Origin: Solemya velum gill symbiont
Lineage (GTDB): Bacteria; Pseudomonadota; Gammaproteobacteria; Chromatiales; Chromatiaceae
Length of the DNA: 64,000 bases
NCBI RefSeq assembly: GCF_000787395.1
Contig: NZ_JRAA01000001.1
Coordinates: forward strand, 124,001 to 188,000
Direction of reading: 5' to 3'
Part shown: piece by piece, positions 1 through 64,000 of the stretch
Layout: each line of letters begins with the position of its first letter
Numbering within the stretch: the stretch's first letter is position 1
Program-made: the position numbers and the translations under genes
The notes under the pieces: generated by a model
The model's input: only the letters and a program-made list of their open reading frames with translations
Told to the model about the DNA's origin: nothing
Databases searched by the model: none

Positions 1-14
1 TTTTCGGACCAGCA

Positions 15-608
15 ATGGATACAGATCCATCCGCCAACTGGATGCAGGAAGCCGAGTTAGCCGATTTGCGGCACGATCTGCTGCGTTTTGTGCGCCTGCA
101 ACTGCGCGATGATGCTGCAATGGCAGAAGATATTGTCCAGGAAGCGCTCGTGGCGGCCTATACCAACAGGGATAAGTTCTCTGGCAGGGCGCAGGTCAAA
201 ACCTGGGTTTTCTCAATTCTGCGCAACAAGATTGTCGATTATTTTCGTACCAACAGCCGACGCCCGGAGCAGAGCCTTACCAGGGATGATGGCAGTGAAG
301 CGGAAATCAATGAACTGTTTGATGACAAGGGTCACTGGAACAAAGGCCTGCAGCCAAAAAAATGGGGCGACCCTGAAAGCTCCCTGGAAAACCAGCAGTT
401 CTGGGAGATTTTTGAAATCTGCCTCAATGGCATGAATGAGGCCACTGCGCGTGTTTTCGGTATGCGTGAACTGCTTGGTCTTGAAACTGCAGAGATCTGC
501 CAACAACTCGATATGAGTGAAAACAACTGCTGGGTTGTCCTGCATCGCGCACGTGCAAAGCTACGCCTTTGTCTTGAACACAAGTGGATAGGGGCAGAGT
601 CATGCTGA
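15..608 (+). CDS. ECF-type RNA polymerase sigma factor
   Basis: A 197-residue sigma-70 family factor of the extracytoplasmic-function type. Region 2 spans about residues 18-85 and includes the core-binding stretch AEDIVQEALVAAY and the -10 recognition stretch around VKTWVFSILRNKIVDYFR. Region 4 spans about residues 140-188 (helix-turn-helix around LETAEICQQLDMSENNCWV). The linker contains the W-G-D-P stretch seen in the RpoE-like subfamily usually followed by a short zinc-finger protein, which is the case here. The stop codon overlaps the start of that anti-sigma gene, so the two are translationally coupled. The target promoters cannot be told from this window. The start lies 15 bases from the window edge, so upstream control is not visible. 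Confidence 0.93.
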   Translation: MDTDPSANWMQEAELADLRHDLLRFVRLQLRDDAAMAEDIVQEALVAAYTNRDKFSGRAQVKTWVFSILRNKIVDYFRTNSRRPEQSLTRDDGSEAEINELFDDKGHWNKGLQPKKWGDPESSLENQQFWEIFEICLNGMNEATARVFGMRELLGLETAEICQQLDMSENNCWVVLHRARAKLRLCLEHKWIGAESC

Positions 609-781
609 GCTGCAAAGACGCGACAAAACTGGTCTCACAGAAGCAGGATGCACAGCTCTCCCTGATGCAACGTATCTCCCTGCGCCTGCACCTGATGATG
701 TGCTCCGGCTGTAAAAACTATGAACGGCAAATCGATGTGATCCACAAGGCATGCCGGCGTATTTCGGGATCTGATGACTGA
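602..781 (+). CDS. Small zinc-finger anti-sigma factor (zf-HC2 type)
   Basis: A 59-residue cytoplasmic protein. It has a Cys near the N-terminus (MLSCKDATKLV) and the H-x3-C-x2-C arrangement in LHLMMCSGC, as in zf-HC2/ZAS anti-sigma domains that bind zinc and hold an ECF sigma factor inactive. No membrane helix or sensor domain follows, so it would act as a soluble, possibly redox-sensitive anti-sigma factor. I chose the ATG at 602, which overlaps the last codons of the sigma gene; an in-frame GTG at 584 would add six residues. The gene belongs to a two-gene operon with the upstream sigma factor. Confidence 0.85.
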   Translation: MLSCKDATKLVSQKQDAQLSLMQRISLRLHLMMCSGCKNYERQIDVIHKACRRISGSDD

Positions 782-1025
782 TTCAGGCTTGGCTGTTCGA
801 TCCTGGTTGAATGATCCCTTCAGGAAACAGGTGAATTCTCTCTCCTTCTGAATACTCTGTTTCAGGCGCTGATCAAGCAGTGTAAGTTCTTACGATTGCC
901 GACAGGCATGACAAAATATGATGATGAACTGGTAGCTCGCTTGCGGATACTGCATACTCAGGTATGTAATCATTTATCTGTAGTCGAACGTTTATCAATC
1001 AAAATGATGTACAAGGGAGAGATTT

Positions 1026-1694
1026 GTGAATTTGGACGATTTTCTTTCTGCAGGCCACAGTTTCGGTCCTGACGAGGAACTGCTCAAGGTCAAGATTCAG
1101 TCGGTAGTATTGATTACCGTCATTGGCGGGCTTGTTCTGCTGGCAACCAGCCTGTTTCGATTTGGTGAGGAGAACAGTACACAGGGTGTATTGATCGGCT
1201 TGCTCTTTTTCTTTCTCGTGATTGGTTCAAATATCGCCTTGCGCATTTCCAAGCGATATTACCCGATGGTTTCGCGCATAATTATCGGGGCATCCTATTT
1301 CATTGTTCTCCTCGTTCTCTACGAAATGACTGATAGCGCCTCGCGCGTTATCTGGCCAACGCTCTTGACGGTCGTTGTCTTTCTGTTGCGTGACCGACAA
1401 GAAGGATTTGTCCTGACCGTGATTTTCACAGCTTTACTGATGCTGCCGGAGATGTTTATACCTGGTTTTTTTCAGCTGTCCAGGGTGGACCTGCTGATTA
1501 TCCTGATGAATATCATGCTGGTTGCACTGGCGATGCAGCGCTATGAAAAGATCAAGGAAAATGATCAGGCGAAACTCCTGGAAATACAGGCACAGGAAGC
1601 ATATCTGCAACAACTCTTTGATGTTTCCCCCAACATGGTCGTTACCTCGGATCGTGAATTCAATTTCCAAGTGCAACTCAACAGAGTTGGTTAG
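1026..1694 (+). pseudogene. N-terminal fragment of hybrid histidine kinase, cut by IS30
   Basis: This is the membrane part of the sensor kinase that continues at 2726. It starts with GTG. The first ~170 residues form about six hydrophobic helices in a row (a MASE-like sensor region), followed by a linker and the start of a PAS domain. The true gene sequence ends at 1652; residues after that are encoded by the insertion sequence. Deleting 1653-2722 plus one copy of the GAT duplication joins codon 209 in frame to the downstream half and gives an unbroken 1022-residue kinase. As it stands the product would be a membrane stub without a catalytic domain. Confidence 0.85.
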
Positions 1695-2722
1695 AGGGCA
1701 AGCTGCGGTAGCATAGGTAGCTTCTCTCACCGACCAAAGTTAGAGGAGCACCATGTACACGCAGCTTACCCAGGAAGAACGATACCAGATTCAGGCACTG
1801 ATGAAAGCAGGTCACAATCAAACAGAGATAGCCAAGATACTTGGGCGCCACAAATCCACTGTCAGCCGCGAACTGAGGCGTAACCGTGGCTTGCGCGGCT
1901 ATCGCCCCAAACAGGCCCATCGGCTGTCTGTAGAGCGCCGTCAGAGCAAGAGCCAGCCCCGTATTGCCACTACCCACTGGGAGCGAGTCGAGCATCTGTT
2001 GCGCGAGGACTGGAGTCCGGAACAAATCAGCCTGTGGCTGTGCAATGAGGCTGACATTCAAATCTCTCATGAGTGGATTTACCAGTACGTTCTCCAGAAC
2101 AAATCCATGGGCGGTAACCTATACCGCCACCTGCGTTGCCAGAAGCAGCGTCGAAAGCGCTATGGCAGCTATAGCCGCCGAGGGCAACTGATTAACCGAG
2201 TCAGCATCGATGAACGTCCTGCCGTGGTTGATGAGCGTTCACGCTTCGGTGATTGGGAACTTGATACCATTATCGGAAAAGGCCACAAACAGGCCATCGT
2301 TTCAATCACCGAGCGTAAATCCCGATTGACGCTCATCCATAAGGTGGAGAGAAAAACCGCCAGCAACGTCACCAGCGCTATCCTCAAACTGCTCAAACCC
2401 ATCGCCGGCCGCGTTCACACGCTGACCTCAGATAATGGTAAGGAATTCGCCGGTCACGAGACCATCGCTAAAGGCCTCAGTGCCAGGTTCTTCTTTGCCC
2501 ATCCCTATGCCTCCTGGGAACGTGGCTTGAATGAGAACACCAATGGACTCATTCGCCAATACTTCCCAAAGCATCGGGACTTTACAACCATCACTCAGGC
2601 GGAAATCAACCAGGTGATGAATAAACTGAACAATCGTCCCCGAAAATGTCTTGGCATTAAAACGCCCAATCAAGTATTTTTCGGGATTAACCCATCCGTT
2701 GCACTAGTGAGTTGAATCCGCG
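1653..2722 (+). mobile_element. IS30-family insertion sequence, copy 1
   Basis: The element is 1070 bp and carries one transposase gene. Its ends begin CGTGAATTCAA and, read inward from the other side, CGCGGATTCAA; the two ends match imperfectly for roughly 25 bp. It is flanked by a 3-bp direct repeat, GAT, at 1650-1652 and 2723-2725. The ends were fixed by comparing the three copies in this window, which agree to the base. It lies inside the PAS-coding part of a hybrid histidine kinase gene, in the same orientation as that gene. Confidence 0.95.
1753..2715 (+). CDS. IS30-family transposase (copy 1)
   Basis: A 320-residue DDE transposase. The N-terminal helix-turn-helix (about residues 5-45, [18 protein letters not shown]) binds the IS ends. 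The catalytic core has D in the [12 protein letters not shown] segment, D in [12 protein letters not shown] and E in the [17 protein letters not shown] segment, typical of IS30. The gene is full length and appears intact, so the element is probably active. The encoded protein is identical to those of the other two copies here. An AGAGGAG ribosome-binding site lies just before the ATG. Confidence 0.96.
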
Positions 2723-2734
2723 GATGGTAGCAAA

Positions 2735-5167
2735 ATGCTCAATGCCAACAGGGCGACATATGAGTACTTCGGGTTTGATTCGGCAGAGGCGCTTGTGCAG
2801 AAGCATGACTGCATATGCGACTTTTTTGAGCAACGTGAAGGCTACATTGCAGGGGTGATGGATGGGGAAAGATGGGAATCCTACCTCCTGTCGCATCCTG
2901 GTGAGCACAAGGCACTTATCATTCGTGGTGACGAGGAATGCATTTTTGATGTACGTGCTAGGAAGGTAACGAATCAAATCGTTGTGGCAGTATTCAATGA
3001 TATAACCAAGATTGAGGAAGCCAAGCAGAGCCTGATACAGGCCAGTCAGTCGAAGAGTGATTTCCTCGCCAATATGAGTCACGAGATACGTACGCCGTTG
3101 AATGGCATTATCGGTATGACCGAGCTGATCATGCGAACGGATCTAGATAAGCAGCAGTCTGAATACCTATCGAAGGTGAAAACCTCATCGAAAGCGCTTC
3201 TGATTGTTATCAACGATATTCTCGATTACTCTAAAATCGAGGCGGGCAAGCTGGATCTTGAACTGATGGATTTCAATATTGAGGACTTGCTGCATAATGT
3301 AGCCAGCCTGTTTGAGTTCAGTGCCCAGGAGAAGGATGTTACTTTTCACCTGTCTACGGCCCCTGAGTTACCCTCCAAGCTGGTTGGTGACCCGCTTCGC
3401 ATCACACAGATCTTCAATAACCTCGTCGGCAACGCCGTGAAATTTACCGAGAAAGGGGAGATCAATATCGAGGTGACAATCAAGGGTAAGTCTGATGAAC
3501 GTATCGTGTTGCTGTGCAAGGTAGAGGATTCAGGTATTGGCATGACGCCTCATGAACAGAAAAAACTGTTTCAATCTTTCTCCCAGGTTGATAGCTCTAC
3601 AACACGCAAGTACGGCGGTACAGGCCTTGGACTCGCAATTTGCAAGCAGCTGGTCGAGTTGATGGATGGAACAATCTGGGTGGAAAGTACCATCGGTGAA
3701 GGTTCAAGCTTTTTCTTTACCCTTGATCTTGCCTACGACAAGAAGACACGCACAATCGCCTCAAAAGGGTCGGGATTCAGAAAGAAGAATGTACTAGTGG
3801 TTGACGACAGCATCAATGACTTGCAGATTATCGACCACATTCTCTATTCCTGGGGGGTCAAGGCAACACTGTGTAATGAACCACAGGAGGCACTTCGCCT
3901 GGCCCGGGAAAATGAGTATGACTACCTGATTACCGACTGGCGTATGCCTGGTCTTGACGGGGTAGAACTGGTCAAGATCATGAAGGACGAACATGGTGTG
4001 AAGTGCCCGCATATCGTTATGGTTACTGCATATGAACGTGTAAACCTGATGGATGAGGCAAAGAAGAAGAACGTTGAACTTGATCGAGTGGTCAGCAAGC
4101 CATTCACATCATCATCACTGTTTGATGCACTCGCTTTCCAACATGGCGAAAAAGAGGTTACGGAGCACAGGGAGAAAAAGGTTTTCAAAGCGAGTGGCCG
4201 CGTGTTGCTGGTTGAAGATAACGAGATCAACCGGGATGTTGCGATTGAGAACCTCGAGCATTACGGTCTCGATGTCTCGGTAGCAGTTGATGGTAAGGAG
4301 GCAGTAGAGATAGCACGTGAGAAGGAGTTCGACCTGATACTGATGGACTTGCAGATGCCGGTTATGGATGGGTTTGAAGCGACCCGTCACATACGAGAAT
4401 TCAATAAAGAGATACCTGTCATTGCGCTGAGCGCGGCCGTCATGAAACGAGACAAGGACCGCACAGAGGAGATAGGAATGAACGGTCATCTCGCCAAGCC
4501 CATTAACCTGGCTGAGCTTGAACAGATGCTGGCGCACTACCTGGAACACGAAATCATCGAGGTAGAGAGTGACGAAGTTGAGCAAGAGGAGTTACCGATC
4601 GAGGCGTTTGCCGGAGTGGTCGATATAGTCAAGCTTGTCGATACCGTTCACTCAAGTGACAGTGCTTATCGAGCATTGCTGGTGTTTTCAAAAGAGTATC
4701 GTGAGGCGAGTACACAGCTGGTTCCGGATGCTGTCGAGGGTGAAGAGTTTGAGCGCCTGATCCATACAATCAAGGGTGTCAGTGGTAACCTCAGACTCGA
4801 GAAAGTCTATCCACTCGCATATTCGATAGATACCGCGGATGATGCTGCAACAAAGATAGAGTTGCTGCCACAGCTTGCCGAGGCGATCAATAAAACAATA
4901 GCGGTGATTGATAAAACAGTACCGCTGGGAGATGTAGACCCGGCTGTTAAGCTGACGATCTCGGCGCAAAAACGCGATGAACTCTTTAAGCAGTTACACG
5001 AAGCAGTGCTGACAAAACGTCCACTCAACTGTACACCACTGCTTGAAGAGATGGATGCGTATCAATTCTCTGATGATGACAGTGAGATCCTTTCGAAGCT
5101 CACCGGGTTTATCGATGACTACGACTTCAAGTCAGCAATCAGCTACCTGGAGAAGATCAATGCATAA
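2735..5167 (+). CDS. Hybrid histidine kinase, C-terminal part (PAS-HisKA-HATPase-REC-REC-HPT)
   Basis: This is the cytoplasmic part of the kinase interrupted at 1653-2722; the ancestral frame enters at 2726. After the rest of the PAS domain come HisKA with the phosphorylated His in [12 protein letters not shown] (His116 of this fragment) and HATPase with the N box around [10 protein letters not shown] and glycine boxes DSGIGM and GGTGLGL. Then follow two receiver domains with Asp in [12 protein letters not shown] and [13 protein letters not shown], and a C-terminal HPT domain with His in HTIKG. All catalytic residues are present. This is the BarA/ArcB-type phosphorelay layout. If still expressed from a promoter in the IS, the fragment would be a soluble kinase cut off from its sensor. 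Its stop overlaps the start of the GGDEF response regulator, the likely phosphate acceptor. Confidence 0.9.
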
Positions 5168-6059
5168 TCAAACTTCAACAATTCTGCTTGTAGATGATGC
5201 CAAGAGTAATATCGACATGGTCCTGAATATCCTGGGCGATCAATACGATATTCTTGTTTCCCGTGATGGTGAAACGGCGCTGGAAATTGCAGCTGAAGAG
5301 GATATCGACCTCGTGCTGCTCGATATCATGATGCCCGGGATGGATGGTTACCAGGTCTGCGAAGCACTCAAGGCGGATGAAGAGAAGGCAGAGATTCCGG
5401 TGATTTTTATCACTGCAAAAACTGACGAGAACTCAATCGAAAAGGGTTTTGATGTTGGTGGTGTTGACTATGTCACCAAGCCGTTTAAAGACAAGGAACT
5501 GCGTGCACGCGTCAAAACCCATCTTCAGTTACGCTCTTTGATCAAACACCTGGAATATATCTCTTCCTATGACAAGATGACTGGAATCTACAACCGTGGA
5601 GAGTTTTTCAGGCAGGGTGAGATACGCTGGAAAAAAGGCAGAAGCAATCTTTTCGCAGTGATGATGGATATCGATAAGTTCAAGACGATCAACGACACGT
5701 ATGGTCACCCAACAGGAGACAAGGTGATCAAGGCTGTCACAAGTACAGTCAGCAGTGAACTTGGAGAAGGAACTATATTTGGCCGTGTTGGTGGTGAGGA
5801 ATTTACCTTGCTGTGTAATGCAGAGACGAGTGAAGAGGTCATCGCACTGATTGAGCAGATCCGTCTTGATGTCGAGAAAATCAGGGTTGAGAGTAATGAC
5901 GGTCAGGATATCAAGTGTACCATCAGTGTCGGAATAGCCGAGGCAAACGAATATATTGAGTCGCTAGATCATCTCCTCAAAATTGCGGATATGGCACTTT
6001 ACGATGCCAAGGAGGGAGGTAGAAATCGCTCTATCTTCAGGGAATACCCTCCTGCCTGA
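5160..6059 (+). CDS. Response regulator with GGDEF output (diguanylate cyclase)
   Basis: A 299-residue protein. The receiver domain (about residues 5-120) has the phospho-acceptor Asp in [13 protein letters not shown]. The GGDEF domain (about residues 135-295) has the active-site motif RVGGEEF, so it should make cyclic di-GMP from two GTP. I chose the ATG at 5160, which overlaps the end of the upstream kinase gene by 8 bases; an in-frame start at 5043 lies wholly inside that gene and is unlikely. Order and overlap suggest the hybrid kinase drives this cyclase. The IS30 insertion in the kinase may therefore leave this output uncoupled from its signal. Confidence 0.92.
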
Positions 6060-6068
6060 GTTACAGGG

Positions 6069-7379
6069 ATGACTTTTACAGCCCGTGAACTCGCACCACG
6101 CCGTGAACTCGTTTCCTGGGCTTTGTACGATTTTGCCAACTCGGGATATACAACCGTTGTTCTGACGGCAATATTCAACACCTATTTTGTCGCCGTCATT
6201 GCCGGTGAATCATCTGGACTCGAGCCGGGAACAGGTACCCTGTTATGGAGTATTGCGATCGGTCTCTCGAATATGCTGATTCTGCTGACTGCACCTGTGC
6301 TTGGTGCCATCGCGGATTACTCGGCGAATAAAAAAAGAATACTGGCAGTTTCCACCCTCGGGTGTGTCGCTATGACTGCGATGCTTGCATGGTCAGGGCC
6401 TGACCTTATCGTATTTACGATGGTGTTTATTATTGGTTCTGCTTTCCTCTTTGGTACCAGTGAGAATTTTATCGCCGCTTTCCTTCCGGAGATTTCTCCA
6501 CCCCGTCATATGGGCCGTATATCCGGTTATGCATGGGGATTGGGATACGTGGGCGGGCTTATCGTACTTGGCACTTGCCTGCTCTATATCGAGTATGCCA
6601 AAAGCCTCGGACATGGTTCTGAGCAGTATGTACCAGTGACAATTCTGATCACGGTTGTGGTATATGGCCTGGCTGCATTGCCCACTTTCCTTTTTTTGAA
6701 AGAGCGCCAGCAACCCGGAGCGGAACTGCCAAGTGGACTTGTCGCCTACACAAAGATCGGGTTTTCCCGTATTGCTACCACTCTCAAACACAGACGGCAG
6801 TTTCGAGACCTGTTTCGTTTTCTTCTGGCTCTTTTTGTGTATGGCTGTGGCATATACACGGTGATTGTCATTGCTGCTGTTTATGCACATGAGGCGATGG
6901 GGTTTGAGACAACGGACACCATAATCATGATTATGGTGGTGAATATTACCGCTGCACTTGGTGCATTCATTTTTGGCATGATCCAGGATCGCTTCGGCGT
7001 CAAACGCACCCTGGTGCTGACTCTGCTGATCTGGATTGCGGCGATCACCACGGCCTGGGTCGGTGAGTCACGCACAATATTCTGGATAGCCGCCAACCTG
7101 ATTGGTGTTGCGATGGGTGCCAGCCTGTCAGGCGGCAGGGCACTGGTGGGGCTATTTACACCGGCAGGACGCTCAGCAGAGTTTTTCGGCCTGTGGGGCC
7201 TCTCAATGAAAGCATCGGCGGTCGTGGGGCCTCTCTCTTATGGTTTCATCACCTGGTACACAGGAGGGGATCACCGCCAGGCGATTCTATCAACCCTGAC
7301 GTTTTTTATTGTCGGTTTGCTTCTACTCTTTCTGGTTGATGAGGGGAGAGGGCGCGAGGCTGCCGTCATTGGTGAATAG
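6069..7379 (+). CDS. MFS transporter, UMF1 (Atg22-like) family
   Basis: A 436-residue inner-membrane protein with about 12 hydrophobic helices. It opens with the conserved WALYDFANSGY stretch of the UMF1/Atg22-like branch of the major facilitator superfamily. The substrate is not known from sequence; the family includes amino-acid effluxers in fungi, but bacterial members are mostly uncharacterised. It starts 10 bases after the GGDEF gene, so it may be co-transcribed with it, but no functional link is evident. The length is normal for the family. Confidence 0.88.
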   Translation: MTFTARELAPRRELVSWALYDFANSGYTTVVLTAIFNTYFVAVIAGESSGLEPGTGTLLWSIAIGLSNMLILLTAPVLGAIADYSANKKRILAVSTLGCVAMTAMLAWSGPDLIVFTMVFIIGSAFLFGTSENFIAAFLPEISPPRHMGRISGYAWGLGYVGGLIVLGTCLLYIEYAKSLGHGSEQYVPVTILITVVVYGLAALPTFLFLKERQQPGAELPSGLVAYTKIGFSRIATTLKHRRQFRDLFRFLLALFVYGCGIYTVIVIAAVYAHEAMGFETTDTIIMIMVVNITAALGAFIFGMIQDRFGVKRTLVLTLLIWIAAITTAWVGESRTIFWIAANLIGVAMGASLSGGRALVGLFTPAGRSAEFFGLWGLSMKASAVVGPLSYGFITWYTGGDHRQAILSTLTFFIVGLLLLFLVDEGRGREAAVIGE

Positions 7380-7417
7380 CTGATAGAAAACGGGTTTATT
7401 TGCAGACTTTCTGAAGT

Positions 7418-8620
7418 CTATTCCTCCAGAAGTTCTTCCAGGCTATTCTGCCAGGCCTTATCAGACGTGGCGACATCGTACCCGGCCTGGTACAGGGCAT
7501 TCATGTAGTCAGGATCGAATAGTTCATTCGGGGCAACATCAAAATCCTGGGGGACATGAGTGAGATTGATATCGAATCCGTCTCTTTTCGCCAGGTTGGA
7601 GATATTCAGCAGGTTGCCTCGTCCCTGGTATTTGATCAGTGTGCTGATTGATCGACTGGCAATATCGCTGATGGTGAGATCAACCGGTTTGTATTCAGGA
7701 TCAATTTTTGTATTTCTGATCAGCCAGAATGTTTTCTTTTTCGGGTAGGTTCTGAGATGCCTTTCCATCTCACGAACCCTGAGTGCATGTGGATAAACAA
7801 ATATCTGGTTTGTTACACCACCATCAACATGCACCTCCTGGTATTGTTTGCCATCGATAGTCACATTAGTTATGACTGGCGGGAATATACCCGGTACTGC
7901 TGATGAGGCCAGCATGATGTTTCTAATGAAAATTGTGGCGTCGGGATGACCACTTTCGGCAATTCTGCCAATGTCCCAGATTACCGGACGTTGCGCATCG
8001 AGATTTGTAGTGGAGATGAGAAGAATGCGTCCGCGCAGACTTTCCCGTGCAATGGCCTGGACAAACTCTTCATCAACCTCTTCTCGAATGATCCGTCGAA
8101 GCGGTTTTGTGTCGCCGAGTGATGTTCTGCCAAAAATTGCGGTAAAGGGTGTGAAGAGAAAAATATCCTTCTTCGATGTTTCCGTAAAGAAGCGTTTAAT
8201 CGACGCATCGTATTCAGGCCCTAAAAACGCAAACGGAGCAATCAGGGCGCCGGTCGATACGCCTGTTACAACAGTAAACTCCGGTCTTCCGCCACGCTGC
8301 GTCCAGCCTTTCAGAAATCCGGCGCCATAGGCACCATCTTCCGCTCCGCCTGACAGTGCCAGAACATCGACACGCTCTCGCATGGATGGGTTGGTTTTCA
8401 GGGCGCTCTTCAGTCGCAAGAAGACCTTGTCGATATATGGCGGGGCTTCATCCCCCCAGTAACGGATGTCGTGAAAGCCAGTGACTTGTGCTCGTGTGTA
8501 GTTTTCTTTTGAGGGAGCGGCATGCTCGCGGGGAAAGCCTGTACAGGCTGACAGTATCAGGACAGATACGAGAATCAGGGTGTGGGTCTGTAATCCAGGC
8601 ATCTTGTCGATAAATAGCAC
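7418..8620 (-). CDS. Patatin-like phospholipase, predicted lipoprotein
   Basis: A 400-residue protein. The N-terminal signal ends in a lipobox-like LSAC (Cys26), so it is probably a lipid-anchored envelope protein. The patatin fold is shown by the glycine-rich oxyanion loop SGGAEDGAYG (about residues 90-99), the nucleophile motif GVSTG (Ser122) and the catalytic Asp in the VDGG motif (Asp266). The Ser-Asp dyad would hydrolyse acyl ester bonds in lipids; the actual substrate is unknown. It is convergent with the MFS gene and transcribed alone. A shorter start at residue 7 is possible. Confidence 0.88.
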   Translation of the reverse strand: MLFIDKMPGLQTHTLILVSVLILSACTGFPREHAAPSKENYTRAQVTGFHDIRYWGDEAPPYIDKVFLRLKSALKTNPSMRERVDVLALSGGAEDGAYGAGFLKGWTQRGGRPEFTVVTGVSTGALIAPFAFLGPEYDASIKRFFTETSKKDIFLFTPFTAIFGRTSLGDTKPLRRIIREEVDEEFVQAIARESLRGRILLISTTNLDAQRPVIWDIGRIAESGHPDATIFIRNIMLASSAVPGIFPPVITNVTIDGKQYQEVHVDGGVTNQIFVYPHALRVREMERHLRTYPKKKTFWLIRNTKIDPEYKPVDLTISDIASRSISTLIKYQGRGNLLNISNLAKRDGFDINLTHVPQDFDVAPNELFDPDYMNALYQAGYDVATSDKAWQNSLEELLEE

Positions 8621-8751
8621 GCTAACGGCTTTCTTGTGAGAACTGGTTCAGATTGACGATATCGTACAGGGAGAAAAGCAGCAAGCCCGGATACTCGTAA
8701 CGCCTGCTGCCTCTTCACTCTCCTGACTGCTCCGGAGTGACTCTGAAGCAC

Positions 8752-11700
8752 TCACTCAGTTGATGGCTCAACCTCTCCTAAAGCATTGAAGTCATCCAGG
8801 ATGCAATAGATTGCCGGAACAAGAAAGATGGCAATCATGGTGGCCGAGGTCAGACCGAATGCCAGGCTTGTCGCAAGTGGAATCAGTATCTGTGCCTGAA
8901 GACTTGTTTCTGCCAAGAGAGGCAAGAGTCCCGCGATCGTGGTTATCGATGTCAACAGGATAGGGCGAAAGCGTGCGCGCCCGGCCTGCTTTGCAGCAAC
9001 ATGCACCGGTATATTGTGCGCCCTGGCATCGCGAATGAATACAACAAGAAGTATGGAGTCATTAACCACCACGCCAAACAGAGAGGCCATACCGATAATA
9101 CTTGGAAGGGTTAAATCCAGCCCCATCGCCATGTGTCCAAATACGACGCCAATCAGGGCTGTAGGAATAACTGACATGACTGTTATCGGTGCCAGGTAAC
9201 CGCGAAATTGCAGTGCGAGCAGCATGTAGATGCCTATCATGCCGAGTAGCACGTTTCGGACTATTGACTGTCCCGTTTTAGCTGACTCATTACTCTGTCC
9301 CTGTATATCCACGCGCAAACCGGGATAGCGTTTTTCCAACTCCGGGAAGAGATCCTTTCCGGCAAGTGTCAGTATCTCCTGGGCATTGGCAATTTCGCTT
9401 TGCACATCACCACGGATATTGACGGAGCGTTCTCCATCAATTCGATTGATTCGTGCCCAGCCGCGTGTTTCATTGATATTTGCAACCACGTCAAGGGGAA
9501 CCAGGGCACCGTCAGGACCAATGATACTGAGCTGGTCCAGATCGCCACTGTCACCACGATTGTTAGCGATTAGTCGAAGGTCAACCTCGTAAGTCTCGGC
9601 ACCGACTGGAAACTCATCAACCTTGATACCCTGAAATGATGCCCTGACCTGGTTGGTGAGCGTTTGCGCGTTCAACCCGAGTACACCTGCGCTGTCTTTC
9701 AACTTGAGTTGATATTCACGTTTGCCAGGTCGCAGGTCATCATTCAGATCCGTTACTCCGACAAAAGTGCCCAGCCAGTTTTTAACATCGACAGCAGCAG
9801 ATTTAAGATCGTCAAGATCACCGCCGATCAAGCGAATATCAAATGCCCGACCGCCCGGCCCAAGGGTAGGCTCGGCGAATGTTGTGGAAATAACATCTGC
9901 CATCAACCCTGCCTTCTCACGCCATATCTGCCTGAACTCTTCGAGGTGGGCATTTCGGACTTCGCCACTGAGAATATCTGCAATGACACGTGCCACGTGC
10001 GGCCCGGTTTCATTCGCATCTGGATTCTGTCCATAGATGACGGTGTAGTGTGTGACCAGGTCCTGCTCACCAGGCTGTAAAGGTTTGTAATGGCGGCTGG
10101 TTTCCTCCAGTGCGTCTGTCAACTGTTTAACGATTTTTTCCGTATATTCCAGCGGGGTTCCCTGCGGTAGCAGCACACGTGCCTCAACAATGTCTCCCTC
10201 AATAGATGGAAAGCCTACAAACTTGAGTTTTCCTCCCATCGGCATCGCTATTGCCAGCAACATCAGCATGATAATGATGCCCACTGTGAGGTAGCGGTAC
10301 TCGACAGAAAAATCCAGCGCCTTTCCAAAATAGGTGTCCCTGAATGAGTCAAAGCCCTTTTCGAATCTTTGTCGAAAAGCAGAGTCTTCACGTTTTTCGA
10401 TATGTGCAAGAGAGTGGCCAAGATGGCTGGGGAGAATCAGAAATGCCTCGATCAGGCTGACGGTAAGAATCACGAGCAATACGATTGGCATAACACGTAA
10501 AATCTGTCCGATCTCACCTGTAATAAATGCCAGTGAGCCAAATACCATGACTGTCGTGGCAAATGATGAAGCGATTCCCGGAAGAACCTGTTTCACCCCG
10601 GTTATTGCTGCATCCATCGGTTTGTCGCCACGGGTGAGGCGCGCAGCGATGTTTTCTGCAATAACAATGGCGTCATCCATTAGCAGGCCAATACCTATCA
10701 GGAGACCGACCATGGAGATCATGTTAATTGTGACACCCATCATCGGAAGGATAAAAAGGCCGCCAAGAAAAGAGACTGGCAGGCCCATTGTGACCCAGAA
10801 GCTGTAACGCAGACTGAAAAAGAGCCACAGTACAAGGAAGACAAGAACAAGACCCATGAGGCCATTGTTCAAAAGCATATTGAGGCGGTCACGCACATTG
10901 GATGAACGATCCTGCGTTAATACCAGGCTGACTCCCTGGGGTGCGCTCTTCTGTTCAGCCTCGACAAAAGCGGCGATCTGGTCATAAACTGTCAGGACAT
11001 CCTGTGATCTTGTCTTGGTTATATCGAGAATGGCGGCACGCTTACCATCAAATATAATCTTGCTTTCATCCAGTTCGAAACGGTCTGTGATCGTTGCTAT
11101 TTCACCGAGTTTGATGGATGCGCCGGTTTTACCTGATATAACAATCAGTTCTTGTAGCTCAGAAACGCTTTTACGCTGATCATTAAATCGAAGTAGTACA
11201 TTTTCCTCATCACCTTTAAGTTGGCCCAGTGGTGAGCTGACACTCTGTTGCTGCACGGTATTGGCGATATCTGCAACAGACAGGCCATACTGGCGTAAGA
11301 GTTGTATCGGAATTTCAACCCGAAGCTGGTGATCGGAAAAGCCGTTGATATTGATTTCGGCTACATCGGATGCTTTTTTCAGGCGCTCCTTGACTGCTTC
11401 CGCATAACTTTTTAATGCGACCGGATCATCGGGGCCGGTAATTGCGATTGAGACAACTGCATCGGTTCTTCCCAGTTCTTCAACAATGGGTAACTCTGTA
11501 TCATCCGGGAAATCTGAGATGGCATCGACACTGGATTTTATATCATCCAGAAATCGCGCCATATCTGTGCCTTCTTCCATTTCCAGCGTTGCCGTACCGA
11601 CTCCTTCGCTGGATTCACAACGAATCTCATCCAGCCCGACAACACTCTCGGTTGCATCCTCGAGCCGACGGCAAATAGCGTCTTCCACATCCGCTGATGT

Positions 11701-11859
11701 CGCACCCTGGTAGATCACTTTTACCTGGACCTTGTCACTCTTGATTTCAGGAAATGTTTCACGTTGCAGGCCCGGTAGCGCTACCAGACCAAGCAACAGA
11801 ATGGCCGCCATCATCAGGTTGGCTGCCGTGGGGTGGTGAGTAAACCAGCTGATCATCAC
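8752..11859 (-). CDS. RND-family efflux pump inner-membrane permease
   Basis: A 1035-residue AcrB-like transporter with two repeats, each one helix, a large periplasmic loop and five more helices. It opens with the usual first transmembrane helix and the QRETFPEI segment. The length and the HAE1-type porter domains fit a proton-driven exporter of hydrophobic compounds. Its start overlaps the stop of the adaptor gene by 4 bases (ATGA), so the two form one operon, adaptor first. No outer-membrane channel gene is adjacent; a TolC-like protein elsewhere would complete the tripartite pump. Substrate unknown. Confidence 0.95.
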   Translation of the reverse strand: MMISWFTHHPTAANLMMAAILLLGLVALPGLQRETFPEIKSDKVQVKVIYQGATSADVEDAICRRLEDATESVVGLDEIRCESSEGVGTATLEMEEGTDMARFLDDIKSSVDAISDFPDDTELPIVEELGRTDAVVSIAITGPDDPVALKSYAEAVKERLKKASDVAEININGFSDHQLRVEIPIQLLRQYGLSVADIANTVQQQSVSSPLGQLKGDEENVLLRFNDQRKSVSELQELIVISGKTGASIKLGEIATITDRFELDESKIIFDGKRAAILDITKTRSQDVLTVYDQIAAFVEAEQKSAPQGVSLVLTQDRSSNVRDRLNMLLNNGLMGLVLVFLVLWLFFSLRYSFWVTMGLPVSFLGGLFILPMMGVTINMISMVGLLIGIGLLMDDAIVIAENIAARLTRGDKPMDAAITGVKQVLPGIASSFATTVMVFGSLAFITGEIGQILRVMPIVLLVILTVSLIEAFLILPSHLGHSLAHIEKREDSAFRQRFEKGFDSFRDTYFGKALDFSVEYRYLTVGIIIMLMLLAIAMPMGGKLKFVGFPSIEGDIVEARVLLPQGTPLEYTEKIVKQLTDALEETSRHYKPLQPGEQDLVTHYTVIYGQNPDANETGPHVARVIADILSGEVRNAHLEEFRQIWREKAGLMADVISTTFAEPTLGPGGRAFDIRLIGGDLDDLKSAAVDVKNWLGTFVGVTDLNDDLRPGKREYQLKLKDSAGVLGLNAQTLTNQVRASFQGIKVDEFPVGAETYEVDLRLIANNRGDSGDLDQLSIIGPDGALVPLDVVANINETRGWARINRIDGERSVNIRGDVQSEIANAQEILTLAGKDLFPELEKRYPGLRVDIQGQSNESAKTGQSIVRNVLLGMIGIYMLLALQFRGYLAPITVMSVIPTALIGVVFGHMAMGLDLTLPSIIGMASLFGVVVNDSILLVVFIRDARAHNIPVHVAAKQAGRARFRPILLTSITTIAGLLPLLAETSLQAQILIPLATSLAFGLTSATMIAIFLVPAIYCILDDFNALGEVEPSTE

Positions 11860-13169
11860 TCAGCTCCGGCAGAACGCAGGAGTTTTTTCTCTGCAGTTTG
11901 ATCAGGTTGCGGCTGTAGCAGCATTCCTTCAACAGCAGGAATGAGGTCAGAAACGACCAGCTGTTGACCCGCTTCAATTCCCGATTGAATGACACTCAGG
12001 TCATCCTGGTGGTAGAGAAGATCTATCTTCTTGATAACAAGCCTCTGTTCGCTATCCACGATTGAGACTTTACCGTCACGGATAGCTGACCTGGGAATCA
12101 CTATTTGTTGTGGTTGTATCCTGCCGCGCAACAGCACCTTGACGAACATGCCTTTAGATAGAGGAGGCCGATGACCGGGAATCACTTTCTCAAAAGGTTT
12201 GTCGAGAGCAACCACAGCCCCGATTGTGCGGGTCTGACTATCGATACTGTCTGTAAAACGTACAAATTCTGCATCCCACTCAGCAACATCGCTTCCCAAC
12301 TCCATTTGAATCACCGGGCTTAAATCCGCATATTCAGCAATGCCAGCCCCAAGTTGTTCTGTGTTGGGCCCGTCGGTACCTCTGCCAAAAAACAGATGTC
12401 GAAGTGACGACATGGCGACCTGCGCGACGATTTCTGAACGGTCGACAGAATCCCCCTGGAAAAGAGTTTGTCCGGTAGTGACAAACTGGTCTGTTTCGAT
12501 GGCAAGGTTTGCAATGCGGAGATTAAACGGAGCCTTGATGCTGGTATTCTCAAGGTCGCGTTCAGCCTGGGCAAGCTTGGCTTCAATGACTTTTCGTTGT
12601 GTAGGCAGCAAAGCCAATGAATTCTGCAAGTTTTGTACGGACGTACGTGAATTCAACATGGTGCGTTCTGCCTGGTCAGTATCACTGCCTGATGTTGTGC
12701 CTATTTCAGCCAGTTTCTTCAGCCGATCAGCTTCTCGCCCCGCCAGTTCAAGGTTGCGTTGTTCAATCGCGAGAAGGTCTTTGGTGTTACTTTGCTGGAC
12801 ATCAATTTCCGTCAATTCGGCTTTCAGCTGAGCCAAAGCGAGCTCATAATCGACCGGATCAATACGGAAGAGGGGGGTGCCAGCCGTGATAATCTCACCA
12901 TCTCGCAGGCGCGGATGCATTTCAATCACTCTGCCGGTTACCTGGGCTACCGCCGACCAGACTCTTGCCGGTTGTACAACACCGTAACCCTCGGCGACGG
13001 GTTGAAAATCAACCTGGGGAACCGTGATGGTTCTAACAACCCGTGCGACTTCTGCATTTTCAACCTGAATGGGTGCTTTTTTGCCGGCATTCATGAACAT
13101 TAATACAAGCACACCGATCACAATCGGGGGGATGATCCACAAGGGTTTAAGTCTGGATGCTTTACTCAT
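11856..13169 (-). CDS. RND efflux periplasmic adaptor (HlyD/MFP family)
   Basis: A 437-residue membrane-fusion protein. One N-terminal membrane helix (about residues 8-28) anchors it. A split biotinyl-lipoyl domain and a long alpha-helical hairpin rich in coiled-coil heptads follow (about residues 120-230), then beta-barrel and membrane-proximal domains. It would bridge the permease encoded immediately downstream to an outer-membrane channel. It is the first gene of the two-gene pump operon. No local regulator gene is present. Confidence 0.93.
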   Translation of the reverse strand: MSKASRLKPLWIIPPIVIGVLVLMFMNAGKKAPIQVENAEVARVVRTITVPQVDFQPVAEGYGVVQPARVWSAVAQVTGRVIEMHPRLRDGEIITAGTPLFRIDPVDYELALAQLKAELTEIDVQQSNTKDLLAIEQRNLELAGREADRLKKLAEIGTTSGSDTDQAERTMLNSRTSVQNLQNSLALLPTQRKVIEAKLAQAERDLENTSIKAPFNLRIANLAIETDQFVTTGQTLFQGDSVDRSEIVAQVAMSSLRHLFFGRGTDGPNTEQLGAGIAEYADLSPVIQMELGSDVAEWDAEFVRFTDSIDSQTRTIGAVVALDKPFEKVIPGHRPPLSKGMFVKVLLRGRIQPQQIVIPRSAIRDGKVSIVDSEQRLVIKKIDLLYHQDDLSVIQSGIEAGQQLVVSDLIPAVEGMLLQPQPDQTAEKKLLRSAGAE

Positions 13170-13388
13170 GGAAGTGACCTTTTGTTGAGAGGCTATTGAG
13201 AATGAATATCAGAGATATAATACAGCAGCACTATTCAGTGTGTGTAATGGTTTATAACATCCTCGACGACAGAAAGCCGATATTTACCGGAGTTTTGTGT
13301 CTTGGCAGGCTGATGTGACAGTTTCCTGGAAATTGGGGTAATATCTTCGTATAGCCCTACTTCTGGTAGCCGACTGTAGCTTGGGAAA

Positions 13389-13796
13389 ATGAAAAAAATA
13401 ATTTGGGAAGACGACTTCAGCGTTGGTGTCGAGGAACTTGATCGACAGCACCAGCAAATCATCGAGATTATCAACACTTTGTCCGATAAACCTCGTCTTT
13501 TCCGCAGGTTTCAAAATGTATCGTCTGCACTAATGGAGCTTACTAACTATGTCTCTGAACATTTCCTGTTGGAAGAACAGCTGCTTCATGAGAACGGATA
13601 TCCTAACCTGCTTGAACACTCCAAGAAACACACGCTTTACAGCAATAAAATTGCAGACCTCTGCCAGGGATCATTAGATGGAAAACGTGATGTTCCAACT
13701 GAACTGATCAATTTCCTTACTGACTGGTGGATCAATCACATTCTTCATGAAGACATGCAATACAAGGCCTTCTTTAAAGAGAAGGGTGTTAAATAA
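13389..13796 (+). CDS. Bacteriohemerythrin
   Basis: A 135-residue single-domain hemerythrin, the usual length. All seven expected di-iron ligands are visible: His21 (DRQHQQI), His58 and Glu62 (EHFLLEE), His77 and His81 (EHSKKH), and His117 and Asp122 (NHILHED). It should bind oxygen reversibly, for storage, delivery or sensing. A GGGA ribosome-binding site precedes the ATG. It is followed by a cyclic-nucleotide-binding gene in the same direction and then by a broken c-di-GMP gene, which suggests an oxygen/second-messenger setting, but that is inference. Confidence 0.94.
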   Translation: MKKIIWEDDFSVGVEELDRQHQQIIEIINTLSDKPRLFRRFQNVSSALMELTNYVSEHFLLEEQLLHENGYPNLLEHSKKHTLYSNKIADLCQGSLDGKRDVPTELINFLTDWWINHILHEDMQYKAFFKEKGVK

Positions 13797-13899
13797 TCCT
13801 GTATCTGGAAATCAATAGAATCAGACTCGGTTGATTTCATCCCGTTCAATTTTGTTCTGAAAACGGGTATCTGTTCAAAACTAAACCTGGAGCAAGAGC

Positions 13900-14421
13900 A
13901 TGAGTAATGACTTTCCACTAGAGCCAGTACTGATATTTCTACTGGGAACCCCTTTTTTTGAGAAACTTGAACCAGATGAATTGCAAGAGATAATCCATCT
14001 TGTCGATAAAGTCGCTTTTTTGAAGGGGGACACTATCTTCAATGAGGGCGATCCTGGAGATGCCTGGTATGTCGTCTATAAGGGCGCTGTGGATGTACTA
14101 AACGACGGCAATAAAATCACTTCGATTGGGCCGCAAAATTGTTTTGGAGAGATGTCGATCCTGGACAAGTTGCCTCGATCTGCCACTGTGGTTGCTTCGG
14201 TGGATTCTGTTCTTCTGCGAATCACAAGTGAAGTTTTTGATCAGTTGATTAAAGAGGACAAACTGGTCGCATATAAACTCATTCATGAGATGGCAATTCT
14301 GCTCTCACACAGGCAGCGTACGTCAACAGAAAAGCTGTCTGAACTGATTAAAAGCGAAGATATTTCTGATGTGCGTACTGAAATCAGAAGTATTGTTGAG
14401 AATTCAACAGTCAGGGAGTGA
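13900..14421 (+). CDS. Cyclic nucleotide-binding domain protein
   Basis: A 173-residue protein with one Crp-like cNMP-binding domain at about residues 15-130. The phosphate-binding cassette region appears as NCFGEMSILDKLPRSATVVA, where G-E and R-S-A contact the ligand in the family. There is no helix-turn-helix after the domain, only a short helical tail, so it is not a transcription factor of Crp type. It probably acts as a stand-alone cAMP/cGMP sensor for a partner protein. AGCAAGAG before the ATG is a fair ribosome-binding site. Confidence 0.88.
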   Translation: MSNDFPLEPVLIFLLGTPFFEKLEPDELQEIIHLVDKVAFLKGDTIFNEGDPGDAWYVVYKGAVDVLNDGNKITSIGPQNCFGEMSILDKLPRSATVVASVDSVLLRITSEVFDQLIKEDKLVAYKLIHEMAILLSHRQRTSTEKLSELIKSEDISDVRTEIRSIVENSTVRE

Positions 14422-14536
14422 ACACATTTCTACTATTGGTTGTTAGTTCTGTGAGACGTTATGCAGGTTAGCTGGCAGGGTAGGTGTGGTGATTATCGAA
14501 GGCTGGACGATAGGCCTGGATAAGCCTCCTGATCTG

Positions 14537-15093
14537 TTAGCCTTTCATATCGCCAGGATTGATTGTCTTATTTTTGAGCAACCGGGTTGCAGCCTCGAAA
14601 TTGACACCTGGGCTAAATAAAAATCCTTGAATATAGTTACATCCCAAGGCCTGGACTACGTGTAGCTGGTCCTGCGTTTCAACGCCCTCTATTATTACTG
14701 ACATTTTCAGTGTTTTACCAATATTCACAATACTCGCAAGAATTCTTTCTGCTTTTTCGTTGCTGTTCAATTCAGTTATAAATGACTTGTCAATTTTAAT
14801 TCTGTGAAACTCAAAGTTCTTTAGCCTGGATAGTGAAGACTGATTTGTTCCAAAGTCATCGATCGAAAACTTACAGCCAATATCAATTATCTTGTTGAGC
14901 AAGTCCTGAATCTGGAATGAGTTTTCAGCAAACAGAGATTCCGTGATCTCGAATTCAACATTGCCTGGTACTATCTTGTAGCGACTGATTGTTTCTTCGA
15001 TTTTTTTCGCCAGGTCCGGATCATCAAACTGCCTGACAGACAGGTTGACAGCAATGGGAACACTTGTACCCACTTGTTGATTCCATAATGAAA
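14537..15093 (-). pseudogene. EAL-domain C-terminal fragment of a Cache-GGDEF-EAL protein
   Basis: This is the 3' third of a gene read from 19043 down to 14537 and broken by two IS30 copies. It encodes the rest of the EAL phosphodiesterase domain, with NLSVRQF, EITES, DDFGTNQSSLSRL, IKIDKSFI and the conserved VIIEGVET motif near the end. Across the deleted IS the frame joins as KDIS-LWNQQ, normal for EAL domains. A GTG at 15073 could start translation of the fragment, but without the EAL motif itself it would be inactive. Confidence 0.85.
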
Positions 15094-16163
15094 CGCGGAT
15101 TCAACTCACTAGTGCAACGGATGGGTTAATCCCGAAAAATACTTGATTGGGCGTTTTAATGCCAAGACATTTTCGGGGACGATTGTTCAGTTTATTCATC
15201 ACCTGGTTGATTTCCGCCTGAGTGATGGTTGTAAAGTCCCGATGCTTTGGGAAGTATTGGCGAATGAGTCCATTGGTGTTCTCATTCAAGCCACGTTCCC
15301 AGGAGGCATAGGGATGGGCAAAGAAGAACCTGGCACTGAGGCCTTTAGCGATGGTCTCGTGACCGGCGAATTCCTTACCATTATCTGAGGTCAGCGTGTG
15401 AACGCGGCCGGCGATGGGTTTGAGCAGTTTGAGGATAGCGCTGGTGACGTTGCTGGCGGTTTTTCTCTCCACCTTATGGATGAGCGTCAATCGGGATTTA
15501 CGCTCGGTGATTGAAACGATGGCCTGTTTGTGGCCTTTTCCGATAATGGTATCAAGCTCCCAATCACCGAAGCGTGAACGCTCATCAACCACGGCAGGAC
15601 GTTCATCGATGCTGACTCGGTTAATCAGTTGCCCTCGGCGGCTATAGCTGCCATAGCGCTTTCGACGCTGCTTCTGGCAACGCAGGTGGCGGTATAGGTT
15701 ACCGCCCATGGATTTGTTCTGGAGAACGTACTGGTAAATCCACTCATGAGAGATTTGAATGTCAGCCTCATTGCACAGCCACAGGCTGATTTGTTCCGGA
15801 CTCCAGTCCTCGCGCAACAGATGCTCGACTCGCTCCCAGTGGGTAGTGGCAATACGGGGCTGGCTCTTGCTCTGACGGCGCTCTACAGACAGCCGATGGG
15901 CCTGTTTGGGGCGATAGCCGCGCAAGCCACGGTTACGCCTCAGTTCGCGGCTGACAGTGGATTTGTGGCGCCCAAGTATCTTGGCTATCTCTGTTTGATT
16001 GTGACCTGCTTTCATCAGTGCCTGAATCTGGTATCGTTCTTCCTGGGTAAGCTGCGTGTACATGGTGCTCCTCTAACTTTGGTCGGTGAGAGAAGCTACC
16101 TATGCTACCGCAGCTTGCCCTCTAACCAACTCTGTTGAGTTGCACTTGGAAATTGAATTCACG
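15094..16163 (-). mobile_element. IS30-family insertion sequence, copy 2
   Basis: A 1070-bp copy of the same element as at 1653, in reverse orientation. It is flanked by the 3-bp direct repeat AAA (15091-15093 and 16164-16166). It lies inside the EAL-coding region of the GGDEF/EAL gene, in the same orientation as that gene. Removing it with one repeat copy restores the frame. Confidence 0.95.
15101..16063 (-). CDS. IS30-family transposase (copy 2)
   Basis: A 320-residue DDE transposase, identical in protein sequence to the copies at 1753 and 17548, with an intact N-terminal helix-turn-helix and all three catalytic acids. The identity of all three copies points to recent spread of the element in this genome. 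Confidence 0.96.
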   Translation of the reverse strand: MYTQLTQEERYQIQALMKAGHNQTEIAKILGRHKSTVSRELRRNRGLRGYRPKQAHRLSVERRQSKSQPRIATTHWERVEHLLREDWSPEQISLWLCNEADIQISHEWIYQYVLQNKSMGGNLYRHLRCQKQRRKRYGSYSRRGQLINRVSIDERPAVVDERSRFGDWELDTIIGKGHKQAIVSITERKSRLTLIHKVERKTASNVTSAILKLLKPIAGRVHTLTSDNGKEFAGHETIAKGLSARFFFAHPYASWERGLNENTNGLIRQYFPKHRDFTTITQAEINQVMNKLNNRPRKCLGIKTPNQVFFGINPSVALVS

Positions 16164-17447
16164 AAATATCTTTGCAGACAGAATCCAGAATTAATTCGCC
16201 CAAGGGTATAATTTGACCTGAGTTTTCCGCTAAAGGAATAAACTGTCCAGGTGGGATAACTCCTTTTGTCAGGTGTTGCCAGCGAACTAAAGCTTCAAAC
16301 CCCTGAATCGAGTAGTTGTTTACATCAATTATAGGTTGGTAGTGAATGATAAATTCGTTCTTCTTGATTGCCTCTCCGAGGATATGAGTCAGTTCCACGC
16401 GCTCATTAAGGTCAGCACGCATTTGAGGTTGATACCACTGAAAAGTCGTATTGTTTTCCTTCTTGGCGGCATACATGGCCAGGCCTGCACACTTCATTAA
16501 ATCAGACCTGTTTTTTGCATCTTGCGGATAACAAGAGAGTCCACAACAGCAGTCAATACTCAAGGTGTCTTGTATCACCTGGTAACTTTGTTTGAGTCTT
16601 CCCCTGAGGAGTGCCACAAGCGATTCTGCTTTTTCTTTGGTGACATCTGCATTGAAAACAATTGCAAACTCATCACCACCTATTCGTGACACCAGTCCCT
16701 TTTTAGACATGGCATCAATAAGACGATTGGCAACATGCTGCAGAAGCTCGTCTCCATGAGCATGACTCCAGTGATCATTTACATCCTTAAAGTCATTCAA
16801 GTCGAGCAATGCAAAAATAAATGACTCTTGTTTATTGATCTTCTCTTGTAAATATTTTTTGAGAAGATTGCGATTAGCCAGGCCTGTTAATGGGTCATGT
16901 TGTGATTGATACAATAATTCACTGTTTTTGTCCTGCAAAGCATGAGTCATATTATGGAATGACAGGCTCAACTCATATTGTTCACGCGTGTATGATCTGA
17001 CAGGCTCTGGCGCAGGCTGCATCTCATTTACTTCAAAGTGATTTGCCAGTTCAGCCAATTCCTGGGATGGACGAGCCATTTTTTTTGCCAGAAACCAGCT
17101 AATTAGCATGGCAAGCGCTATGCCAAGAACTCCTACGCCCAGGGTAGCCAGCTTAATAAATGCTATGTTCTCTTCAAGCTCTGAAACAGGCTGAGGGACC
17201 ATCACTCCCCATCCTGTTTCCTGAACAAATGAAAAGCCGGAAATCATGTCAGCTTTTTTCGCTGGCGAATAAAACTCCTCTACACCAATTTCTCTATTCA
17301 TCATGCGTTTGACAGCCGAGACTTTAGAGATGTTTTTGACCTGTAATTCCCATTCCGGCATAGGGTGGGCTAAAACATTTCCGGTTTGATCCACAATAGC
17401 AGCATGTCCGAGCTTTCCAAATTTAACCTGGGCCTGCAATTGAGAAA
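16164..17447 (-). pseudogene. Middle fragment (sensor end, TM, GGDEF, start of EAL) of a c-di-GMP enzyme
   Basis: This is the central third of the broken 786-residue protein. It contains the end of the periplasmic Cache-like sensor, a second membrane helix (near LATLGVGVLGIALAMLISWF), a HAMP-like linker, a complete GGDEF domain with RIGGDEF, and the first part of the EAL domain with the EALVRW motif. The GGDEF active site is intact, so a fragment translated from here could still make c-di-GMP, although it would lack the first membrane anchor. IS30 copies sit at both edges, each at its own AAA target. Confidence 0.85.
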
Positions 17448-18517
17448 CGTGAATTCAATTTCCAAGTGCAACTCAACAGAGTTGGTTAGAGGGCAAGCTG
17501 CGGTAGCATAGGTAGCTTCTCTCACCGACCAAAGTTAGAGGAGCACCATGTACACGCAGCTTACCCAGGAAGAACGATACCAGATTCAGGCACTGATGAA
17601 AGCAGGTCACAATCAAACAGAGATAGCCAAGATACTTGGGCGCCACAAATCCACTGTCAGCCGCGAACTGAGGCGTAACCGTGGCTTGCGCGGCTATCGC
17701 CCCAAACAGGCCCATCGGCTGTCTGTAGAGCGCCGTCAGAGCAAGAGCCAGCCCCGTATTGCCACTACCCACTGGGAGCGAGTCGAGCATCTGTTGCGCG
17801 AGGACTGGAGTCCGGAACAAATCAGCCTGTGGCTGTGCAATGAGGCTGACATTCAAATCTCTCATGAGTGGATTTACCAGTACGTTCTCCAGAACAAATC
17901 CATGGGCGGTAACCTATACCGCCACCTGCGTTGCCAGAAGCAGCGTCGAAAGCGCTATGGCAGCTATAGCCGCCGAGGGCAACTGATTAACCGAGTCAGC
18001 ATCGATGAACGTCCTGCCGTGGTTGATGAGCGTTCACGCTTCGGTGATTGGGAACTTGATACCATTATCGGAAAAGGCCACAAACAGGCCATCGTTTCAA
18101 TCACCGAGCGTAAATCCCGATTGACGCTCATCCATAAGGTGGAGAGAAAAACCGCCAGCAACGTCACCAGCGCTATCCTCAAACTGCTCAAACCCATCGC
18201 CGGCCGCGTTCACACGCTGACCTCAGATAATGGTAAGGAATTCGCCGGTCACGAGACCATCGCTAAAGGCCTCAGTGCCAGGTTCTTCTTTGCCCATCCC
18301 TATGCCTCCTGGGAACGTGGCTTGAATGAGAACACCAATGGACTCATTCGCCAATACTTCCCAAAGCATCGGGACTTTACAACCATCACTCAGGCGGAAA
18401 TCAACCAGGTGATGAATAAACTGAACAATCGTCCCCGAAAATGTCTTGGCATTAAAACGCCCAATCAAGTATTTTTCGGGATTAACCCATCCGTTGCACT
18501 AGTGAGTTGAATCCGCG
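17448..18517 (+). mobile_element. IS30-family insertion sequence, copy 3
   Basis: A 1070-bp copy in forward orientation, opposite to the interrupted gene, flanked by AAA direct repeats (17445-17447 and 18518-18520). Copies 2 and 3 are in inverted orientation with 1284 bp between them. Each has its own target duplication, so they look like two separate insertions into one gene rather than a mobile composite unit. Confidence 0.95.
17548..18510 (+). CDS. IS30-family transposase (copy 3)
   Basis: The third 320-residue copy of the transposase in this window, with the same helix-turn-helix and DDE residues and no lesions. It is transcribed against the surrounding GGDEF/EAL gene. Confidence 0.96.
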   Translation: MYTQLTQEERYQIQALMKAGHNQTEIAKILGRHKSTVSRELRRNRGLRGYRPKQAHRLSVERRQSKSQPRIATTHWERVEHLLREDWSPEQISLWLCNEADIQISHEWIYQYVLQNKSMGGNLYRHLRCQKQRRKRYGSYSRRGQLINRVSIDERPAVVDERSRFGDWELDTIIGKGHKQAIVSITERKSRLTLIHKVERKTASNVTSAILKLLKPIAGRVHTLTSDNGKEFAGHETIAKGLSARFFFAHPYASWERGLNENTNGLIRQYFPKHRDFTTITQAEINQVMNKLNNRPRKCLGIKTPNQVFFGINPSVALVS

Positions 18518-19043
18518 AAATATACCCGGTTTCAATTTCTGCTATGAGAATACTGTTATCCAGAACGATAGGAGTAATTATTATTATTGTGGGTTGTCCA
18601 TTACTGTTAGTTTGAACGGGTAAGAAAAGAGTGCGATCAGTTTCAGCATTGGCAATTACTGCTTCTAATTGTGCCGCTGTAAGGGGAGGGGGCTCGGAAC
18701 CATTTTCAGTAGCTATACTGATAAGTTGTTCCACGTTGTTATTGAAAACTCTTATGCTGGTAATATTTTGTGAGCGAAGTAATCGATTGTTACTCTCATC
18801 GAGCTCATCCAGTGGCATGGTTGAATAATGCTCAAGAATTGATGCTGTATCCTGCGCATACCTGGAAAGGGCTAATGTAATATTTTTCGCAACCAGAAGA
18901 TGCTTTTTTTCTACTGCCTTGTATTCACTCTCTCGAGCAGAATCGACGACCCACCATCCGAGTAGTAAGACAGGAATGACAGACATTATGGAGAAGGCCA
19001 GGAAAAGAACGAATTTTAGACTTGGTTTCTCAAATAAATCCAC
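18518..19043 (-). pseudogene. N-terminal sensor fragment of the Cache-GGDEF-EAL protein
   Basis: This is the first third of the broken c-di-GMP gene. An N-terminal membrane helix (about residues 11-33, VLFLAFSIMSVIPVLLLGWW) is followed by the start of a periplasmic Cache-type ligand-binding domain. The gene sequence proper runs to 18518, after which IS30 copy 3 takes over. Joining 19043-18518, 17444-16164 and 15090-14537 gives 786 uninterrupted codons plus a stop, so the gene was intact before the insertions. Confidence 0.82.
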
Positions 19044-19210
19044 AAGAAGCCTCTTTGAAATGAACTGTTTTACTCGTTATTTACCAATGCTCTTCCAAGG
19101 CCAACACCCTCTGATCATGAGGCAATCGCACTCTTGATCAGAGGTTTGCACTCAGCCTGCATACAGTTGAGAGGAGTAGCTCCTACACAAAATACATGGC
19201 TGATAAGTGA

Positions 19211-19720
19211 TCACTCTATCTTGATATATGCAAAACCTTCATTCTGCAGTTCTGCGATCTGAACCACGCCAGATGGTACTGAATCAACCCCTTCATAAAG
19301 CTTTTCAGCATCCAGGTTGATTTGTGAACGCGTGATGTCACACAGTTCGAGCTTCACTTCCTGAACCGATTGCAGTGACTCAAGGCGCCCCCTCAGGTTG
19401 TCGCGACGTTCGGCCAGTTCAGCATCTTCAGCAAATGGGGTACCCTCCAGCTTGTCTCCTGTCACGAAACGAATTCCATGCGCAACAAAGACAATCCTGA
19501 CATCGTACTCAACGAGTTCGTTCTGGTAATGGGTGACCATGTTGTTAATGCTGGTCAACATGGCGCTGAAGCGGCGTGGATCGGAAAAGTCGGCATGGTA
19601 AACGACCTTGGCGACATCATCATCGGCACTAGCAGAGGAGGGGAGGATAAAGAGACTGCAGAGTAGTGAGAGGATGAGCCAGTAGAGCGGGGTGCGGGTA
19701 AAGGGTTTCGTCAGTTTCAT
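19211..19720 (-). CDS. Secreted DsrE-like protein 1
   Basis: A 169-residue protein. A signal peptide of about 32 residues (cleavage near ASA-DDD) sends it to the periplasm. The rest has the pattern of the DsrE/DsrF fold: a KVVYHADFSDP opening strand, a central GIRFV strand, a single conserved Cys (Cys127, ELCDIT) and a C-terminal GFAYIKIE. The family carries sulfur on such a cysteine, but the substrate of this branch is not known. It resembles the two other secreted proteins at 23462 and 24101 and the sensor domain of the anti-sigma factor at 25382. An ATTGGGAT motif lies about 40 bases upstream of the start. Confidence 0.82.
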   Translation of the reverse strand: MKLTKPFTRTPLYWLILSLLCSLFILPSSASADDDVAKVVYHADFSDPRRFSAMLTSINNMVTHYQNELVEYDVRIVFVAHGIRFVTGDKLEGTPFAEDAELAERRDNLRGRLESLQSVQEVKLELCDITRSQINLDAEKLYEGVDSVPSGVVQIAELQNEGFAYIKIE

Positions 19721-19780
19721 TGTTGATTTACCTTCTTTGATTGATCTCGTGGTTAGATCCCAATTTGGTTGTTTATTCTT

Positions 19781-19939
19781 TTACAGACTTAAGGAGTGAT
19801 AACTATAACCTATCTTGTACCAATGTTCGCCATTGACCGAATGCGGGTATTTGTGAATAACTCTCATTTGAATCAAGCTTAAAAGCTGTTGTTTTGCTGC
19901 ATGGTGGGAATCTGAGTATACTGTTTTATCCGCTAACAT
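19781..19939 (-). CDS. Small hypothetical protein (52 aa)
   Basis: I do not recognise this protein. It is supported mainly by a textbook ribosome-binding site, AGGAGG, five bases before the ATG at 19939. The product is basic and His-rich in places (DSHHAAKQQLL, IHKYPHSVNGEHWYKIGY) with no signal or membrane helix. It lies between the DsrE-like gene 1 and a divergent small membrane protein. It could be a small regulatory protein or a leader peptide. Confidence 0.45.
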   Translation of the reverse strand: MLADKTVYSDSHHAAKQQLLSLIQMRVIHKYPHSVNGEHWYKIGYSYHSLSL

Positions 19940-19985
19940 TGCTTCCTCCTGACTGAACAGGAGCAGCATCAAACCAGGTCCAATT

Positions 19986-20207
19986 TTGAATCAGCGCCGC
20001 ACCTCTCAAAAAATCTGCATGGTTATAGCTGTGGTCTGTTATTTGGCTGCTGTTATCTGCGGCATAGCCGCGTTCTATCTTGACGGAGAAGTCAACCCTC
20101 CTGTGATCGCCAGTCTCATGGCCAGTGTTGTCTTCTTTATCGGTAGTGGTATTGTTCTTCATGTTATCGCAACGGTAAACATGCCCGATCTGAAATTGCG
20201 CCGTTAG
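19986..20207 (+). CDS. Small two-helix membrane protein (73 aa)
   Basis: A hypothetical protein with two clear hydrophobic helices (about residues 11-31 and 40-62), hence inner-membrane. It begins with TTG at 19986 by the longest reading; an ATG at 20019 would shorten it to the first helix. No family is recognised. It lies upstream of the CoA-disulfide-reductase/rhodanese fusion in the same direction but 226 bases away. Confidence 0.5.
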   Translation: MNQRRTSQKICMVIAVVCYLAAVICGIAAFYLDGEVNPPVIASLMASVVFFIGSGIVLHVIATVNMPDLKLRR

Positions 20208-20433
20208 GAGAGTATTCAACGAGCGCTTCCGATCTGCAGTGGACATCCAAACCCGCTGATAAAGAACCGGATAGATCAAACCGGTTTCCAACCTTCTACA
20301 GTTTTTCTCCCTCCCAAAAACCAAAAGCCCCATTAAACCTTGGAAAAAAAAGGGGATTGAAGAAATTGTGAGTCTTAGTACACTTCAAGGTTGGATATTT
20401 CCACAAATTTAACAACATCGGAATATAAAAATA

Positions 20434-22836
20434 ATGAAAAAAGTTATTATCATCGGAGGTGTTGCTGGTGGTGCATCTTGTGCAACACGTCTTCGCCGTC
20501 ATAACGAAGAAGTTGATATTCTCCTCCTCGAGCGTGGACCCTACGTCTCTTTTGCCAACTGTGGCCTGCCTTATTACATAGGCGACGTTATCAAAAATGA
20601 AGAGGATCTCTTTCTGGCAAATGTCGAGCTGTTCAAAGAGCGATTCAGAATAGATGCGCGTATCAATTCCGAGGTAACCGATGTTGATCCTGACAGTAAA
20701 ACTGTTACGGTCCGTAACCTGGAAAGCGGGGAGAGCTATTCGGAAGAATACGACGAACTGGTACTAGCACCGGGCGCGAGACCTGTACGTCCGCCTCTTC
20801 CCGGTATAGATGTCGATGGCATATTTTCGTTACGCAGCGTACCCGACAGTAATCAAATCAAGCAATGGATTCATGACCGAAATGTGAAACGTGCCGTTAT
20901 TATAGGCGGTGGATTCATCGGTATCGAAATGGTCGAGAACCTGGTTGAGCTCGGAATTCATACAACCCTGGTAGAGCGTAACCCACAAATTCTTCCACCT
21001 CTCGATCCGGAAATGACTGTCCCCCTGCGCACAGCACTACATCAACATGGTGTTGCCGTTTATCTAGGTGAAAGTGTTAACGGGTTTGAACGAGCGGGGG
21101 AGTTAACCACGGTCAAGACCGAAAGCGGGAAATCTTTTCAGGCTGAACTCGTAATACTTGCGATTGGCGTCATGCCGGAAAATGAACTGGCCAAAAGCGC
21201 TGGTCTTACACTTGGTCCACGTGGTCACATCATTGTTGACAAGAATCTGCGCACCAGTGATTCGCATATATATGCAATTGGTGACTGTATCGAGGTGAAA
21301 AATATTGTCTCTGGCAGCAAGACAGCTTTAGCACTGGCGGGTCCGGCAAATCGCCAGGGTCGTATCGTTGCTGACATGCTTGCAGGTCGTGGACGATTTT
21401 TCCGGGGTGTTCAAGGTACAGCGGTTTGTGGTCTTTTTAATCAGACTGCAGCCATGACAGGTCTCAATGAGAAATCACTCAAAGAGCAGGTCCGAATCGA
21501 ATACAGCGTTGTATACGCTCATCCAACCAACCATGTCGGTTACTATCCTGGTGCCGCTCCGATCCAGTTCAAACTGATTTATGTTAAATCCGACGGGCGT
21601 GTTCTTGGGGCACAGGCTGTGGGAGAGGCCGGAGTGGAACGACGTATTGATGTCATATCGATGGCAATCCAGATGCACGCAACAGTGTTTGATCTTGAAG
21701 AGTCAGAGCTCTGTTATGCGCCGCAATACGGAGCGGCAAAGGATCCTGTCAATGTCATCGGCATGATTGCTGCCAATGAAATGCGTGGTGACTTGTCTAT
21801 TACTCACTGGAATAAAATGGGTAGTGGCGGAGCCGTTGTCCTTGATGTGCGCGATGCCAACGAAGTTGCTGCTCACGCATTGCCAATTGCAGTACACATC
21901 CCTTTGAACGATATTCGTGACCGACAGGATGAATTGCCAAAAGATAGTGAGATTCATGTCTCATGTGCAGTTGGTTCGCGCGCATACAATGCTGTTCGTT
22001 TGTTGCGTAACCTGGGCTTTCAGGCGAACCTGCTATCTGGTGGAGAGAAAACATTCGAACACCTGAGATCATGCGCATCTGATGATGCTGTTTCCATGGA
22101 GCATAAGGACAGGATGGACTTCCTGCTCTCTTGGGAAGTGATGCGGGATACGCTGACTGGTGAGAACGAGGATGTAGAACAGGTCCTGGCCATCCTGAAA
22201 AATCCAAAAGTATTTTATCGCTTGCCGCTTGGAAATATTGTCAAGGCGATCCGCCGAATGGAAAGCGTTGATGTCAAAAGCGGCGAAGCCGTGATGAACC
22301 AGGGAGACACGGGAGATTTCTTTTATATTATTCGCAAGGGAACGGCCGAAGTTTGGCAGCAAGGTCTCTATGATAACGAGCAGAAGTTAGTCGCAAAACT
22401 GGAAACAGGTGATCACTTCGGTGAAGAAGCCCTGGTTACTGGAGGTGCTAGAAACGCGTCGGTTAAAATGACCAGCAACGGAAACCTGCTGCGTTTAAAC
22501 AGGGAGGATTTCCAGGAGTTGATCACGCAGCAAACGATTGAAGAGGTCGATATTGATAAAGCGCATCAACTCCTGTCTCAGGGCTGCAAAATGCTCGATG
22601 TTCGTTACCAGGAAGAGTACGAGGAATCACATGTGCCAGGTGTACAGTTGATTCCATTACCTGAACTCCGTAATCGTCTGGATGAGCTTGAGCCGGATAC
22701 ACAATATATAGCCAGTTGCCTCTCCGGAAAGCGCAGCGCTGTTGCGGCGATGATTTTAAAGCAGCATGGGTTCAATGTACTGGTGCTTGAGCATGGTCTC
22801 CGAGACTGGCCATACGAGATGGTGTCTGAGTTTTAG
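20434..22836 (+). CDS. CoA-disulfide reductase-like flavoprotein fused to rhodanese, cNMP-binding and rhodanese domains
   Basis: An 800-residue fusion. Residues 1-450 are a pyridine nucleotide-disulfide reductase of the CoA-disulfide/polysulfide reductase branch. They have the FAD-binding GGVAGGASCATRL, the single active Cys43 in FANCGLPYY, the NAD(P)H-binding IIGGGFIGIEM and the FAD-binding AIGDC. Residues 465-545 form a rhodanese domain with active-loop Cys511 (SCAVGSR). Residues 585-700 form a Crp-like cyclic-nucleotide-binding domain (GDHFGEEALVTGGARNASV). Residues 705-796 form a second rhodanese domain with Cys762 (SCLSGKRS). Reductase-rhodanese fusions are known, but the inserted cNMP domain and second rhodanese make this an unusual build. 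It probably reduces persulfide/polysulfide on CoA or glutathione in the cytoplasm, under cNMP control (inference). Confidence 0.9.
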   Translation: MKKVIIIGGVAGGASCATRLRRHNEEVDILLLERGPYVSFANCGLPYYIGDVIKNEEDLFLANVELFKERFRIDARINSEVTDVDPDSKTVTVRNLESGESYSEEYDELVLAPGARPVRPPLPGIDVDGIFSLRSVPDSNQIKQWIHDRNVKRAVIIGGGFIGIEMVENLVELGIHTTLVERNPQILPPLDPEMTVPLRTALHQHGVAVYLGESVNGFERAGELTTVKTESGKSFQAELVILAIGVMPENELAKSAGLTLGPRGHIIVDKNLRTSDSHIYAIGDCIEVKNIVSGSKTALALAGPANRQGRIVADMLAGRGRFFRGVQGTAVCGLFNQTAAMTGLNEKSLKEQVRIEYSVVYAHPTNHVGYYPGAAPIQFKLIYVKSDGRVLGAQAVGEAGVERRIDVISMAIQMHATVFDLEESELCYAPQYGAAKDPVNVIGMIAANEMRGDLSITHWNKMGSGGAVVLDVRDANEVAAHALPIAVHIPLNDIRDRQDELPKDSEIHVSCAVGSRAYNAVRLLRNLGFQANLLSGGEKTFEHLRSCASDDAVSMEHKDRMDFLLSWEVMRDTLTGENEDVEQVLAILKNPKVFYRLPLGNIVKAIRRMESVDVKSGEAVMNQGDTGDFFYIIRKGTAEVWQQGLYDNEQKLVAKLETGDHFGEEALVTGGARNASVKMTSNGNLLRLNREDFQELITQQTIEEVDIDKAHQLLSQGCKMLDVRYQEEYEESHVPGVQLIPLPELRNRLDELEPDTQYIASCLSGKRSAVAAMILKQHGFNVLVLEHGLRDWPYEMVSEF

Positions 22837-22985
22837 CACGATGGGTGACCGCTTCTGGTAGTGATATCAACTGCTCGATTCGGTAGCAAACTGTTTCCGG
22901 GTTGACAGGAAATGGTAGTTCTTCAGGCACATAAATATACTATTATTCATAGTGTATTCAGCATTGGAGATGAAGAGGTGCTTTG

Positions 22986-23384
22986 ATGAAAAACAGACTG
23001 CGTTTGGCTTTATTCACATGCTGCATTCTCTCAACGCTCTATCTTTCAGGTTGTGATGTTGTCAATAGCATACTGGCAGATGACGTCTACTTGGAATGCA
23101 GCGGTGATGTTCTTGAAGATGGGCGTGTCGTTAAACCCGAAGCCCGGGTTGTCGCCAGGATCGAGCTATTCAGTCCACTTGTGTTATGGAGTGGCGATAT
23201 GGGGGGTAGCGTGTCTATTTCTGGCGATATGACTGAGCGTTATACAATCACAAAAAGCGAAGAGTTCCTTTACTTCAAGGATTTTATTGGAAAATCGACT
23301 GGAATAAGGGGGCAGTATAATGCGTACACGAATGAAATCTCCTTTACCGGCAAGCGCAAGGAGTTTGTTGGAAAGTGCGATTGA
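22986..23384 (+). CDS. Hypothetical lipoprotein
   Basis: A 132-residue protein with a signal peptide ending in the lipobox LSGC (at about residues 20-23), so it should be lipid-anchored in the envelope. The mature part is a small, probably beta-rich domain with no family I recognise. The ATG at 22986 is preceded by GAAGAGGTG; an in-frame TTG sits one codon before it. A strong terminator follows 37 bases after the stop, so the gene is the last of its transcript. Confidence 0.65.
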   Translation: MKNRLRLALFTCCILSTLYLSGCDVVNSILADDVYLECSGDVLEDGRVVKPEARVVARIELFSPLVLWSGDMGGSVSISGDMTERYTITKSEEFLYFKDFIGKSTGIRGQYNAYTNEISFTGKRKEFVGKCD

Positions 23385-23420
23385 TTGACTAGTTCCGAGC
23401 TAAGCGGACATCAATCCAAA

Positions 23421-23450
23421 AAAACCGGGCAAATGCCCGGTTTTTTTATT
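23421..23450. terminator. Bidirectional Rho-independent terminator
   Basis: A 10-bp perfect stem (AAAACCGGGC / GCCCGGTTTT) with a 4-base loop and a T tract on both strands. It ends the lipoprotein gene from the left and the DsrE-like gene 2 from the right. Confidence 0.93.
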
Positions 23451-23461
23451 CTCTTTTTTAT

Positions 23462-23914
23462 TTAGATACGGATATAAGTACAGCCCTCTTTCGACAGCTC
23501 CAATATACGAGCAACTGCCCCTGGTTCAACGATATCGACACCCTCAAGAATTACTAGTGCTGTACCGGTTTTTTTCGTGATTCCCTTGATTGTTGCTGCG
23601 CAAGCGCTGAACTTTGTGCCTCCTCCCATTGTTTGCTCGCTTGACACTGCCAGGCTCTGGATGCGTTTTGTCTCCGGGCTTCCCTCGGACAGGAGTTTCA
23701 ATCCCGGACCCTGGGCAATGATTTCAACGCGAACAGCATCAGCTCCCAGCTGTTTGGGAATATTGTTGGCTATGTTGATTGCCTGCTTAAATGCTTTCGG
23801 ATCATCCTGAGGGACATGGACCATTAAACATTGTGGCTCCTCTGCCTGGGCAGAAAAGGCCACTCCCATTAGCAGAAGCAGTGAAAGTGAAATGTTGCTG
23901 ATTACAGACTTCAT
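23462..23914 (-). CDS. Secreted DsrE-like protein 2
   Basis: A 150-residue protein. The signal peptide has its predicted cleavage after AQA at residue 24. The mature domain follows the same pattern as its neighbours: an opening strand LMVHVP, a glycine-rich GPGLKLL strand, a conserved Cys105 in FSACAATIK, and the C-terminal CTYIRI. An extra Cys29 at the mature N-terminus could form a disulfide or hold a second thiol; this is unique among the paralogues here. It is convergent with the lipoprotein gene. Confidence 0.82.
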   Translation of the reverse strand: MKSVISNISLSLLLLMGVAFSAQAEEPQCLMVHVPQDDPKAFKQAINIANNIPKQLGADAVRVEIIAQGPGLKLLSEGSPETKRIQSLAVSSEQTMGGGTKFSACAATIKGITKKTGTALVILEGVDIVEPGAVARILELSKEGCTYIRI

Positions 23915-24057
23915 ATTCGTTCTCCATCCAATGATTTTTTAAATAAAAGCTCTTCAGCTTGCGCTTATCTTCTGTTGTAGGCATAAAACCATACTTTGCA
24001 TCTATATTCTGCGCCCGACCTGTCCCAAGAAAACCAGAAACCTCTTGGTATTACAAA

Positions 24058-24077
24058 AGGCGGCATAAAAGCCGCCT
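24058..24077. terminator. Terminator after DsrE-like gene 3
   Basis: A 7-bp stem AGGCGGC / GCCGCCT with a 6-base A-rich loop and T/A-rich flanks on both sides. It lies 23 bases beyond the stop of the gene that ends at 24101. Confidence 0.8.
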
Positions 24078-24100
24078 ATTTTCCCTGGGACTCAATCCGA

Positions 24101-24565
24101 TCAGGGTTTAATATAGGTATATCCCTGTGCCTGAAGGTGTGCCAGCTCGGCAACGCCGCTAGGAACAATTGCACTTTCATCTGCATCATAGAGCTGATCA
24201 AGTGAGATCTTTTTTCCCTTCAGCGTATTTGCACAGATGCTAAAAGAGACATTCTGGTCTTTCAGGCCGGCTATTTTTGCCTGAATCTCAGGTGTTGCGT
24301 TGGCATGCTTCATCTTCGGTACGCTTGCAAGTTCATCTGGCTCAAGAAGCAGTGAAAGCCCGTTGCCATGCATGACAACTTTTGCATCCAGATTTTCAGC
24401 ACCAACTGCGTTGATGTGGTTCTGGATGTTACGCAGCGCACCGGCCTGTGCCTTGGGATTGTCGTAATTGATATGGTAGACAACCTTCTGTTTGCCGTAA
24501 TCAGCCTGCACATTCGTGGCGAAGAGCACCGCGACTGCCATTAGCAGAGTTGTTAATAGTTTCAT
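24101..24565 (-). CDS. Secreted DsrE-like protein 3
   Basis: A 154-residue protein. The signal peptide cleaves after about residue 21 (VQA-DYG). The mature domain has KVVYHINYDNP, a GNGLSLLL strand, Cys111 in the motif SICANT and the C-terminal GYTYIKP. I chose the ATG at 24565 because AGAGGAAG precedes it at good spacing and the signal peptide begins there; the reading frame is open 35 codons further but lacks such signals. It is divergently arranged from the ECF sigma factor gene, with a TATTGGG palindrome between them, so the two may share control. Confidence 0.85.
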   Translation of the reverse strand: MKLLTTLLMAVAVLFATNVQADYGKQKVVYHINYDNPKAQAGALRNIQNHINAVGAENLDAKVVMHGNGLSLLLEPDELASVPKMKHANATPEIQAKIAGLKDQNVSFSICANTLKGKKISLDQLYDADESAIVPSGVAELAHLQAQGYTYIKP

Positions 24566-24607
24566 CTGTTCTTCCTCTATTTCTTTGTTGGTTAAACTCA
24601 ATACACG

Positions 24608-24627
24608 TATTGGGAATAAGCCCAATA
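24608..24627. promoter_or_regulatory. Palindromic TATTGGG-N6-CCCAATA, candidate regulatory site
   Basis: A perfect 7-bp inverted repeat about 43-62 bases upstream of the DsrE-like gene 3. Its forward half gives ATTGGGAATAA, which recurs exactly at 24777-24787 in front of the sigma gene. It may be an operator or the -35 region of an ECF promoter; the sequence alone does not decide. Confidence 0.4.
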
Positions 24628-24776
24628 ACGGGACGACATTGGCACTTCTTTTGGTCCAATCGTCTTTCACAGGGCTGATATAAGGTGTAGATTCAGGTCT
24701 GTGGAGTGTCGAATTATCGATTCCCGTACTAAGGCAGATGCACTCGGCACAGTTTTATTCCAAAAAAATGACAATA

Positions 24777-24787
24777 ATTGGGAATAA
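24777..24787 (+). promoter_or_regulatory. ATTGGGAATAA motif before the ECF sigma gene
   Basis: An exact 11-base repeat of 24609-24619, about 47 bases before the chosen sigma start. The position suits a -35 element of an autoregulated ECF promoter. A related TTGGG-N6-CC pattern precedes DsrE-like gene 1 (minus strand, near 19763-19751). Confidence 0.35.
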
Positions 24788-24833
24788 TCCGGCGACTTCT
24801 GCATCTCTCTTAGAGAGAGGAGGAAAAATCACA

Positions 24834-25385
24834 ATGGTTATCATTGACAAGTTGTGCGCTGCACGAGCGCTCAAACACCGTATTGCAGAGCGGCGCGGAC
24901 GGCTTTTTAGGGTGGCCTACGCCTGGTGCCGGGACCGGCATCTTGCCGATGACCTGGTTCAAGAGGCTATCGAGAGGGCAATCAACAAGTGCCATCAGTT
25001 AAAAGATCCTTCTCGCCTCGATAGCTGGCTCTATTCAGTGCTGAATAACTGTTGGCGAGAGCATCTCAGGATGCGGCGAGAGCATGTAGAGTTAAATGAC
25101 GACGATTTGGTATCCACTTGCTGTCCTGAACAACAAAATATCTCAGGAGAGCTTTCTGCACGGGTGTTGGTGCTCATAGGATTCTTGCCTGACAATCAGC
25201 GCCAGGTGCTTACGCTCGTGGTGCTGGAAGAATTCAGTTACCGGGAAGTTGCAGAAATTCTGGATATTCCTATCGGAACCGTTATGAGCCGCCTATCCAG
25301 GGCGCGTAGATCTCTCTCTGATCAGCTGAGCAGTGCCAGTGAGCCTGTCACTGAATCGCGTTCCTACCTGAGGAGGGTGAAATGA
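24834..25385 (+). CDS. ECF sigma factor paired with DsrE-type anti-sigma factor
   Basis: A 183-residue sigma factor. Region 2 spans about residues 20-85 (ADDLVQEAIERA, DSWLYSVLNNCWREHLRM) and region 4 about residues 115-165 (YREVAEILDIPIGTVMSRLSRARR). I chose the ATG at 24834 because AGGAGG lies 10 bases before it; the frame is open further upstream to 24738 without a comparable site. Its end overlaps the anti-sigma gene by 4 bases (ATGA). Its probable regulon includes itself and the nearby DsrE-like genes; this rests on gene order and a shared TTGGG motif and is inference. Confidence 0.92.
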   Translation: MVIIDKLCAARALKHRIAERRGRLFRVAYAWCRDRHLADDLVQEAIERAINKCHQLKDPSRLDSWLYSVLNNCWREHLRMRREHVELNDDDLVSTCCPEQQNISGELSARVLVLIGFLPDNQRQVLTLVVLEEFSYREVAEILDIPIGTVMSRLSRARRSLSDQLSSASEPVTESRSYLRRVK

Positions 25386-26101
25386 ACAAGGAATTATACT
25401 GGACTGAAGATGAGCTGAATCGCTTCATCGATGGTGAATTAAGCAAGGAAGAGAGGCGCAGGCTGGAACTTCACTTGGATGAAGACCCTGCGTTCATCGA
25501 GAAAGTCCGAGAATACCGCTCGATTGACCAGGCATTGCGTGATGCATACGATGAGGTTGAGTCCCCTCTGCACCGCCCCGTCACAAGATCAATGTGGGCG
25601 AATAGCGGACGAAGCCTTGCACTGATGGTCTTGCTGCTTCCCCTGGGATTTCTTGTCGGCTGGGGCATGCATGCGAATTTCAGTGCTCCGAATATACACA
25701 CACCTCTTACAAGCGGGATCAGCCTTCCCGTCAAAGGCCTTGAGCGTAACAATACCGTGTTGCACATCGATGTGGACGAACAGGAGGCAGCCAATGACTT
25801 GCTTGATCGTGTCGAGACCATTCTGACGACTTATGCAGATGATGAAATTCAAGTAGATGTGGTTGCTAACGCAGCAGGTCTTAATTTACTTCGTGTAGAT
25901 AAGTCAGCGGTTGCAAACCGGGTAAGCCAAATGATGGATAAATATGACAATCTGATGTTCCTGGCTTGTGCGAACACCATCAGCCGACTGACTGAAAAAG
26001 GGGAAGAAGTTGAATTGATTGACCGCACTCATGCCGGGGAAACTGCGATAGATCACGTTGTAAACAGGCTCAGCTCTGGATGGACATATGTGAAGATTTA
26101 A
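25382..26101 (+). CDS. Membrane anti-sigma factor with periplasmic DsrE-like domain
   Basis: A 239-residue protein. The N-terminal 60 residues have the anti-sigma layout (LNRFIDGELSKEERRRLE and following helices) but none of the His/Cys zinc ligands of the ZAS type. One membrane helix follows at about residues 78-96 (LALMVLLLPLGFLVGW). After a linker, residues 124-239 match the secreted DsrE-like neighbours: opening strand TVLHIDVD, AAGLNLL, Cys196 in FLACANTI and the C-terminal GWTYVKI. With the N-terminus inside, the DsrE domain faces the periplasm. I infer it senses a sulfur species or a thiol change through Cys196 and releases the sigma factor encoded just upstream. Confidence 0.88.
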   Translation: MNKELYWTEDELNRFIDGELSKEERRRLELHLDEDPAFIEKVREYRSIDQALRDAYDEVESPLHRPVTRSMWANSGRSLALMVLLLPLGFLVGWGMHANFSAPNIHTPLTSGISLPVKGLERNNTVLHIDVDEQEAANDLLDRVETILTTYADDEIQVDVVANAAGLNLLRVDKSAVANRVSQMMDKYDNLMFLACANTISRLTEKGEEVELIDRTHAGETAIDHVVNRLSSGWTYVKI

Positions 26102-26144
26102 GATTTAGTGCATTTCTCTCCTGAAAAGAAATTGCATACTTCTT

Positions 26145-26174
26145 AAGCCCCTTTTTTACTGGGGCTTTTTTTTT
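26145..26174 (+). terminator. Rho-independent terminator of the sigma/anti-sigma operon
   Basis: A 7-bp stem AAGCCCC / GGGGCTT with a T-rich loop followed by a run of nine to ten T, 44 bases after the anti-sigma stop. It closes the two-gene operon. Confidence 0.92.
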
Positions 26175-26199
26175 GCCAAATAATCATTAAACATTGTGA

Positions 26200-26409
26200 A
26201 TGTCTGCTGTGAGAATATCTTTAGGTGTGGACAATACCTCATTTGCCATTGAATCTGTTTCCGACAATACACGAACAATTGATTTGAACCAGTTGATTTT
26301 GAGAACGAGCAACAGATCTGACAGGTGTACAATGCATCTAGTTATTGAGTGCTTTATGCTGAAGGGTATTTATTATAAAGTAGGCGATGAAATCACTATA
26401 GGAAGATAA
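26200..26409 (+). CDS. Hypothetical protein (69 aa)
   Basis: I do not recognise this protein. It has no signal peptide, no membrane helix and no clear ribosome-binding site. It ends 14 bases before the next gene in the same direction, which is the only support for its being real. It could be a chance frame. Confidence 0.3.
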   Translation: MSAVRISLGVDNTSFAIESVSDNTRTIDLNQLILRTSNRSDRCTMHLVIECFMLKGIYYKVGDEITIGR

Positions 26410-26423
26410 AACAGGAGATTGCA

Positions 26424-26825
26424 GTGCTACCCCGATTTTATAACGAACTGATACCCTATATCTGTATTTGGGGTGGTATAGGCATTACCCTGGCAACACA
26501 GCCCGGTCTAACACATCTGTTTGCGATAGTGTTGTATTTGGCAGGTTCTCTAATCTGGTTGATGCGTTCAAATGCCCGCAGAAAAGATAGTCAGAATAGT
26601 AAGCAAGTGTCCCAACGCCGGTGGAAAATCCCTTTTTTATTATATGAACCGTATCCATTTCTGCTGTTAGCAGGCGCACTCTGGATAGCGGCTTACACTT
26701 CAATGCCATTGGTGTTCGTGTCACCTGTTATAGCTGCCTATGCCACTTTCTTGCTTTGGAAGCGGGTCATTAATCGCGGGCATGGATGGTTCAACTTTAA
26801 CGAAAAGAACAAATCGGGAAAATGA
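26424..26825 (+). CDS. Small membrane protein (133 aa)
   Basis: A hypothetical inner-membrane protein with about four hydrophobic helices in two pairs, separated by a basic hydrophilic loop (around residues 48-67). It starts with GTG at 26424, with AGGAG seven bases before. No family is recognised, and its role cannot be told from its neighbours. Confidence 0.6.
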   Translation: MLPRFYNELIPYICIWGGIGITLATQPGLTHLFAIVLYLAGSLIWLMRSNARRKDSQNSKQVSQRRWKIPFLLYEPYPFLLLAGALWIAAYTSMPLVFVSPVIAAYATFLLWKRVINRGHGWFNFNEKNKSGK

Positions 26826-26944
26826 TGCACGCATCTACCTGAGAATTCTGACACGCTATGAGGTAGTTTGGGTTTGTGGCGTGACGCACGTTAAATGACT
26901 ATATGTCGACAAAATATTTAAGCGATAGATTCTAACTTTTTGCG

Positions 26945-28012
26945 TCATCTATCGGTGCGAAAACCTTGCGATGAGCACAGCCTGGTCGTCAGGAAGTCCG
27001 TAATCCGTTCCTTGCCTCTCAGGTAGGCTGCCAGAACTGTTGCATAGTGGCCCAGAGGTAAACCGTCGATTTCAGCTGGAGGCTTCCGGTCAGCGGCGGC
27101 GTAGGCGTTGAACAGCCGGTCCTGGTTTCTGCGCGGAACGAAATTGTCGTTTTTACTGCGTACCCACAGGAGGCGATCGTTGCTGTCAGGGCGCACGAAA
27201 TCCAGTGGTTCAATCTGTACGTGTGGGCGCAGGCGTTGTTCGAAAGCCGTAACCTCCTCAAGATCGATTTCTCTTTTCTCCTCCGAGGGGGTATGACCCT
27301 CCATTATGCCAAGAAGGCGCCTGCGCCAGCGTGAGATGGGCGCGAGTACAGTGTTGGCAATCAGGTTGGGCAGGTCACCTCCGGGTATAATCAGAACGGC
27401 AGCCTCGAAGCGTGAATCTATGCCAAACAGGATGCTTCCGCGGATGCCGCCAAGGCTTGTTCCAATCAGGCCGATACGACTGACCTTGATCGGACTGTTC
27501 CGGTCATATTGAAGAGCATATGCCAGGGTGCGAGTGTTAATGGTGTGTCTCAGGAAAAATCGATTGATGTAGTCGATCCCTTGTTCCTGCTGGTAAGCCT
27601 CTTTGGGTACCGCGACAATAGCGGCATGCATCCCCGCCTGAGCCAGTGCCTCCGCGTAGCCTCTATCAACGAAGGTTTGGCCGCGGTATGGGGCCAACAC
27701 CAGTACCAATGGTGCAGGCTTGCTGGTTGGTACCGTGTAGAGTTCGAATCTTGTCAGTAACTCGCCTTCACCGTAAGGGTCGGGCTGGCGAAGCTCTCCT
27801 TTATGGCGCTGGAATTCCCCTGCCTGGTTGTTGGAAGTTATCTTGAACTTTGTGTACACGGGTTTGGCCCGTAGCAGGTCTGCAGGGTTCAGTGCTGCAA
27901 AAACAGTGGCCGGTAACAGTGTCAGAAGTACAATCAGTCCCGCCAATTGAGCCATTGGTCGAGTTCTTTGTGGGCTTTTTTGAATGTTGGACATTAACCT
28001 GATTGTTCGCAC
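26945..28012 (-). CDS. Secreted alpha/beta hydrolase
   Basis: A 355-residue protein with an N-terminal hydrophobic segment (about residues 22-39) ending in AFA-like residues, so exported. The alpha/beta hydrolase fold shows in the strand PLVLVLAPYRG, the nucleophile elbow GTSLGG, the acid in RSKNDNFVP and the His in GHYA near the C-terminus. It is probably a carboxylesterase or peptidase-like serine hydrolase; the substrate is unknown. A GTG at 28012 gives the longest form; the ATG at 27994 is an equally good start. Confidence 0.8.
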   Translation of the reverse strand: MRTIRLMSNIQKSPQRTRPMAQLAGLIVLLTLLPATVFAALNPADLLRAKPVYTKFKITSNNQAGEFQRHKGELRQPDPYGEGELLTRFELYTVPTSKPAPLVLVLAPYRGQTFVDRGYAEALAQAGMHAAIVAVPKEAYQQEQGIDYINRFFLRHTINTRTLAYALQYDRNSPIKVSRIGLIGTSLGGIRGSILFGIDSRFEAAVLIIPGGDLPNLIANTVLAPISRWRRRLLGIMEGHTPSEEKREIDLEEVTAFEQRLRPHVQIEPLDFVRPDSNDRLLWVRSKNDNFVPRRNQDRLFNAYAAADRKPPAEIDGLPLGHYATVLAAYLRGKERITDFLTTRLCSSQGFRTDR

Positions 28013-28171
28013 TTGATTTCTTGCCTCTCCCGGTTACGGAAAAGTACCTTATTTAACTAAATCTCACTCATTCCCGGGTTGGAGTCAAGCTCAAAACCCG
28101 AAGCGGGCATTTTCATCCTCACGTATCAGGGTATTTATTTGATTCACATTCTCGGAAATTCGACTTCAATA

Positions 28172-28203
28172 TCTGCTTTTGGTCCAGAAGCGGACAATCA
28201 AGT
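28172..28203. repeat. Degenerate palindromic motif, copy A
   Basis: Contains CTGCTTTTGGTCCAGAAGCGGACA, a diverged form of the motif CGCTTCTGGCCGAAAGCGGTC seen best at 31669. It lies between the hydrolase and the truncated SRPBCC gene. Confidence 0.4.
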
Positions 28204-28250
28204 CATAGTGCCTGATAATTCTCTTTCTACTCTTCAGAAGGGCGTAATCC

Positions 28251-28437
28251 GTGACTTCAGTATCATATACAGAAACATTCAGAATTGACCAGCCACGAGA
28301 AACTCTGTTTCCCTTGTTCAGTGCTGAAGGGGAAAAATTCTGGGTGCCAGAGTGGGATTACACCAATATCATGGGGACAACGGAGCTGCATGAAGACTAT
28401 ATTTTTTTAACCTCAAATCATGATCACGCATCGGCTG
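28251..28437 (+). pseudogene. SRPBCC-family protein, truncated by IS3 element
   Basis: The frame begins with GTG at 28251 and gives about 62 residues. The SYTETFRIDQPRETLFPLFS opening and a FWVPEWD segment are typical of the START-like SRPBCC ligand-binding fold. It then runs into the left end of the IS3 element at 28438. The remainder of the gene is not found on the other side of the element, so the 3' part has been lost. Confidence 0.7.
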
Positions 28438-28471
28438 TGACCTGCCCCCAACAAGTGGTCCAGTTTGAATG

Positions 28472-29278
28472 TTAGTTCATCGCCGGTTTCAGCTCCAGTG
28501 GAATGATGGATTCAGGAGCTGGAGGGCGATAGCCCAGCGAGCTATGTGGCCGCTTGGTGTTGTAATGTTTTCTCCATTGTTCAATGATCACTTTCGCTTC
28601 GTGTAGCGTGTAAAAGACCTCACCATTGAGCAATTCATCCCTGAACCGGGCATTGAAGCTCTCGCAGTAGCCGTTCTCCCAAGGTGAGCCTGGTTCGATG
28701 TATGCCGTTTTAGCGCCGACAGCAGCGATCCACTTCCTCACGGCTTCTGCAATAAACTCGGGGCCGTTATCCGAACGGATATAGGCCGGTACCCCACGCA
28801 GAATGAACAGGTCAGTCAGCACATCAATGACATCGGCTGAGTTCAACTTACGTTTCACCCGGATTGCCAGACATTCCCGACTGTATTCATCAATCAGGTT
28901 CAATGTCCGGAAGGCTCTGCCATCATCGGTTCTATGGTGGACAAAGTCGTAGGACCAGACATGATTTCTGTATTGTGCACGGAGTCTGATACAAGAGCCA
29001 TCATTGAGCCATAAACGGCCACGCGGCTTCTGCTTGGCAGGTATTTTCAGCCCCTCTTGTCGCCATAACCGCTCGACACGCTTGTCGTTAACTTGCCAGC
29101 CTGCCTCTCTCAGGAGAGCGGCGATACGACGGTAACCATAACGGCCATACTCCCTTGCTAGAGCGATCATATCAGCGACAAGTCGTGTTTCATCACGACG
29201 CCCCTGTGGAATACGGCGCTGGGTTGAGCGATGTTGTCCGAGTACACGGCAAGCCCTGCGCTCGGAAACAGCCATCAT
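28472..29278 (-). CDS. IS3-family transposase OrfB (catalytic domain)
   Basis: A 268-residue integrase-core protein. The DDE residues are D in VWSYDFVHHRT, D in IRSDNGPEFI and E in GSPWENGYCESFN. Upstream helices (SERRACRVLGQHRST, YGYRRIAALLREAGW) match the IS3 HTH_21 region. The frame is open upstream of the first ATG to the orfA overlap, so the working product is probably an OrfAB fusion made by frameshifting at 29326-29332. Confidence 0.93.
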   Translation of the reverse strand: MMAVSERRACRVLGQHRSTQRRIPQGRRDETRLVADMIALAREYGRYGYRRIAALLREAGWQVNDKRVERLWRQEGLKIPAKQKPRGRLWLNDGSCIRLRAQYRNHVWSYDFVHHRTDDGRAFRTLNLIDEYSRECLAIRVKRKLNSADVIDVLTDLFILRGVPAYIRSDNGPEFIAEAVRKWIAAVGAKTAYIEPGSPWENGYCESFNARFRDELLNGEVFYTLHEAKVIIEQWRKHYNTKRPHSSLGYRPPAPESIIPLELKPAMN

Positions 29279-29319
29279 GCAACAAACGTTTTCGATACAG
29301 GCCCTGCGACGCGAGGGGC

Positions 29320-29598
29320 TCAGAAGTTTCCCTTGGCAGCCTCCGACAGAATCTGCTTATCCAGTGTCAGATCAGAAACGGCCTTGCGCAAACGTTCATT
29401 CTCCTTCTGTAGCCGTTTCAGTTCTTTTAACTGGTCAATCCCCATCCCACCGTACTTTTTGCGCCAGCGGTAGTAAGTCTGCTCAGTGATGCCAATTTCG
29501 CGGATCGCATCGATGCGGGCAGTGCCTTGTCCAACCAGGACTTCAACTTGCCGCAGTTTCTGGACGATTTCTTCCGGTTTGTGTCGCTTGATTCCCAT
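29320..29598 (-). CDS. IS3-family transposase OrfA (HTH)
   Basis: A 92-residue DNA-binding protein with a helix-turn-helix at about residues 10-45 (AIREIGITEQTYYRWRKKYG) followed by a leucine-zipper-like helix (about residues 58-82, LKELKRLQKENERLRK). This is the standard OrfA of IS3 elements of the IS407/IS2-like type. The stop is reached just after the slip site, and OrfB continues in the -1 frame. Confidence 0.93.
   Translation of the reverse strand: MGIKRHKPEEIVQKLRQVEVLVGQGTARIDAIREIGITEQTYYRWRKKYGGMGIDQLKELKRLQKENERLRKAVSDLTLDKQILSEAAKGNF
29326..29332 (-). other. Programmed -1 frameshift site GGGAAAC
   Basis: Read on the minus strand, the heptamer is G GGA AAC in the orfA frame, a classic X-XXY-YYZ slippery sequence. 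It lies directly before the orfA stop codon. Slipping back one base continues into the orfB frame without a stop and gives an OrfAB fusion transposase. Confidence 0.75.
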
Positions 29599-29652
29599 TT
29601 TCGGTCCTCCGTTTTACTCATCATAAGGGTGGACCAACTTATTGGGGGAGGA

Positions 29653-30405
29653 TCACGACCACGCCTTATTTTCAATACTTTCTTTTCCGCCTTTAATTTT
29701 TTGTGGGGCCAATTTTTGAAACACGCTTGAATCTGGAAAGTCCACTTTGTGAATTGGTTCTTTGTTTGTTTTTGTGCGTGATATATGTATACGTGCCAGC
29801 TGAGATAAGCAAACTTTGACGATATAGAGTTCTCCACAGACATTTTCACCCCAAACTTCGCCTCCGATTGATCTTGTGTTTGTAGGGGTTGGAAACATTT
29901 GGCTTATCAGACCTTGACTGTCTATCCGAAGATCGGAACAAAGTTCACCGCTTAACGGTTGAATGGCACCTGGGTCGTTCCTTGATTCTGGGTCAACCCA
30001 ATCTCTGTTAGCATATTTCTGTAATAGCGATGAAACCAGGTGGCTATTGGCAATTTCGTATGTTGGTTTTGATAATAGAGAACCAATATATGAATCTGCT
30101 CTGCTGCCTAATAGGGCATCTTCATTTGCCTTAAGTTTGGCAAGAGTATTTTCGCACTCGTTTTGTGCTGAATATATTTCTTTTACAAACAATTCACCCA
30201 GACTAGAAGCGTATTCTGCCCACTTGAAACTCCAAGGGTAAGAATAAGTAACACCGACAACACCATTCTCATTAAGAATGATCATTTTTTCAGCCCGTTG
30301 AGGAGCTGTTAAGACCACTTCACCTTCCTTTTCTTGAGCAAATGCTGTCTGCAAGCAAAGAAATGCCAATAGTGCAATAAGATATATACCCTGCCTAATA
30401 GTCAT
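29653..30405 (-). pseudogene. Secreted hypothetical protein, 3' end cut by IS3 element
   Basis: The frame starts at the ATG at 30405, which has GGGAG at good spacing; an upstream start would add nine residues. Residues 1-23 form a signal peptide (LIALLAFLCLQTAFA). The mature part, about 225 residues, contains four cysteines and no family I know. The stop codon TGA at 29653-29655 is made by the first bases of the IS3 element, so the original C-terminus is lost. Confidence 0.55.
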
Positions 30406-30531
30406 GTATCTCCCATTATTTGTTGTATTCATATTTCACTAGATTCGATCAATCAGATTGAGACTGCAGGCTAAATGTACCTGACTTGGCTCATTCCGTT
30501 CGGATGAATGGCTGCGTATCATTGCCGTATC

Positions 30532-30876
30532 TTACTTATAGGTCATTTGCGCGACGAGGGTGAAGCGCTCTTTAAGTTGCCGTGTACTCGACCACTTCAC
30601 GATGGTCTCAAGACCGATTACATCACATTGATAATGGCTAGGCTGATGTTCAATCACAATGCGCCAGAAATTGGTTAAATCTATTACCTGACTCCCGTTA
30701 AACCCTGGCTGTTTGATCGTTTGGTATTGCTTCCATTGATCACCAGTCCCTGTGAAAGACCCAGCGTATTGCGATGTAACTTGGTGATAAGGATAAAGCT
30801 TCAGATCGAAGTTCATCAATTGTTTGTAATCTGTCATCAAGCAATCATACGATAAACACTCAGTTTGGTGGCTCAT
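30532..30876 (-). CDS. Hypothetical protein (114 aa)
   Basis: I do not recognise this protein. It is soluble, with aromatic-rich segments (QYAGSFTGTGDQW, NFWRIVIEHQPSHY). The start is uncertain; ATGs at codons 14 and 21 are alternatives. It lies in a run of minus-strand orphan genes, each followed or preceded by the same degenerate palindromic motif. Confidence 0.45.
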   Translation of the reverse strand: MSHQTECLSYDCLMTDYKQLMNFDLKLYPYHQVTSQYAGSFTGTGDQWKQYQTIKQPGFNGSQVIDLTNFWRIVIEHQPSHYQCDVIGLETIVKWSSTRQLKERFTLVAQMTYK

Positions 30877-30885
30877 AATCTTATT

Positions 30886-30914
30886 TTCTGCTTTTGGCCG
30901 AAAGTAGACCGTGG
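30886..30914. repeat. Degenerate palindromic motif, copy B
   Basis: Contains CTGCTTTTGGCCGAAAGTAGACC, followed 40 bases later by a half copy, CCAAAGCGGTCATTCGT (30957-30973). It lies between the orphan genes at 30532 and 31036. Confidence 0.4.
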
Positions 30915-31035
30915 CGAGATTTGGTTAGCTCAACCAGACTGAATGGCAGTTAACGACCCAAAGCGGTCATTCGTTTGAGACTAAATCTAAAATCCCTTTG
31001 GGAGATTATTTTTGTTACTTTGGCGGATAATAATC

Positions 31036-31548
31036 TTATTTGCCGGGGCAATCTTCCCAATCATGATGATCGGCATACCCTTGATACCATTCGCCGTCTT
31101 CTATTTGCCACATTTCAAGAGCTTTTGAGTCATCTTTGCTCTCATCTTTGAATGTTAATCTAAGTAAAACAGTACATCTGAAAAAACTCCGCCCATTCGG
31201 AAAAACGGCCCAATTGCAGTCACATATCTTTTCCGGTTCAACACTCGAAATCTTGGTGTCAGACAATTTTTTCGACCAGATTTTTTTCCAGCTTTCGTAT
31301 GGCTGTCTATATTCTGGTACTTTTGTTTCATAAAGTCGTCTTAAATCATTCTTAACAAAAGCCTCATATCGCTCCCTAACTCTTTCCTTTAGCCGCTCCT
31401 TATCTGGCATGACATCCATGCCAGGGGATGACTCGTCTGAGGGCTTAAGATCATCCAAAACATCAGAATGAGCATTCGTAATAGTGAAAGTTGCAATTCC
31501 AAACACCACACAAAACACGAATTTGCACATTTGTCCGAGCCACAACAT
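31036..31548 (-). CDS. Secreted hypothetical protein (170 aa)
   Basis: The ATG at 31548 has GGGAGA eight bases before it and opens a signal peptide (KFVFCVVFGIATFTITNAHS). The mature part has a basic helix (DKERLKERVRERYEAFVKND) and then a compact domain with three cysteines (CDCNW, FRCTV). The layout resembles small NTF2-like or lipid-binding periplasmic proteins, but I cannot assign a family. Confidence 0.55.
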   Translation of the reverse strand: MLWLGQMCKFVFCVVFGIATFTITNAHSDVLDDLKPSDESSPGMDVMPDKERLKERVRERYEAFVKNDLRRLYETKVPEYRQPYESWKKIWSKKLSDTKISSVEPEKICDCNWAVFPNGRSFFRCTVLLRLTFKDESKDDSKALEMWQIEDGEWYQGYADHHDWEDCPGK

Positions 31549-31668
31549 GCTTAGTTCTCCCAAGGGCGTGCTAATCAGAATACACCTCCTTCTATGTAAA
31601 GCTTAGACGATAGCAATGAACTGAGATTGATTCCGATCAAATGAAGAAGACTAAGGTGATTGGCAAGG

Positions 31669-31699
31669 TCCGCTTCTGGCCGAAAGCGGTCGTTGAAAT
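31669..31699. repeat. Degenerate palindromic motif, copy C
   Basis: Contains the best version, CGCTTCTGGCCGAAAGCGGT, with the inverted core CGCTT...AAGCG. It sits in the 270-base gap between the orphan gene at 31036 and the tRNA-Ser; apart from this motif and the tRNA terminator I see nothing else in that gap. Confidence 0.4.
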
Positions 31700-31781
31700 G
31701 CTAGTCTCATTTGTGTGCTTGGATAACCCAAAAAATATCACAGGGGTACACGAAAGGGCGCACTAGACTGTCAATAAAAAG

Positions 31782-31812
31782 AAAAAACGCCTATGTATCA
31801 AATACATAAGCG
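31782..31812 (-). terminator. Rho-independent terminator of tRNA-Ser
   Basis: Read on the minus strand: an 11-bp stem CGCTTATGTAT / ATACATAGGCG (one G-U pair), a 3-base loop and a run of six T. It lies 8 bases downstream of the tRNA 3' end. Confidence 0.85.
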
Positions 31813-31819
31813 CTGTATA

Positions 31820-31910
31820 TGGCGGAGGGGCAGGGATTCGAACCCTGGATGGGCTATTAACCCATGCCGGTTTTCAAGACCGGTGCATTCAACCGCTCTG
31901 CCACCCCTCC
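31820..31910 (-). tRNA. tRNA-Ser(UGA)
   Basis: 91 bases including an encoded CCA. The acceptor stem GGAGGGG pairs with CCCCTCC. The anticodon loop is CTTGAAA with anticodon TGA, flanked by the CCGG/CCGG stem. A long variable arm (GCATGGGTTAATAGCCCATC), as expected for a class II serine tRNA, is followed by the T loop GGTTCGAATCC. It is transcribed on its own, with a terminator just after it. Confidence 0.98.
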
Positions 31911-32062
31911 GGCAAGTCGTGCAATATAATGAATTTCGCTGCAATTTTCCAGTTTCTTTTTCAGTTTTTTGTAGATGCTGTCTGTGTAACGCTGCCATGT
32001 TGACCTTTTGGGCGCTATACTTTGAGAAGAATCATGCTCGAATTCATTCACGCAGGACAATA

Positions 32063-32329
32063 ATGGCCAAATTGCTGATCGTGGAAGATGACCCCTCTAC
32101 TCGAATTATTCTTGAGGCAATGCTTAATAAAGCAGGTCATGAGACACAAACTGCTAGCGATGGAGTGTAAGCCCTACCGCTCTTAGCGAATCACGAGTGG
32201 GATATACCTGATGGTGCGAACTCCAGTCTCGGATTTGGAATCGGCACTATTCAGTCGTTCATAGATGGAGTGACGGATGAGTATGTTGATGGAGGTAACA
32301 GGCTTGCAATGAGAAAAATCGTCACCTAG
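32063..32329 (+). pseudogene. Response regulator receiver joined to anti-sigma kinase tail, with a nonsense codon
   Basis: The ATG at 32063 opens a receiver domain (AKLLIVEDDPSTRIILEAML) that stops at TAA 32168 after 35 codons. Reading on in the same frame gives ALPLLANHEWDI, the normal continuation, so the stop probably arose from a GAA codon. The frame then changes family abruptly to SLGFGIGTIQSFIDGV and RLAMRKIVT. That is the C-terminal glycine box and last strand of a RsbW-like HATPase anti-sigma kinase. An internal deletion appears to have fused a receiver gene to a kinase gene, and the product is dead. Confidence 0.65.
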
Positions 32330-32486
32330 TGATTTCCTAACAGAGACGAGATTTCCTACTAATTAGTGTATCTTCATTATGGTATAGCCTTCAGCTTTAT
32401 TGCTATGATTAATCGATAAAGCCAATACGAATGGAGAGGCTGCTCGTTAAATCGGCCAGCACTCACTCCACCACAAGGGAGATGGA

Positions 32487-33611
32487 ATGAAAGCGATGAT
32501 TTTGGCGGCCGGAAAGGGCACCAGGGTACAGCCAATTACCCACGAGATTCCAAAGCCGATGATCCCGGTGATCAACCAGCCCGTCATGGAACTGATTATC
32601 TCCCATCTCAAAACACACGGTTTCAGCGACTTTATTGTTAACGTTAGTCACCTTGCTCAGCATATCGAGGATTACTTCAAGGATGGCAGCCGTCTCGGCG
32701 TCAACATGGCGTATTCATGGGAAGGCCATTTTGACGGTGACGAGTGGGTCGGGCAGGCAATGGGTTCTGCTGGCGGTATGCGCCTGATCCAGGATCGTAC
32801 CGGCTTTTTCGACTCGACCTTCGCCGTACTGTGCGGCGACGCGGTGATTGATGTTGATTTCAGTGAGGCGCTCGCCTTCCATCGTGAAAAAGGCTCGATC
32901 GCTACTATTATTATGAAGCAGGTACCGCGTGATGAGGTAAGTAGCTACGGCGTGGTCGTGACCGATGATGATGGCCGCGTAGAGTCCTTCCAGGAAAAGC
33001 CCGCTCCCGAAGAGGCGAAGAGTGATGTGGTGAATACCGGTATCTATATCTTTGAACCGGAAATATTCAATTTCATTCCATCCGAGGGTGAATATGACAT
33101 CGGTTCCGAGCTCTTTCCGGCGCTCGTCGAGGCTGGCGCGCCATTCTACGGGGTAACCCTGCCGTTCCAGTGGATCGATATCGGCACGACTCCCGATCTG
33201 TGGGATGCTACGGAGATGGCGCTCAACAACGAGATTCACGGCTTCACGATTCCAGGTGAGGAGGTCTCGCCCGGTGTTTATACTGGTGCCAACGTGTTGA
33301 TTGAAGAAGGTGCAGACATCAAGGGCCCGGTCTATATCGGTGGCTCCACCGTGATCAGGAAAGATGCAGTTGTCCACGGGCCGGCGTTGATACATTCCGG
33401 TTGCGTGATTGAGAGTGATGCAGAAATCCGCAATAGCATCGTCTGGCATCACACGCGCATATCGGGTGGAGCGACACTCGATATGAAAATTGTTTTCGGT
33501 CCGCACTGTATTGATTTCGCGGGCAATGTCGTACACCTTGGCGAAGGCGGTTTCGACTGGCTCATCAGTGATGTGCGCAGTAAATCCGTCAGCGAGTCAC
33601 CCTTGAAATAA
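32487..33611 (+). CDS. NDP-sugar pyrophosphorylase (nucleotidyltransferase with left-handed beta-helix)
   Basis: A 374-residue protein. The N-terminal Rossmann-like domain has the nucleotide-binding signature LAAGKGTRVQPIT, the sugar-binding EKP motif (FQEKPAP) and the metal-binding Asp in LCGDAVID. The C-terminal third (from about residue 255) is a hexapeptide-repeat beta helix (GANVLIEEGADIKGPVYIGG). It is probably a mannose-1-phosphate guanylyltransferase or glucose-1-phosphate nucleotidyltransferase; sequence alone does not separate these. It precedes the pgi/manC/manB group, which favours a role in sugar-nucleotide supply. AAGGGAG before the ATG is a good ribosome-binding site. Confidence 0.87.
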   Translation: MKAMILAAGKGTRVQPITHEIPKPMIPVINQPVMELIISHLKTHGFSDFIVNVSHLAQHIEDYFKDGSRLGVNMAYSWEGHFDGDEWVGQAMGSAGGMRLIQDRTGFFDSTFAVLCGDAVIDVDFSEALAFHREKGSIATIIMKQVPRDEVSSYGVVVTDDDGRVESFQEKPAPEEAKSDVVNTGIYIFEPEIFNFIPSEGEYDIGSELFPALVEAGAPFYGVTLPFQWIDIGTTPDLWDATEMALNNEIHGFTIPGEEVSPGVYTGANVLIEEGADIKGPVYIGGSTVIRKDAVVHGPALIHSGCVIESDAEIRNSIVWHHTRISGGATLDMKIVFGPHCIDFAGNVVHLGEGGFDWLISDVRSKSVSESPLK

Positions 33612-33650
33612 ATTTGTCTGCAGAAGGCTTACATGAGTGAATAATCCAAG

Positions 33651-33954
33651 TCAGAGAAACTCTCAGTTGTTATCTTTATCGATGCATTGGGCTGGGAAGT
33701 ATTGTGCGGGCGCAAGGGCCGTGGCACGCAACCTCGCGATTAATGTACGGGATTTCGGTCCCGGAGTGCTGTTTTCGGTTTCTGGCTAGGCATGGCGTTA
33801 CCCCAGGGAACGACTGATTTCAGTCTTGCCGTTACTGCTGGAGATGGAATCGGATGATATTGATGCGGCGACTGCATCAGCTCTAGGCATGTCATCGCAT
33901 GACTGGTCTGCAGCAGTAGATCGATTTATAACCTTTTGGCACAAATATGCCTGA
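33651..33954 (+). pseudogene. Remnants of one or more decayed genes before pgi
   Basis: The stretch between the pyrophosphorylase and pgi (33612-33974) has no intact gene. At 33651-33743 the frame reads SVVIFIDALGWEVL, which resembles the start of an alkaline-phosphatase-superfamily (type I phosphodiesterase) protein. At 33808-33954, in another frame, there is an open C-terminal-looking stretch (ISVLPLLLEMESDDID, then FITFWHKYA and a stop). Both look like debris of protein-coding DNA. Assignment of the first to the phosphatase superfamily rests on one short motif. Confidence 0.4.
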
Positions 33955-33974
33955 TAGTATGGAATGCAATAAAA

Positions 33975-35570
33975 ATGAAAGTAGAGAAGTATGACATCAC
34001 CGCAACTGATAGCTGGTCGGCACTGAAGAAACTCACCCGGTCGATTAGTGAACTTCGTATCAGTGAACTCTATGCCGCAGACAACAGCAGGGTAGAGAAA
34101 TATTCACTCAAATGCGCTGGCGTCTACCTGGACTTCTCCAAGAACCTGGTAGATGAAAATGTCAGAAGAGCACTATTGGACCTGCTGTCTGAATCGCCTT
34201 TCGAAGAGCAGCGTGAAGCGATGTTCCGCGGTTATGCAATCAATACCACCGAACAGCGTCCGGTATTGCACACCGCGCTCCGTTCTGACAAGCAGATGCT
34301 TGCCGATGATGGTCTCGAGAACCTTGGTACACAAATCGAGGCGCAAAAACAGCATATAAAGGAAGTCAGCGACAAGATCCGGTCCGGTAACTGGCGCGGT
34401 TCCTCCGGGAGGCAGGTGACAGATGTCATCAACCTGGGTATCGGTGGTTCAGACCTCGGTCCCCGCATGGTATGCGAGGCACTCAAGGAGTTTGCCCATC
34501 CATCGGTACGCTGTCACTTTGTTTCCAATGTTGATGGTGAGTTGATCAACTCAACGCTTAAGAAACTCGATCCGGAAACTACCCTGGTTATCATTTCCAG
34601 TAAAACTTTTACCACCCAGGAGACCTTGCTGAATGCGAATACTGCGGCTGCATGGTTTCGCGAACACCTCAGTTTGGAAAATCCCTATGCAACATCACAT
34701 TTTATCGGTGTGACTGCCTCGCCTGAGAATGCCATCAAGCTGGGTGTGCTGGAAGAGAACCTGCTAGAGTTCTGGGATTGGGTTGGTGGGCGCTACTCGC
34801 TGTGGTCGACCATCGGCTTGTCAATCGCCATCTCTCTTGGTTACGAACGCTTTGAAAAACTGTTGAATGGCGCGAGAGAGATGGACAGGCATTTCAGGTC
34901 ATCACCAGCGGATCAGAACATGCCCGTCATCATGGCGCTGCTGGGGTTGTGGTACACGGATTTTTTCGATGCCGAAAGCCAGGCTGTGATTCCCTATTGC
35001 CAGCGTATGGTCGAATTCCCCACCTATCTTCAGCAGCTCGACATGGAGAGTAACGGAAAGTTGGTCATGCATGATGGCAGTGCAGTTAACTGCAAGACCG
35101 GGCCGATTGTCTGGGGGCAGACAGGCACCAATGGCCAGCACAGCTTTTTTCAGCTTCTTCACCAGGGAAGCCACATGGTACCGGTCGATTTCATCGGTGT
35201 ACTCAAGGACAAAATGAGTTCGCCAGATCACCACCGTGTTCTGCTTGCCAATATGCTGGCACAGTCAGCGGCGTTAATGCAGGGCAAGCAGGCAGAAGAA
35301 AGCGAGCCGTACAGACATTACCCGGGGAATCGCCCGTCGAATGTCATACTGATGGATGAGCTCTCGCCGTATACACTCGGCGCACTGATTGCTCTCTATG
35401 AGCACAAAGTGTTTGTTCAGGGCTGCCTGTGGAATATTAACTCCTTCGACCAATGGGGTGTTGAACTTGGCAAGGTTCTCGCTGACAAGCTGTTGAGTGA
35501 AGAGAGTGACAAGTCGGATCTAGACGATTCGACTCGTACATTGCTTGCTGCTGTTGATGCCACGCTTTAG
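33975..35570 (+). CDS. pgi: Glucose-6-phosphate isomerase
   Basis: A 531-residue protein, close to the usual ~549. It interconverts glucose-6-phosphate and fructose-6-phosphate in the cytoplasm. Visible motifs are NLGIGGSDLGPRM (phosphate binding), the PGI signature GGRYSLWSTIG, the QLDMESNGK segment with the catalytic Glu, and GSHMVPVDFIG. I chose the ATG at 33975; a TTG further upstream at 33936 would start inside gene debris. It lies immediately before manC and phosphomannomutase, so it likely supplies fructose-6-phosphate to GDP-mannose synthesis. Confidence 0.96.
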   Translation: MKVEKYDITATDSWSALKKLTRSISELRISELYAADNSRVEKYSLKCAGVYLDFSKNLVDENVRRALLDLLSESPFEEQREAMFRGYAINTTEQRPVLHTALRSDKQMLADDGLENLGTQIEAQKQHIKEVSDKIRSGNWRGSSGRQVTDVINLGIGGSDLGPRMVCEALKEFAHPSVRCHFVSNVDGELINSTLKKLDPETTLVIISSKTFTTQETLLNANTAAAWFREHLSLENPYATSHFIGVTASPENAIKLGVLEENLLEFWDWVGGRYSLWSTIGLSIAISLGYERFEKLLNGAREMDRHFRSSPADQNMPVIMALLGLWYTDFFDAESQAVIPYCQRMVEFPTYLQQLDMESNGKLVMHDGSAVNCKTGPIVWGQTGTNGQHSFFQLLHQGSHMVPVDFIGVLKDKMSSPDHHRVLLANMLAQSAALMQGKQAEESEPYRHYPGNRPSNVILMDELSPYTLGALIALYEHKVFVQGCLWNINSFDQWGVELGKVLADKLLSEESDKSDLDDSTRTLLAAVDATL

Positions 35571-35643
35571 CAGGTATGGTGTTTTAACTAATGTTTATAT
35601 CTGGGTTTGCTTGCCCAGCTGAATTGAGAAGGGATCTCGCACT

Positions 35644-37071
35644 ATGCTGTTACCAGTCATCATGGCCGGAGGATCTGGCTCACGTCTGTGGCCGTTATCG
35701 CGCCAGTTGAATCCTAAGCAGTTTCTCGCCGTAACCGATGAGAAATACTCCATGCTGCAGTCTACCATTCTGCGCTTGCAGGGGCTGGATGTTGCACTGC
35801 CGAGACTGATCTGTAACGAGGAGCATCGATTCCTTGCTGCAGAGCAACTGCGACAGCTTGACATGGAGGAAGCGAATATTCTGCTTGAGCCGGTTGGACG
35901 CAATACTGCACCGGCAATCGCGCTGGCTGCATTGACAGCGGTTGAACAGGATGATGATCCAATCATGCTGGTACTGGCTGCAGATCACCTGATACACGAT
36001 GTTGATGCCTTCCAGCTCAGTATCAAGGCTGCATTGCCACAGGCAGAGGCTGGCAAGCTGGTGACATTCGGTATCGTACCGAGCAAGCCCGAAATCGGCT
36101 ACGGTTATATTGAGCAGGGTGATGCACTGGAACAGGGTGGCTTCGAGGTCAGCCGTTTTGTAGAAAAGCCCGATCTGGAAACTGCACAGGAGTATCTTTC
36201 CAGCGGCAGTTATTACTGGAACAGCGGTATGTTCATGTTCCGCGCCAGTCGCTACCTGCAGGAGCTGGAGGCATTCAGCCCGGATATCCTCAACACATGC
36301 CGGGATGCGTTAAAAGGTTCATCACAGGATATGCACTTTACCCGTGTTGATGATGCTATTTTTTCCACCTGTCCTGCCGATTCTATCGACTACGCGGTCA
36401 TGGAAAAAACTGCCGATGCAGTCATGGTTCCGCTCGATGCCGGCTGGAGTGATATTGGTGCCTGGTCAGCCTTGTGGGAGGTGAGTGAAAAGAACGGTGA
36501 CGGCAACGTTCTTAAGGGGGATGTCATTCAGCATGACAGCAACAACTGCTATATCCATGCCGACAGTAGCCTGGTGACTGCCGTTGGTGTTGATGATCTT
36601 GTTATAGTCCAGACACTTGATGCTGTGTTGGTCGCGCATAAAGACAAGGTGCAGGAGGTCAAGAAAATCGTCGAGCAGATCAGCAGTGACGGGCGTCACG
36701 AGCATATGAACCACCGCGAGGTGTATCGCCCGTGGGGTGAGTATGACTCAATTGATTACGGCGAACGTTACAAGGTCAAGCGAATCACGGTAAAACCGGG
36801 TGCCAAGCTCTCGGTGCAGATGCATCATCATCGCGCTGAGCACTGGGTTGTTGTCAACGGAACCGCAAAGGTAACCAACGGAGAGGAGACTTACCTTGTA
36901 TCAGAGAACGAGTCAACCTATATTCCAATCGGCCAGGTACATGCGCTTGAAAACCCCGGTGTAATTCCACTGGAACTGATCGAGGTTCAATCTGGTACCT
37001 ACCTGGATGAGGATGATATCGTCCGTTTTGAAGATCGTTACGGTCGCGCTTCTGAATCCGGGGAAGGCTGA
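35644..37071 (+). CDS. manC: Mannose-1-phosphate guanylyltransferase / mannose-6-phosphate isomerase
   Basis: A 475-residue bifunctional type II enzyme. Residues 1-~290 are the GTP:mannose-1-phosphate guanylyltransferase with the signature [14 protein letters not shown] and FVEKPD. Residues ~355-465 are the cupin-type phosphomannose isomerase with YRPWGEY and the metal-binding [13 protein letters not shown]. It makes mannose-6-phosphate from fructose-6-phosphate and GDP-mannose from mannose-1-phosphate. It is followed after 3 bases by the phosphomannomutase, so the pathway from pgi to GDP-mannose is complete in one operon. Confidence 0.96.
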
Positions 37072-37074
37072 CTA

Positions 37075-38523
37075 ATGAATAAGTTAATCGGCGACCTGAT
37101 GGAGACATCCGGTGTCGGCTTCGGTACAAGCGGTGTTCGTGGGCTTGTCGAGCAGATGTCGGATGAACTCTGCTATGCTTATTCCGCCGCTTTTCTGCAG
37201 GCTGTATCGAGTAACGGGGAAAAGTTCGGGCATGTTGTGCTCGGCCACGATCTACGTCCCAGCAGCCCCGCAATCGCACGTGCCTGTGCAACGGCAATTA
37301 CCGACGCCGGTCTTGAGATTGTCTATGCAGGCGCCCTGCCTACACCGGCACTGGGACTCTACGCAGCCAAGACAAATTCTCCTGCAATTGTCGTCACAGG
37401 CAGTCACATTCCTTTTGACCGCAACGGTATCAAGTTCTATCGCGCCGAAGGTGAAATCACCAAGGCTGACGAAGGAGCGATACGCAATGCGGTAGTCACT
37501 ATTCCGAATCAGTTCGAGGTAATTGAACTTCCGCCGCTCTCACGCGAAGTTGGGGATGACTATACATCCAGGTATCCGGACTATTTCGGCGATCAGTCGC
37601 TGGTTGGCATGCGTGTCGCCGTCTATGAGCATTCCAGTGTTGCGCGCGACCTGTTGCATACAACTCTCGATAGTATGGGGGCAGAGGTTATTTCACTGGG
37701 GCGTACCGACCAGTTCATACCTATTGATACCGAGGCTGTACGCCCCGAGGATATTGAGCAGGCTCACTTGTGGGCACAGGAGAATAATTTTGATGCACTC
37801 CTATCCACAGATGGTGACGGAGACAGGCCACTGATCGGCGACGAGAAGGGCAAATGGTTTCGTGGTGATGATGTCGGCGTCCTGTGCGCAGGCTACCTGC
37901 AGGCGAATATCGTGGTAACTCCGGTTAACAGCAACACCTCGGTCGAGAAGTGTGGCTGGTTTGAAAAAGTGGTGCGCACGCGCATTGGCTCACCCTACGT
38001 GATAGAGGGAATGGACACATCTGCAGCTGAGTACAAGGGTGTTGTCGGGTACGAGGCCAACGGTGGCTTTCTACTCGGAAGTGATATCGAAAGAGAAGGG
38101 CGTACCTTGACCGCTCTGCCAACCAGGGATGCACTTCTGCCGATGCTGGCACTGCTATGCATGGCAAAAGAGAAAGGGCTGCTGTTGTCTGAATTGCCAA
38201 CGACCCTGCCATCAAGGTTTACGGCCAGTGACAGAATAGAGAACTTTCCAACTGAGCAGAGCCACCGCTTGATCGGGAGTTTGCAGAAAAACCATGATCA
38301 GGCCGCTGCATTGCTTGCGCCTGGGTCAGGCACTGTTGCTGGTGTAGACCTGACAGATGGTTTAAGGGTGACATTTGAAAGCGGCGTGATTGTTCATTTG
38401 AGGCCATCTGGGAATGCACCCGAACTGCGCTGTTATGCCGAAGCTGATACACCTGAACGCGCCAATGTACTTTGCCAGTCGTGTCTTTCACGACTAAAGG
38501 TATCTGCCAATATACCTGGTTAG
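37075..38523 (+). CDS. manB: Phosphomannomutase
   Basis: A 482-residue alpha-D-phosphohexomutase that converts mannose-6-phosphate to mannose-1-phosphate. The phosphoserine loop reads VTGSHIP rather than the more common TASHNP, but the phosphorylatable Ser is kept. The metal loop is STDGDGDRP, the sugar-binding loop YEANGG, and the phosphate-binding loop RPSGNAPELR. It is the last gene of the pgi-manC-manB group. The odd active loop matches a branch of mutases next to manC genes and does not look like a broken enzyme. Confidence 0.9.
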   Translation: MNKLIGDLMETSGVGFGTSGVRGLVEQMSDELCYAYSAAFLQAVSSNGEKFGHVVLGHDLRPSSPAIARACATAITDAGLEIVYAGALPTPALGLYAAKTNSPAIVVTGSHIPFDRNGIKFYRAEGEITKADEGAIRNAVVTIPNQFEVIELPPLSREVGDDYTSRYPDYFGDQSLVGMRVAVYEHSSVARDLLHTTLDSMGAEVISLGRTDQFIPIDTEAVRPEDIEQAHLWAQENNFDALLSTDGDGDRPLIGDEKGKWFRGDDVGVLCAGYLQANIVVTPVNSNTSVEKCGWFEKVVRTRIGSPYVIEGMDTSAAEYKGVVGYEANGGFLLGSDIEREGRTLTALPTRDALLPMLALLCMAKEKGLLLSELPTTLPSRFTASDRIENFPTEQSHRLIGSLQKNHDQAAALLAPGSGTVAGVDLTDGLRVTFESGVIVHLRPSGNAPELRCYAEADTPERANVLCQSCLSRLKVSANIPG

Positions 38524-38539
38524 CTGAAGAGAAATAAAA

Positions 38540-38575
38540 AAATGCCATGTCGCACACACCTCTATATGCGACACG
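38540..38575 (-). terminator. Terminator of the sigma/DUF3379 operon
   Basis: Read on the minus strand: a stem of about 11 bp (GCCGTGTCGCA / TGCGACATGGC with one mismatch) and then ATTTTTTATTT. It lies 23 bases past the stop at 38598. On the plus strand there is no T tract, so it serves mainly the minus-strand operon. Confidence 0.7.
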
Positions 38576-38597
38576 GCGATAAACCCGGCAAGCCGGA

Positions 38598-39326
38598 TTA
38601 AGCCTCTTTTGGGGTTAACGGGACGAGTGAGGCTTCAACCTCGTCCTTCAGGGGAAGTAGTTGCTCATCCATGACACCGATGATGCCGACTGCGCCATCA
38701 CCGTGCTGGAATAGGATGCCGTGAAACTGCTCACGTCCCATCATGCTGGCTCGATCTACCTCGGCGCCCGGCATGAAAAACAGTGTTACCGGACCTGATT
38801 CACCATCAAACACGATGTGCAAACTCGTGAGGTTTTCAAGTTCACATTTGCTTGCATGACGCATGCGTTCCGTCAGCACCTCCGAGATTCGGATGCCATA
38901 TTCATCCAGTAGCGGCCGTAACTTCTGTTGTGGAAATTTGGTGCGAATGTGTGTGACTTCCATGTGATCATAGAGGTGATCCATCATGCTTTCGGACAGC
39001 GCAGGTTCGGGTTGTAGCAACAGGCCGAAAACGACCACCATGGCGGCGACAAAACTGGCGGCAATGGAGTAGGCGGGCCTGAGCGCAGATTTGAACCATG
39101 AGGATTCCTCTTTGGCATGCTCCTCATCCATTTCCTGAGGGATCAGTTTGAGGCTCTCCGGGTCAAAGTCACTTTGAAGTCGCATGGCATCCTTGAGCTG
39201 TGCATCAAAATCAAGATATTCCTCCCTGATCTTGTGCAGCTCTGAATCCTGCATCGCTTCAACAAAGCGCTCGTCCTCGCTGTTGGGATCGATTACACAC
39301 TGTTTTCTGAATTCGATCTCATTCAT
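38598..39326 (-). CDS. DUF3379-family membrane protein, putative anti-sigma factor
   Basis: A 242-residue protein. An acidic cytoplasmic N-terminus (residues 1-~85) resembles anti-sigma domains without zinc ligands. A single membrane helix follows at about residues 87-105 (AYSIAASFVAAMVVVFGLLL), then a periplasmic domain of about 130 residues. This is the layout of DUF3379 proteins found with ECF sigma factors. The start overlaps the sigma gene stop by 4 bases. The signal it senses is unknown. Confidence 0.8.
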   Translation of the reverse strand: MNEIEFRKQCVIDPNSEDERFVEAMQDSELHKIREEYLDFDAQLKDAMRLQSDFDPESLKLIPQEMDEEHAKEESSWFKSALRPAYSIAASFVAAMVVVFGLLLQPEPALSESMMDHLYDHMEVTHIRTKFPQQKLRPLLDEYGIRISEVLTERMRHASKCELENLTSLHIVFDGESGPVTLFFMPGAEVDRASMMGREQFHGILFQHGDGAVGIIGVMDEQLLPLKDEVEASLVPLTPKEA

Positions 39327-39868
39327 GGATACAACCTCGCTACATTCGAACTTTGTGTCTCTGTCAAACTGCCCTTGACCTTCTGCTTGGCGCGAAACAG
39401 TCGCGTCATGACAGTATTTTCAGGCAGGTCCATCGTCTCGGCAATTTCCCGACAACTCATGCCGTGTATTACCTGCATTACCAGCGGTTCCCTGTAGTCA
39501 ATCGGGAGGGCCGCGATCGCCTTTCTCATAATGCTGATCTCGGTCCGGTTTTCCGGTTCAGAATCAGCGCTTGCTGTTACCTGGGTATTGTCGATGTCCA
39601 CAAGATCAAACTGTTTACGCTGGAAACGCCTGGCATTCTCGTTCCTGACGATGGTCAGTAACCGGGACTTGGCAACGCTTTCGTCTTTTAATTGATCCAG
39701 GTTTTTCCAGGCTCTTGCGTAAGCTTCCTGCACAACATCCTCTGCTGTGTGATGGTCTTTTGTCAGCCACAGTGCAAAACGATGAATATCTTGCGCGTAG
39801 AGGTCGACAAGTCGTTCGAATTGCCTCTTTTTCTTCTTCATGACTCTGTTTTCATCGTTTTTCTCCAT
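39323..39868 (-). CDS. ECF sigma factor
   Basis: A 181-residue sigma factor. Region 2 spans about residues 18-80 (HTAEDVVQEAYARAWKNL, KSRLLTIVRNENARRF) and region 4 about residues 118-168 (SCREIAETMDLPENTVMTRLFRAKQKV). Either the ATG at 39868 or the one nine codons further in could be the start; neither has a strong ribosome-binding site. It is the third ECF/anti-sigma pair in this window. No link to the neighbouring metabolic genes is evident. Confidence 0.9.
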   Translation of the reverse strand: MEKNDENRVMKKKKRQFERLVDLYAQDIHRFALWLTKDHHTAEDVVQEAYARAWKNLDQLKDESVAKSRLLTIVRNENARRFQRKQFDLVDIDNTQVTASADSEPENRTEISIMRKAIAALPIDYREPLVMQVIHGMSCREIAETMDLPENTVMTRLFRAKQKVKGSLTETQSSNVARLYP

Positions 39869-39924
39869 ATCTCAGGGAAGGAGACACAGCCAACCGGGAT
39901 TTTCTTTCACACGAATGAAAAAAA

Positions 39925-40242
39925 TCACATCTCTTTGCTTTTTGGCATGTTTGCGTGCTTTTGGAAGGCGTTGAGGAGTCTGTCCCTCTGCATGGTGTCA
40001 TCCACAATCTCGGCGTAATACCATTTGATTGCGGCTTTTATCATTGGTAGTTGCCGACTACTGATGGCGAGTGAGCCATCAGCAGCCTTCGCAGCGTAAT
40101 CAAGCAAGGTCTCGCGGCTGGTAGCGGCGCACTCCGAGCCACCGGGAGGATAGGCCGTGTGTGCGTATCGACGCATTAATTCAGCGAGCTGTTCCCCTCT
40201 ACCGTCCGAATTCTCGAAAGTGAGCCGGGGGCGCCGCATCAT
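39925..40242 (-). CDS. Hypothetical protein after SDR gene (105 aa)
   Basis: A soluble helical protein, start ATG at 40242, four bases after the stop of the SDR gene, so very likely translated with it. The frame is open far upstream within the SDR gene, but that extension is only the shadow of the SDR reading frame. It contains AIKWYYAEIVDDTMQRDRLL. I do not recognise a family. Confidence 0.6.
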   Translation of the reverse strand: MMRRPRLTFENSDGRGEQLAELMRRYAHTAYPPGGSECAATSRETLLDYAAKAADGSLAISSRQLPMIKAAIKWYYAEIVDDTMQRDRLLNAFQKHANMPKSKEM

Positions 40243-40246
40243 GGTC

Positions 40247-40960
40247 TCAGCTTTTGCCGTAAACCGGCACAGCGGCACCGGTAACGCAGCGTGCTGCATC
40301 TGAGCACAGGAACGCGACGACATCGGCGAGTGCTGCGGGTGGAACCCAGTTGTCAAAATCAGCGTCAGGCATGGCTGAGCGGTTTTCCGGTGTATCGATG
40401 GTACCGGGAAGGATGCAGTTAACATTGATGTTATCCATTTTATGCTCTGCAGCCATGCTTTCTGTCAGGGTGATTACAGCTGCCTTGGAAGCGCAGTAGG
40501 GTCCCATGGTTGCCTTACCTTCCCTGGCTGCGCGTGCAGAGATGCTGACGATCCGGCCAGCACCTGTTTCAATCATCTGCGGGATGGTGACACGAGAGCT
40601 GTGGAAGACAGACTGCGCGTTAAGTCCCATCATCATCTGCCACTCCCTGTCACTCGCCTCGTAGAGCTTGGAGCCCATTGCGAAACCGCCAGCGATATTT
40701 GCAAGGTAGTCACAGTTGCCGAACTGCTGCTTTACTGCATCTGCCATGGCAGCTACCGATTCAGGTTCGAACAGGTTGGTTTTGATGCTGATACAGGTGG
40801 TTTCTGCAGGGAGCCTTGAAGCGGTTTCTGCCATACCTTCCTCGTCGATATCAACCAGGGCGATTTTTGCACCATCCTGAGCAAACCTTTGTGCTACTGC
40901 TTCACCCAGGTTGCCAGCCGCACCCGTGATGATAATGACCTTGTCTTTGAACTCCGACAT
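40247..40960 (-). CDS. Short-chain dehydrogenase/reductase
   Basis: A 237-residue classical SDR. The NAD(P)-binding motif is TGAAGNLGEA (residues 13-22). Asp at the end of the second strand (LVDID) favours NAD. The catalytic Ser lies in IVSISARAA and the Tyr-Lys pair in YCASK. The substrate is not predictable; it may be a 3-oxoacyl-type or sugar/polyol alcohol dehydrogenase. It is followed by a small hypothetical gene in the same operon. Confidence 0.92.
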   Translation of the reverse strand: MSEFKDKVIIITGAAGNLGEAVAQRFAQDGAKIALVDIDEEGMAETASRLPAETTCISIKTNLFEPESVAAMADAVKQQFGNCDYLANIAGGFAMGSKLYEASDREWQMMMGLNAQSVFHSSRVTIPQMIETGAGRIVSISARAAREGKATMGPYCASKAAVITLTESMAAEHKMDNINVNCILPGTIDTPENRSAMPDADFDNWVPPAALADVVAFLCSDAARCVTGAAVPVYGKS

Positions 40961-41090
40961 TCTTATCCCCTTGTGGTTTCTGCTTTTTAACAGTTTCAGC
41001 TATGAGCAGAAAGTTACAAGTTACAAGTTATAAGGTTTTGTAGCGAAACCAGGGACAGTCAGTTGTCAGCAACTAATGAGCAACGATCAA

Positions 41091-43082
41091 CTAACCCAGC
41101 AGTGCTTTGATATTTGCCAGGTGCGCCTTGCCTTTTTCTACGGTTTTTTTCTGTTCGCCCTTGCGGCCCTGCCATTCGAGCAGCTCTTCCGGTAGTTCGT
41201 CGAGGAATCGACTCGGTTCACAGCTTTGCCATTCGCCGAATCGACGGCGTTTTTCACACATGGTCATGACCAGGCGGTGGCGTGCACGGGTTATTCCTAC
41301 ATAGGCAAGGCGGCGCTCTTCCTCGATATTCTCATCATCGATACTGTTCTGGTGGGGGAGGATGCCCTCCTCGATACCGACAAGATAGACTACAGGAAAT
41401 TCCAGCCCCTTGGCAGCGTGTAGGGTCATCAGGTTGACGCGGTCCGTGTCGCTGCCCTCGTCCTGGCGTTCGAGGATATCCATCAATGCAAGATGATTGA
41501 CCAGTTCCAGTGGTTCAGCCTCTTTCTCTTCCTCAAGTTTCGCCAGCCAGTTGACCAGTTCCAGTACGTTTTCCCAGCGTTTCATGGCTACTGTTTCCGA
41601 GGTGCTCTTTTCGTGCAGCCAGTCAGGGTATTCGATTTCGTTGAGGGCCTGTAGCAGGCTGCCGGGGACGCCTTCTTCGAGAGCCATGCGCTGGAATGTT
41701 TCGATCCAGTCAGAAAATGCATGCAGGCGCTTGCAGCGGCGTTCGTCAATCGTCTCCCTGATGCCGAATTCACGACAAGCCGAGAGTAGGCTGATGTCAC
41801 GCTCGTTGGCGTATTGTGCAAGCTTTTCCAGCGTGGCCGGTCCGATATCACGGCGTGGAATATTGATGATACGCAGAAATGCGGTGTTGTCGTCGGGATT
41901 GGCAATCAGGCGCAGGTAGGCCATTGCATCCTTCACTTCGGCACGTCCAAAGAAGGAGAGGCTACCGCTGAGAAAGTAGGGCAGGTCATGGTGGCGCAGC
42001 GCTTTCTCGAAGGCACGAGCCTGGTGATTACTGCGATAGAGAATGGCAATATCGCCAAGTTTCCTGCCCTGAAACTTGTGCATCAGAATGTCTGAAACGA
42101 CCTGTTCGGCTTCCTGCTCCTCTCCCTTGCACTGGATTACCTGGATCTTCTCACCCTGTGCCAGCTGGCTCCACAGGCGTTTCTCGAAAATGTGGGGGTT
42201 GTTGGCGATCAGGCTGTTTGCAGCATCGAGTATAGTGCTGACGGAGCGGTAGTTCTGTTCCAGCTTGATTACCTTCAGCATCGGGAAATCCTGCTGCAGT
42301 TGGCGCAGGTTATCGGGATTTGCGCCGCGCCAGGCGTAGATTGACTGGTCGTCGTCGCCGACCACTGTGAAGGCCTGCCTGATGCCTGCGATCTGCTTGA
42401 CCAGTTCATACTGACTCAGGTCAGTGTCCTGGTATTCGTCAACAAGCAGGTAGCGAATCCGGTTCTGCCACGCCTCAAGAACTTGCGGATGCTCACGGAA
42501 TAACAGTACCGGGAGACGAATCAGATCATCAAAATCGACTGCATTGTAGGCTCTGAGAGTGCGTTCGTAGGCGCCGTAGCATTGTGCAGCGCGTAGTTCG
42601 AGGGCGTCTTCAGCCATGCTGACTGCCTGTGCGGGCGTGATCAGCTTGCCTTTCCATTCGGAGATTTTCCAGCGGATACCTTCGGACTTGTCGTCGTCAT
42701 CCGCGTTGCGCAGCAGTTCCTGCACAAGTGGGCCAGTATCTTGTTCGTCGAGCAGGGTGAAGCCCGCTTTCAGGCCAACATGCAGATGTTCCTTCCTGAG
42801 GATTGTCAGGCCCAGTTGGTGGAAAGTACTGACCTTGAGCCCACGTGCTTTGCCGCTATCCATCAGACCGCTGACACGACCTCGCATCTCGCGCGCAGCC
42901 TTGTTGGTGAAGGTGACGGCCATGATCGCGTGCGCCGGTATGCCGGCTTTTTCAATCAGCCAGGCGATTTTGTGTGTAATCACACCCGTTTTGCCAGAAC
43001 CGGCTCCGGCAAGTACCAGTAGCGGAGAGCCTAGGTGGTGGACCGCAGACTGCTGCTCAGGGTTGAGATTTGTGGCAGCCAT
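41091..43082 (-). CDS. rep: ATP-dependent DNA helicase Rep
   Basis: A 663-residue UvrD/Rep-type superfamily 1 helicase. Motif I is AGAGSGKTGVIT, motif Ia TFTNKAAREM, motif II LVDEYQDT, motif III VGDDDQSIYAWRGA, motif IV EQNYRS, motif V NLMTLHAAKGLEFP and motif VI AYVGITRAR. The length and the order of motifs fit Rep rather than the longer UvrD. It unwinds DNA 3' to 5' and helps replication forks past obstacles. It is transcribed alone. Confidence 0.95.
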   Translation of the reverse strand: MAATNLNPEQQSAVHHLGSPLLVLAGAGSGKTGVITHKIAWLIEKAGIPAHAIMAVTFTNKAAREMRGRVSGLMDSGKARGLKVSTFHQLGLTILRKEHLHVGLKAGFTLLDEQDTGPLVQELLRNADDDDKSEGIRWKISEWKGKLITPAQAVSMAEDALELRAAQCYGAYERTLRAYNAVDFDDLIRLPVLLFREHPQVLEAWQNRIRYLLVDEYQDTDLSQYELVKQIAGIRQAFTVVGDDDQSIYAWRGANPDNLRQLQQDFPMLKVIKLEQNYRSVSTILDAANSLIANNPHIFEKRLWSQLAQGEKIQVIQCKGEEQEAEQVVSDILMHKFQGRKLGDIAILYRSNHQARAFEKALRHHDLPYFLSGSLSFFGRAEVKDAMAYLRLIANPDDNTAFLRIINIPRRDIGPATLEKLAQYANERDISLLSACREFGIRETIDERRCKRLHAFSDWIETFQRMALEEGVPGSLLQALNEIEYPDWLHEKSTSETVAMKRWENVLELVNWLAKLEEEKEAEPLELVNHLALMDILERQDEGSDTDRVNLMTLHAAKGLEFPVVYLVGIEEGILPHQNSIDDENIEEERRLAYVGITRARHRLVMTMCEKRRRFGEWQSCEPSRFLDELPEELLEWQGRKGEQKKTVEKGKAHLANIKALLG

Positions 43083-43227
43083 CAGCGAGTGATTCCGGTA
43101 TCTGTTTCAGGGTAACTGGGCAATTGATTCGATCAGGTTAGTCGGCTCAGCATCACTGGCGCCGTGTTTTGTCAGGAAGTGGTATTATCCAGATCAACAC
43201 ACAAAAAGTAACCTGTATTTAGTGGCA

Positions 43228-43938
43228 ATGGATAAAAAAAATAGCAAAATCGAAAGCATGTCTCAGCGCCCGGCGCATGAGTCCTGGCGAGTTTTCCAGA
43301 TCATGGCCGAATTTGTCGGTGGTTTCGAGAAGTTACAGTCAATCCAGCCTGCGGTTAGCATTTTCGGGTCGGCTCGTACGCCGGAGATGCACCCCTGGTA
43401 CGAGAAGACGGTGACACTGTCGCGGCTCTGTTCGGAAGCCGGTTTCGCTGTCGTATCTGGTGGTGGGCCCGGTATCATGGAAGCAGCTAATCGGGGCGGC
43501 AAGATGGGCAAGGCACCCAGCGTCGGCCTCAATATCTCCCTTCCCCAGGAGCAATCTTCAAACCACTACCAGGATATTAGCCTCGATTTTACGCACTTCT
43601 TTGCGCGCAAGGTGATGTTCGTTAAGCATGCTGTCGCCTATATTGTTATGCCCGGTGGTTTTGGCACACTGGATGAGTTTGCCGAGATTGTCACCCTGAT
43701 CCAGACTGGCAAGAGCCGCCGCATCCCGATTATCCTTGTAGAGAGGGATTTCTGGACAGGTCTGATCGACTGGTTTGAAAAAACCATGCTGCATCATGGC
43801 ACAATCAGTGAAAATGACCTTGATTTGATTCAGATTATCGACGATCCTGAAGAGGTCGTTGAAGCAATATTCAAACATTATGAAGGGCGTAGCCTTGAAC
43901 CCTCTGAAGCAGAAAAAGATCTGCTGATGGAGCTTTAA
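43228..43938 (+). CDS. LOG-family protein (TIGR00730, Rossmann fold)
   Basis: A 236-residue protein with the nucleotide-binding SGGGPGIMEAANRG and the hallmark PGGFGTLDE of the lysine decarboxylase-like/LOG family. LOG enzymes release cytokinin-type bases from their riboside monophosphates, and many bacterial members act as nucleotide 5'-monophosphate nucleosidases. The bacterial substrate here is not predictable. A GTG two codons earlier (43222) is an alternative start. It is followed by the DUF2782 gene 12 bases downstream. Confidence 0.88.
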   Translation: MDKKNSKIESMSQRPAHESWRVFQIMAEFVGGFEKLQSIQPAVSIFGSARTPEMHPWYEKTVTLSRLCSEAGFAVVSGGGPGIMEAANRGGKMGKAPSVGLNISLPQEQSSNHYQDISLDFTHFFARKVMFVKHAVAYIVMPGGFGTLDEFAEIVTLIQTGKSRRIPIILVERDFWTGLIDWFEKTMLHHGTISENDLDLIQIIDDPEEVVEAIFKHYEGRSLEPSEAEKDLLMEL

Positions 43939-43950
43939 ACAGGATCCAAT

Positions 43951-44328
43951 ATGAAACCGATTGTATACAGTATTTGTCTTGTATTGCTCTCCAGTGGAGC
44001 AGTTACCGCAGCTGATCAGGTAGCGGCACCGCCACCGCCAAAACTGCAAAAGCCCGGGGATGTGACGCTTAAACGCTACCTTGCCGAAGAGCAGCGCAGG
44101 AAACAGGAAGAGTCAGCACCGGCACGACATAATGTCACTGTCGTCAAGGGAGAGGGTGCGACTGTTTACGAGTACCGCCGCGATGGTGGCCTCTATCGAA
44201 CCGAGATTGACCCCAAGCACGGGCCGGTCTATATATTCGATGACACGGATGCTGACGGGACTGTCAACGACGGTGGAGCCGATCCACACTCCCAAGATAC
44301 GCAGATGTGGAACCTGATGAAGTGGTAA
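43951..44328 (+). CDS. DUF2782-family periplasmic protein
   Basis: A 125-residue protein with a signal peptide (about residues 1-20, cleavage at VTA-ADQ) and a proline-rich stretch (AAPPPPKLQKP). A domain with VYEYRRDGGLYRTEIDPKHG and FDDTDADGTVND follows. This matches DUF2782, a family of unknown function usually found beside polA or LOG-type genes in gammaproteobacteria. The DTDADGT stretch looks like a calcium-type loop, but binding is unproven. Confidence 0.82.
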   Translation: MKPIVYSICLVLLSSGAVTAADQVAAPPPPKLQKPGDVTLKRYLAEEQRRKQEESAPARHNVTVVKGEGATVYEYRRDGGLYRTEIDPKHGPVYIFDDTDADGTVNDGGADPHSQDTQMWNLMKW

Positions 44329-44432
44329 ATCTGGCTGCCTGATATTTCTCTGCTTCGTTCATCTTCTGTTCAGGGTGGTTCATCTAGTCTGTTAGCCACA
44401 GTAAGAACGAATGGCTCAACAGGAGAAACAAA

Positions 44433-44900
44433 ATGAAACTTCGACTTATTTCAGTTGCAACTGCAATATCAGCACTACTGGTTGTCACACCTGCAGTTGC
44501 TGACAAAAAGGATGGTCACCACAAGCACGACGGTAAAGATAGTAGCGTGATTGTTGTTCGTGGAGACAGGGATCGCGTCACCAGGCATTCGCACAAGCAT
44601 CGCCATGGTGACAGAAAGCATGTCCACAAACATCGCCACGGTCCAAGGTACAGTCACCACCGAAATGGACATGGTCATAAAAAGGGCCGTCATCACCGTC
44701 GTGACCATGTGGTAAAACATAAGCATTGGCATCGTCATCCCGGTGGTCTAAAACATTCGCACAAGCATAAGCACGGAAGAAACTTTTCACATCACCGTGA
44801 TCACGTCCGTCACTATTCAAGCCATGATCATTTTGATGCGGAAGACTTCTTTGCCGGAATGCTTCTCTACGGAATCATTGATGGACTTGACGAGCATTAA
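44433..44900 (+). CDS. Histidine-rich secreted protein, putative metal binder
   Basis: A 155-residue protein with a signal peptide ending at about residue 23 (PAVA-DKK). About one residue in five is histidine (roughly 33), mostly in HK/HR/HH alternations such as HSHKHRHGDRKHVHKHRHG. The last 25 residues are different: acidic and hydrophobic (DAEDFFAGMLLYGIIDGL). The base composition suits binding of Ni, Zn, Cu or Co in the periplasm; which metal is unknown. It is followed by a PepSY protein and a two-component system, as if it were a target of that system. GGAG before the ATG is a good ribosome-binding site. Confidence 0.75.
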   Translation: MKLRLISVATAISALLVVTPAVADKKDGHHKHDGKDSSVIVVRGDRDRVTRHSHKHRHGDRKHVHKHRHGPRYSHHRNGHGHKKGRHHRRDHVVKHKHWHRHPGGLKHSHKHKHGRNFSHHRDHVRHYSSHDHFDAEDFFAGMLLYGIIDGLDEH

Positions 44901-44948
44901 GAGTAAGCCAACTTGTCCAGCAATTCTCAATGTCAGGAGTCACGCAGA

Positions 44949-45188
44949 ATGTACCTACGACTCGCACTGCTGATATTCCTGCTACTGGCACAAGGTTCTC
45001 TCGCTGCCCGTTCTCACGATAATGGGAACGGGCACAGGGAGCTCTCGCGTGAACAGGCAGCAGCGATAGCCCGCAAGCGGCACCCTGGCAAGGTGCTTTC
45101 GGTCAGGCGCATTAAAGGCAAGAAGCCACCCGCATACCGCGTCAAGATACTTTCTAAAGGTGACGTGCGTGTGATCAGGGTGCCCTGA
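44949..45188 (+). CDS. PepSY-like secreted protein
   Basis: A 79-residue protein. Residues 1-20 form a signal peptide (LRLALLIFLLLAQGSLA). The rest resembles one PepSY domain: LSREQAAAIARKRHPGKVLSVRR, PPAYRVKIL and VRVIRV. Similar proteins often stand directly before OmpR/PhoQ-type two-component genes. I chose the ATG at 44949, with AGGAG upstream. It lies 10 bases before the response regulator and is probably co-transcribed. Confidence 0.8.
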   Translation: MYLRLALLIFLLLAQGSLAARSHDNGNGHRELSREQAAAIARKRHPGKVLSVRRIKGKKPPAYRVKILSKGDVRVIRVP

Positions 45189-45198
45189 GGGGATTGCC

Positions 45199-45882
45199 GT
45201 GCGTGTACTGATTATAGAAGATGATGACAGGCTGCGTGCTCAGCTTGTACAGTTGCTTCAAGATGGTGGCTATGCGGTTGACATGGCGTCTGATGGTGAT
45301 GATGGTCTATTCCAGGCGCTTGAAAATCCGCTTGATATGGCGGTCATTGATCTTGGCTTGCCGGGAGTCGCGGGCGACGAGATTATTCGCCAGGTACGTG
45401 CTGCCGGTCTCGACTATCCCATCCTTATCCTGACTGCACGTGATGCCTGGCAAAGCAAGGTCGAGGGGCTTGAAGCCGGAGCTGACGACTACCTGGTTAA
45501 ACCTTTTCACCCCAAGGAACTGATTGCACGTCTGGGTGCGCTACTGCGCAGAACCGGTGGCTGGACTCAGGCGGTGATGCAGTGTGGTCCGTTAAAGCTG
45601 GATACTGCCCGACAACGTGTGACGATGCATGACGAGGAGATTGAGCTCACCGCATATGAGTATCGTGTTCTCGAATATCTCGTATTGCATGTCGGTGAAG
45701 TGGTTTCAAAACGCGCGCTGATTGAACAACTCTATGACGAGGAGAGCGACCGCTACAGTAATACCATCGAAGTGTTTATCAGGCGCTTGCGCAAAAAACT
45801 CGATCACGACAACAAGCTCGATCCCATCGAAACACTGCGCGGGCGGGGTTACCGTCTGACACTCGAGCGGAGCAATCATTGA
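45199..45882 (+). CDS. OmpR/PhoP-family response regulator
   Basis: A 227-residue protein. The receiver domain (residues 1-115) has acidic residues IIEDDD, phospho-acceptor Asp in VIDLGLPG, Thr in LTARDAW and Lys in LVKPFHP. The winged-helix DNA-binding domain (residues ~128-222) has ELTAYEYRVLEYLVLH and SNTIEVFIRRLRKKL. It starts with GTG. Its stop overlaps the start of the kinase gene by 4 bases. It is likely a QseB/PhoP-type regulator of the preceding PepSY and His-rich genes. Confidence 0.93.
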   Translation: MRVLIIEDDDRLRAQLVQLLQDGGYAVDMASDGDDGLFQALENPLDMAVIDLGLPGVAGDEIIRQVRAAGLDYPILILTARDAWQSKVEGLEAGADDYLVKPFHPKELIARLGALLRRTGGWTQAVMQCGPLKLDTARQRVTMHDEEIELTAYEYRVLEYLVLHVGEVVSKRALIEQLYDEESDRYSNTIEVFIRRLRKKLDHDNKLDPIETLRGRGYRLTLERSNH

Positions 45883-47201
45883 ATTCAATTCACGCTCGCC
45901 TGCTTCTGGCAGCAACGGCCGTGTTGCTGCTATTTGTCGTTATAACAGCGTGGGTTATGCAGCGTGCCGATCAGGAGCGCCTGCTGGTTGCGGTTGATAC
46001 CAGGCTGCAGGGCCTTGTATACGGTGTGCTTGGTGCTACCGAGGTGAGTGACAGAGGTGAGATCCTTGTTGACCGCTTCAGCCTGCCTGATTCGAGCCTC
46101 GCGCAAGCCGGTTCCGGACGTTACGTGGTCATACAGGATGCGCAGGGCAGGATAGTGTGGAAATCGGACTCTGTCATTGATCAGCTTCCACCGCTGCAAA
46201 CACCGACAGTCGGCGAATGGCTAAAGATACAGGATGGTGACTATATTGGCAGCGGGCTCGGTGTACGCTGGTATGTTGATGACAATCCCCATCGCCTGAC
46301 ATTGTGGGCACTTGAATCGGCCTCCATGTCGAGAAGTGAATCAGAGGTGTTTGCCACCACACTTGTTATCTGGCTTGGCTTGTTGTCGCTGTTGCTCCTG
46401 GCGATTCTATACCTGGTTCTTCGTTGGGCGGCTGCTCCGATTAACAGGCTGGGCAGGGCAGTGGATGAGGTACGCTCTGGCGAGCGTCGCGAAATTGTTG
46501 CCGCAATGCCGAAGGAGCTTGAAACGGTAAAGGCTGCAATCAATCGTCTGTTGAAACACGAACGTGGACGTCAGTCACACTACCGTAACAGCCTTGGTGA
46601 CCTGGCACATAGCCTCAAAACACCGCTCGCTGTATTGTCGAATGATGCACACGCAGCGAATGATGAAAGCAGGATAGAGCAGTTGCAGCGCATTGAAGAA
46701 ATACTCTCATACCATTTAACACGCGCAACAAGTAGTGAAACTACTGCTTTTGCCGAACCACTCGCCATTTCATCTCTTCTGCGCCGCCTGTGTGATTCTC
46801 TGCAACGTGTTTATCGTGACAAGGGGGTCACAGTCGGCCTGAACTGTACAGAGGGACTGCTTGCCAGTTGTGACGAAAAACTCTTTTTCGAGGTCGCCGG
46901 AAACCTGCTTGATAACGCTTTCAAGTGGACTGAATCAAGTGTCACGGTGAGATGCGAGAAACAGGGTGGCAGCATGATTGCCATCGTCATCACTGACGAT
47001 GGCCCGGGTTTCGGCGAGTCTGATCCATCAATCTACCTGCAGCGAGGTGTGCGTGCTGATGAACGTGTGGCAGGGCAGGGTATCGGCCTGTCAGTTGCCC
47101 AACTCCTTGTGACTGAGGCTGGTGGTGAGTTGAAGCTGGAAAATGCACCTGCAGGCGGAGCCAGGGTATCTCTTTTTCTGCCTGCGGTTTCTCAGAATTG
47201 A
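45879..47201 (+). CDS. PhoQ/QseC-like sensor histidine kinase
   Basis: A 440-residue inner-membrane kinase. Helix 1 lies at about residues 7-26, the periplasmic sensor at about 27-160 and helix 2 at about 162-183. A HAMP segment follows, then HisKA with LGDLAHSLKTPLAVL (phospho-His) and HATPase with NLLDNAFKW, DDGPGFGE and GQGIGLSVA. It starts with TTG, overlapping the regulator stop. The H-box LAHSLKTPL is the form seen in PhoQ rather than HEIRTPL. The stimulus may be a divalent metal, given the His-rich neighbour; this is inference. Confidence 0.92.
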   Translation: MNSIHARLLLAATAVLLLFVVITAWVMQRADQERLLVAVDTRLQGLVYGVLGATEVSDRGEILVDRFSLPDSSLAQAGSGRYVVIQDAQGRIVWKSDSVIDQLPPLQTPTVGEWLKIQDGDYIGSGLGVRWYVDDNPHRLTLWALESASMSRSESEVFATTLVIWLGLLSLLLLAILYLVLRWAAAPINRLGRAVDEVRSGERREIVAAMPKELETVKAAINRLLKHERGRQSHYRNSLGDLAHSLKTPLAVLSNDAHAANDESRIEQLQRIEEILSYHLTRATSSETTAFAEPLAISSLLRRLCDSLQRVYRDKGVTVGLNCTEGLLASCDEKLFFEVAGNLLDNAFKWTESSVTVRCEKQGGSMIAIVITDDGPGFGESDPSIYLQRGVRADERVAGQGIGLSVAQLLVTEAGGELKLENAPAGGARVSLFLPAVSQN

Positions 47202-47334
47202 CCTGTCGTTCATACTATTGACTTCACCACCCCGAACAGGCTTCCCGTATTGGTGTAATGGCCTTTAGGAGCGTCGTCACCGGCGCGATAAAATGTCCTG
47301 GGGCCCGTCAGAAACAGTGCATGAATACCAGTAC

Positions 47335-47928
47335 TCAGGATAGGGCCTCAACCAGCATACGCAGCGCCATACCACGATGACTCATACTGTTCTTGGTATC
47401 AGGATCGAGCTCAGCTGAGCTACAGTTGTGTGATGGCACGAAGAATATCGGGTCGTAGCCGAAGCCGTTTTCACCGCTTGGTTCGGTCAGGATGCGTCCT
47501 TCCCATGTACCCTGGCAGATAATTGGTGTCGGGTCTTTTGCATGGCGCATGTAAACCATGATGCACTGGAATCGCCCGGTGCGTTGTTCCGGCGCAACGC
47601 CCTCCAGATCCTTCAGTAGCTTGATGAGATTCTCTTCGTCGGAAGCGCCTTCACCTGCATAGCGCGCCGAGTAAATACCGGGTGCCCCGTCGAGTGCATC
47701 CACTTCGATGCCCGAGTCGTCAGCAATTGCTGGAAGGCCACTGTGAAGTGCGGCATTGCGAGCCTTGAGTATGGCATTTTCGACGAAAGTCAGACCGGTC
47801 TCCTCGACTTCTTCAACAGAGAAGTCCGACTGAGGAATCACTTCGATGTGGCTGGATTCCAGCAGCTGGTTAATTTCGCGAACCTTGCCGGGGTTGCCTG
47901 AGGCGAGAACAAATTGGCGTGTTGTCAT
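47335..47928 (-). CDS. rdgB: XTP/dITP pyrophosphatase
   Basis: A 197-residue house-cleaning enzyme of the Ham1 family, which hydrolyses dITP, XTP and similar bases to monophosphates so they are not built into DNA. Motifs are LASGNPGKVREI at the N-terminus, ADDSGIEVDALDGAPGIYSARYAG, GENGFGYDPIF and MSHRGMALRML. The length is normal. Confidence 0.96.
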   Translation of the reverse strand: MTTRQFVLASGNPGKVREINQLLESSHIEVIPQSDFSVEEVEETGLTFVENAILKARNAALHSGLPAIADDSGIEVDALDGAPGIYSARYAGEGASDEENLIKLLKDLEGVAPEQRTGRFQCIMVYMRHAKDPTPIICQGTWEGRILTEPSGENGFGYDPIFFVPSHNCSSAELDPDTKNSMSHRGMALRMLVEALS

Positions 47929-48001
47929 GGTGCTAATGAATATCTGGATGAAACTGCAAACATCATACCATTTCAGGATTATGAGCCGTACCCTGGTAAA
48001 G

Positions 48002-48029
48002 AAAAAAGCCGGGACAGTTGCCCCGGCTT
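48002..48029 (-). terminator. Rho-independent terminator of the TRAP operon
   Basis: Read on the minus strand: an 8-bp stem AAGCCGGG / CCCGGCTT with an 8-base loop followed by TTTTTT. It lies 11 bases after the stop of the large permease gene. Confidence 0.9.
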
Positions 48030-48039
48030 CTCAGTTAGC

Positions 48040-49437
48040 CTAGTGCCCTCGCAGGCTGTCGAAATACTCCGGCAGGAAGAGTGATATCTGCGGAATATAG
48101 GTGATCAGCATGAGGAAGAAGAGCAGTAGCAACATCCAAGGCAGAACCGCCTTGATGACCCAGCCCATGCTGTGCCCGGTTATCCCCGCGGTAACGAACA
48201 GGTTGAGCCCTACCGGCGGTGTCAGCATGCCGATCTCCATGTTGACGACCATGATGATGCCGAGATGAATCGGGTCGATGCCGAGTTGTGTCGCAATCGG
48301 GAACAGGATTGGGGCCATGATCAGCAGGATCGCCGATGGCTCCATGAAGTTGCCGGCAGCCAGCAGAAGCAGGTTGACGACGATCAGGAATGCCCATGGC
48401 GGCAGGCTCATTCCCATGATGCCCTCGGTAATCATGTGCGGAATACGCTCTGTTGTCAGCACGTGTGCAAACAGGAAAGCGTTGCCGATGATGAAGAGCA
48501 GCATGATACTGACCTTGGCAGCTTCCATAACGACTTTACGCACTTCGGGATCGAAGAATGACTTGACGATCACGGTTGGGAACTGGTGAAGGGCGCGAGT
48601 CAGAACCGACGCGCTTGATTCACCCTCATGGCGCCATGGAACGTTCTTCAACGGACCTATATCGCGATAACCGTAGACGGCAATCAGGAATGCATACACG
48701 GCGGCAACAGACGCGGCTTCAGTCGGGCTGGCAACACCACCGTAAATGGAACCGAGCACGATGAAAATCAGCATCATGCCACCAAGCGCTACCCAGCCTG
48801 TTTTCAGGAAATGCTTGATGCCGGGGAAGGGTTGTGAAGGCAGGCCTTTGATGCGTGCAACAATATAGATAGCTATCATCAGGAAGCCACCCATCATCAG
48901 GCCGGGAATAAAGCCCGCCTCGAACATGCGTGCAGCGGAGACCTCTGTCGCTGCAGCATAGACCAGCATGACGATTGATGGTGGTATCAGGATGCCCAGG
49001 GTTCCGGCATTGGTAATGACACCGGCAGCAAATTTTTCCGGGTATCCGGCGCGTACCATGCCAGCGATAACAATAGTTCCGATTGCGGCAACCGTGGCCG
49101 GAGAGGAACCTGAAACTGCAGCAAACAGCATACAGGCCATGACGGATGCCATTGCAAGTCCACCCCTGACGTGTCCGATTGCGGCAATCGCGAAATCGAT
49201 CAGGCGTTTTGCAACACCGCCGGTTGAGAGGAAGGCGGACGAGAGAATGAAAAAGGGAATTGCGAGCAGGGTGTAGTGCTCGGATTCGGCCTCGAACAGT
49301 TTCAGCGCAACTGACCCGAGAGAATCGTGCGAGAAAAAGAGTATTGTCAGCACGCTCGACAGGCCGAGTGCCACGGCGATTGGCGTGCCGATAAAAATCA
49401 GTACAAAGAGCGCGAGAAAGAGAAAGGCAGTTGTCAT
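48040..49437 (-). CDS. dctM: TRAP transporter large permease DctM
   Basis: A 465-residue inner-membrane protein with about 12 hydrophobic helices, typical of DctM, the ion-coupled translocation subunit of TRAP transporters. Family segments include FIGTPIAVALG at the start and an LTPPVGLNLFV stretch near the C-terminus. The central cytoplasmic loop at about residues 255-300 is longer than in short members. Its start overlaps dctQ by 4 bases. It is the last gene of dctPQM. Confidence 0.94.
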   Translation of the reverse strand: MTTAFLFLALFVLIFIGTPIAVALGLSSVLTILFFSHDSLGSVALKLFEAESEHYTLLAIPFFILSSAFLSTGGVAKRLIDFAIAAIGHVRGGLAMASVMACMLFAAVSGSSPATVAAIGTIVIAGMVRAGYPEKFAAGVITNAGTLGILIPPSIVMLVYAAATEVSAARMFEAGFIPGLMMGGFLMIAIYIVARIKGLPSQPFPGIKHFLKTGWVALGGMMLIFIVLGSIYGGVASPTEAASVAAVYAFLIAVYGYRDIGPLKNVPWRHEGESSASVLTRALHQFPTVIVKSFFDPEVRKVVMEAAKVSIMLLFIIGNAFLFAHVLTTERIPHMITEGIMGMSLPPWAFLIVVNLLLLAAGNFMEPSAILLIMAPILFPIATQLGIDPIHLGIIMVVNMEIGMLTPPVGLNLFVTAGITGHSMGWVIKAVLPWMLLLLFFLMLITYIPQISLFLPEYFDSLRGH

Positions 49438-49973
49438 GACTTGTTCTCCTTCAGTTCGGCAGCGAGTTGCATGCTCTCTTCGGCTTCGTCATGCATCATC
49501 AAGCGTGTTTGCTTGCCCTTGATGACACGAATCAATACCTCCAGCAGGCGTACGCCAAGAAAAACAAAGCCGAGCAACAGGATGCTGTGCGCTTGCCATT
49601 TCTGTATTGGTAAATCATCAAGTTCAATACCAATAAGTACCATCTTGTCGAGATAAACATAAGCGCCGTAGATAAACAGCCCGCAATAAGTGAGTGCCGC
49701 CAGCAGCATGATGCCGGTAACGATACGTTGTGCGTTGTGGGGCAGTTTCTTGACCAGGAAATCGACACCGATGTGTGCGCCAACCCTGAGTCCGTAAGAC
49801 ATACCGAAGAGGACCAGCCATGCAGATAGGTGCAGTGTTAATTCCTGTGCCCACATAACACCCGCGCCAAAAGCGAAACGCATCAGTGTTTCGGTAAAAA
49901 CCAGTAGTGTCATGGAGACGAGTAGCAGGGCGATGATGGTTTCTTCTGCCTTGTGGAGTATGCGAAGCAGCAT
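49434..49973 (-). CDS. dctQ: TRAP transporter small permease DctQ
   Basis: A 179-residue protein with four hydrophobic helices and the conserved segment WAQELTLHLSAWLVLFG between the second and third helices. It forms the membrane complex with DctM. The C-terminal tail after residue 150 is a longer, charged extension. It is translationally coupled to dctM. Confidence 0.92.
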   Translation of the reverse strand: MLLRILHKAEETIIALLLVSMTLLVFTETLMRFAFGAGVMWAQELTLHLSAWLVLFGMSYGLRVGAHIGVDFLVKKLPHNAQRIVTGIMLLAALTYCGLFIYGAYVYLDKMVLIGIELDDLPIQKWQAHSILLLGFVFLGVRLLEVLIRVIKGKQTRLMMHDEAEESMQLAAELKENKS

Positions 49974-50128
49974 GGACCTTTCCTTTATCTCTTGTTATCT
50001 GTTGTTATGTGTCTCCGGCTGCTGTGAGGCAACCGGAGACAGTATGAACAAGTCTAGTTGATATTCAGGCGATGTGTTATTGATGGCTTATTGGCCAATA
50101 AACGTTTGCCTGAAAACCAGTCTCTTGC

Positions 50129-51115
50129 TTACATGTTTGAAGCAGCTGCTGCCTCGATCAGGTCTGCGCCGATATCACCTTCAAACTGCTTCCATACAGG
50201 TTTCATCGCCTCTACCCACTGCGCACGCTCTGCATCACTGAGAGAAAGAACCTCGGAACGACCGCTGTCGATAATCTTCTGACGATCTTCAACAGCTTTC
50301 TGTGCTGCAATTTCGTTACCGAAAACGAGTGCCTCGTTTAGCGCTTGTTGTACGCCGTTACGGGTATCAGCATCCATTCCATTCCAGAACTCGGCTGATG
50401 TGACCACCATGTAGTCGAGAACGCCGTGATTCGACTCGGTAATGTATGGCTGCACTTCAAAGAATTTCTTTGAAAAGATGTTGGACCAGGTGTTCTCCTG
50501 GCCATCGATCGCCCTGGTCTGCAACAGGGTGAAAACCTCCGAGAAAGGCTTTTTCAGTGGAACGGCTTCAACCGCTTCGAACTGTGCAGCGAGTACGTCG
50601 GAAGACATGATGCGGAACTTCAGTTTTGATGCATCGGCTGGAGTGCGCAGGGGCTTTGATGCAGAGAGCTGCTTAAGACCATTGTGCAGGTAACCAAGGC
50701 CAACGAGTCCCTTGCTTTCGAGAGAAGTCAGCAGCTTTACACCAGCATCACTTTTCTGGAAACGCTCAACTGCTGCCATGTCCTTGAACAGGAAGGGGAG
50801 GTCATAGACCTGCAGTGCCTTGGTGTATTTCTTGAACTTGGAGAGTGAAGGCGCAGCGATCTGCACGTCGCCCAGTAACATGGCCTCGAGAACCTTGTTG
50901 TCTCCAAATAGCTGTGAGTTAGGGAAAACTTCTACAACAACCTTGTCACCCATGCGCTCGGCAATCAGGTCCTTGAACTTGTTTGCCATCTGGCCTTTTG
51001 GGGTATTCTCGGCAACAACATGCGAGAACTTGATCGTAATCGGTGCCGCAAGTGCTGTGACTGAGGTCATGGCAAAGCTGCCGGCAACAGCCAGTGCGAT
51101 AAGAGCTTTTTTCAT
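50129..51115 (-). CDS. dctP: TRAP transporter solute-binding protein DctP
   Basis: A 328-residue periplasmic protein with a signal peptide (residues 1-23, cleavage after ALA). It has DctP-family segments IKFSHVVAENTPKG, EVFPNSQLFGD, LRTPADASKLKFRIM (with the Arg that binds the carboxylate) and QENTWSNI. It would capture C4-dicarboxylates such as malate, fumarate or succinate for DctQM. It is the first gene of the transporter operon, with a sigma-54 promoter candidate about 70 bases before its start. Confidence 0.93.
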   Translation of the reverse strand: MKKALIALAVAGSFAMTSVTALAAPITIKFSHVVAENTPKGQMANKFKDLIAERMGDKVVVEVFPNSQLFGDNKVLEAMLLGDVQIAAPSLSKFKKYTKALQVYDLPFLFKDMAAVERFQKSDAGVKLLTSLESKGLVGLGYLHNGLKQLSASKPLRTPADASKLKFRIMSSDVLAAQFEAVEAVPLKKPFSEVFTLLQTRAIDGQENTWSNIFSKKFFEVQPYITESNHGVLDYMVVTSAEFWNGMDADTRNGVQQALNEALVFGNEIAAQKAVEDRQKIIDSGRSEVLSLSDAERAQWVEAMKPVWKQFEGDIGADLIEAAAASNM

Positions 51116-51185
51116 TGTCTGATTTCTCCATTATTGGTTTAAGTGCCCGATCCGTTAGAGACGGACTTCGGTCACGTAAAAGCAT

Positions 51186-51201
51186 TGGAAGAATCGTGCC
51201 A
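51186..51201 (-). promoter_or_regulatory. Sigma-54 promoter candidate for dctPQM
   Basis: Read on the minus strand: TGGCACGATTCTTCCA. It matches the -24/-12 consensus TGGCACG-N4-TTGC with one mismatch (TTCC). It lies 71-86 bases upstream of the dctP start, which leaves room for a leader. The neighbouring sigma-54 activator DctD supports the assignment. Confidence 0.72.
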
Positions 51202-51300
51202 AGCTTTTGTTCTAGGAAATAATAATTATAATAAATATACTAAAACAAATAGTTAACAATAAAATCTATTGTATATTCTAGATATATTATTTTCCGTAAT

Positions 51301-51316
51301 TGGCGGAAATCCGCCA
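51301..51316. promoter_or_regulatory. Palindrome upstream of dctP, candidate DctD binding site
   Basis: A 16-base palindrome, TGGCGGA-AA-TCCGCCA, about 100 bases upstream of the sigma-54 promoter. An overlapping half (TTTCCG/CGGAAA) lies next to it. The distance suits an enhancer site for an NtrC-type activator. Confidence 0.5.
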
Positions 51317-51365
51317 CTTTTCAGGTGATAGCCATGGGGGAAAACCACCCCTCAGGGATGTGGAA

Positions 51366-51440
51366 GTGTCCCGGGAGGCAGGACGCCGGGAGGGACCGCC
51401 CCTCCAGCAAGGACGCAGTAATGTCTCGGGAGGGACAGTC
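51366..51440. repeat. GC-rich CGGGAGG repeats in the dctD-dctP gap
   Basis: CGGGAGG occurs three times (51372, 51387, 51427), and GGAGGG...CCCTCC can form a hairpin in the middle. The block directly follows the dctD stop, so it may act as a weak terminator or attenuator between dctBD and dctPQM. Together with the sigma-54 promoter and palindrome it makes up most of the 330-base gap 51116-51445; the rest is AT-rich. Confidence 0.35.
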
Positions 51441-51445
51441 GGTAA

Positions 51446-52807
51446 TTATTCGATTTCGCTGTCGCGGTAGCGTTTTCGATCAAGCTGATATTTCTGCATC
51501 TTGTCCGAGAGTGTCTTGCGAGGCAGACCAAGGGCTTCCATGGTCTCCTTGATGTTGCCCTTATGGCGCAACAGAGACTGCTCGATCATCGCCTTTTCAA
51601 AACAGGCCACCTGCTCTGGCAAGGGTACGCCGCCGCTAACATCGCCCGATTGCATCAATGCAGCAAGGTCGTAGTTGAACTCCTCTCCCATCAGAACATA
51701 GCGTTCGGCAATGTTGCGCAGCTCACGGATATTGCCTGGCCAGTCATGCCCCATCAATGTATGCAAGGCCTCGGCTGAGAGCGGGGGTACTTCTGATTCA
51801 CAACGGGCGGATGCAACCAATAAAAAATGCTGGAACAGCAGTGGAATATCCTCGCGGCGTTCACGTAGTGGTGGCAGCTCGAGGGTTAATACGTTGAGTC
51901 GATAATATAGATCCTCGCGGAATTCGCCACGCTCTGCTGCTTCTTTAAGGTCAATCTTGGCCGCGGTGACAACGCGCAGGTCCAGTTCAATCTGCTGATT
52001 AGAACCAAGGCGTTCGATACTGCGCTCCTGCAGAACACGCAAAATGGGGACTTGGGTTGAAAGTGGCATGCTTTCTATCTCGTCGAGAAACAGGGTTCCG
52101 CCATTTGCATGTTCGAACTTGCCGACGCGTTGTGCCTTGGCATCGGTAAATGCGCCCGCCTCGTGACCAAAGAGTTCACTATCGAGAAGCTGCTCGGGGA
52201 TTGCGCCACAGTTGATTGCAACAAAGTTGTTGTTACGACGCTGGCTGTGTTCGTGCAGTGAGCGTGCGACCAGTTCCTTACCGGTACCGGTTTCGCCAAT
52301 GATGAGCACGTCAGTATCCGTGTTGGCGATACGAGCAATAGTCCGCCGCAGGGATTCAATCGCAGGTGCCTTGCCGAGGATGCGTGGCCCGATCCTGGAG
52401 CTCTCTTCAAGTTCCTGGCGGAGTTCACGGTTTTCCAGGCTCAGGCGTCTCTTTTCAACTGCTCGCCTTGTCGTGTCGACCAGTTCTGATGACGGGAAGG
52501 GTTTTTCGAGCAGGTCATAGCCGCCTTCTCGTATTGCAGCGACGGCTGTCGAGACATCGGCATGGCCGCTGATCAGAATGACAGGTATATCTTTATCAAT
52601 AGCGATAACCTGCCGCATCAATTCAAAACCATCTATTCCCGGCATGCGAATATCTGTGATCAGCGCGCCGTCAAAACTATCGCTGATCTGAGCCAGTGCA
52701 TCAGCTGCATTGTCGAATGGTAGAACATCAAAGCCAGCCAGCTTCAGCGATTGGGACGCCGATTCGCGTACCGGGGCTTCGTCGTCAACCAGGATGATCT
52801 GTGTCAT
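51446..52807 (-). CDS. dctD: Sigma-54 response regulator DctD
   Basis: A 453-residue NtrC-family activator. The receiver domain (residues 1-120) has phospho-Asp in LITDIRMPGIDG. The AAA+ domain (about residues 145-375) has Walker A GETGTGKE, the sigma-54 contact loop GAFTDA, Walker B GTLFLDEIESM and the Arg finger region. A Fis-type helix-turn-helix at the C-terminus (about residues 408-448) contains NIKETMEALGLPRKTLSDKM. With the kinase DctB it should activate dctPQM in response to dicarboxylates. Confidence 0.94.
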   Translation of the reverse strand: MTQIILVDDEAPVRESASQSLKLAGFDVLPFDNAADALAQISDSFDGALITDIRMPGIDGFELMRQVIAIDKDIPVILISGHADVSTAVAAIREGGYDLLEKPFPSSELVDTTRRAVEKRRLSLENRELRQELEESSRIGPRILGKAPAIESLRRTIARIANTDTDVLIIGETGTGKELVARSLHEHSQRRNNNFVAINCGAIPEQLLDSELFGHEAGAFTDAKAQRVGKFEHANGGTLFLDEIESMPLSTQVPILRVLQERSIERLGSNQQIELDLRVVTAAKIDLKEAAERGEFREDLYYRLNVLTLELPPLRERREDIPLLFQHFLLVASARCESEVPPLSAEALHTLMGHDWPGNIRELRNIAERYVLMGEEFNYDLAALMQSGDVSGGVPLPEQVACFEKAMIEQSLLRHKGNIKETMEALGLPRKTLSDKMQKYQLDRKRYRDSEIE

Positions 52808-54585
52808 TGCATCTTTCCGCTAGTGGGCAGGGTCAGGGTAAAGACGGCGCCGCCATCTTCATGATTGCGTGCCTCGAGTGTGCCGCCCATCTCTTTTGCA
52901 AGCCGATAGGAGATCGAAAGGCCAAGCCCGAGGCCCTTGCCAACTGACTTGGTCGTAAAAAATGGCTCAAACAGGTTTGGGATAACCTCGGTATCGATAC
53001 CCGGGCCATTATCCCTGACCGACAGGCAAATCGTATCCTTCTGTTCCGGTTTCATCTGGCGCCTGATTGCTATGTGGATTTTCGGTTGCTCTCTATTCTG
53101 GATTGCCTCGACTGCATTCGTCAAAAGATTTACCAGGATCTGTTCTACCCAGATCAGGTCTGCCATTGCGTAAGGCTTTGAATCAGGTGGGGTCCATTCG
53201 ACCACGGCATCACTGATGCGTGAGAGGCGAGGGTGCAGGATTGCGAGTGCATTTTCCACTGCGACGCTGAGATCAACACAGACTATCTCTCCCTGGCTTT
53301 TACGTGAGAAGCTTTTCAGTTGATGCGTAATTGCTGCCATGCGCTCAGTCAGTTTCGTGATTTCACCGAGGTTGGTTTCGACTGTCTCCGAATCGCCATG
53401 GGCAAGGAACTGGGTTGCATTATCTGCATAGGCACGAATTGCAGTGAGTGGGTTGTTCAGTTCGTGGTTGATGCCTGCGGCGAGTTCACCAAGCGCTGCC
53501 ATCTTTGCAGCCTGAACCAGGTTCTCTTGCGCCAGTCTTAGTTCAGCTGTTCGTTGCTCAACCTTTGTTTCAAGTTCCTCGCGTGCACGAATTTCAAACA
53601 GGCGGCGTTCGGCCTGGCGTTGCCACCAGACGCCTAGCAAAAGCCCCGCCAGCAGCAATACAACCAGTCCAATTGATGTGACCAACACAGAGAAGTTGGT
53701 CACACTCGTGGTCGGTGCAAGAACCGAGACTGTCCAGTTGGCAGTATTCATTATACGGCTCTGTACCAGGTAATCACTCTTGCCAATACGCCAATGGAGG
53801 GCATTTTCACCACCCCTGCTTTTCTGGCTGATGCCGATGGCGTCGAGCTTGACTTTGCCGTAGCGACGACTCTCCCTGAGAGCTTTTTCCTGTGCGCTGC
53901 TGAGTGGTTCCAGCGGCCTCAGGCGCCACTGGCTGTTACTCGAGAGAAACACCATTTCATCAGGGCCCGTGACGATAAATTCAAATTTTTCATCAGGCCA
54001 GTTTTCTTCAAAATCACTGATGGAGATTTTCGTGGTGACCACGCCGGTGACATTATTTCCGTCATATACGGGTCTGGAAAAGTAGTAGCCACGCGCTTTC
54101 GAGGTGGAGCCTAGCGCGTAGTAGCGCCCCAGCTTGCCCTGCATTGCTTCCTGGAAATAGGGGCGGAATGAGAAGTTCTTGCCGATAAATGTCTGTTCAA
54201 GATTCCAGTTACTCGCAGCTACCGTGGTGCCGTGTGGAGTCATCAGGTAAATATCAGAGGTGCCGGCAATATGGTTGGATTTCTCCAAGTAGCGGTTGAC
54301 AGCATCGGGGTTGGTTGTGTGTCCGTCTGCAAGATCAGAGAGATAGTTCTTCACTGCATTCTGTTCTGCCAGGAGTGCAGGCAGGTAGATATGTCGTGCC
54401 AGTGTTGTACTCAGACCGTTATAGATTCGTGCCAGGTGCTGTGAGGCTGCCTCGTTGAGTTGTTCCTCTGCGATATTGCTGGAGGCCAGGTAGAGGGGGA
54501 TCAGTGCGGCAAGCAGAAACAGTATCAGCAAGGGGCGAAACGCGCCGTGCTTGTACTCAACAGGTGGTTGTCTCAATTGCTCCAT
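52804..54585 (-). CDS. dctB: Sensor histidine kinase DctB
   Basis: A 593-residue inner-membrane kinase. Helix 1 lies at about residues 17-35, a large periplasmic double-Cache (PDC) sensor at about 36-300 and helix 2 at about 300-322. A coiled-coil linker follows, then HisKA with the phospho-His in AAGINHELNNPL and HATPase with NLLTNAVEAI, DNGPGI and GKGLGLGLS. This is the standard DctB layout for periplasmic sensing of C4-dicarboxylates. Its stop overlaps the dctD start by 4 bases. Confidence 0.92.
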   Translation of the reverse strand: MEQLRQPPVEYKHGAFRPLLILFLLAALIPLYLASSNIAEEQLNEAASQHLARIYNGLSTTLARHIYLPALLAEQNAVKNYLSDLADGHTTNPDAVNRYLEKSNHIAGTSDIYLMTPHGTTVAASNWNLEQTFIGKNFSFRPYFQEAMQGKLGRYYALGSTSKARGYYFSRPVYDGNNVTGVVTTKISISDFEENWPDEKFEFIVTGPDEMVFLSSNSQWRLRPLEPLSSAQEKALRESRRYGKVKLDAIGISQKSRGGENALHWRIGKSDYLVQSRIMNTANWTVSVLAPTTSVTNFSVLVTSIGLVVLLLAGLLLGVWWQRQAERRLFEIRAREELETKVEQRTAELRLAQENLVQAAKMAALGELAAGINHELNNPLTAIRAYADNATQFLAHGDSETVETNLGEITKLTERMAAITHQLKSFSRKSQGEIVCVDLSVAVENALAILHPRLSRISDAVVEWTPPDSKPYAMADLIWVEQILVNLLTNAVEAIQNREQPKIHIAIRRQMKPEQKDTICLSVRDNGPGIDTEVIPNLFEPFFTTKSVGKGLGLGLSISYRLAKEMGGTLEARNHEDGGAVFTLTLPTSGKMQ

Positions 54586-54705
54586 GACATGATTGTGCCT
54601 TGATCAGGATGGATGCACCAGTCGGCAGATTCTGAACTGTCTGTATATGATCTACCTCATTGATAAGATGTCGGCTTTAGGATAGCCTGTGCGCTGGAAT
54701 TTTTT

Positions 54706-55371
54706 TTGATAACACTCGACTCCATTTTGGAAACAGAAACGACCTCATCATCAAAGCTACTGCTCGAAGCGGACTCGCTCGCCTGCATTCGCGATGATCG
54801 CTTGCTGTTCGAGAATCTCTCGTTCGGTATTCACTCGGGTGAGGCGGTTGTGCTTGAGGGCAGGAATGGAACCGGCAAGACGACCTTACTGCGAATTCTA
54901 TGCGGATTGCGCCGTCCCGACGAGGGTGAGGTGCGCTGGAATGGAGAGTCAATCGAGCGCTGTACCACCGAATATCATCGCTATATGGCCTTCGTCGGAC
55001 ATACGGATGGTGTCAAGCGGGAACTCACTCCTCTTGAGAATCTGCGCGTTCTTCAGACGCTCTGTGGAAAGGGGAATCTATCTATAGAACAGGCACTTGA
55101 AGCAGTAAGGTTATACGGTTTCGAGGATGTTCCCGTGCACTACCTGTCTGCCGGACAGAAGCGCCGCGCCGGGCTTGCGAGACTGCTGGTGACTGATGCA
55201 CGTATCTGGGTTCTCGATGAGCCATTCACCTCGCTGGACCGGGAGGGTATCAAGCTGACCGAGTCCCTGATGGACCTGCATCTATCTAATGGTGGTGCGT
55301 TGGTCATGACCTCGCACCATGAAGTCAACCTGCTTGCGCCAAATACGCAAGTGATTAACCTGTCGGCCTGA
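54706..55371 (+). CDS. ccmA: Heme exporter ATPase CcmA
   Basis: A 221-residue ABC ATPase. Walker A is GRNGTGKTTL, the signature is YLSAGQKRRAGLARLL and Walker B is IWVLDEPFTSLD; the switch His lies in MTSHHE. It powers release of holo-CcmE from CcmC/CcmB. The start is uncertain: the reading frame begins with TTG at 54706 and the first ~20 residues are not typical of CcmA, so translation may begin nearer residue 18. First gene of an unbroken ccmABCDEFGHI operon. Confidence 0.93.
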   Translation: MITLDSILETETTSSSKLLLEADSLACIRDDRLLFENLSFGIHSGEAVVLEGRNGTGKTTLLRILCGLRRPDEGEVRWNGESIERCTTEYHRYMAFVGHTDGVKRELTPLENLRVLQTLCGKGNLSIEQALEAVRLYGFEDVPVHYLSAGQKRRAGLARLLVTDARIWVLDEPFTSLDREGIKLTESLMDLHLSNGGALVMTSHHEVNLLAPNTQVINLSA

Positions 55372-55373
55372 TT

Positions 55374-56048
55374 ATGTCTGTCTGGAGCGCTTTTATTCAG
55401 CTGATTCGTCGCGACCTCGTCCTTGCACTGCGCAGACGCTCCGAACTGGCCAACCCGATTCTCTTTTTCGTCATGGTGATTGTGCTGTTTCCGCTTGGCA
55501 TCGGAGCAGAGCCCAATCTCCTGGCACGCATGGCGCCTGGTATCGTGTGGGTTTCCGCACTACTTGCAGCGCTCTTGTCAATGGACGCGATTTTCCGTTC
55601 CGACTTCGAGGATGGAACACTTGAGCAGTTGCTGCTGAGCGCGCAACCGCTGCCGGTACTGATTCTTGCAAAGGTATCCGCTCACTGGCTGGTCACTGGC
55701 CTGCCGCTGCTGATCGTTGCACCTCTGCTGGCGGTTTTTCTGGGTATGTCGGAAACTGCCCTGGGTGCACTGCTGATTTCACTCGCGCTGGGTACACCAG
55801 TACTTAGCCTGATCGGTACAATTGGCGTTGCACTGACTGTCGGTTTACGCCGTGGTGGTGTGATACTCTCGCTGCTGGTACTGCCGCTTTACGTGCCGGT
55901 ACTCATTTTTGGTGCATCGATGGTCGATTCGGCTGCAACTGGATTGTCTTTCAGTGGTCAGATATATATTCTTGCAGCATTTCTTGCGCTGGCGCTGTCA
56001 CTGGCACCTGTTGCCGCAGCTTCAGCGCTTCGCATTAGTTTAAGTTAG
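55374..56048 (+). CDS. ccmB: Heme exporter membrane protein CcmB
   Basis: A 224-residue membrane protein with six hydrophobic helices and the CcmB segment LIRRDLVLALRRRSELANPILFF (N-terminal, split by a charged loop). It partners CcmA. It starts 3 bases after the ccmA stop. Confidence 0.95.
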   Translation: MSVWSAFIQLIRRDLVLALRRRSELANPILFFVMVIVLFPLGIGAEPNLLARMAPGIVWVSALLAALLSMDAIFRSDFEDGTLEQLLLSAQPLPVLILAKVSAHWLVTGLPLLIVAPLLAVFLGMSETALGALLISLALGTPVLSLIGTIGVALTVGLRRGGVILSLLVLPLYVPVLIFGASMVDSAATGLSFSGQIYILAAFLALALSLAPVAAASALRISLS

Positions 56049-56064
56049 GGTAATACGGGACAAG

Positions 56065-56820
56065 ATGAACATCTTCATGAAATGGTTCCACCGGTTGGGT
56101 TCACCACCGTGGTTTTATAATATCAGCGGCAAGCTGATTCCCTGGTTTGCTGTTACGACCATCCTTACACTGGTGGTCGGGATGTACGGCGGCCTTATAC
56201 TGGCACCGGCCGATTACCAACAGGGTGACAGTTTCCGGATTATCTATGTTCATGTGCCTGCGGCATGGATGTCACTCTTTATTTATATCGTTATGGCGGT
56301 CGCAGGTGCAATCAGCCTCGTCTGGCGCATGAAGATGGCAGACGTCATGCTCATCAGCAGTGCATCTGTCGGTGCTTCCTTTACTTTTATTGCCCTGGTG
56401 ACCGGTTCCCTGTGGGGTAAGCCGATGTGGGGGACCTACTGGACTTGGGATGCGCGCCTGACCTCTGAACTGCTGCTGCTGTTCCTCTATTTCGGTATCA
56501 TTGCGCTCTACAATGCGGTCGAGGACCGCCAGACGGCATCTCGCGCTGTTGCTGTCCTGACCCTTGTGGGTGTAGTCAATATACCGATTATTCACTACTC
56601 TGTGGAGTGGTGGAACACACTGCACCAGGGAACCACGGTGGCTCGTATGGATGGCCCGGCAATGGACAGCTCGATGCTGTGGCCCTTGCTGACCATGGCA
56701 GTCTGTTTCAAGCTCTATTATATCTGGGTGTTGTTGGTAAAGGCGCGTGCCGAGTTACTTTCACGTGAGATCAATAACGGCTGGGTCAGGGAGTTGGTTG
56801 GAGGAAAAGCCAATGGCTGA
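56065..56820 (+). CDS. ccmC: Heme lyase/exporter CcmC
   Basis: A 251-residue membrane protein with six helices and the tryptophan-rich heme-handling motif WGTYWTWDARLTSELLL in the periplasmic loop. His residues in YVHVPAAW and IIHYSVEWW are the expected heme ligands. It loads heme onto CcmE. It overlaps ccmD by 8 bases. Confidence 0.95.
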   Translation: MNIFMKWFHRLGSPPWFYNISGKLIPWFAVTTILTLVVGMYGGLILAPADYQQGDSFRIIYVHVPAAWMSLFIYIVMAVAGAISLVWRMKMADVMLISSASVGASFTFIALVTGSLWGKPMWGTYWTWDARLTSELLLLFLYFGIIALYNAVEDRQTASRAVAVLTLVGVVNIPIIHYSVEWWNTLHQGTTVARMDGPAMDSSMLWPLLTMAVCFKLYYIWVLLVKARAELLSREINNGWVRELVGGKANG

Positions 56821-56977
56821 ATTTTTCGCAATGGGCGGTTACGCCTTCTTTGTCTGGATGTCACTCGGCATCACGGCAGTTGTACTGGTGGCAAATCTTG
56901 CCTGGGCAAGTATGAGTCATCGTAAGCAGTTGCAGCGCATTTCAAGACGCGTACGCAGGGAGAATCTGAAAACATGA
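56813..56977 (+). CDS. ccmD: Cytochrome c maturation protein CcmD
   Basis: A 54-residue protein with a single helix ([20 protein letters not shown]) and a basic cytoplasmic tail, the usual form of CcmD. It helps release holo-CcmE. I chose the ATG at 56813, overlapping the end of ccmC. Confidence 0.9.
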
Positions 56978-57411
56978 GAGCTATTCGCAAAAAACGACTC
57001 GGTCTGATCCTGTTAATGGTAGCTGGCGTCGCTGTTGCCGTCGGCCTGACACTGATGGCACTTAACGAGAACATCAACCACTTTTATGATCCTACCCAGA
57101 TCAAGGCCGGTGAGGCACCTGATAATCACATCTTCCGCGTTGGCGGCATGGTTGTTGATGGCAGCGTCAGGCGCAATGAGGGTGATATTAACGTCGAGTT
57201 CGGACTTACTGATTACAAGGAGTCTGTAACGGTACGCTATAGCGGAATTCTTCCAGACCTGTTCCGTGAGGGGCAGGGCATCGTAGCACTCGGCAAACTC
57301 GATTCTGAAGGTGTCTTTGTGGCCGAAGAGGTTCTCGCCAAGCATGATGAAAATTACATGCCTCCTGAAGTTGCCGATTCACTCAAAAAGTCAGCTTCCG
57401 CTGACAAGTAG
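56974..57411 (+). CDS. ccmE: Heme chaperone CcmE
   Basis: A 145-residue periplasmic protein anchored by an N-terminal helix (residues ~9-28). A beta-barrel domain follows and ends with [13 protein letters not shown], the HxxxY-type motif whose His binds heme covalently. It overlaps ccmD by 4 bases. Confidence 0.96.
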
Positions 57412-57423
57412 ACGGGCTTAATC

Positions 57424-59385
57424 ATGATTCCTGAACTTGGACAGGTTGCACTGGTACTCGCACTCGGGATGGCATTCATCCAGGGTATATTGCCGTTGAT
57501 CGGCGCTCAATTCGGTTACCGCGGCTGGGTCGCGATTGCACGACCGGCTGCTCGTGGACAGACGTTCTTTCTGCTGGTCGCATTTGTAGCCTTGCTCTAC
57601 TCATTCCTGACCAATGATTTCTCGGTCAAGTATGTTGCGACCAACTCCAACACACTGTTGCCAACGATTTACAAGGTCTCTGCTGTATGGGGCGGACATG
57701 AGGGTTCACTGCTGTTGTGGGCGTTCACACTGTCGATCTGGAGCTTCTTAATCACTTTCTTCTCCCGTAGTATGCCTGACCTCGTGGTTGCAAGAGTTAT
57801 CGGTGTAATGGGACTCATCAGTGTCGGCTTTCTGCTTTTCATGATCCTGACTTCGAACCCGTTTGACAGGGTGCTGCCGGCACTTGCCGAGGGACGTGAC
57901 CTGAATCCGCTGTTGCAGGATTTCGGGCTGGCGATACACCCACCGATGCTTTATCTCGGCTATGTCGGATTTGCAGTGCCATTCGCCTTTGCTGTTGCCG
58001 CCATGCTGGGTGGAAAACTGGATGCTTCGTGGGCGCGCTGGTCAAGGCCGTGGACAAATGTAGCCTGGATGTTCCTGACCCTGGGTATTGCACTTGGTAG
58101 CTGGTGGGCTTACTACGAGCTTGGCTGGGGAGGCTGGTGGTTCTGGGATCCTGTCGAGAATGCCTCCTTTATGCCATGGCTTGTTGGTACTGCCCTGATG
58201 CACTCGCTAGCTGTGACTGAAAAACGCGGTACATTCAAGGCGTGGACAGTATTGCTGGCAATTTTCACTTTCTCATTGAGCCTGTTGGGTACGTTCCTGG
58301 TGCGTTCAGGTGTTCTCACTTCGGTACACGCCTTTGCATCTGACCCCGAGCGTGGTGTGTTCATACTTGCCTTCCTGTTCGCGGTTGTTGGCAGTTCGCT
58401 GACACTCTATGCATTCCGTGCAGCCGATATACGCAGCCAGACGAAATTTGAGCTGGTGTCGCGCGAGACGGGTCTGCTGATGAACAATATTCTCCTGGTG
58501 GTGGCTTGCGCCAGTGTGTTGCTGGGTACGCTTTACCCGCTGGTGCTCGATTCGCTCGAGCTTGGGAAAATCTCTGTTGGCCCTCCCTATTTCAACTCGG
58601 TGTTCGTACCATTGATGGTGCCTCTGGGTGTGCTGCTTGGTTTTGGAGCCCTGGCGCGCTGGAAGCGTGACAGCTTTGCAGATCTGCTGAAGAAACTCTC
58701 ACCTGCAGTTGTGATCAGCGTGGTCGGAAGTATCGGTCTGACCTTCCTGATGCCGCAGTTCAAATGGCTTTCAGTACTCGGGCTTTTCATTGCACTGTGG
58801 GTTATCTCTGCAACCGTTATTGCTTTCAGGCAGCAGCTGGGCGGTCGTTCACCGTTCGCTTTGTCGAGAGGATTCTGGGGCATGACACTTGGACATATCG
58901 GTATCGCTGTATTTACCGTTGGTGTAACCCTGACCTCACTCTACAGCGTGGAAAAAGATGTCAGCCTCAAGGCGGGTGATCATTATGAACTTGCCGGATT
59001 CGATTTCCATCTTAAAGAGATACAGCCGGTTCGCGGTCCTAATTATCAGGGTCACCGTGGTGTTATCGAAGTTATCGATGCGGAAGGTCAACGTGAATCA
59101 CAGCTGTATGCCGAGAAGCGAAACTATTTCTCAAGCTCCATGCCGATGACTGAAGCGGGTATCGATGCAGGCCTCACGCGTGATCTGTTTGTGGCCCTCG
59201 GTGAGCCGCTTGGTGGTGATGCCTGGGCAGTCCGTCTCTATCACAAGCCTTTCATTCGATGGATCTGGTTGGGAGCAATCATCATGTCGTTGGGAGGCCT
59301 GCTAGGTGCAACCGACCGTCGCTACTTTGCAATGGCTCGTCGTAGGTCCAGGGTGGTTAAAGGCGCTGCGGAGGCTGCTGCATGA
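57424..59385 (+). CDS. ccmF: Heme lyase CcmF
   Basis: A 653-residue membrane protein with about 15 helices. The tryptophan-rich heme-binding segment reads GWGGWWFWDPVENASFMPW. It joins heme from CcmE to apocytochrome c together with CcmH/I. The length is normal. It overlaps ccmG by 4 bases. Confidence 0.96.
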   Translation: MIPELGQVALVLALGMAFIQGILPLIGAQFGYRGWVAIARPAARGQTFFLLVAFVALLYSFLTNDFSVKYVATNSNTLLPTIYKVSAVWGGHEGSLLLWAFTLSIWSFLITFFSRSMPDLVVARVIGVMGLISVGFLLFMILTSNPFDRVLPALAEGRDLNPLLQDFGLAIHPPMLYLGYVGFAVPFAFAVAAMLGGKLDASWARWSRPWTNVAWMFLTLGIALGSWWAYYELGWGGWWFWDPVENASFMPWLVGTALMHSLAVTEKRGTFKAWTVLLAIFTFSLSLLGTFLVRSGVLTSVHAFASDPERGVFILAFLFAVVGSSLTLYAFRAADIRSQTKFELVSRETGLLMNNILLVVACASVLLGTLYPLVLDSLELGKISVGPPYFNSVFVPLMVPLGVLLGFGALARWKRDSFADLLKKLSPAVVISVVGSIGLTFLMPQFKWLSVLGLFIALWVISATVIAFRQQLGGRSPFALSRGFWGMTLGHIGIAVFTVGVTLTSLYSVEKDVSLKAGDHYELAGFDFHLKEIQPVRGPNYQGHRGVIEVIDAEGQRESQLYAEKRNYFSSSMPMTEAGIDAGLTRDLFVALGEPLGGDAWAVRLYHKPFIRWIWLGAIIMSLGGLLGATDRRYFAMARRRSRVVKGAAEAAA

Positions 59386-59927
59386 AGAAAACACTTTTAC
59401 CGCTGATCTTTTTTGTTGGTATGGCGGCGCTTTTCTATTTTGTACTCGGCAAGATGAACAAGGGGGAATACAACCCGCGTGATATTCCGACCGAGTTTAT
59501 TGGCCGTGCAGCACCTGAATTTGCTCTGCCAGACCTGTTTGACCCCAGCGAGACTGTCAGGCCATCCGATATGATGGGCAAGGTCTGGTTACTCAATGTA
59601 TGGGGAACCTGGTGTCCCGAGTGCTGGCGTGAGCATGATTACCTTCTCAAGCTGAAGCGTGACGGTGTGCCGATTATCGGCGTCGACTGGCGCGATACAG
59701 AGGAAGATGCAAAGGACTTCCTCAGGCGCAAAGGCAATCCGTTTATCAAGGTGCCCTTTGATCCGAAAAGCGTTGCGGCAATCGAGTGGGGTGTTTACGG
59801 TGCACCTGAAACATTTCTTATCGATGCGCAAGGCATAATACGCGTCAAGCATGCAGGTGGTATGGATCCCAAGGTATGGAATGAAAAGTTTGAACCCTGG
59901 TTTTCTGACGGGAGTGCAGTCAAGTGA
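59382..59927 (+). CDS. ccmG: Thiol:disulfide interchange protein CcmG (DsbE)
   Basis: A 181-residue membrane-anchored thioredoxin-like protein. The N-terminal helix spans about residues 5-22. The active site is WGTWCPECWREH (WCPEC), and the conserved cis-proline lies in GVYGAPETFLI. It keeps apocytochrome cysteines reduced. Confidence 0.95.
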   Translation: MKKTLLPLIFFVGMAALFYFVLGKMNKGEYNPRDIPTEFIGRAAPEFALPDLFDPSETVRPSDMMGKVWLLNVWGTWCPECWREHDYLLKLKRDGVPIIGVDWRDTEEDAKDFLRRKGNPFIKVPFDPKSVAAIEWGVYGAPETFLIDAQGIIRVKHAGGMDPKVWNEKFEPWFSDGSAVK

Positions 59928-60382
59928 GAGTTCTAGTTTTAATCATTAGCATGGTGCTTTCCGCAAGCGTGTTTGCCAAGGTTGAGGCGCTGACATTCGA
60001 TACGCCTCAGCAGGAAGAAACCTACAAGCGCCTGATTGGTGAGTTGCGTTGCCTCGTCTGCCAGAATCAAAATATTGCTGATTCAAACGCTGAACTGGCA
60101 CAGGACCTGCGTGCCAGGACATACGACCTGGTCAAGCAGGGCATGAGTGAACAGGAGATTATCGATCACATGGTGCAGCGCTATGGCGACTTCGTCATGT
60201 ATCGTCCACCACTCAAGTCGACCACCATTTTTTTATGGATAGGTCCTTTTATTCTGATGTTTGTTGCTGTTGTTCTTGTTCTTCTCTATGTTAAGAGACG
60301 CAGAAACGAAGAGCAGGAAACCAACGTTGATGACGCCAAGCTCGACGCGGCGCGTAAACTGCTGGAGAGCGAAAAAGAATGA
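59924..60382 (+). CDS. ccmH: Cytochrome c maturation protein CcmH
   Basis: A 152-residue protein with a signal peptide (residues 1-18), the redox motif LRCLVCQNQN (CxxC) and a C-terminal membrane helix (about residues 102-122). It reduces apocytochrome c. It starts with GTG overlapping the ccmG stop. This is the short CcmH form; the TPR part is the separate ccmI that follows. Confidence 0.95.
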   Translation: MRVLVLIISMVLSASVFAKVEALTFDTPQQEETYKRLIGELRCLVCQNQNIADSNAELAQDLRARTYDLVKQGMSEQEIIDHMVQRYGDFVMYRPPLKSTTIFLWIGPFILMFVAVVLVLLYVKRRRNEEQETNVDDAKLDAARKLLESEKE

Positions 60383-61629
60383 CTCTTTTCTGGATAGTAA
60401 CGGCTGTCATGCTTGTGATTGCCATGGTGATGGTTGCGCCTGCATTACTGCGGCCTGTGATTCGTAATACATCTACCGGTGATTCGGAGAATACCGAGAT
60501 TGCACGTGAGAGACTGGAACAGATTCGCCAGTCACATACTCACGGTGAATTGAGTGACTCTGAATTCGCCCAGGGTGTGTCGGAAGTTGAAGCGATACTC
60601 GCCGAGGAGTTGGCAACACAGGAGAGGAGCGAACTTACGGGTAACCCGTTTGGGAAAGTTGCTCTGATCGCAATAGTTTTGTCATTGCCGGTGTTTACAT
60701 TTTTTCTCTATCAGTTCGTTGGTACTCCTGAGGGAATCGATGCTGAGAAAAGTGCAGCTCAGCAGCAACAGACTCCTGCCGGTCATCAAACTTCACAAGA
60801 AGGTGAAATGCCATCTATGCCTGACCTGGTGGACCAGTTGGCTATCAAGCTGCAACAGGAACCGGAAAATGCAGACGGCTGGTTCATGCTGGGACGCAGC
60901 CAGATGACTCTCGGCCGCTACGAGGATGCCGTCGCTTCGTTCCGTCAAGTGGACGGACTGGTTCCGAACACCTCACCCGTGCTGCTTGCACTGGCCAATG
61001 CCGTTGCGATGGCACAGGGTGGACAGATTGCCGGTGAACCTGAAGAGTTGGTTTTAAGAGCGCTCGAGATCGAACCGAATGATTCAATCGGCTTGTGGCT
61101 TGCCGGTAATGCGCGCCATGAAGCGGGCGATTTTCAGGGTGCGATCGATTACTGGCAGCGTGCAATTCCCCTGTTGGCGGATAGTCCTGCAGACCAGCAG
61201 GAGCTGACTACACGTATGCAGACAGTTGCCTCGCAGGCAGGTATTAGTCTAAACGATACGCCTCAGGCACTAGCACCAGTATCGAAAACCCTTACAGTAA
61301 AAGTCTCTCTCGACGCTGCACTGGCTGATCAGCTGACAGGCACCGAAACCCTGTTCGTGTTTGCTCGTGCCGTCAGTGGATCGCCAATGCCACTTGCCGC
61401 CTCAAGGCATAGCGTTAATGAATTGCCGGTTGAGGTTGAACTGACCGATGCCATGGCAATGATGCCGGCGATGAAGCTGTCCGGTTTTGACGAGGTCAAG
61501 GTAAGTGCAAAAATCTCTTCCAGCGGTAGTGCGACGCCCGGTGAAACTGATCTTGTTTCCGAGGCTGTGGTTGCAAATCCTGGGCAGGGCGAAGCAGTTT
61601 CACTCGTCGTCAACAAGCAGCGTCAGTAA
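60379..61629 (+). CDS. ccmI: Cytochrome c maturation protein CcmI
   Basis: A 416-residue protein with helices at about residues 4-22 and 95-112. A periplasmic TPR domain follows at about residues 150-300 (ENADGWFMLGRSQMTLGRYEDAV), then a C-terminal beta domain (about residues 310-412). It chaperones apocytochromes to the CcmF/H complex. Last gene of the ccm operon. Confidence 0.93.
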   Translation: MTLFWIVTAVMLVIAMVMVAPALLRPVIRNTSTGDSENTEIARERLEQIRQSHTHGELSDSEFAQGVSEVEAILAEELATQERSELTGNPFGKVALIAIVLSLPVFTFFLYQFVGTPEGIDAEKSAAQQQQTPAGHQTSQEGEMPSMPDLVDQLAIKLQQEPENADGWFMLGRSQMTLGRYEDAVASFRQVDGLVPNTSPVLLALANAVAMAQGGQIAGEPEELVLRALEIEPNDSIGLWLAGNARHEAGDFQGAIDYWQRAIPLLADSPADQQELTTRMQTVASQAGISLNDTPQALAPVSKTLTVKVSLDAALADQLTGTETLFVFARAVSGSPMPLAASRHSVNELPVEVELTDAMAMMPAMKLSGFDEVKVSAKISSSGSATPGETDLVSEAVVANPGQGEAVSLVVNKQRQ

Positions 61630-61639
61630 CAAAAGTATC

Positions 61640-62530
61640 GTGTACAAAACAATCGAGACGACCATTGGCAACACGCCGCTCGTGCGGCTGCAGCGCATTG
61701 TGCCGCAAGGCGCAAGTACGCTACTGGTCAAGCTGGAGGGAAACAATCCCGCCGGTTCGGTTAAGGACCGGCCAGCTCTCTACATGATCAAGTGCGCCGA
61801 AGAGCGCGGTGACATCAAGCCGGGCGATTGCCTGATTGAGGCCACCAGTGGTAACACAGGTATTGCACTGGCGATGGCTGCTGCGATTAAAGGCTATCGC
61901 ATGATTCTCATCATGCCCGACAATCTCAGTGTAGAACGCCGTGCCGCCATGCGTGCCTATGGTGCCGAGCTGGTGCTGGTGACACAGGAAGAGGGCATGG
62001 AAGGTGCGCGTGATCTTGCCGATAAAATGCAGGACGAGGGCAAGGGTATCGTGCTCAACCAGTTCGGCAATTTCGATAATCCGCAAGCCCATTACGAAAC
62101 CACCGGTCCAGAGATCTGGCGTGACACCAATGGCGAAGTGACTCATTTTGTCAGTGCCATGGGAACCACCGGCACCATCATGGGCACATCGCGTTTCCTG
62201 AAAGAGAAAAATCCGGCTATACAAATCATCGGTGTGCAACCGGAAGAGGGAGCCTCTATCCCGGGTATACGCCGCTGGCCGCAAGAGTACCTGCCTACCA
62301 TTTTTGAATCACAGCGTGTCGATGAAGAACTCGATGTAACCCAGGATGAGGCGGAAGATATGACTCGTCGCCTTGCAGCAGAAGAGGGTATCTTCTGCGG
62401 TATCTCCTCCGGGGGCGCTGTCGCTTCGGCGCTCAAGGTTGCACAGAGCAACCCCGGTGCAACCGTTGTTGCCATCATCTGTGACCGTGGTGACCGTTAC
62501 CTGTCGACCGGCGTTTTCCCCGCAGAATGA
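61640..62530 (+). CDS. cysM: Cysteine synthase B
   Basis: A 296-residue PLP enzyme. The PLP Lys lies in NPAGSVKDRPAL, the substrate loop in EATSGNTGIAL, the phosphate cradle in GTTGTIMGTSRF and the C-terminal SSGGAVASAL segment. It makes cysteine from O-acetylserine and sulfide or thiosulfate. I chose the GTG at 61640, 10 bases after ccmI; the open frame extends upstream only inside ccmI. Its place after the ccm genes supplies cysteine, though it may simply be a neighbour. Confidence 0.93.
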   Translation: MYKTIETTIGNTPLVRLQRIVPQGASTLLVKLEGNNPAGSVKDRPALYMIKCAEERGDIKPGDCLIEATSGNTGIALAMAAAIKGYRMILIMPDNLSVERRAAMRAYGAELVLVTQEEGMEGARDLADKMQDEGKGIVLNQFGNFDNPQAHYETTGPEIWRDTNGEVTHFVSAMGTTGTIMGTSRFLKEKNPAIQIIGVQPEEGASIPGIRRWPQEYLPTIFESQRVDEELDVTQDEAEDMTRRLAAEEGIFCGISSGGAVASALKVAQSNPGATVVAIICDRGDRYLSTGVFPAE

Positions 62531-63210
62531 ATATGCGCTTTATTTACTGCCAGACACTGCCCGATATTGATGGTGCGCGCGCTCTATACGATTTGGATGA
62601 GAGCATTAGTGACAAGCAGGTAGCCAAGATCATTTTTCATCATCACACCCAGGAGCAGGGCAGGGATGCAGCATTCCTCGCACCTTTCCAGGCGATGCTG
62701 AGCGTGGTTGCCATGTTCGAAATTCGTGATTTTGAGACGCGCCTTGTTATTACAGATATAGCTGATCGCAGCGAGATGGAACTGCTAGCAGCAATTGCAC
62801 CAAGACTCGATGGACAGCAGGCTCTGTGCTGGGATGATGGTCATCAACTTGAAGCACTGATCAAAACACGTGCGCTTGTTCATGCCGAGTCACTCATGGA
62901 TCTGCAACTGCAACCGGTCGAGGAAATGCTGTCACTGCGTCCCGGCGATGTCGGTCTCGTGCAGATGGCTGGCCGGCTTGGAATAACCGCGCACAAGACA
63001 ATCAGTGATGAGTCCGCCTGGGATGTCTACCGTAAAGAAGGCATTACGCCGCTGGTTGATCGTTGCAGGGAGAACCTGCTGGCAACAACCCTGGTTGGCC
63101 TGAGAAAAATGTGGCTGGCTGATCTTATCGACGAAGATGAATGTGATGAGTTGAGTGAAGCCTGTCGTGTACACGCCAACAACTATCCAGGCGAATCCCG
63201 GAACAAATAA
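62527..63210 (+). CDS. PolB-like 3'-5' exonuclease family protein, catalytic residues lost
   Basis: A 227-residue protein whose overall pattern follows the predicted PolB-like 3'-5' exonuclease family (ribonuclease H fold). The N-terminal region with TLPDIDGARALYDLDE and VAKIIFHHHTQEQG and the C-terminal DVYRKEGITPLVDRCRENLLATTLVGLR both align by eye. However, the first catalytic motif, normally F-D-I-E-T, reads YCQTL, and the usual Asp of the C-terminal Y-C-x-x-D motif is replaced by Asn (CRENLLAT). It overlaps cysM by 4 bases. It is probably a non-catalytic relative with a structural or binding role. The family match is from pattern memory only. Confidence 0.6.
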   Translation: MNMRFIYCQTLPDIDGARALYDLDESISDKQVAKIIFHHHTQEQGRDAAFLAPFQAMLSVVAMFEIRDFETRLVITDIADRSEMELLAAIAPRLDGQQALCWDDGHQLEALIKTRALVHAESLMDLQLQPVEEMLSLRPGDVGLVQMAGRLGITAHKTISDESAWDVYRKEGITPLVDRCRENLLATTLVGLRKMWLADLIDEDECDELSEACRVHANNYPGESRNK

Positions 63211-63215
63211 TATTA

Positions 63216-64000
63216 ATGGCCAGACGTCGTAGAAAACAGCTACCGCAGGGTAGTTTTCCCGCCACGATTGAATCTCTCAGTCATGATGGCCGTGGTGTCG
63301 CACACATCGATGGCAAGGTGACTTTTATCCCGACAACACTGCAGGGTGAAGAGATACAGTTCCACTATAGCTATCGTTCGCGCAAACATGACGAGGGCAT
63401 ACTCGATAGTGTCGACAAGGCGTCTGACGAGCGTGTCGAAGCGGGATGTGCACACTTTGGTATCTGTGGTGGTTGCAGCCTGCAACACATGGCGGCCGAG
63501 GCGCAGATGGCTTACAAGCAAGAGGCGCTGATGGATGCTTTCGAACGCATCGGCAATGTCACTCCTGAGGCAGTTGCCGCGCCCTTGCATTCAGAACCAT
63601 GGGGATACCGGCGCAAGGCACGCCTTGGAGTCAGGCATGTATTCAAGAAAGGACGCGTGTTGGTCGGTTTTCGTGAACGTGGCACCTCCTACCTGGCAGA
63701 TATCCGTCACTGTAAAGTGTTGCATCCATCTGTCGGTGAGCACCTGGAGGCACTCGGTGACATGATCATGACGCTTTCGATCAGCGAACAGTTGCCTCAG
63801 ATTGAGGTTGCTGTCGGTGACGATGCAACGGTCATGATTTTCCGCATTCTTGAACCTCTCACCGAGTCGGACGAAAAAACTATTGCCGATTTCTGTGCGC
63901 AAAGAGAGTGGACGCCTTATCTGCAGGATGGTGGACCGCAGACGGTCAAGCCGCTGCATGATGCGGCCACGCTGACCTACTCATTGCCACAGGAGTCGCT
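63216..64000 (+). CDS. rlmD: 23S rRNA (uracil-1939-C5)-methyltransferase RlmD, 5' part
   Basis: Cut by the window end at 64000. The visible ~261 residues start with a basic segment (MARRRRKQLPQG). A TRAM RNA-binding domain follows (ATIESLSHDGRGVAHIDGKV), then the iron-sulfur cysteines CAHFGICGGC and the WGYRRKARLGVR segment typical of RlmD/RumA. The methyltransferase catalytic domain lies beyond the window. It lies six bases after the preceding gene, in a probable cysM-exo-rlmD operon. Confidence 0.9.
   Translation, partial: MARRRRKQLPQGSFPATIESLSHDGRGVAHIDGKVTFIPTTLQGEEIQFHYSYRSRKHDEGILDSVDKASDERVEAGCAHFGICGGCSLQHMAAEAQMAYKQEALMDAFERIGNVTPEAVAAPLHSEPWGYRRKARLGVRHVFKKGRVLVGFRERGTSYLADIRHCKVLHPSVGEHLEALGDMIMTLSISEQLPQIEVAVGDDATVMIFRILEPLTESDEKTIADFCAQREWTPYLQDGGPQTVKPLHDAATLTYSLPQES

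Follow-up and report, generated by a model that had tools for sequence, protein, structure and literature searches.

The window, i.e. the whole 64-kb stretch of symbiont DNA analysed here and within which all coordinates are given, carries on its forward strand a gene (25382..26101) for a 239-aa anti-sigma factor with a predicted external DsrE-fold domain. The cytoplasmic anti-sigma domain occupies residues 1-57 (25382..25552) and is of the zf-HC2 type without zinc ligands; residues 8-34 match Pfam zf-HC2 with 27.4 bits for a cut-off of 22.2. It is followed on the same strand by a single membrane helix at about residues 78-98 (25613..25675), with the N-terminus predicted to lie inside, and by the DsrE-fold domain at residues 122-239 (25745..26098). 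Hydropathy detects one hydrophobic stretch, peaking at residues 78-96, and the AlphaFold2 model displays helices up to residue 57 and a helix at residues 75-99 that corresponds to the membrane helix. Cys196 (codon 25967..25969, forward strand) is the sole cysteine of the protein and lies within the motif C-A-N-T, and the C-terminal end reads G-W-T-Y-V-K-I. A sequence-only reading of this DNA had described an anti-sigma N-terminus joined to one membrane helix, together with Cys196 in its motif and this C-terminal end; the zf-HC2 match and the lone hydrophobic stretch agree with the former, and both motifs are present in the translated ORF.

The partner ECF sigma factor is encoded immediately upstream on the forward strand (24834..25385), in an ORF that overlaps that of the fusion by 4 bases. 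It matches Pfam Sigma70_r2 and r4_2, and NCBIfam equivalogs only below their cut-offs. Its start is inferred: the mechanical ORF begins at 24738 and the likely initiation codon is the ATG at 24834, preceded by a Shine-Dalgarno-like stretch.

Three secreted DsrE-like proteins are encoded nearby on the reverse strand. Gene C (24101..24565; Pfam DsrE 40.1 bits) is assigned a start at 24565 on the basis of the signal peptide of its product, within a mechanical ORF at 24101-24670; gene B (23462..23914) follows it on the same strand, and gene A (19211..19720; 33.1 bits) lies further off. The post-helix part of the fusion resembles these three neighbours, with BLAST E-values of 3e-10, 1e-7 and 0.018 in a four-sequence comparison and shuffle z-scores of 16.8, 12.3 and 6.4, the real score being reached by 0, 0 and 1 shuffles per 500. 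The earlier claim that the external domain repeats the pattern of the secreted proteins is thereby upheld.

Other genes of the window deserve mention. In an 800-aa protein (20434-22836) encoded next to the DsrE genes, a CoA-disulfide-reductase-like part is joined to two rhodanese stretches and a domain for cyclic-nucleotide binding; the protein is a candidate persulfide-handling enzyme. Two protein-identical copies of a 320-aa transposase, which we take to be IS30-like, stand in opposite orientation (15101-16063, reverse; 17548-18510, forward) and seem to interrupt a sensor-GGDEF-EAL gene, leaving it in three parts (14537-19043). At 28472-29598 there is an insertion element of two frames, presumably IS3-like, whose transposase is of the rve type.

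Structure of the external domain

The AlphaFold2 model of the fusion, built from 19 relatives, has a mean pLDDT of 81, and the ten-residue blocks of the C-terminal domain range from 87 to 97. MTH1491 (1L1S) is the top Foldseek match of this model (3.7e-10) and DsrE itself (2hy5_A) is matched at 3.7e-4; the eight matches with E<=0.001 comprise only DsrE-type proteins and uncharacterised ones of this kind. Alignment with VIA-align gives Z 18.9 against 1L1S (rmsd 1.7, 110 aligned), Z 13.1 against 2hy5_A (rmsd 2.5, 110 aligned) and Z 13.0 against TusD, the best non-DsrE fold reaching only Z 7.0; the list is filled by the DsrE domain and is uninformative on the anti-sigma part. The initial assignment of this region to the DsrE fold thus withstood structure prediction.

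The family sequence profile reaches 1L1S at E 1.1e-19. Pfam DsrE (PF02635) matches two of the three secreted neighbours, gives no match to the window fusion at E<=1 and matches 3 of 19 members of the fusion family at E<=0.01. Because PF02635 fails to match while the profile reaches 1L1S, we describe the external part, as modelled, as a DsrE-fold domain of the MTH1491 type and not as a Pfam DsrE member. In the model, Cys196, a possible counterpart of DsrE-Cys78, closes a strand and precedes a helix, and hhalign pairs it with the cysteine of a DsrE from the same genome, in a non-significant match.

The fusion family

The sequence-only reading had pointed to other genomes as a place to look for the same fusion, and the build is indeed kept there. 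We collected 71 distinct fusions (the window copy, L034-L052 and L054-L122, deduplicated by their last 90 residues), leaving out a copy cut at a contig start and L046, which has no N-terminal match. Cys196 and Trp234 are both invariant in all 71, and Gly166 and Gly233 are each kept in 69. A clear membrane helix is detected in 69 of 71 fusions. Positive charge is more abundant on the N-terminal side of the helix in 69, with the opposite bias in one and a tie in another; therefore, the DsrE domain should be outside. Relatives with as little as 22% identity have the same build, so the fusion is neither a chance event nor an orphan. The family is thus conserved in its architecture, in its partner sigma gene and in having a single external cysteine.

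The cysteine content of these proteins bears on the kind of signal they could perceive. HxxxCxxC is the zinc motif of the zinc-binding anti-sigma (ZAS) subfamily, e.g. RsrA/ChrR. It occurs in 0/71 fusions, which rules out zinc-redox sensing of this kind. A more general thiol-redox sensor, in which Cys196 would form intermolecular disulfides or respond to envelope-stress oxidation and the DsrE fold would be a mere scaffold, seems to us highly improbable. A lone periplasmic cysteine could pair between molecules, and one thioredoxin-like gene carries a site of the promoter-like motif described below, but exactly one cysteine follows the membrane helix in 70/71 fusions, so that a second external cysteine is absent there, the zinc motif is missing, and the identified targets are sulfur-oxidation genes.

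A match to the fusion was obtained in 26 of the 92 relatives searched, and near-full-length copies at 19 places in 16 genomes, that of the window included. Among named genomes, the closest belongs to a gill symbiont of Solemya elarraichensis, and its copy of the fusion is 89% identical. In a class-wide sample, 116 of 369 genomes contain matches and 66 of them a full-length fusion, among the matches listed. The phylum-wide sample yielded matches in 17 of 398 genomes at a stricter limit; full-length fusions among the matches listed there were confined to the symbiont and two other genomes of the same class, the remainder covering chiefly the DsrE part. A plasmid search returned 4 weak partial matches to the external domain only. 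Within the class of the window, the fusion is spread across many families (36 family tags in 60 fusion genomes), a relative of a clam gill symbiont being among the carriers.

Genomic context

A sigma gene lies upstream of the fusion on the same strand in 67/71 cases by script and in 68/71 if L096, whose sigma gene is inside an over-long frame, is counted. The other three cases missed by the script correspond to a contig edge (L034), to a weaker sigma match downstream (L041) and to a locus with none in 1.6 kb (L039). Secreted DsrE genes are frequent companions as well: one is found within 3 kb of the fusion in 49/71 cases, and 53 of 54 such nearby proteins have a cysteine at the column of Cys196.

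A further secreted protein of 428-538 aa is encoded at 22 of 69 loci (one copy being cut by a contig end); it adjoins a DsrE gene 19 times and is found 3 times where no DsrE was detected. It models as a beta-barrel with a mean pLDDT of 72, and its nearest solved folds are porins, OprP among them; the one member scanned against Pfam (L099:5191-6564, of a family also present at 21 other loci) gave no match. This porin-like protein beside the secreted DsrE genes may admit sulfur compounds. A search of the symbiont genome with the porin-like profile found nothing, an empty answer that shows little.

A common promoter-like sequence

The sigma genes of the family share a promoter-like motif, GGAATAA-N14/15-CRTCT. 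The word pair GGAAT/CGTC occurs at a fixed spacing upstream of 35 of 67 sigma genes, whereas any word pair in shuffled upstream regions was found at most 5 times; shuffles were relied on because the reverse-strand control rereads the same sites and is uninformative. A fixed-spacing promoter model missed the window site and was set aside for a flexible one, with which the motif exceeds the 99th percentile of shuffled sequences upstream of 64/67 sigma genes, a result that is partly circular because the model was trained on these upstream regions. The word-pair count and the DsrE and soxB tests reported below are free of this circularity.

The region that separates the sigma gene from DsrE-like gene C contains the two best sites of the window, in divergent orientation and both matching the pattern exactly. 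One precedes the sigma/anti-sigma operon (24781..24806, forward strand; score 20.0) and the other, the second best, precedes gene C (24736..24761, reverse strand; score 15.9); the next-best score anywhere in the 64 kb is 12.8. Gene B has no promoter-like site of its own (score 5.9). The same arrangement holds in relatives: the motif is found before 24/28 divergent DsrE genes at a score >=9 (21/28 at 14) vs 2/20 co-directional ones (0/20 at 14), and before 2/6 of those otherwise placed. Divergent DsrE genes need their own promoter, and the split of 24/28 vs 2/20 fits this need. The motif is the putative promoter recognised by the partner sigma factor.

The close association of sensor and secreted DsrE genes could also reflect a physical partnership. 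The secreted DsrE-like proteins of the regulon would then form mixed oligomers with the sensor domain and lock or unlock the switch, as RseB does by binding RseA, with sulfur loading the secreted proteins rather than the sensor. Such docking would suit the proximity of the genes in 49/71 cases, the motif before 24/28 divergent DsrE genes and the organisation of DsrEFH as a hexamer of DsrE-fold subunits (PMC3397948). We nevertheless find it unlikely, as docking alone does not require the invariance of Cys196 in 71/71 sensors and no secreted DsrE gene was detected within 3 kb of 22/71 fusions, some of these loci being short.

Candidate targets in relatives and in the symbiont

In 20 carrier genomes, the strict pattern identifies 51 sites vs 14 for a reversed control. 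Fifteen precede sigma genes, 6 secreted DsrE genes, 3 soxB, 2 soxX and 3 sulfur transporters of PF04143, while a porin-like and a thioredoxin-like gene account for 1 each; the other 20 have no assigned target or are chance-like. The SoxB, SoxX and transporter assignments were confirmed by NCBIfam or Pfam. The PF04143 (YeeE/TsuA-like) transporters with the motif upstream belong to three genomes (L148:264-1508, L152:317-1453 and L172:984-2255). Two genomes (G041 and G042) also encode secreted stand-alone DsrE proteins (L032 and L157) that resemble the sensor domain more than most do; their genes stand apart from the switch genes and carry the same promoter motif.

The association with soxB was assessed with a model trained on sigma upstream regions only, applied to the sense strand up to 6 kb upstream at a score >=14. 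The sample comprised 60 of 65 fusion genomes (that of the symbiont being looked at apart and four left out) and 40 of 85 fusion-free genomes, i.e. genomes with no full-length fusion among the matches listed. A site was present upstream of soxB in 24/60 fusion genomes vs 2/40 fusion-free ones (Fisher 5e-5), and within ~500 bp of it in 19/60 vs 0/40; on the opposite strand the counts were 4/60 and 1/40. Counted by family, the site occurs in 16/36 fusion families vs 0/21 fusion-free ones, the two positive fusion-free genomes (G419 and G120) belonging to families that include fusion carriers. No site of at least 14 was found upstream of soxB in 36/60 fusion genomes. Many of the upstream stretches of fusion genomes are shortened by contig ends, which works against the enrichment. 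The soxB gene itself is present in 65/66 fusion genomes vs 85/303 others, as raw counts that ignore phylogeny; presence was defined by a best E < 1e-110, giving 150 genomes, compared with 148 counted over the family cut-off.

The predicted regulon, consisting of secreted DsrE, SoxB, SoxX and sulfur transporters, independently supports a sulfur signal. This signal could in principle be sulfite, which is the proposed one for the ECF sigma factors RpoE4 and SigE (PMC3511301, PMC6527743); the sox genes would then respond as sulfite makers. A sulfite sensor is nonetheless decidedly unlikely in our view: the predicted targets pertain to thiosulfate oxidation, sulfur transport and secreted DsrE, and no sulfite dehydrogenase gene was identified in the subset of targets scanned.

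The genome of the symbiont was scanned with strict and relaxed patterns. The strict pattern gives 5 sites, two of them in the window and the other three against long coding frames; the relaxed one gives 15, including the same two. Among the other 13, L283 (16.8) and L279 (15.9) reach the score of the DsrE site of the window, but they are positioned against open frames of 128 and 734 aa and are not closely followed by a gene-like frame. Two further candidates, L287 (13.8) and L285 (11.0), are intergenic, the latter preceding a thioredoxin-like frame. A high score and a suitable position coincide only at the two window sites, and the 1.5 kb examined upstream of the symbiont soxB contains no site, the best score in that locus being 7.7. 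A wide regulon in this genome is therefore not supported, and the circuit may here have shrunk to the sensor plus its DsrE partner.

A proposed model for periplasmic sulfur sensing

The architecture, the fold, the invariant cysteine, the operon and the shared motif, enriched upstream of DsrE and sox genes, are supported by the computation. The suggestion of the sequence-only reading, that a sulfane-sulfur or thiol state is sensed directly in the periplasm and passed to an ECF sigma factor, is in part supported. The interpretation that we favour, and hold to be rather probable, is that the gene pair encodes a sensor of periplasmic sulfur together with the ECF sigma factor that it gates, as a switch for sulfur oxidation. 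In the resting state, the fusion would hold the sigma factor at the membrane through its cytoplasmic domain. Upon the appearance of reduced or sulfane-sulfur compounds in the periplasm, Cys196 of the DsrE-fold domain would be sulfurated or bound, and the change would cross the single membrane helix, either directly or via cleavage of the anti-sigma factor, to free the sigma factor. Sigma binding, the signal compound, the sulfur on Cys196 and the transmembrane step are the parts of this scheme that we infer. The freed sigma factor would then activate its own operon and the divergent gene for a secreted DsrE-like protein and, in many relatives, also those for the porin-like protein, the Sox enzymes and YeeE/SoxT-like sulfur transporters. 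Such a switch may be how its sulfur-oxidising carriers sense sulfur outside the cell.

In favour of this scheme, DsrE-Cys78 of the Allochromatium vinosum DsrEFH complex binds sulfur (PMC3397948). An archaeal DsrE3A reacts with tetrathionate to yield a cysteine thiosulfonate (PMC4175335). Against it, according to the available text on DsrEFH, neither thiosulfate nor glutathione persulfide could serve this complex as a direct sulfur source (PMC3397948). The donor may therefore be a protein, hence the idea of a relay. We put forward tentatively, as a possible though doubtful form of the signal, that sulfur-loaded secreted DsrE-like proteins pass a sulfur atom to Cys196. These carriers would be loaded by periplasmic thiosulfate oxidation, and the cell would read the charge state of its periplasmic sulfur-carrier pool; a charged pool would lead, via the ECF sigma factor, to more carriers, importers and Sox enzymes.

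The sensing of inorganic sulfur by sulfur oxidisers is described as little known (PMC10451225), and how regulators sense external sulfur as poorly understood (PMC11582611). The family presented here provides a candidate for direct sensing in the periplasm, together with a single residue to test, its partner sigma factor, a promoter-like motif and a set of predicted sox targets. If the periplasmic sulfur sensor holds true, thiosulfate oxidation would gain a control branch based on an ECF sigma factor, a group of secreted DsrE-fold proteins would acquire a function, and parts for a sulfur biosensor would become available.

Relation to known systems

RseA-type anti-sigma factors carry a sigma-binding domain at the N-terminus, a single membrane helix and a sensing part that is external. 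The fusion has the same layout and differs in its external part, modelled as a DsrE fold with one invariant cysteine. No description of a DsrE-fused anti-sigma sensor was found among the papers listed from an open-licence library, in agreement with the initial statement that no sensor of such build had been described. The ECF sigma/anti-sigma pair is of a known kind, and the DsrE-fold sensor domain is apparently undescribed.

In functional terms, the nearest systems are RpoE4/RpoE1 of Sinorhizobium meliloti (ECF26) and SigE of Starkeya novella, sulfite-responsive ECF sigma factors that likewise belong to sigma/anti-sigma pairs tied to sulfur compounds (PMC3511301, PMC6527743). These sigma factors differ in that they control sulfite-oxidising enzymes, and the available portions of these reports mention no DsrE-type sensor domain, a distinction drawn from the published descriptions (PMC3511301, PMC6527743).

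Genes for thiosulfate oxidation are also controlled by SoxR, SoxT1B-SoxR and TspS/TspR (PMC10451225, PMC11582611, PMC12194929). As far as the accessible text of these sources goes, SoxR is a cytoplasmic repressor (PMC10451225), SoxT1B-SoxR a transporter-coupled signalling system (PMC11582611) and TspS/TspR a sigma54-dependent two-component system (PMC12194929), and none corresponds to an ECF anti-sigma factor bearing such a DsrE-type sensor. Finally, DsrEFH, TusBCD and the MTH1491-type proteins have the modelled fold of the external domain of the fusion, and a conserved cysteine that may correspond to Cys196. DsrEFH is described as cytoplasmic (PMC3397948), whereas the DsrE-fold domain of the fusion is predicted to stand outside the membrane, borne by an anti-sigma factor.
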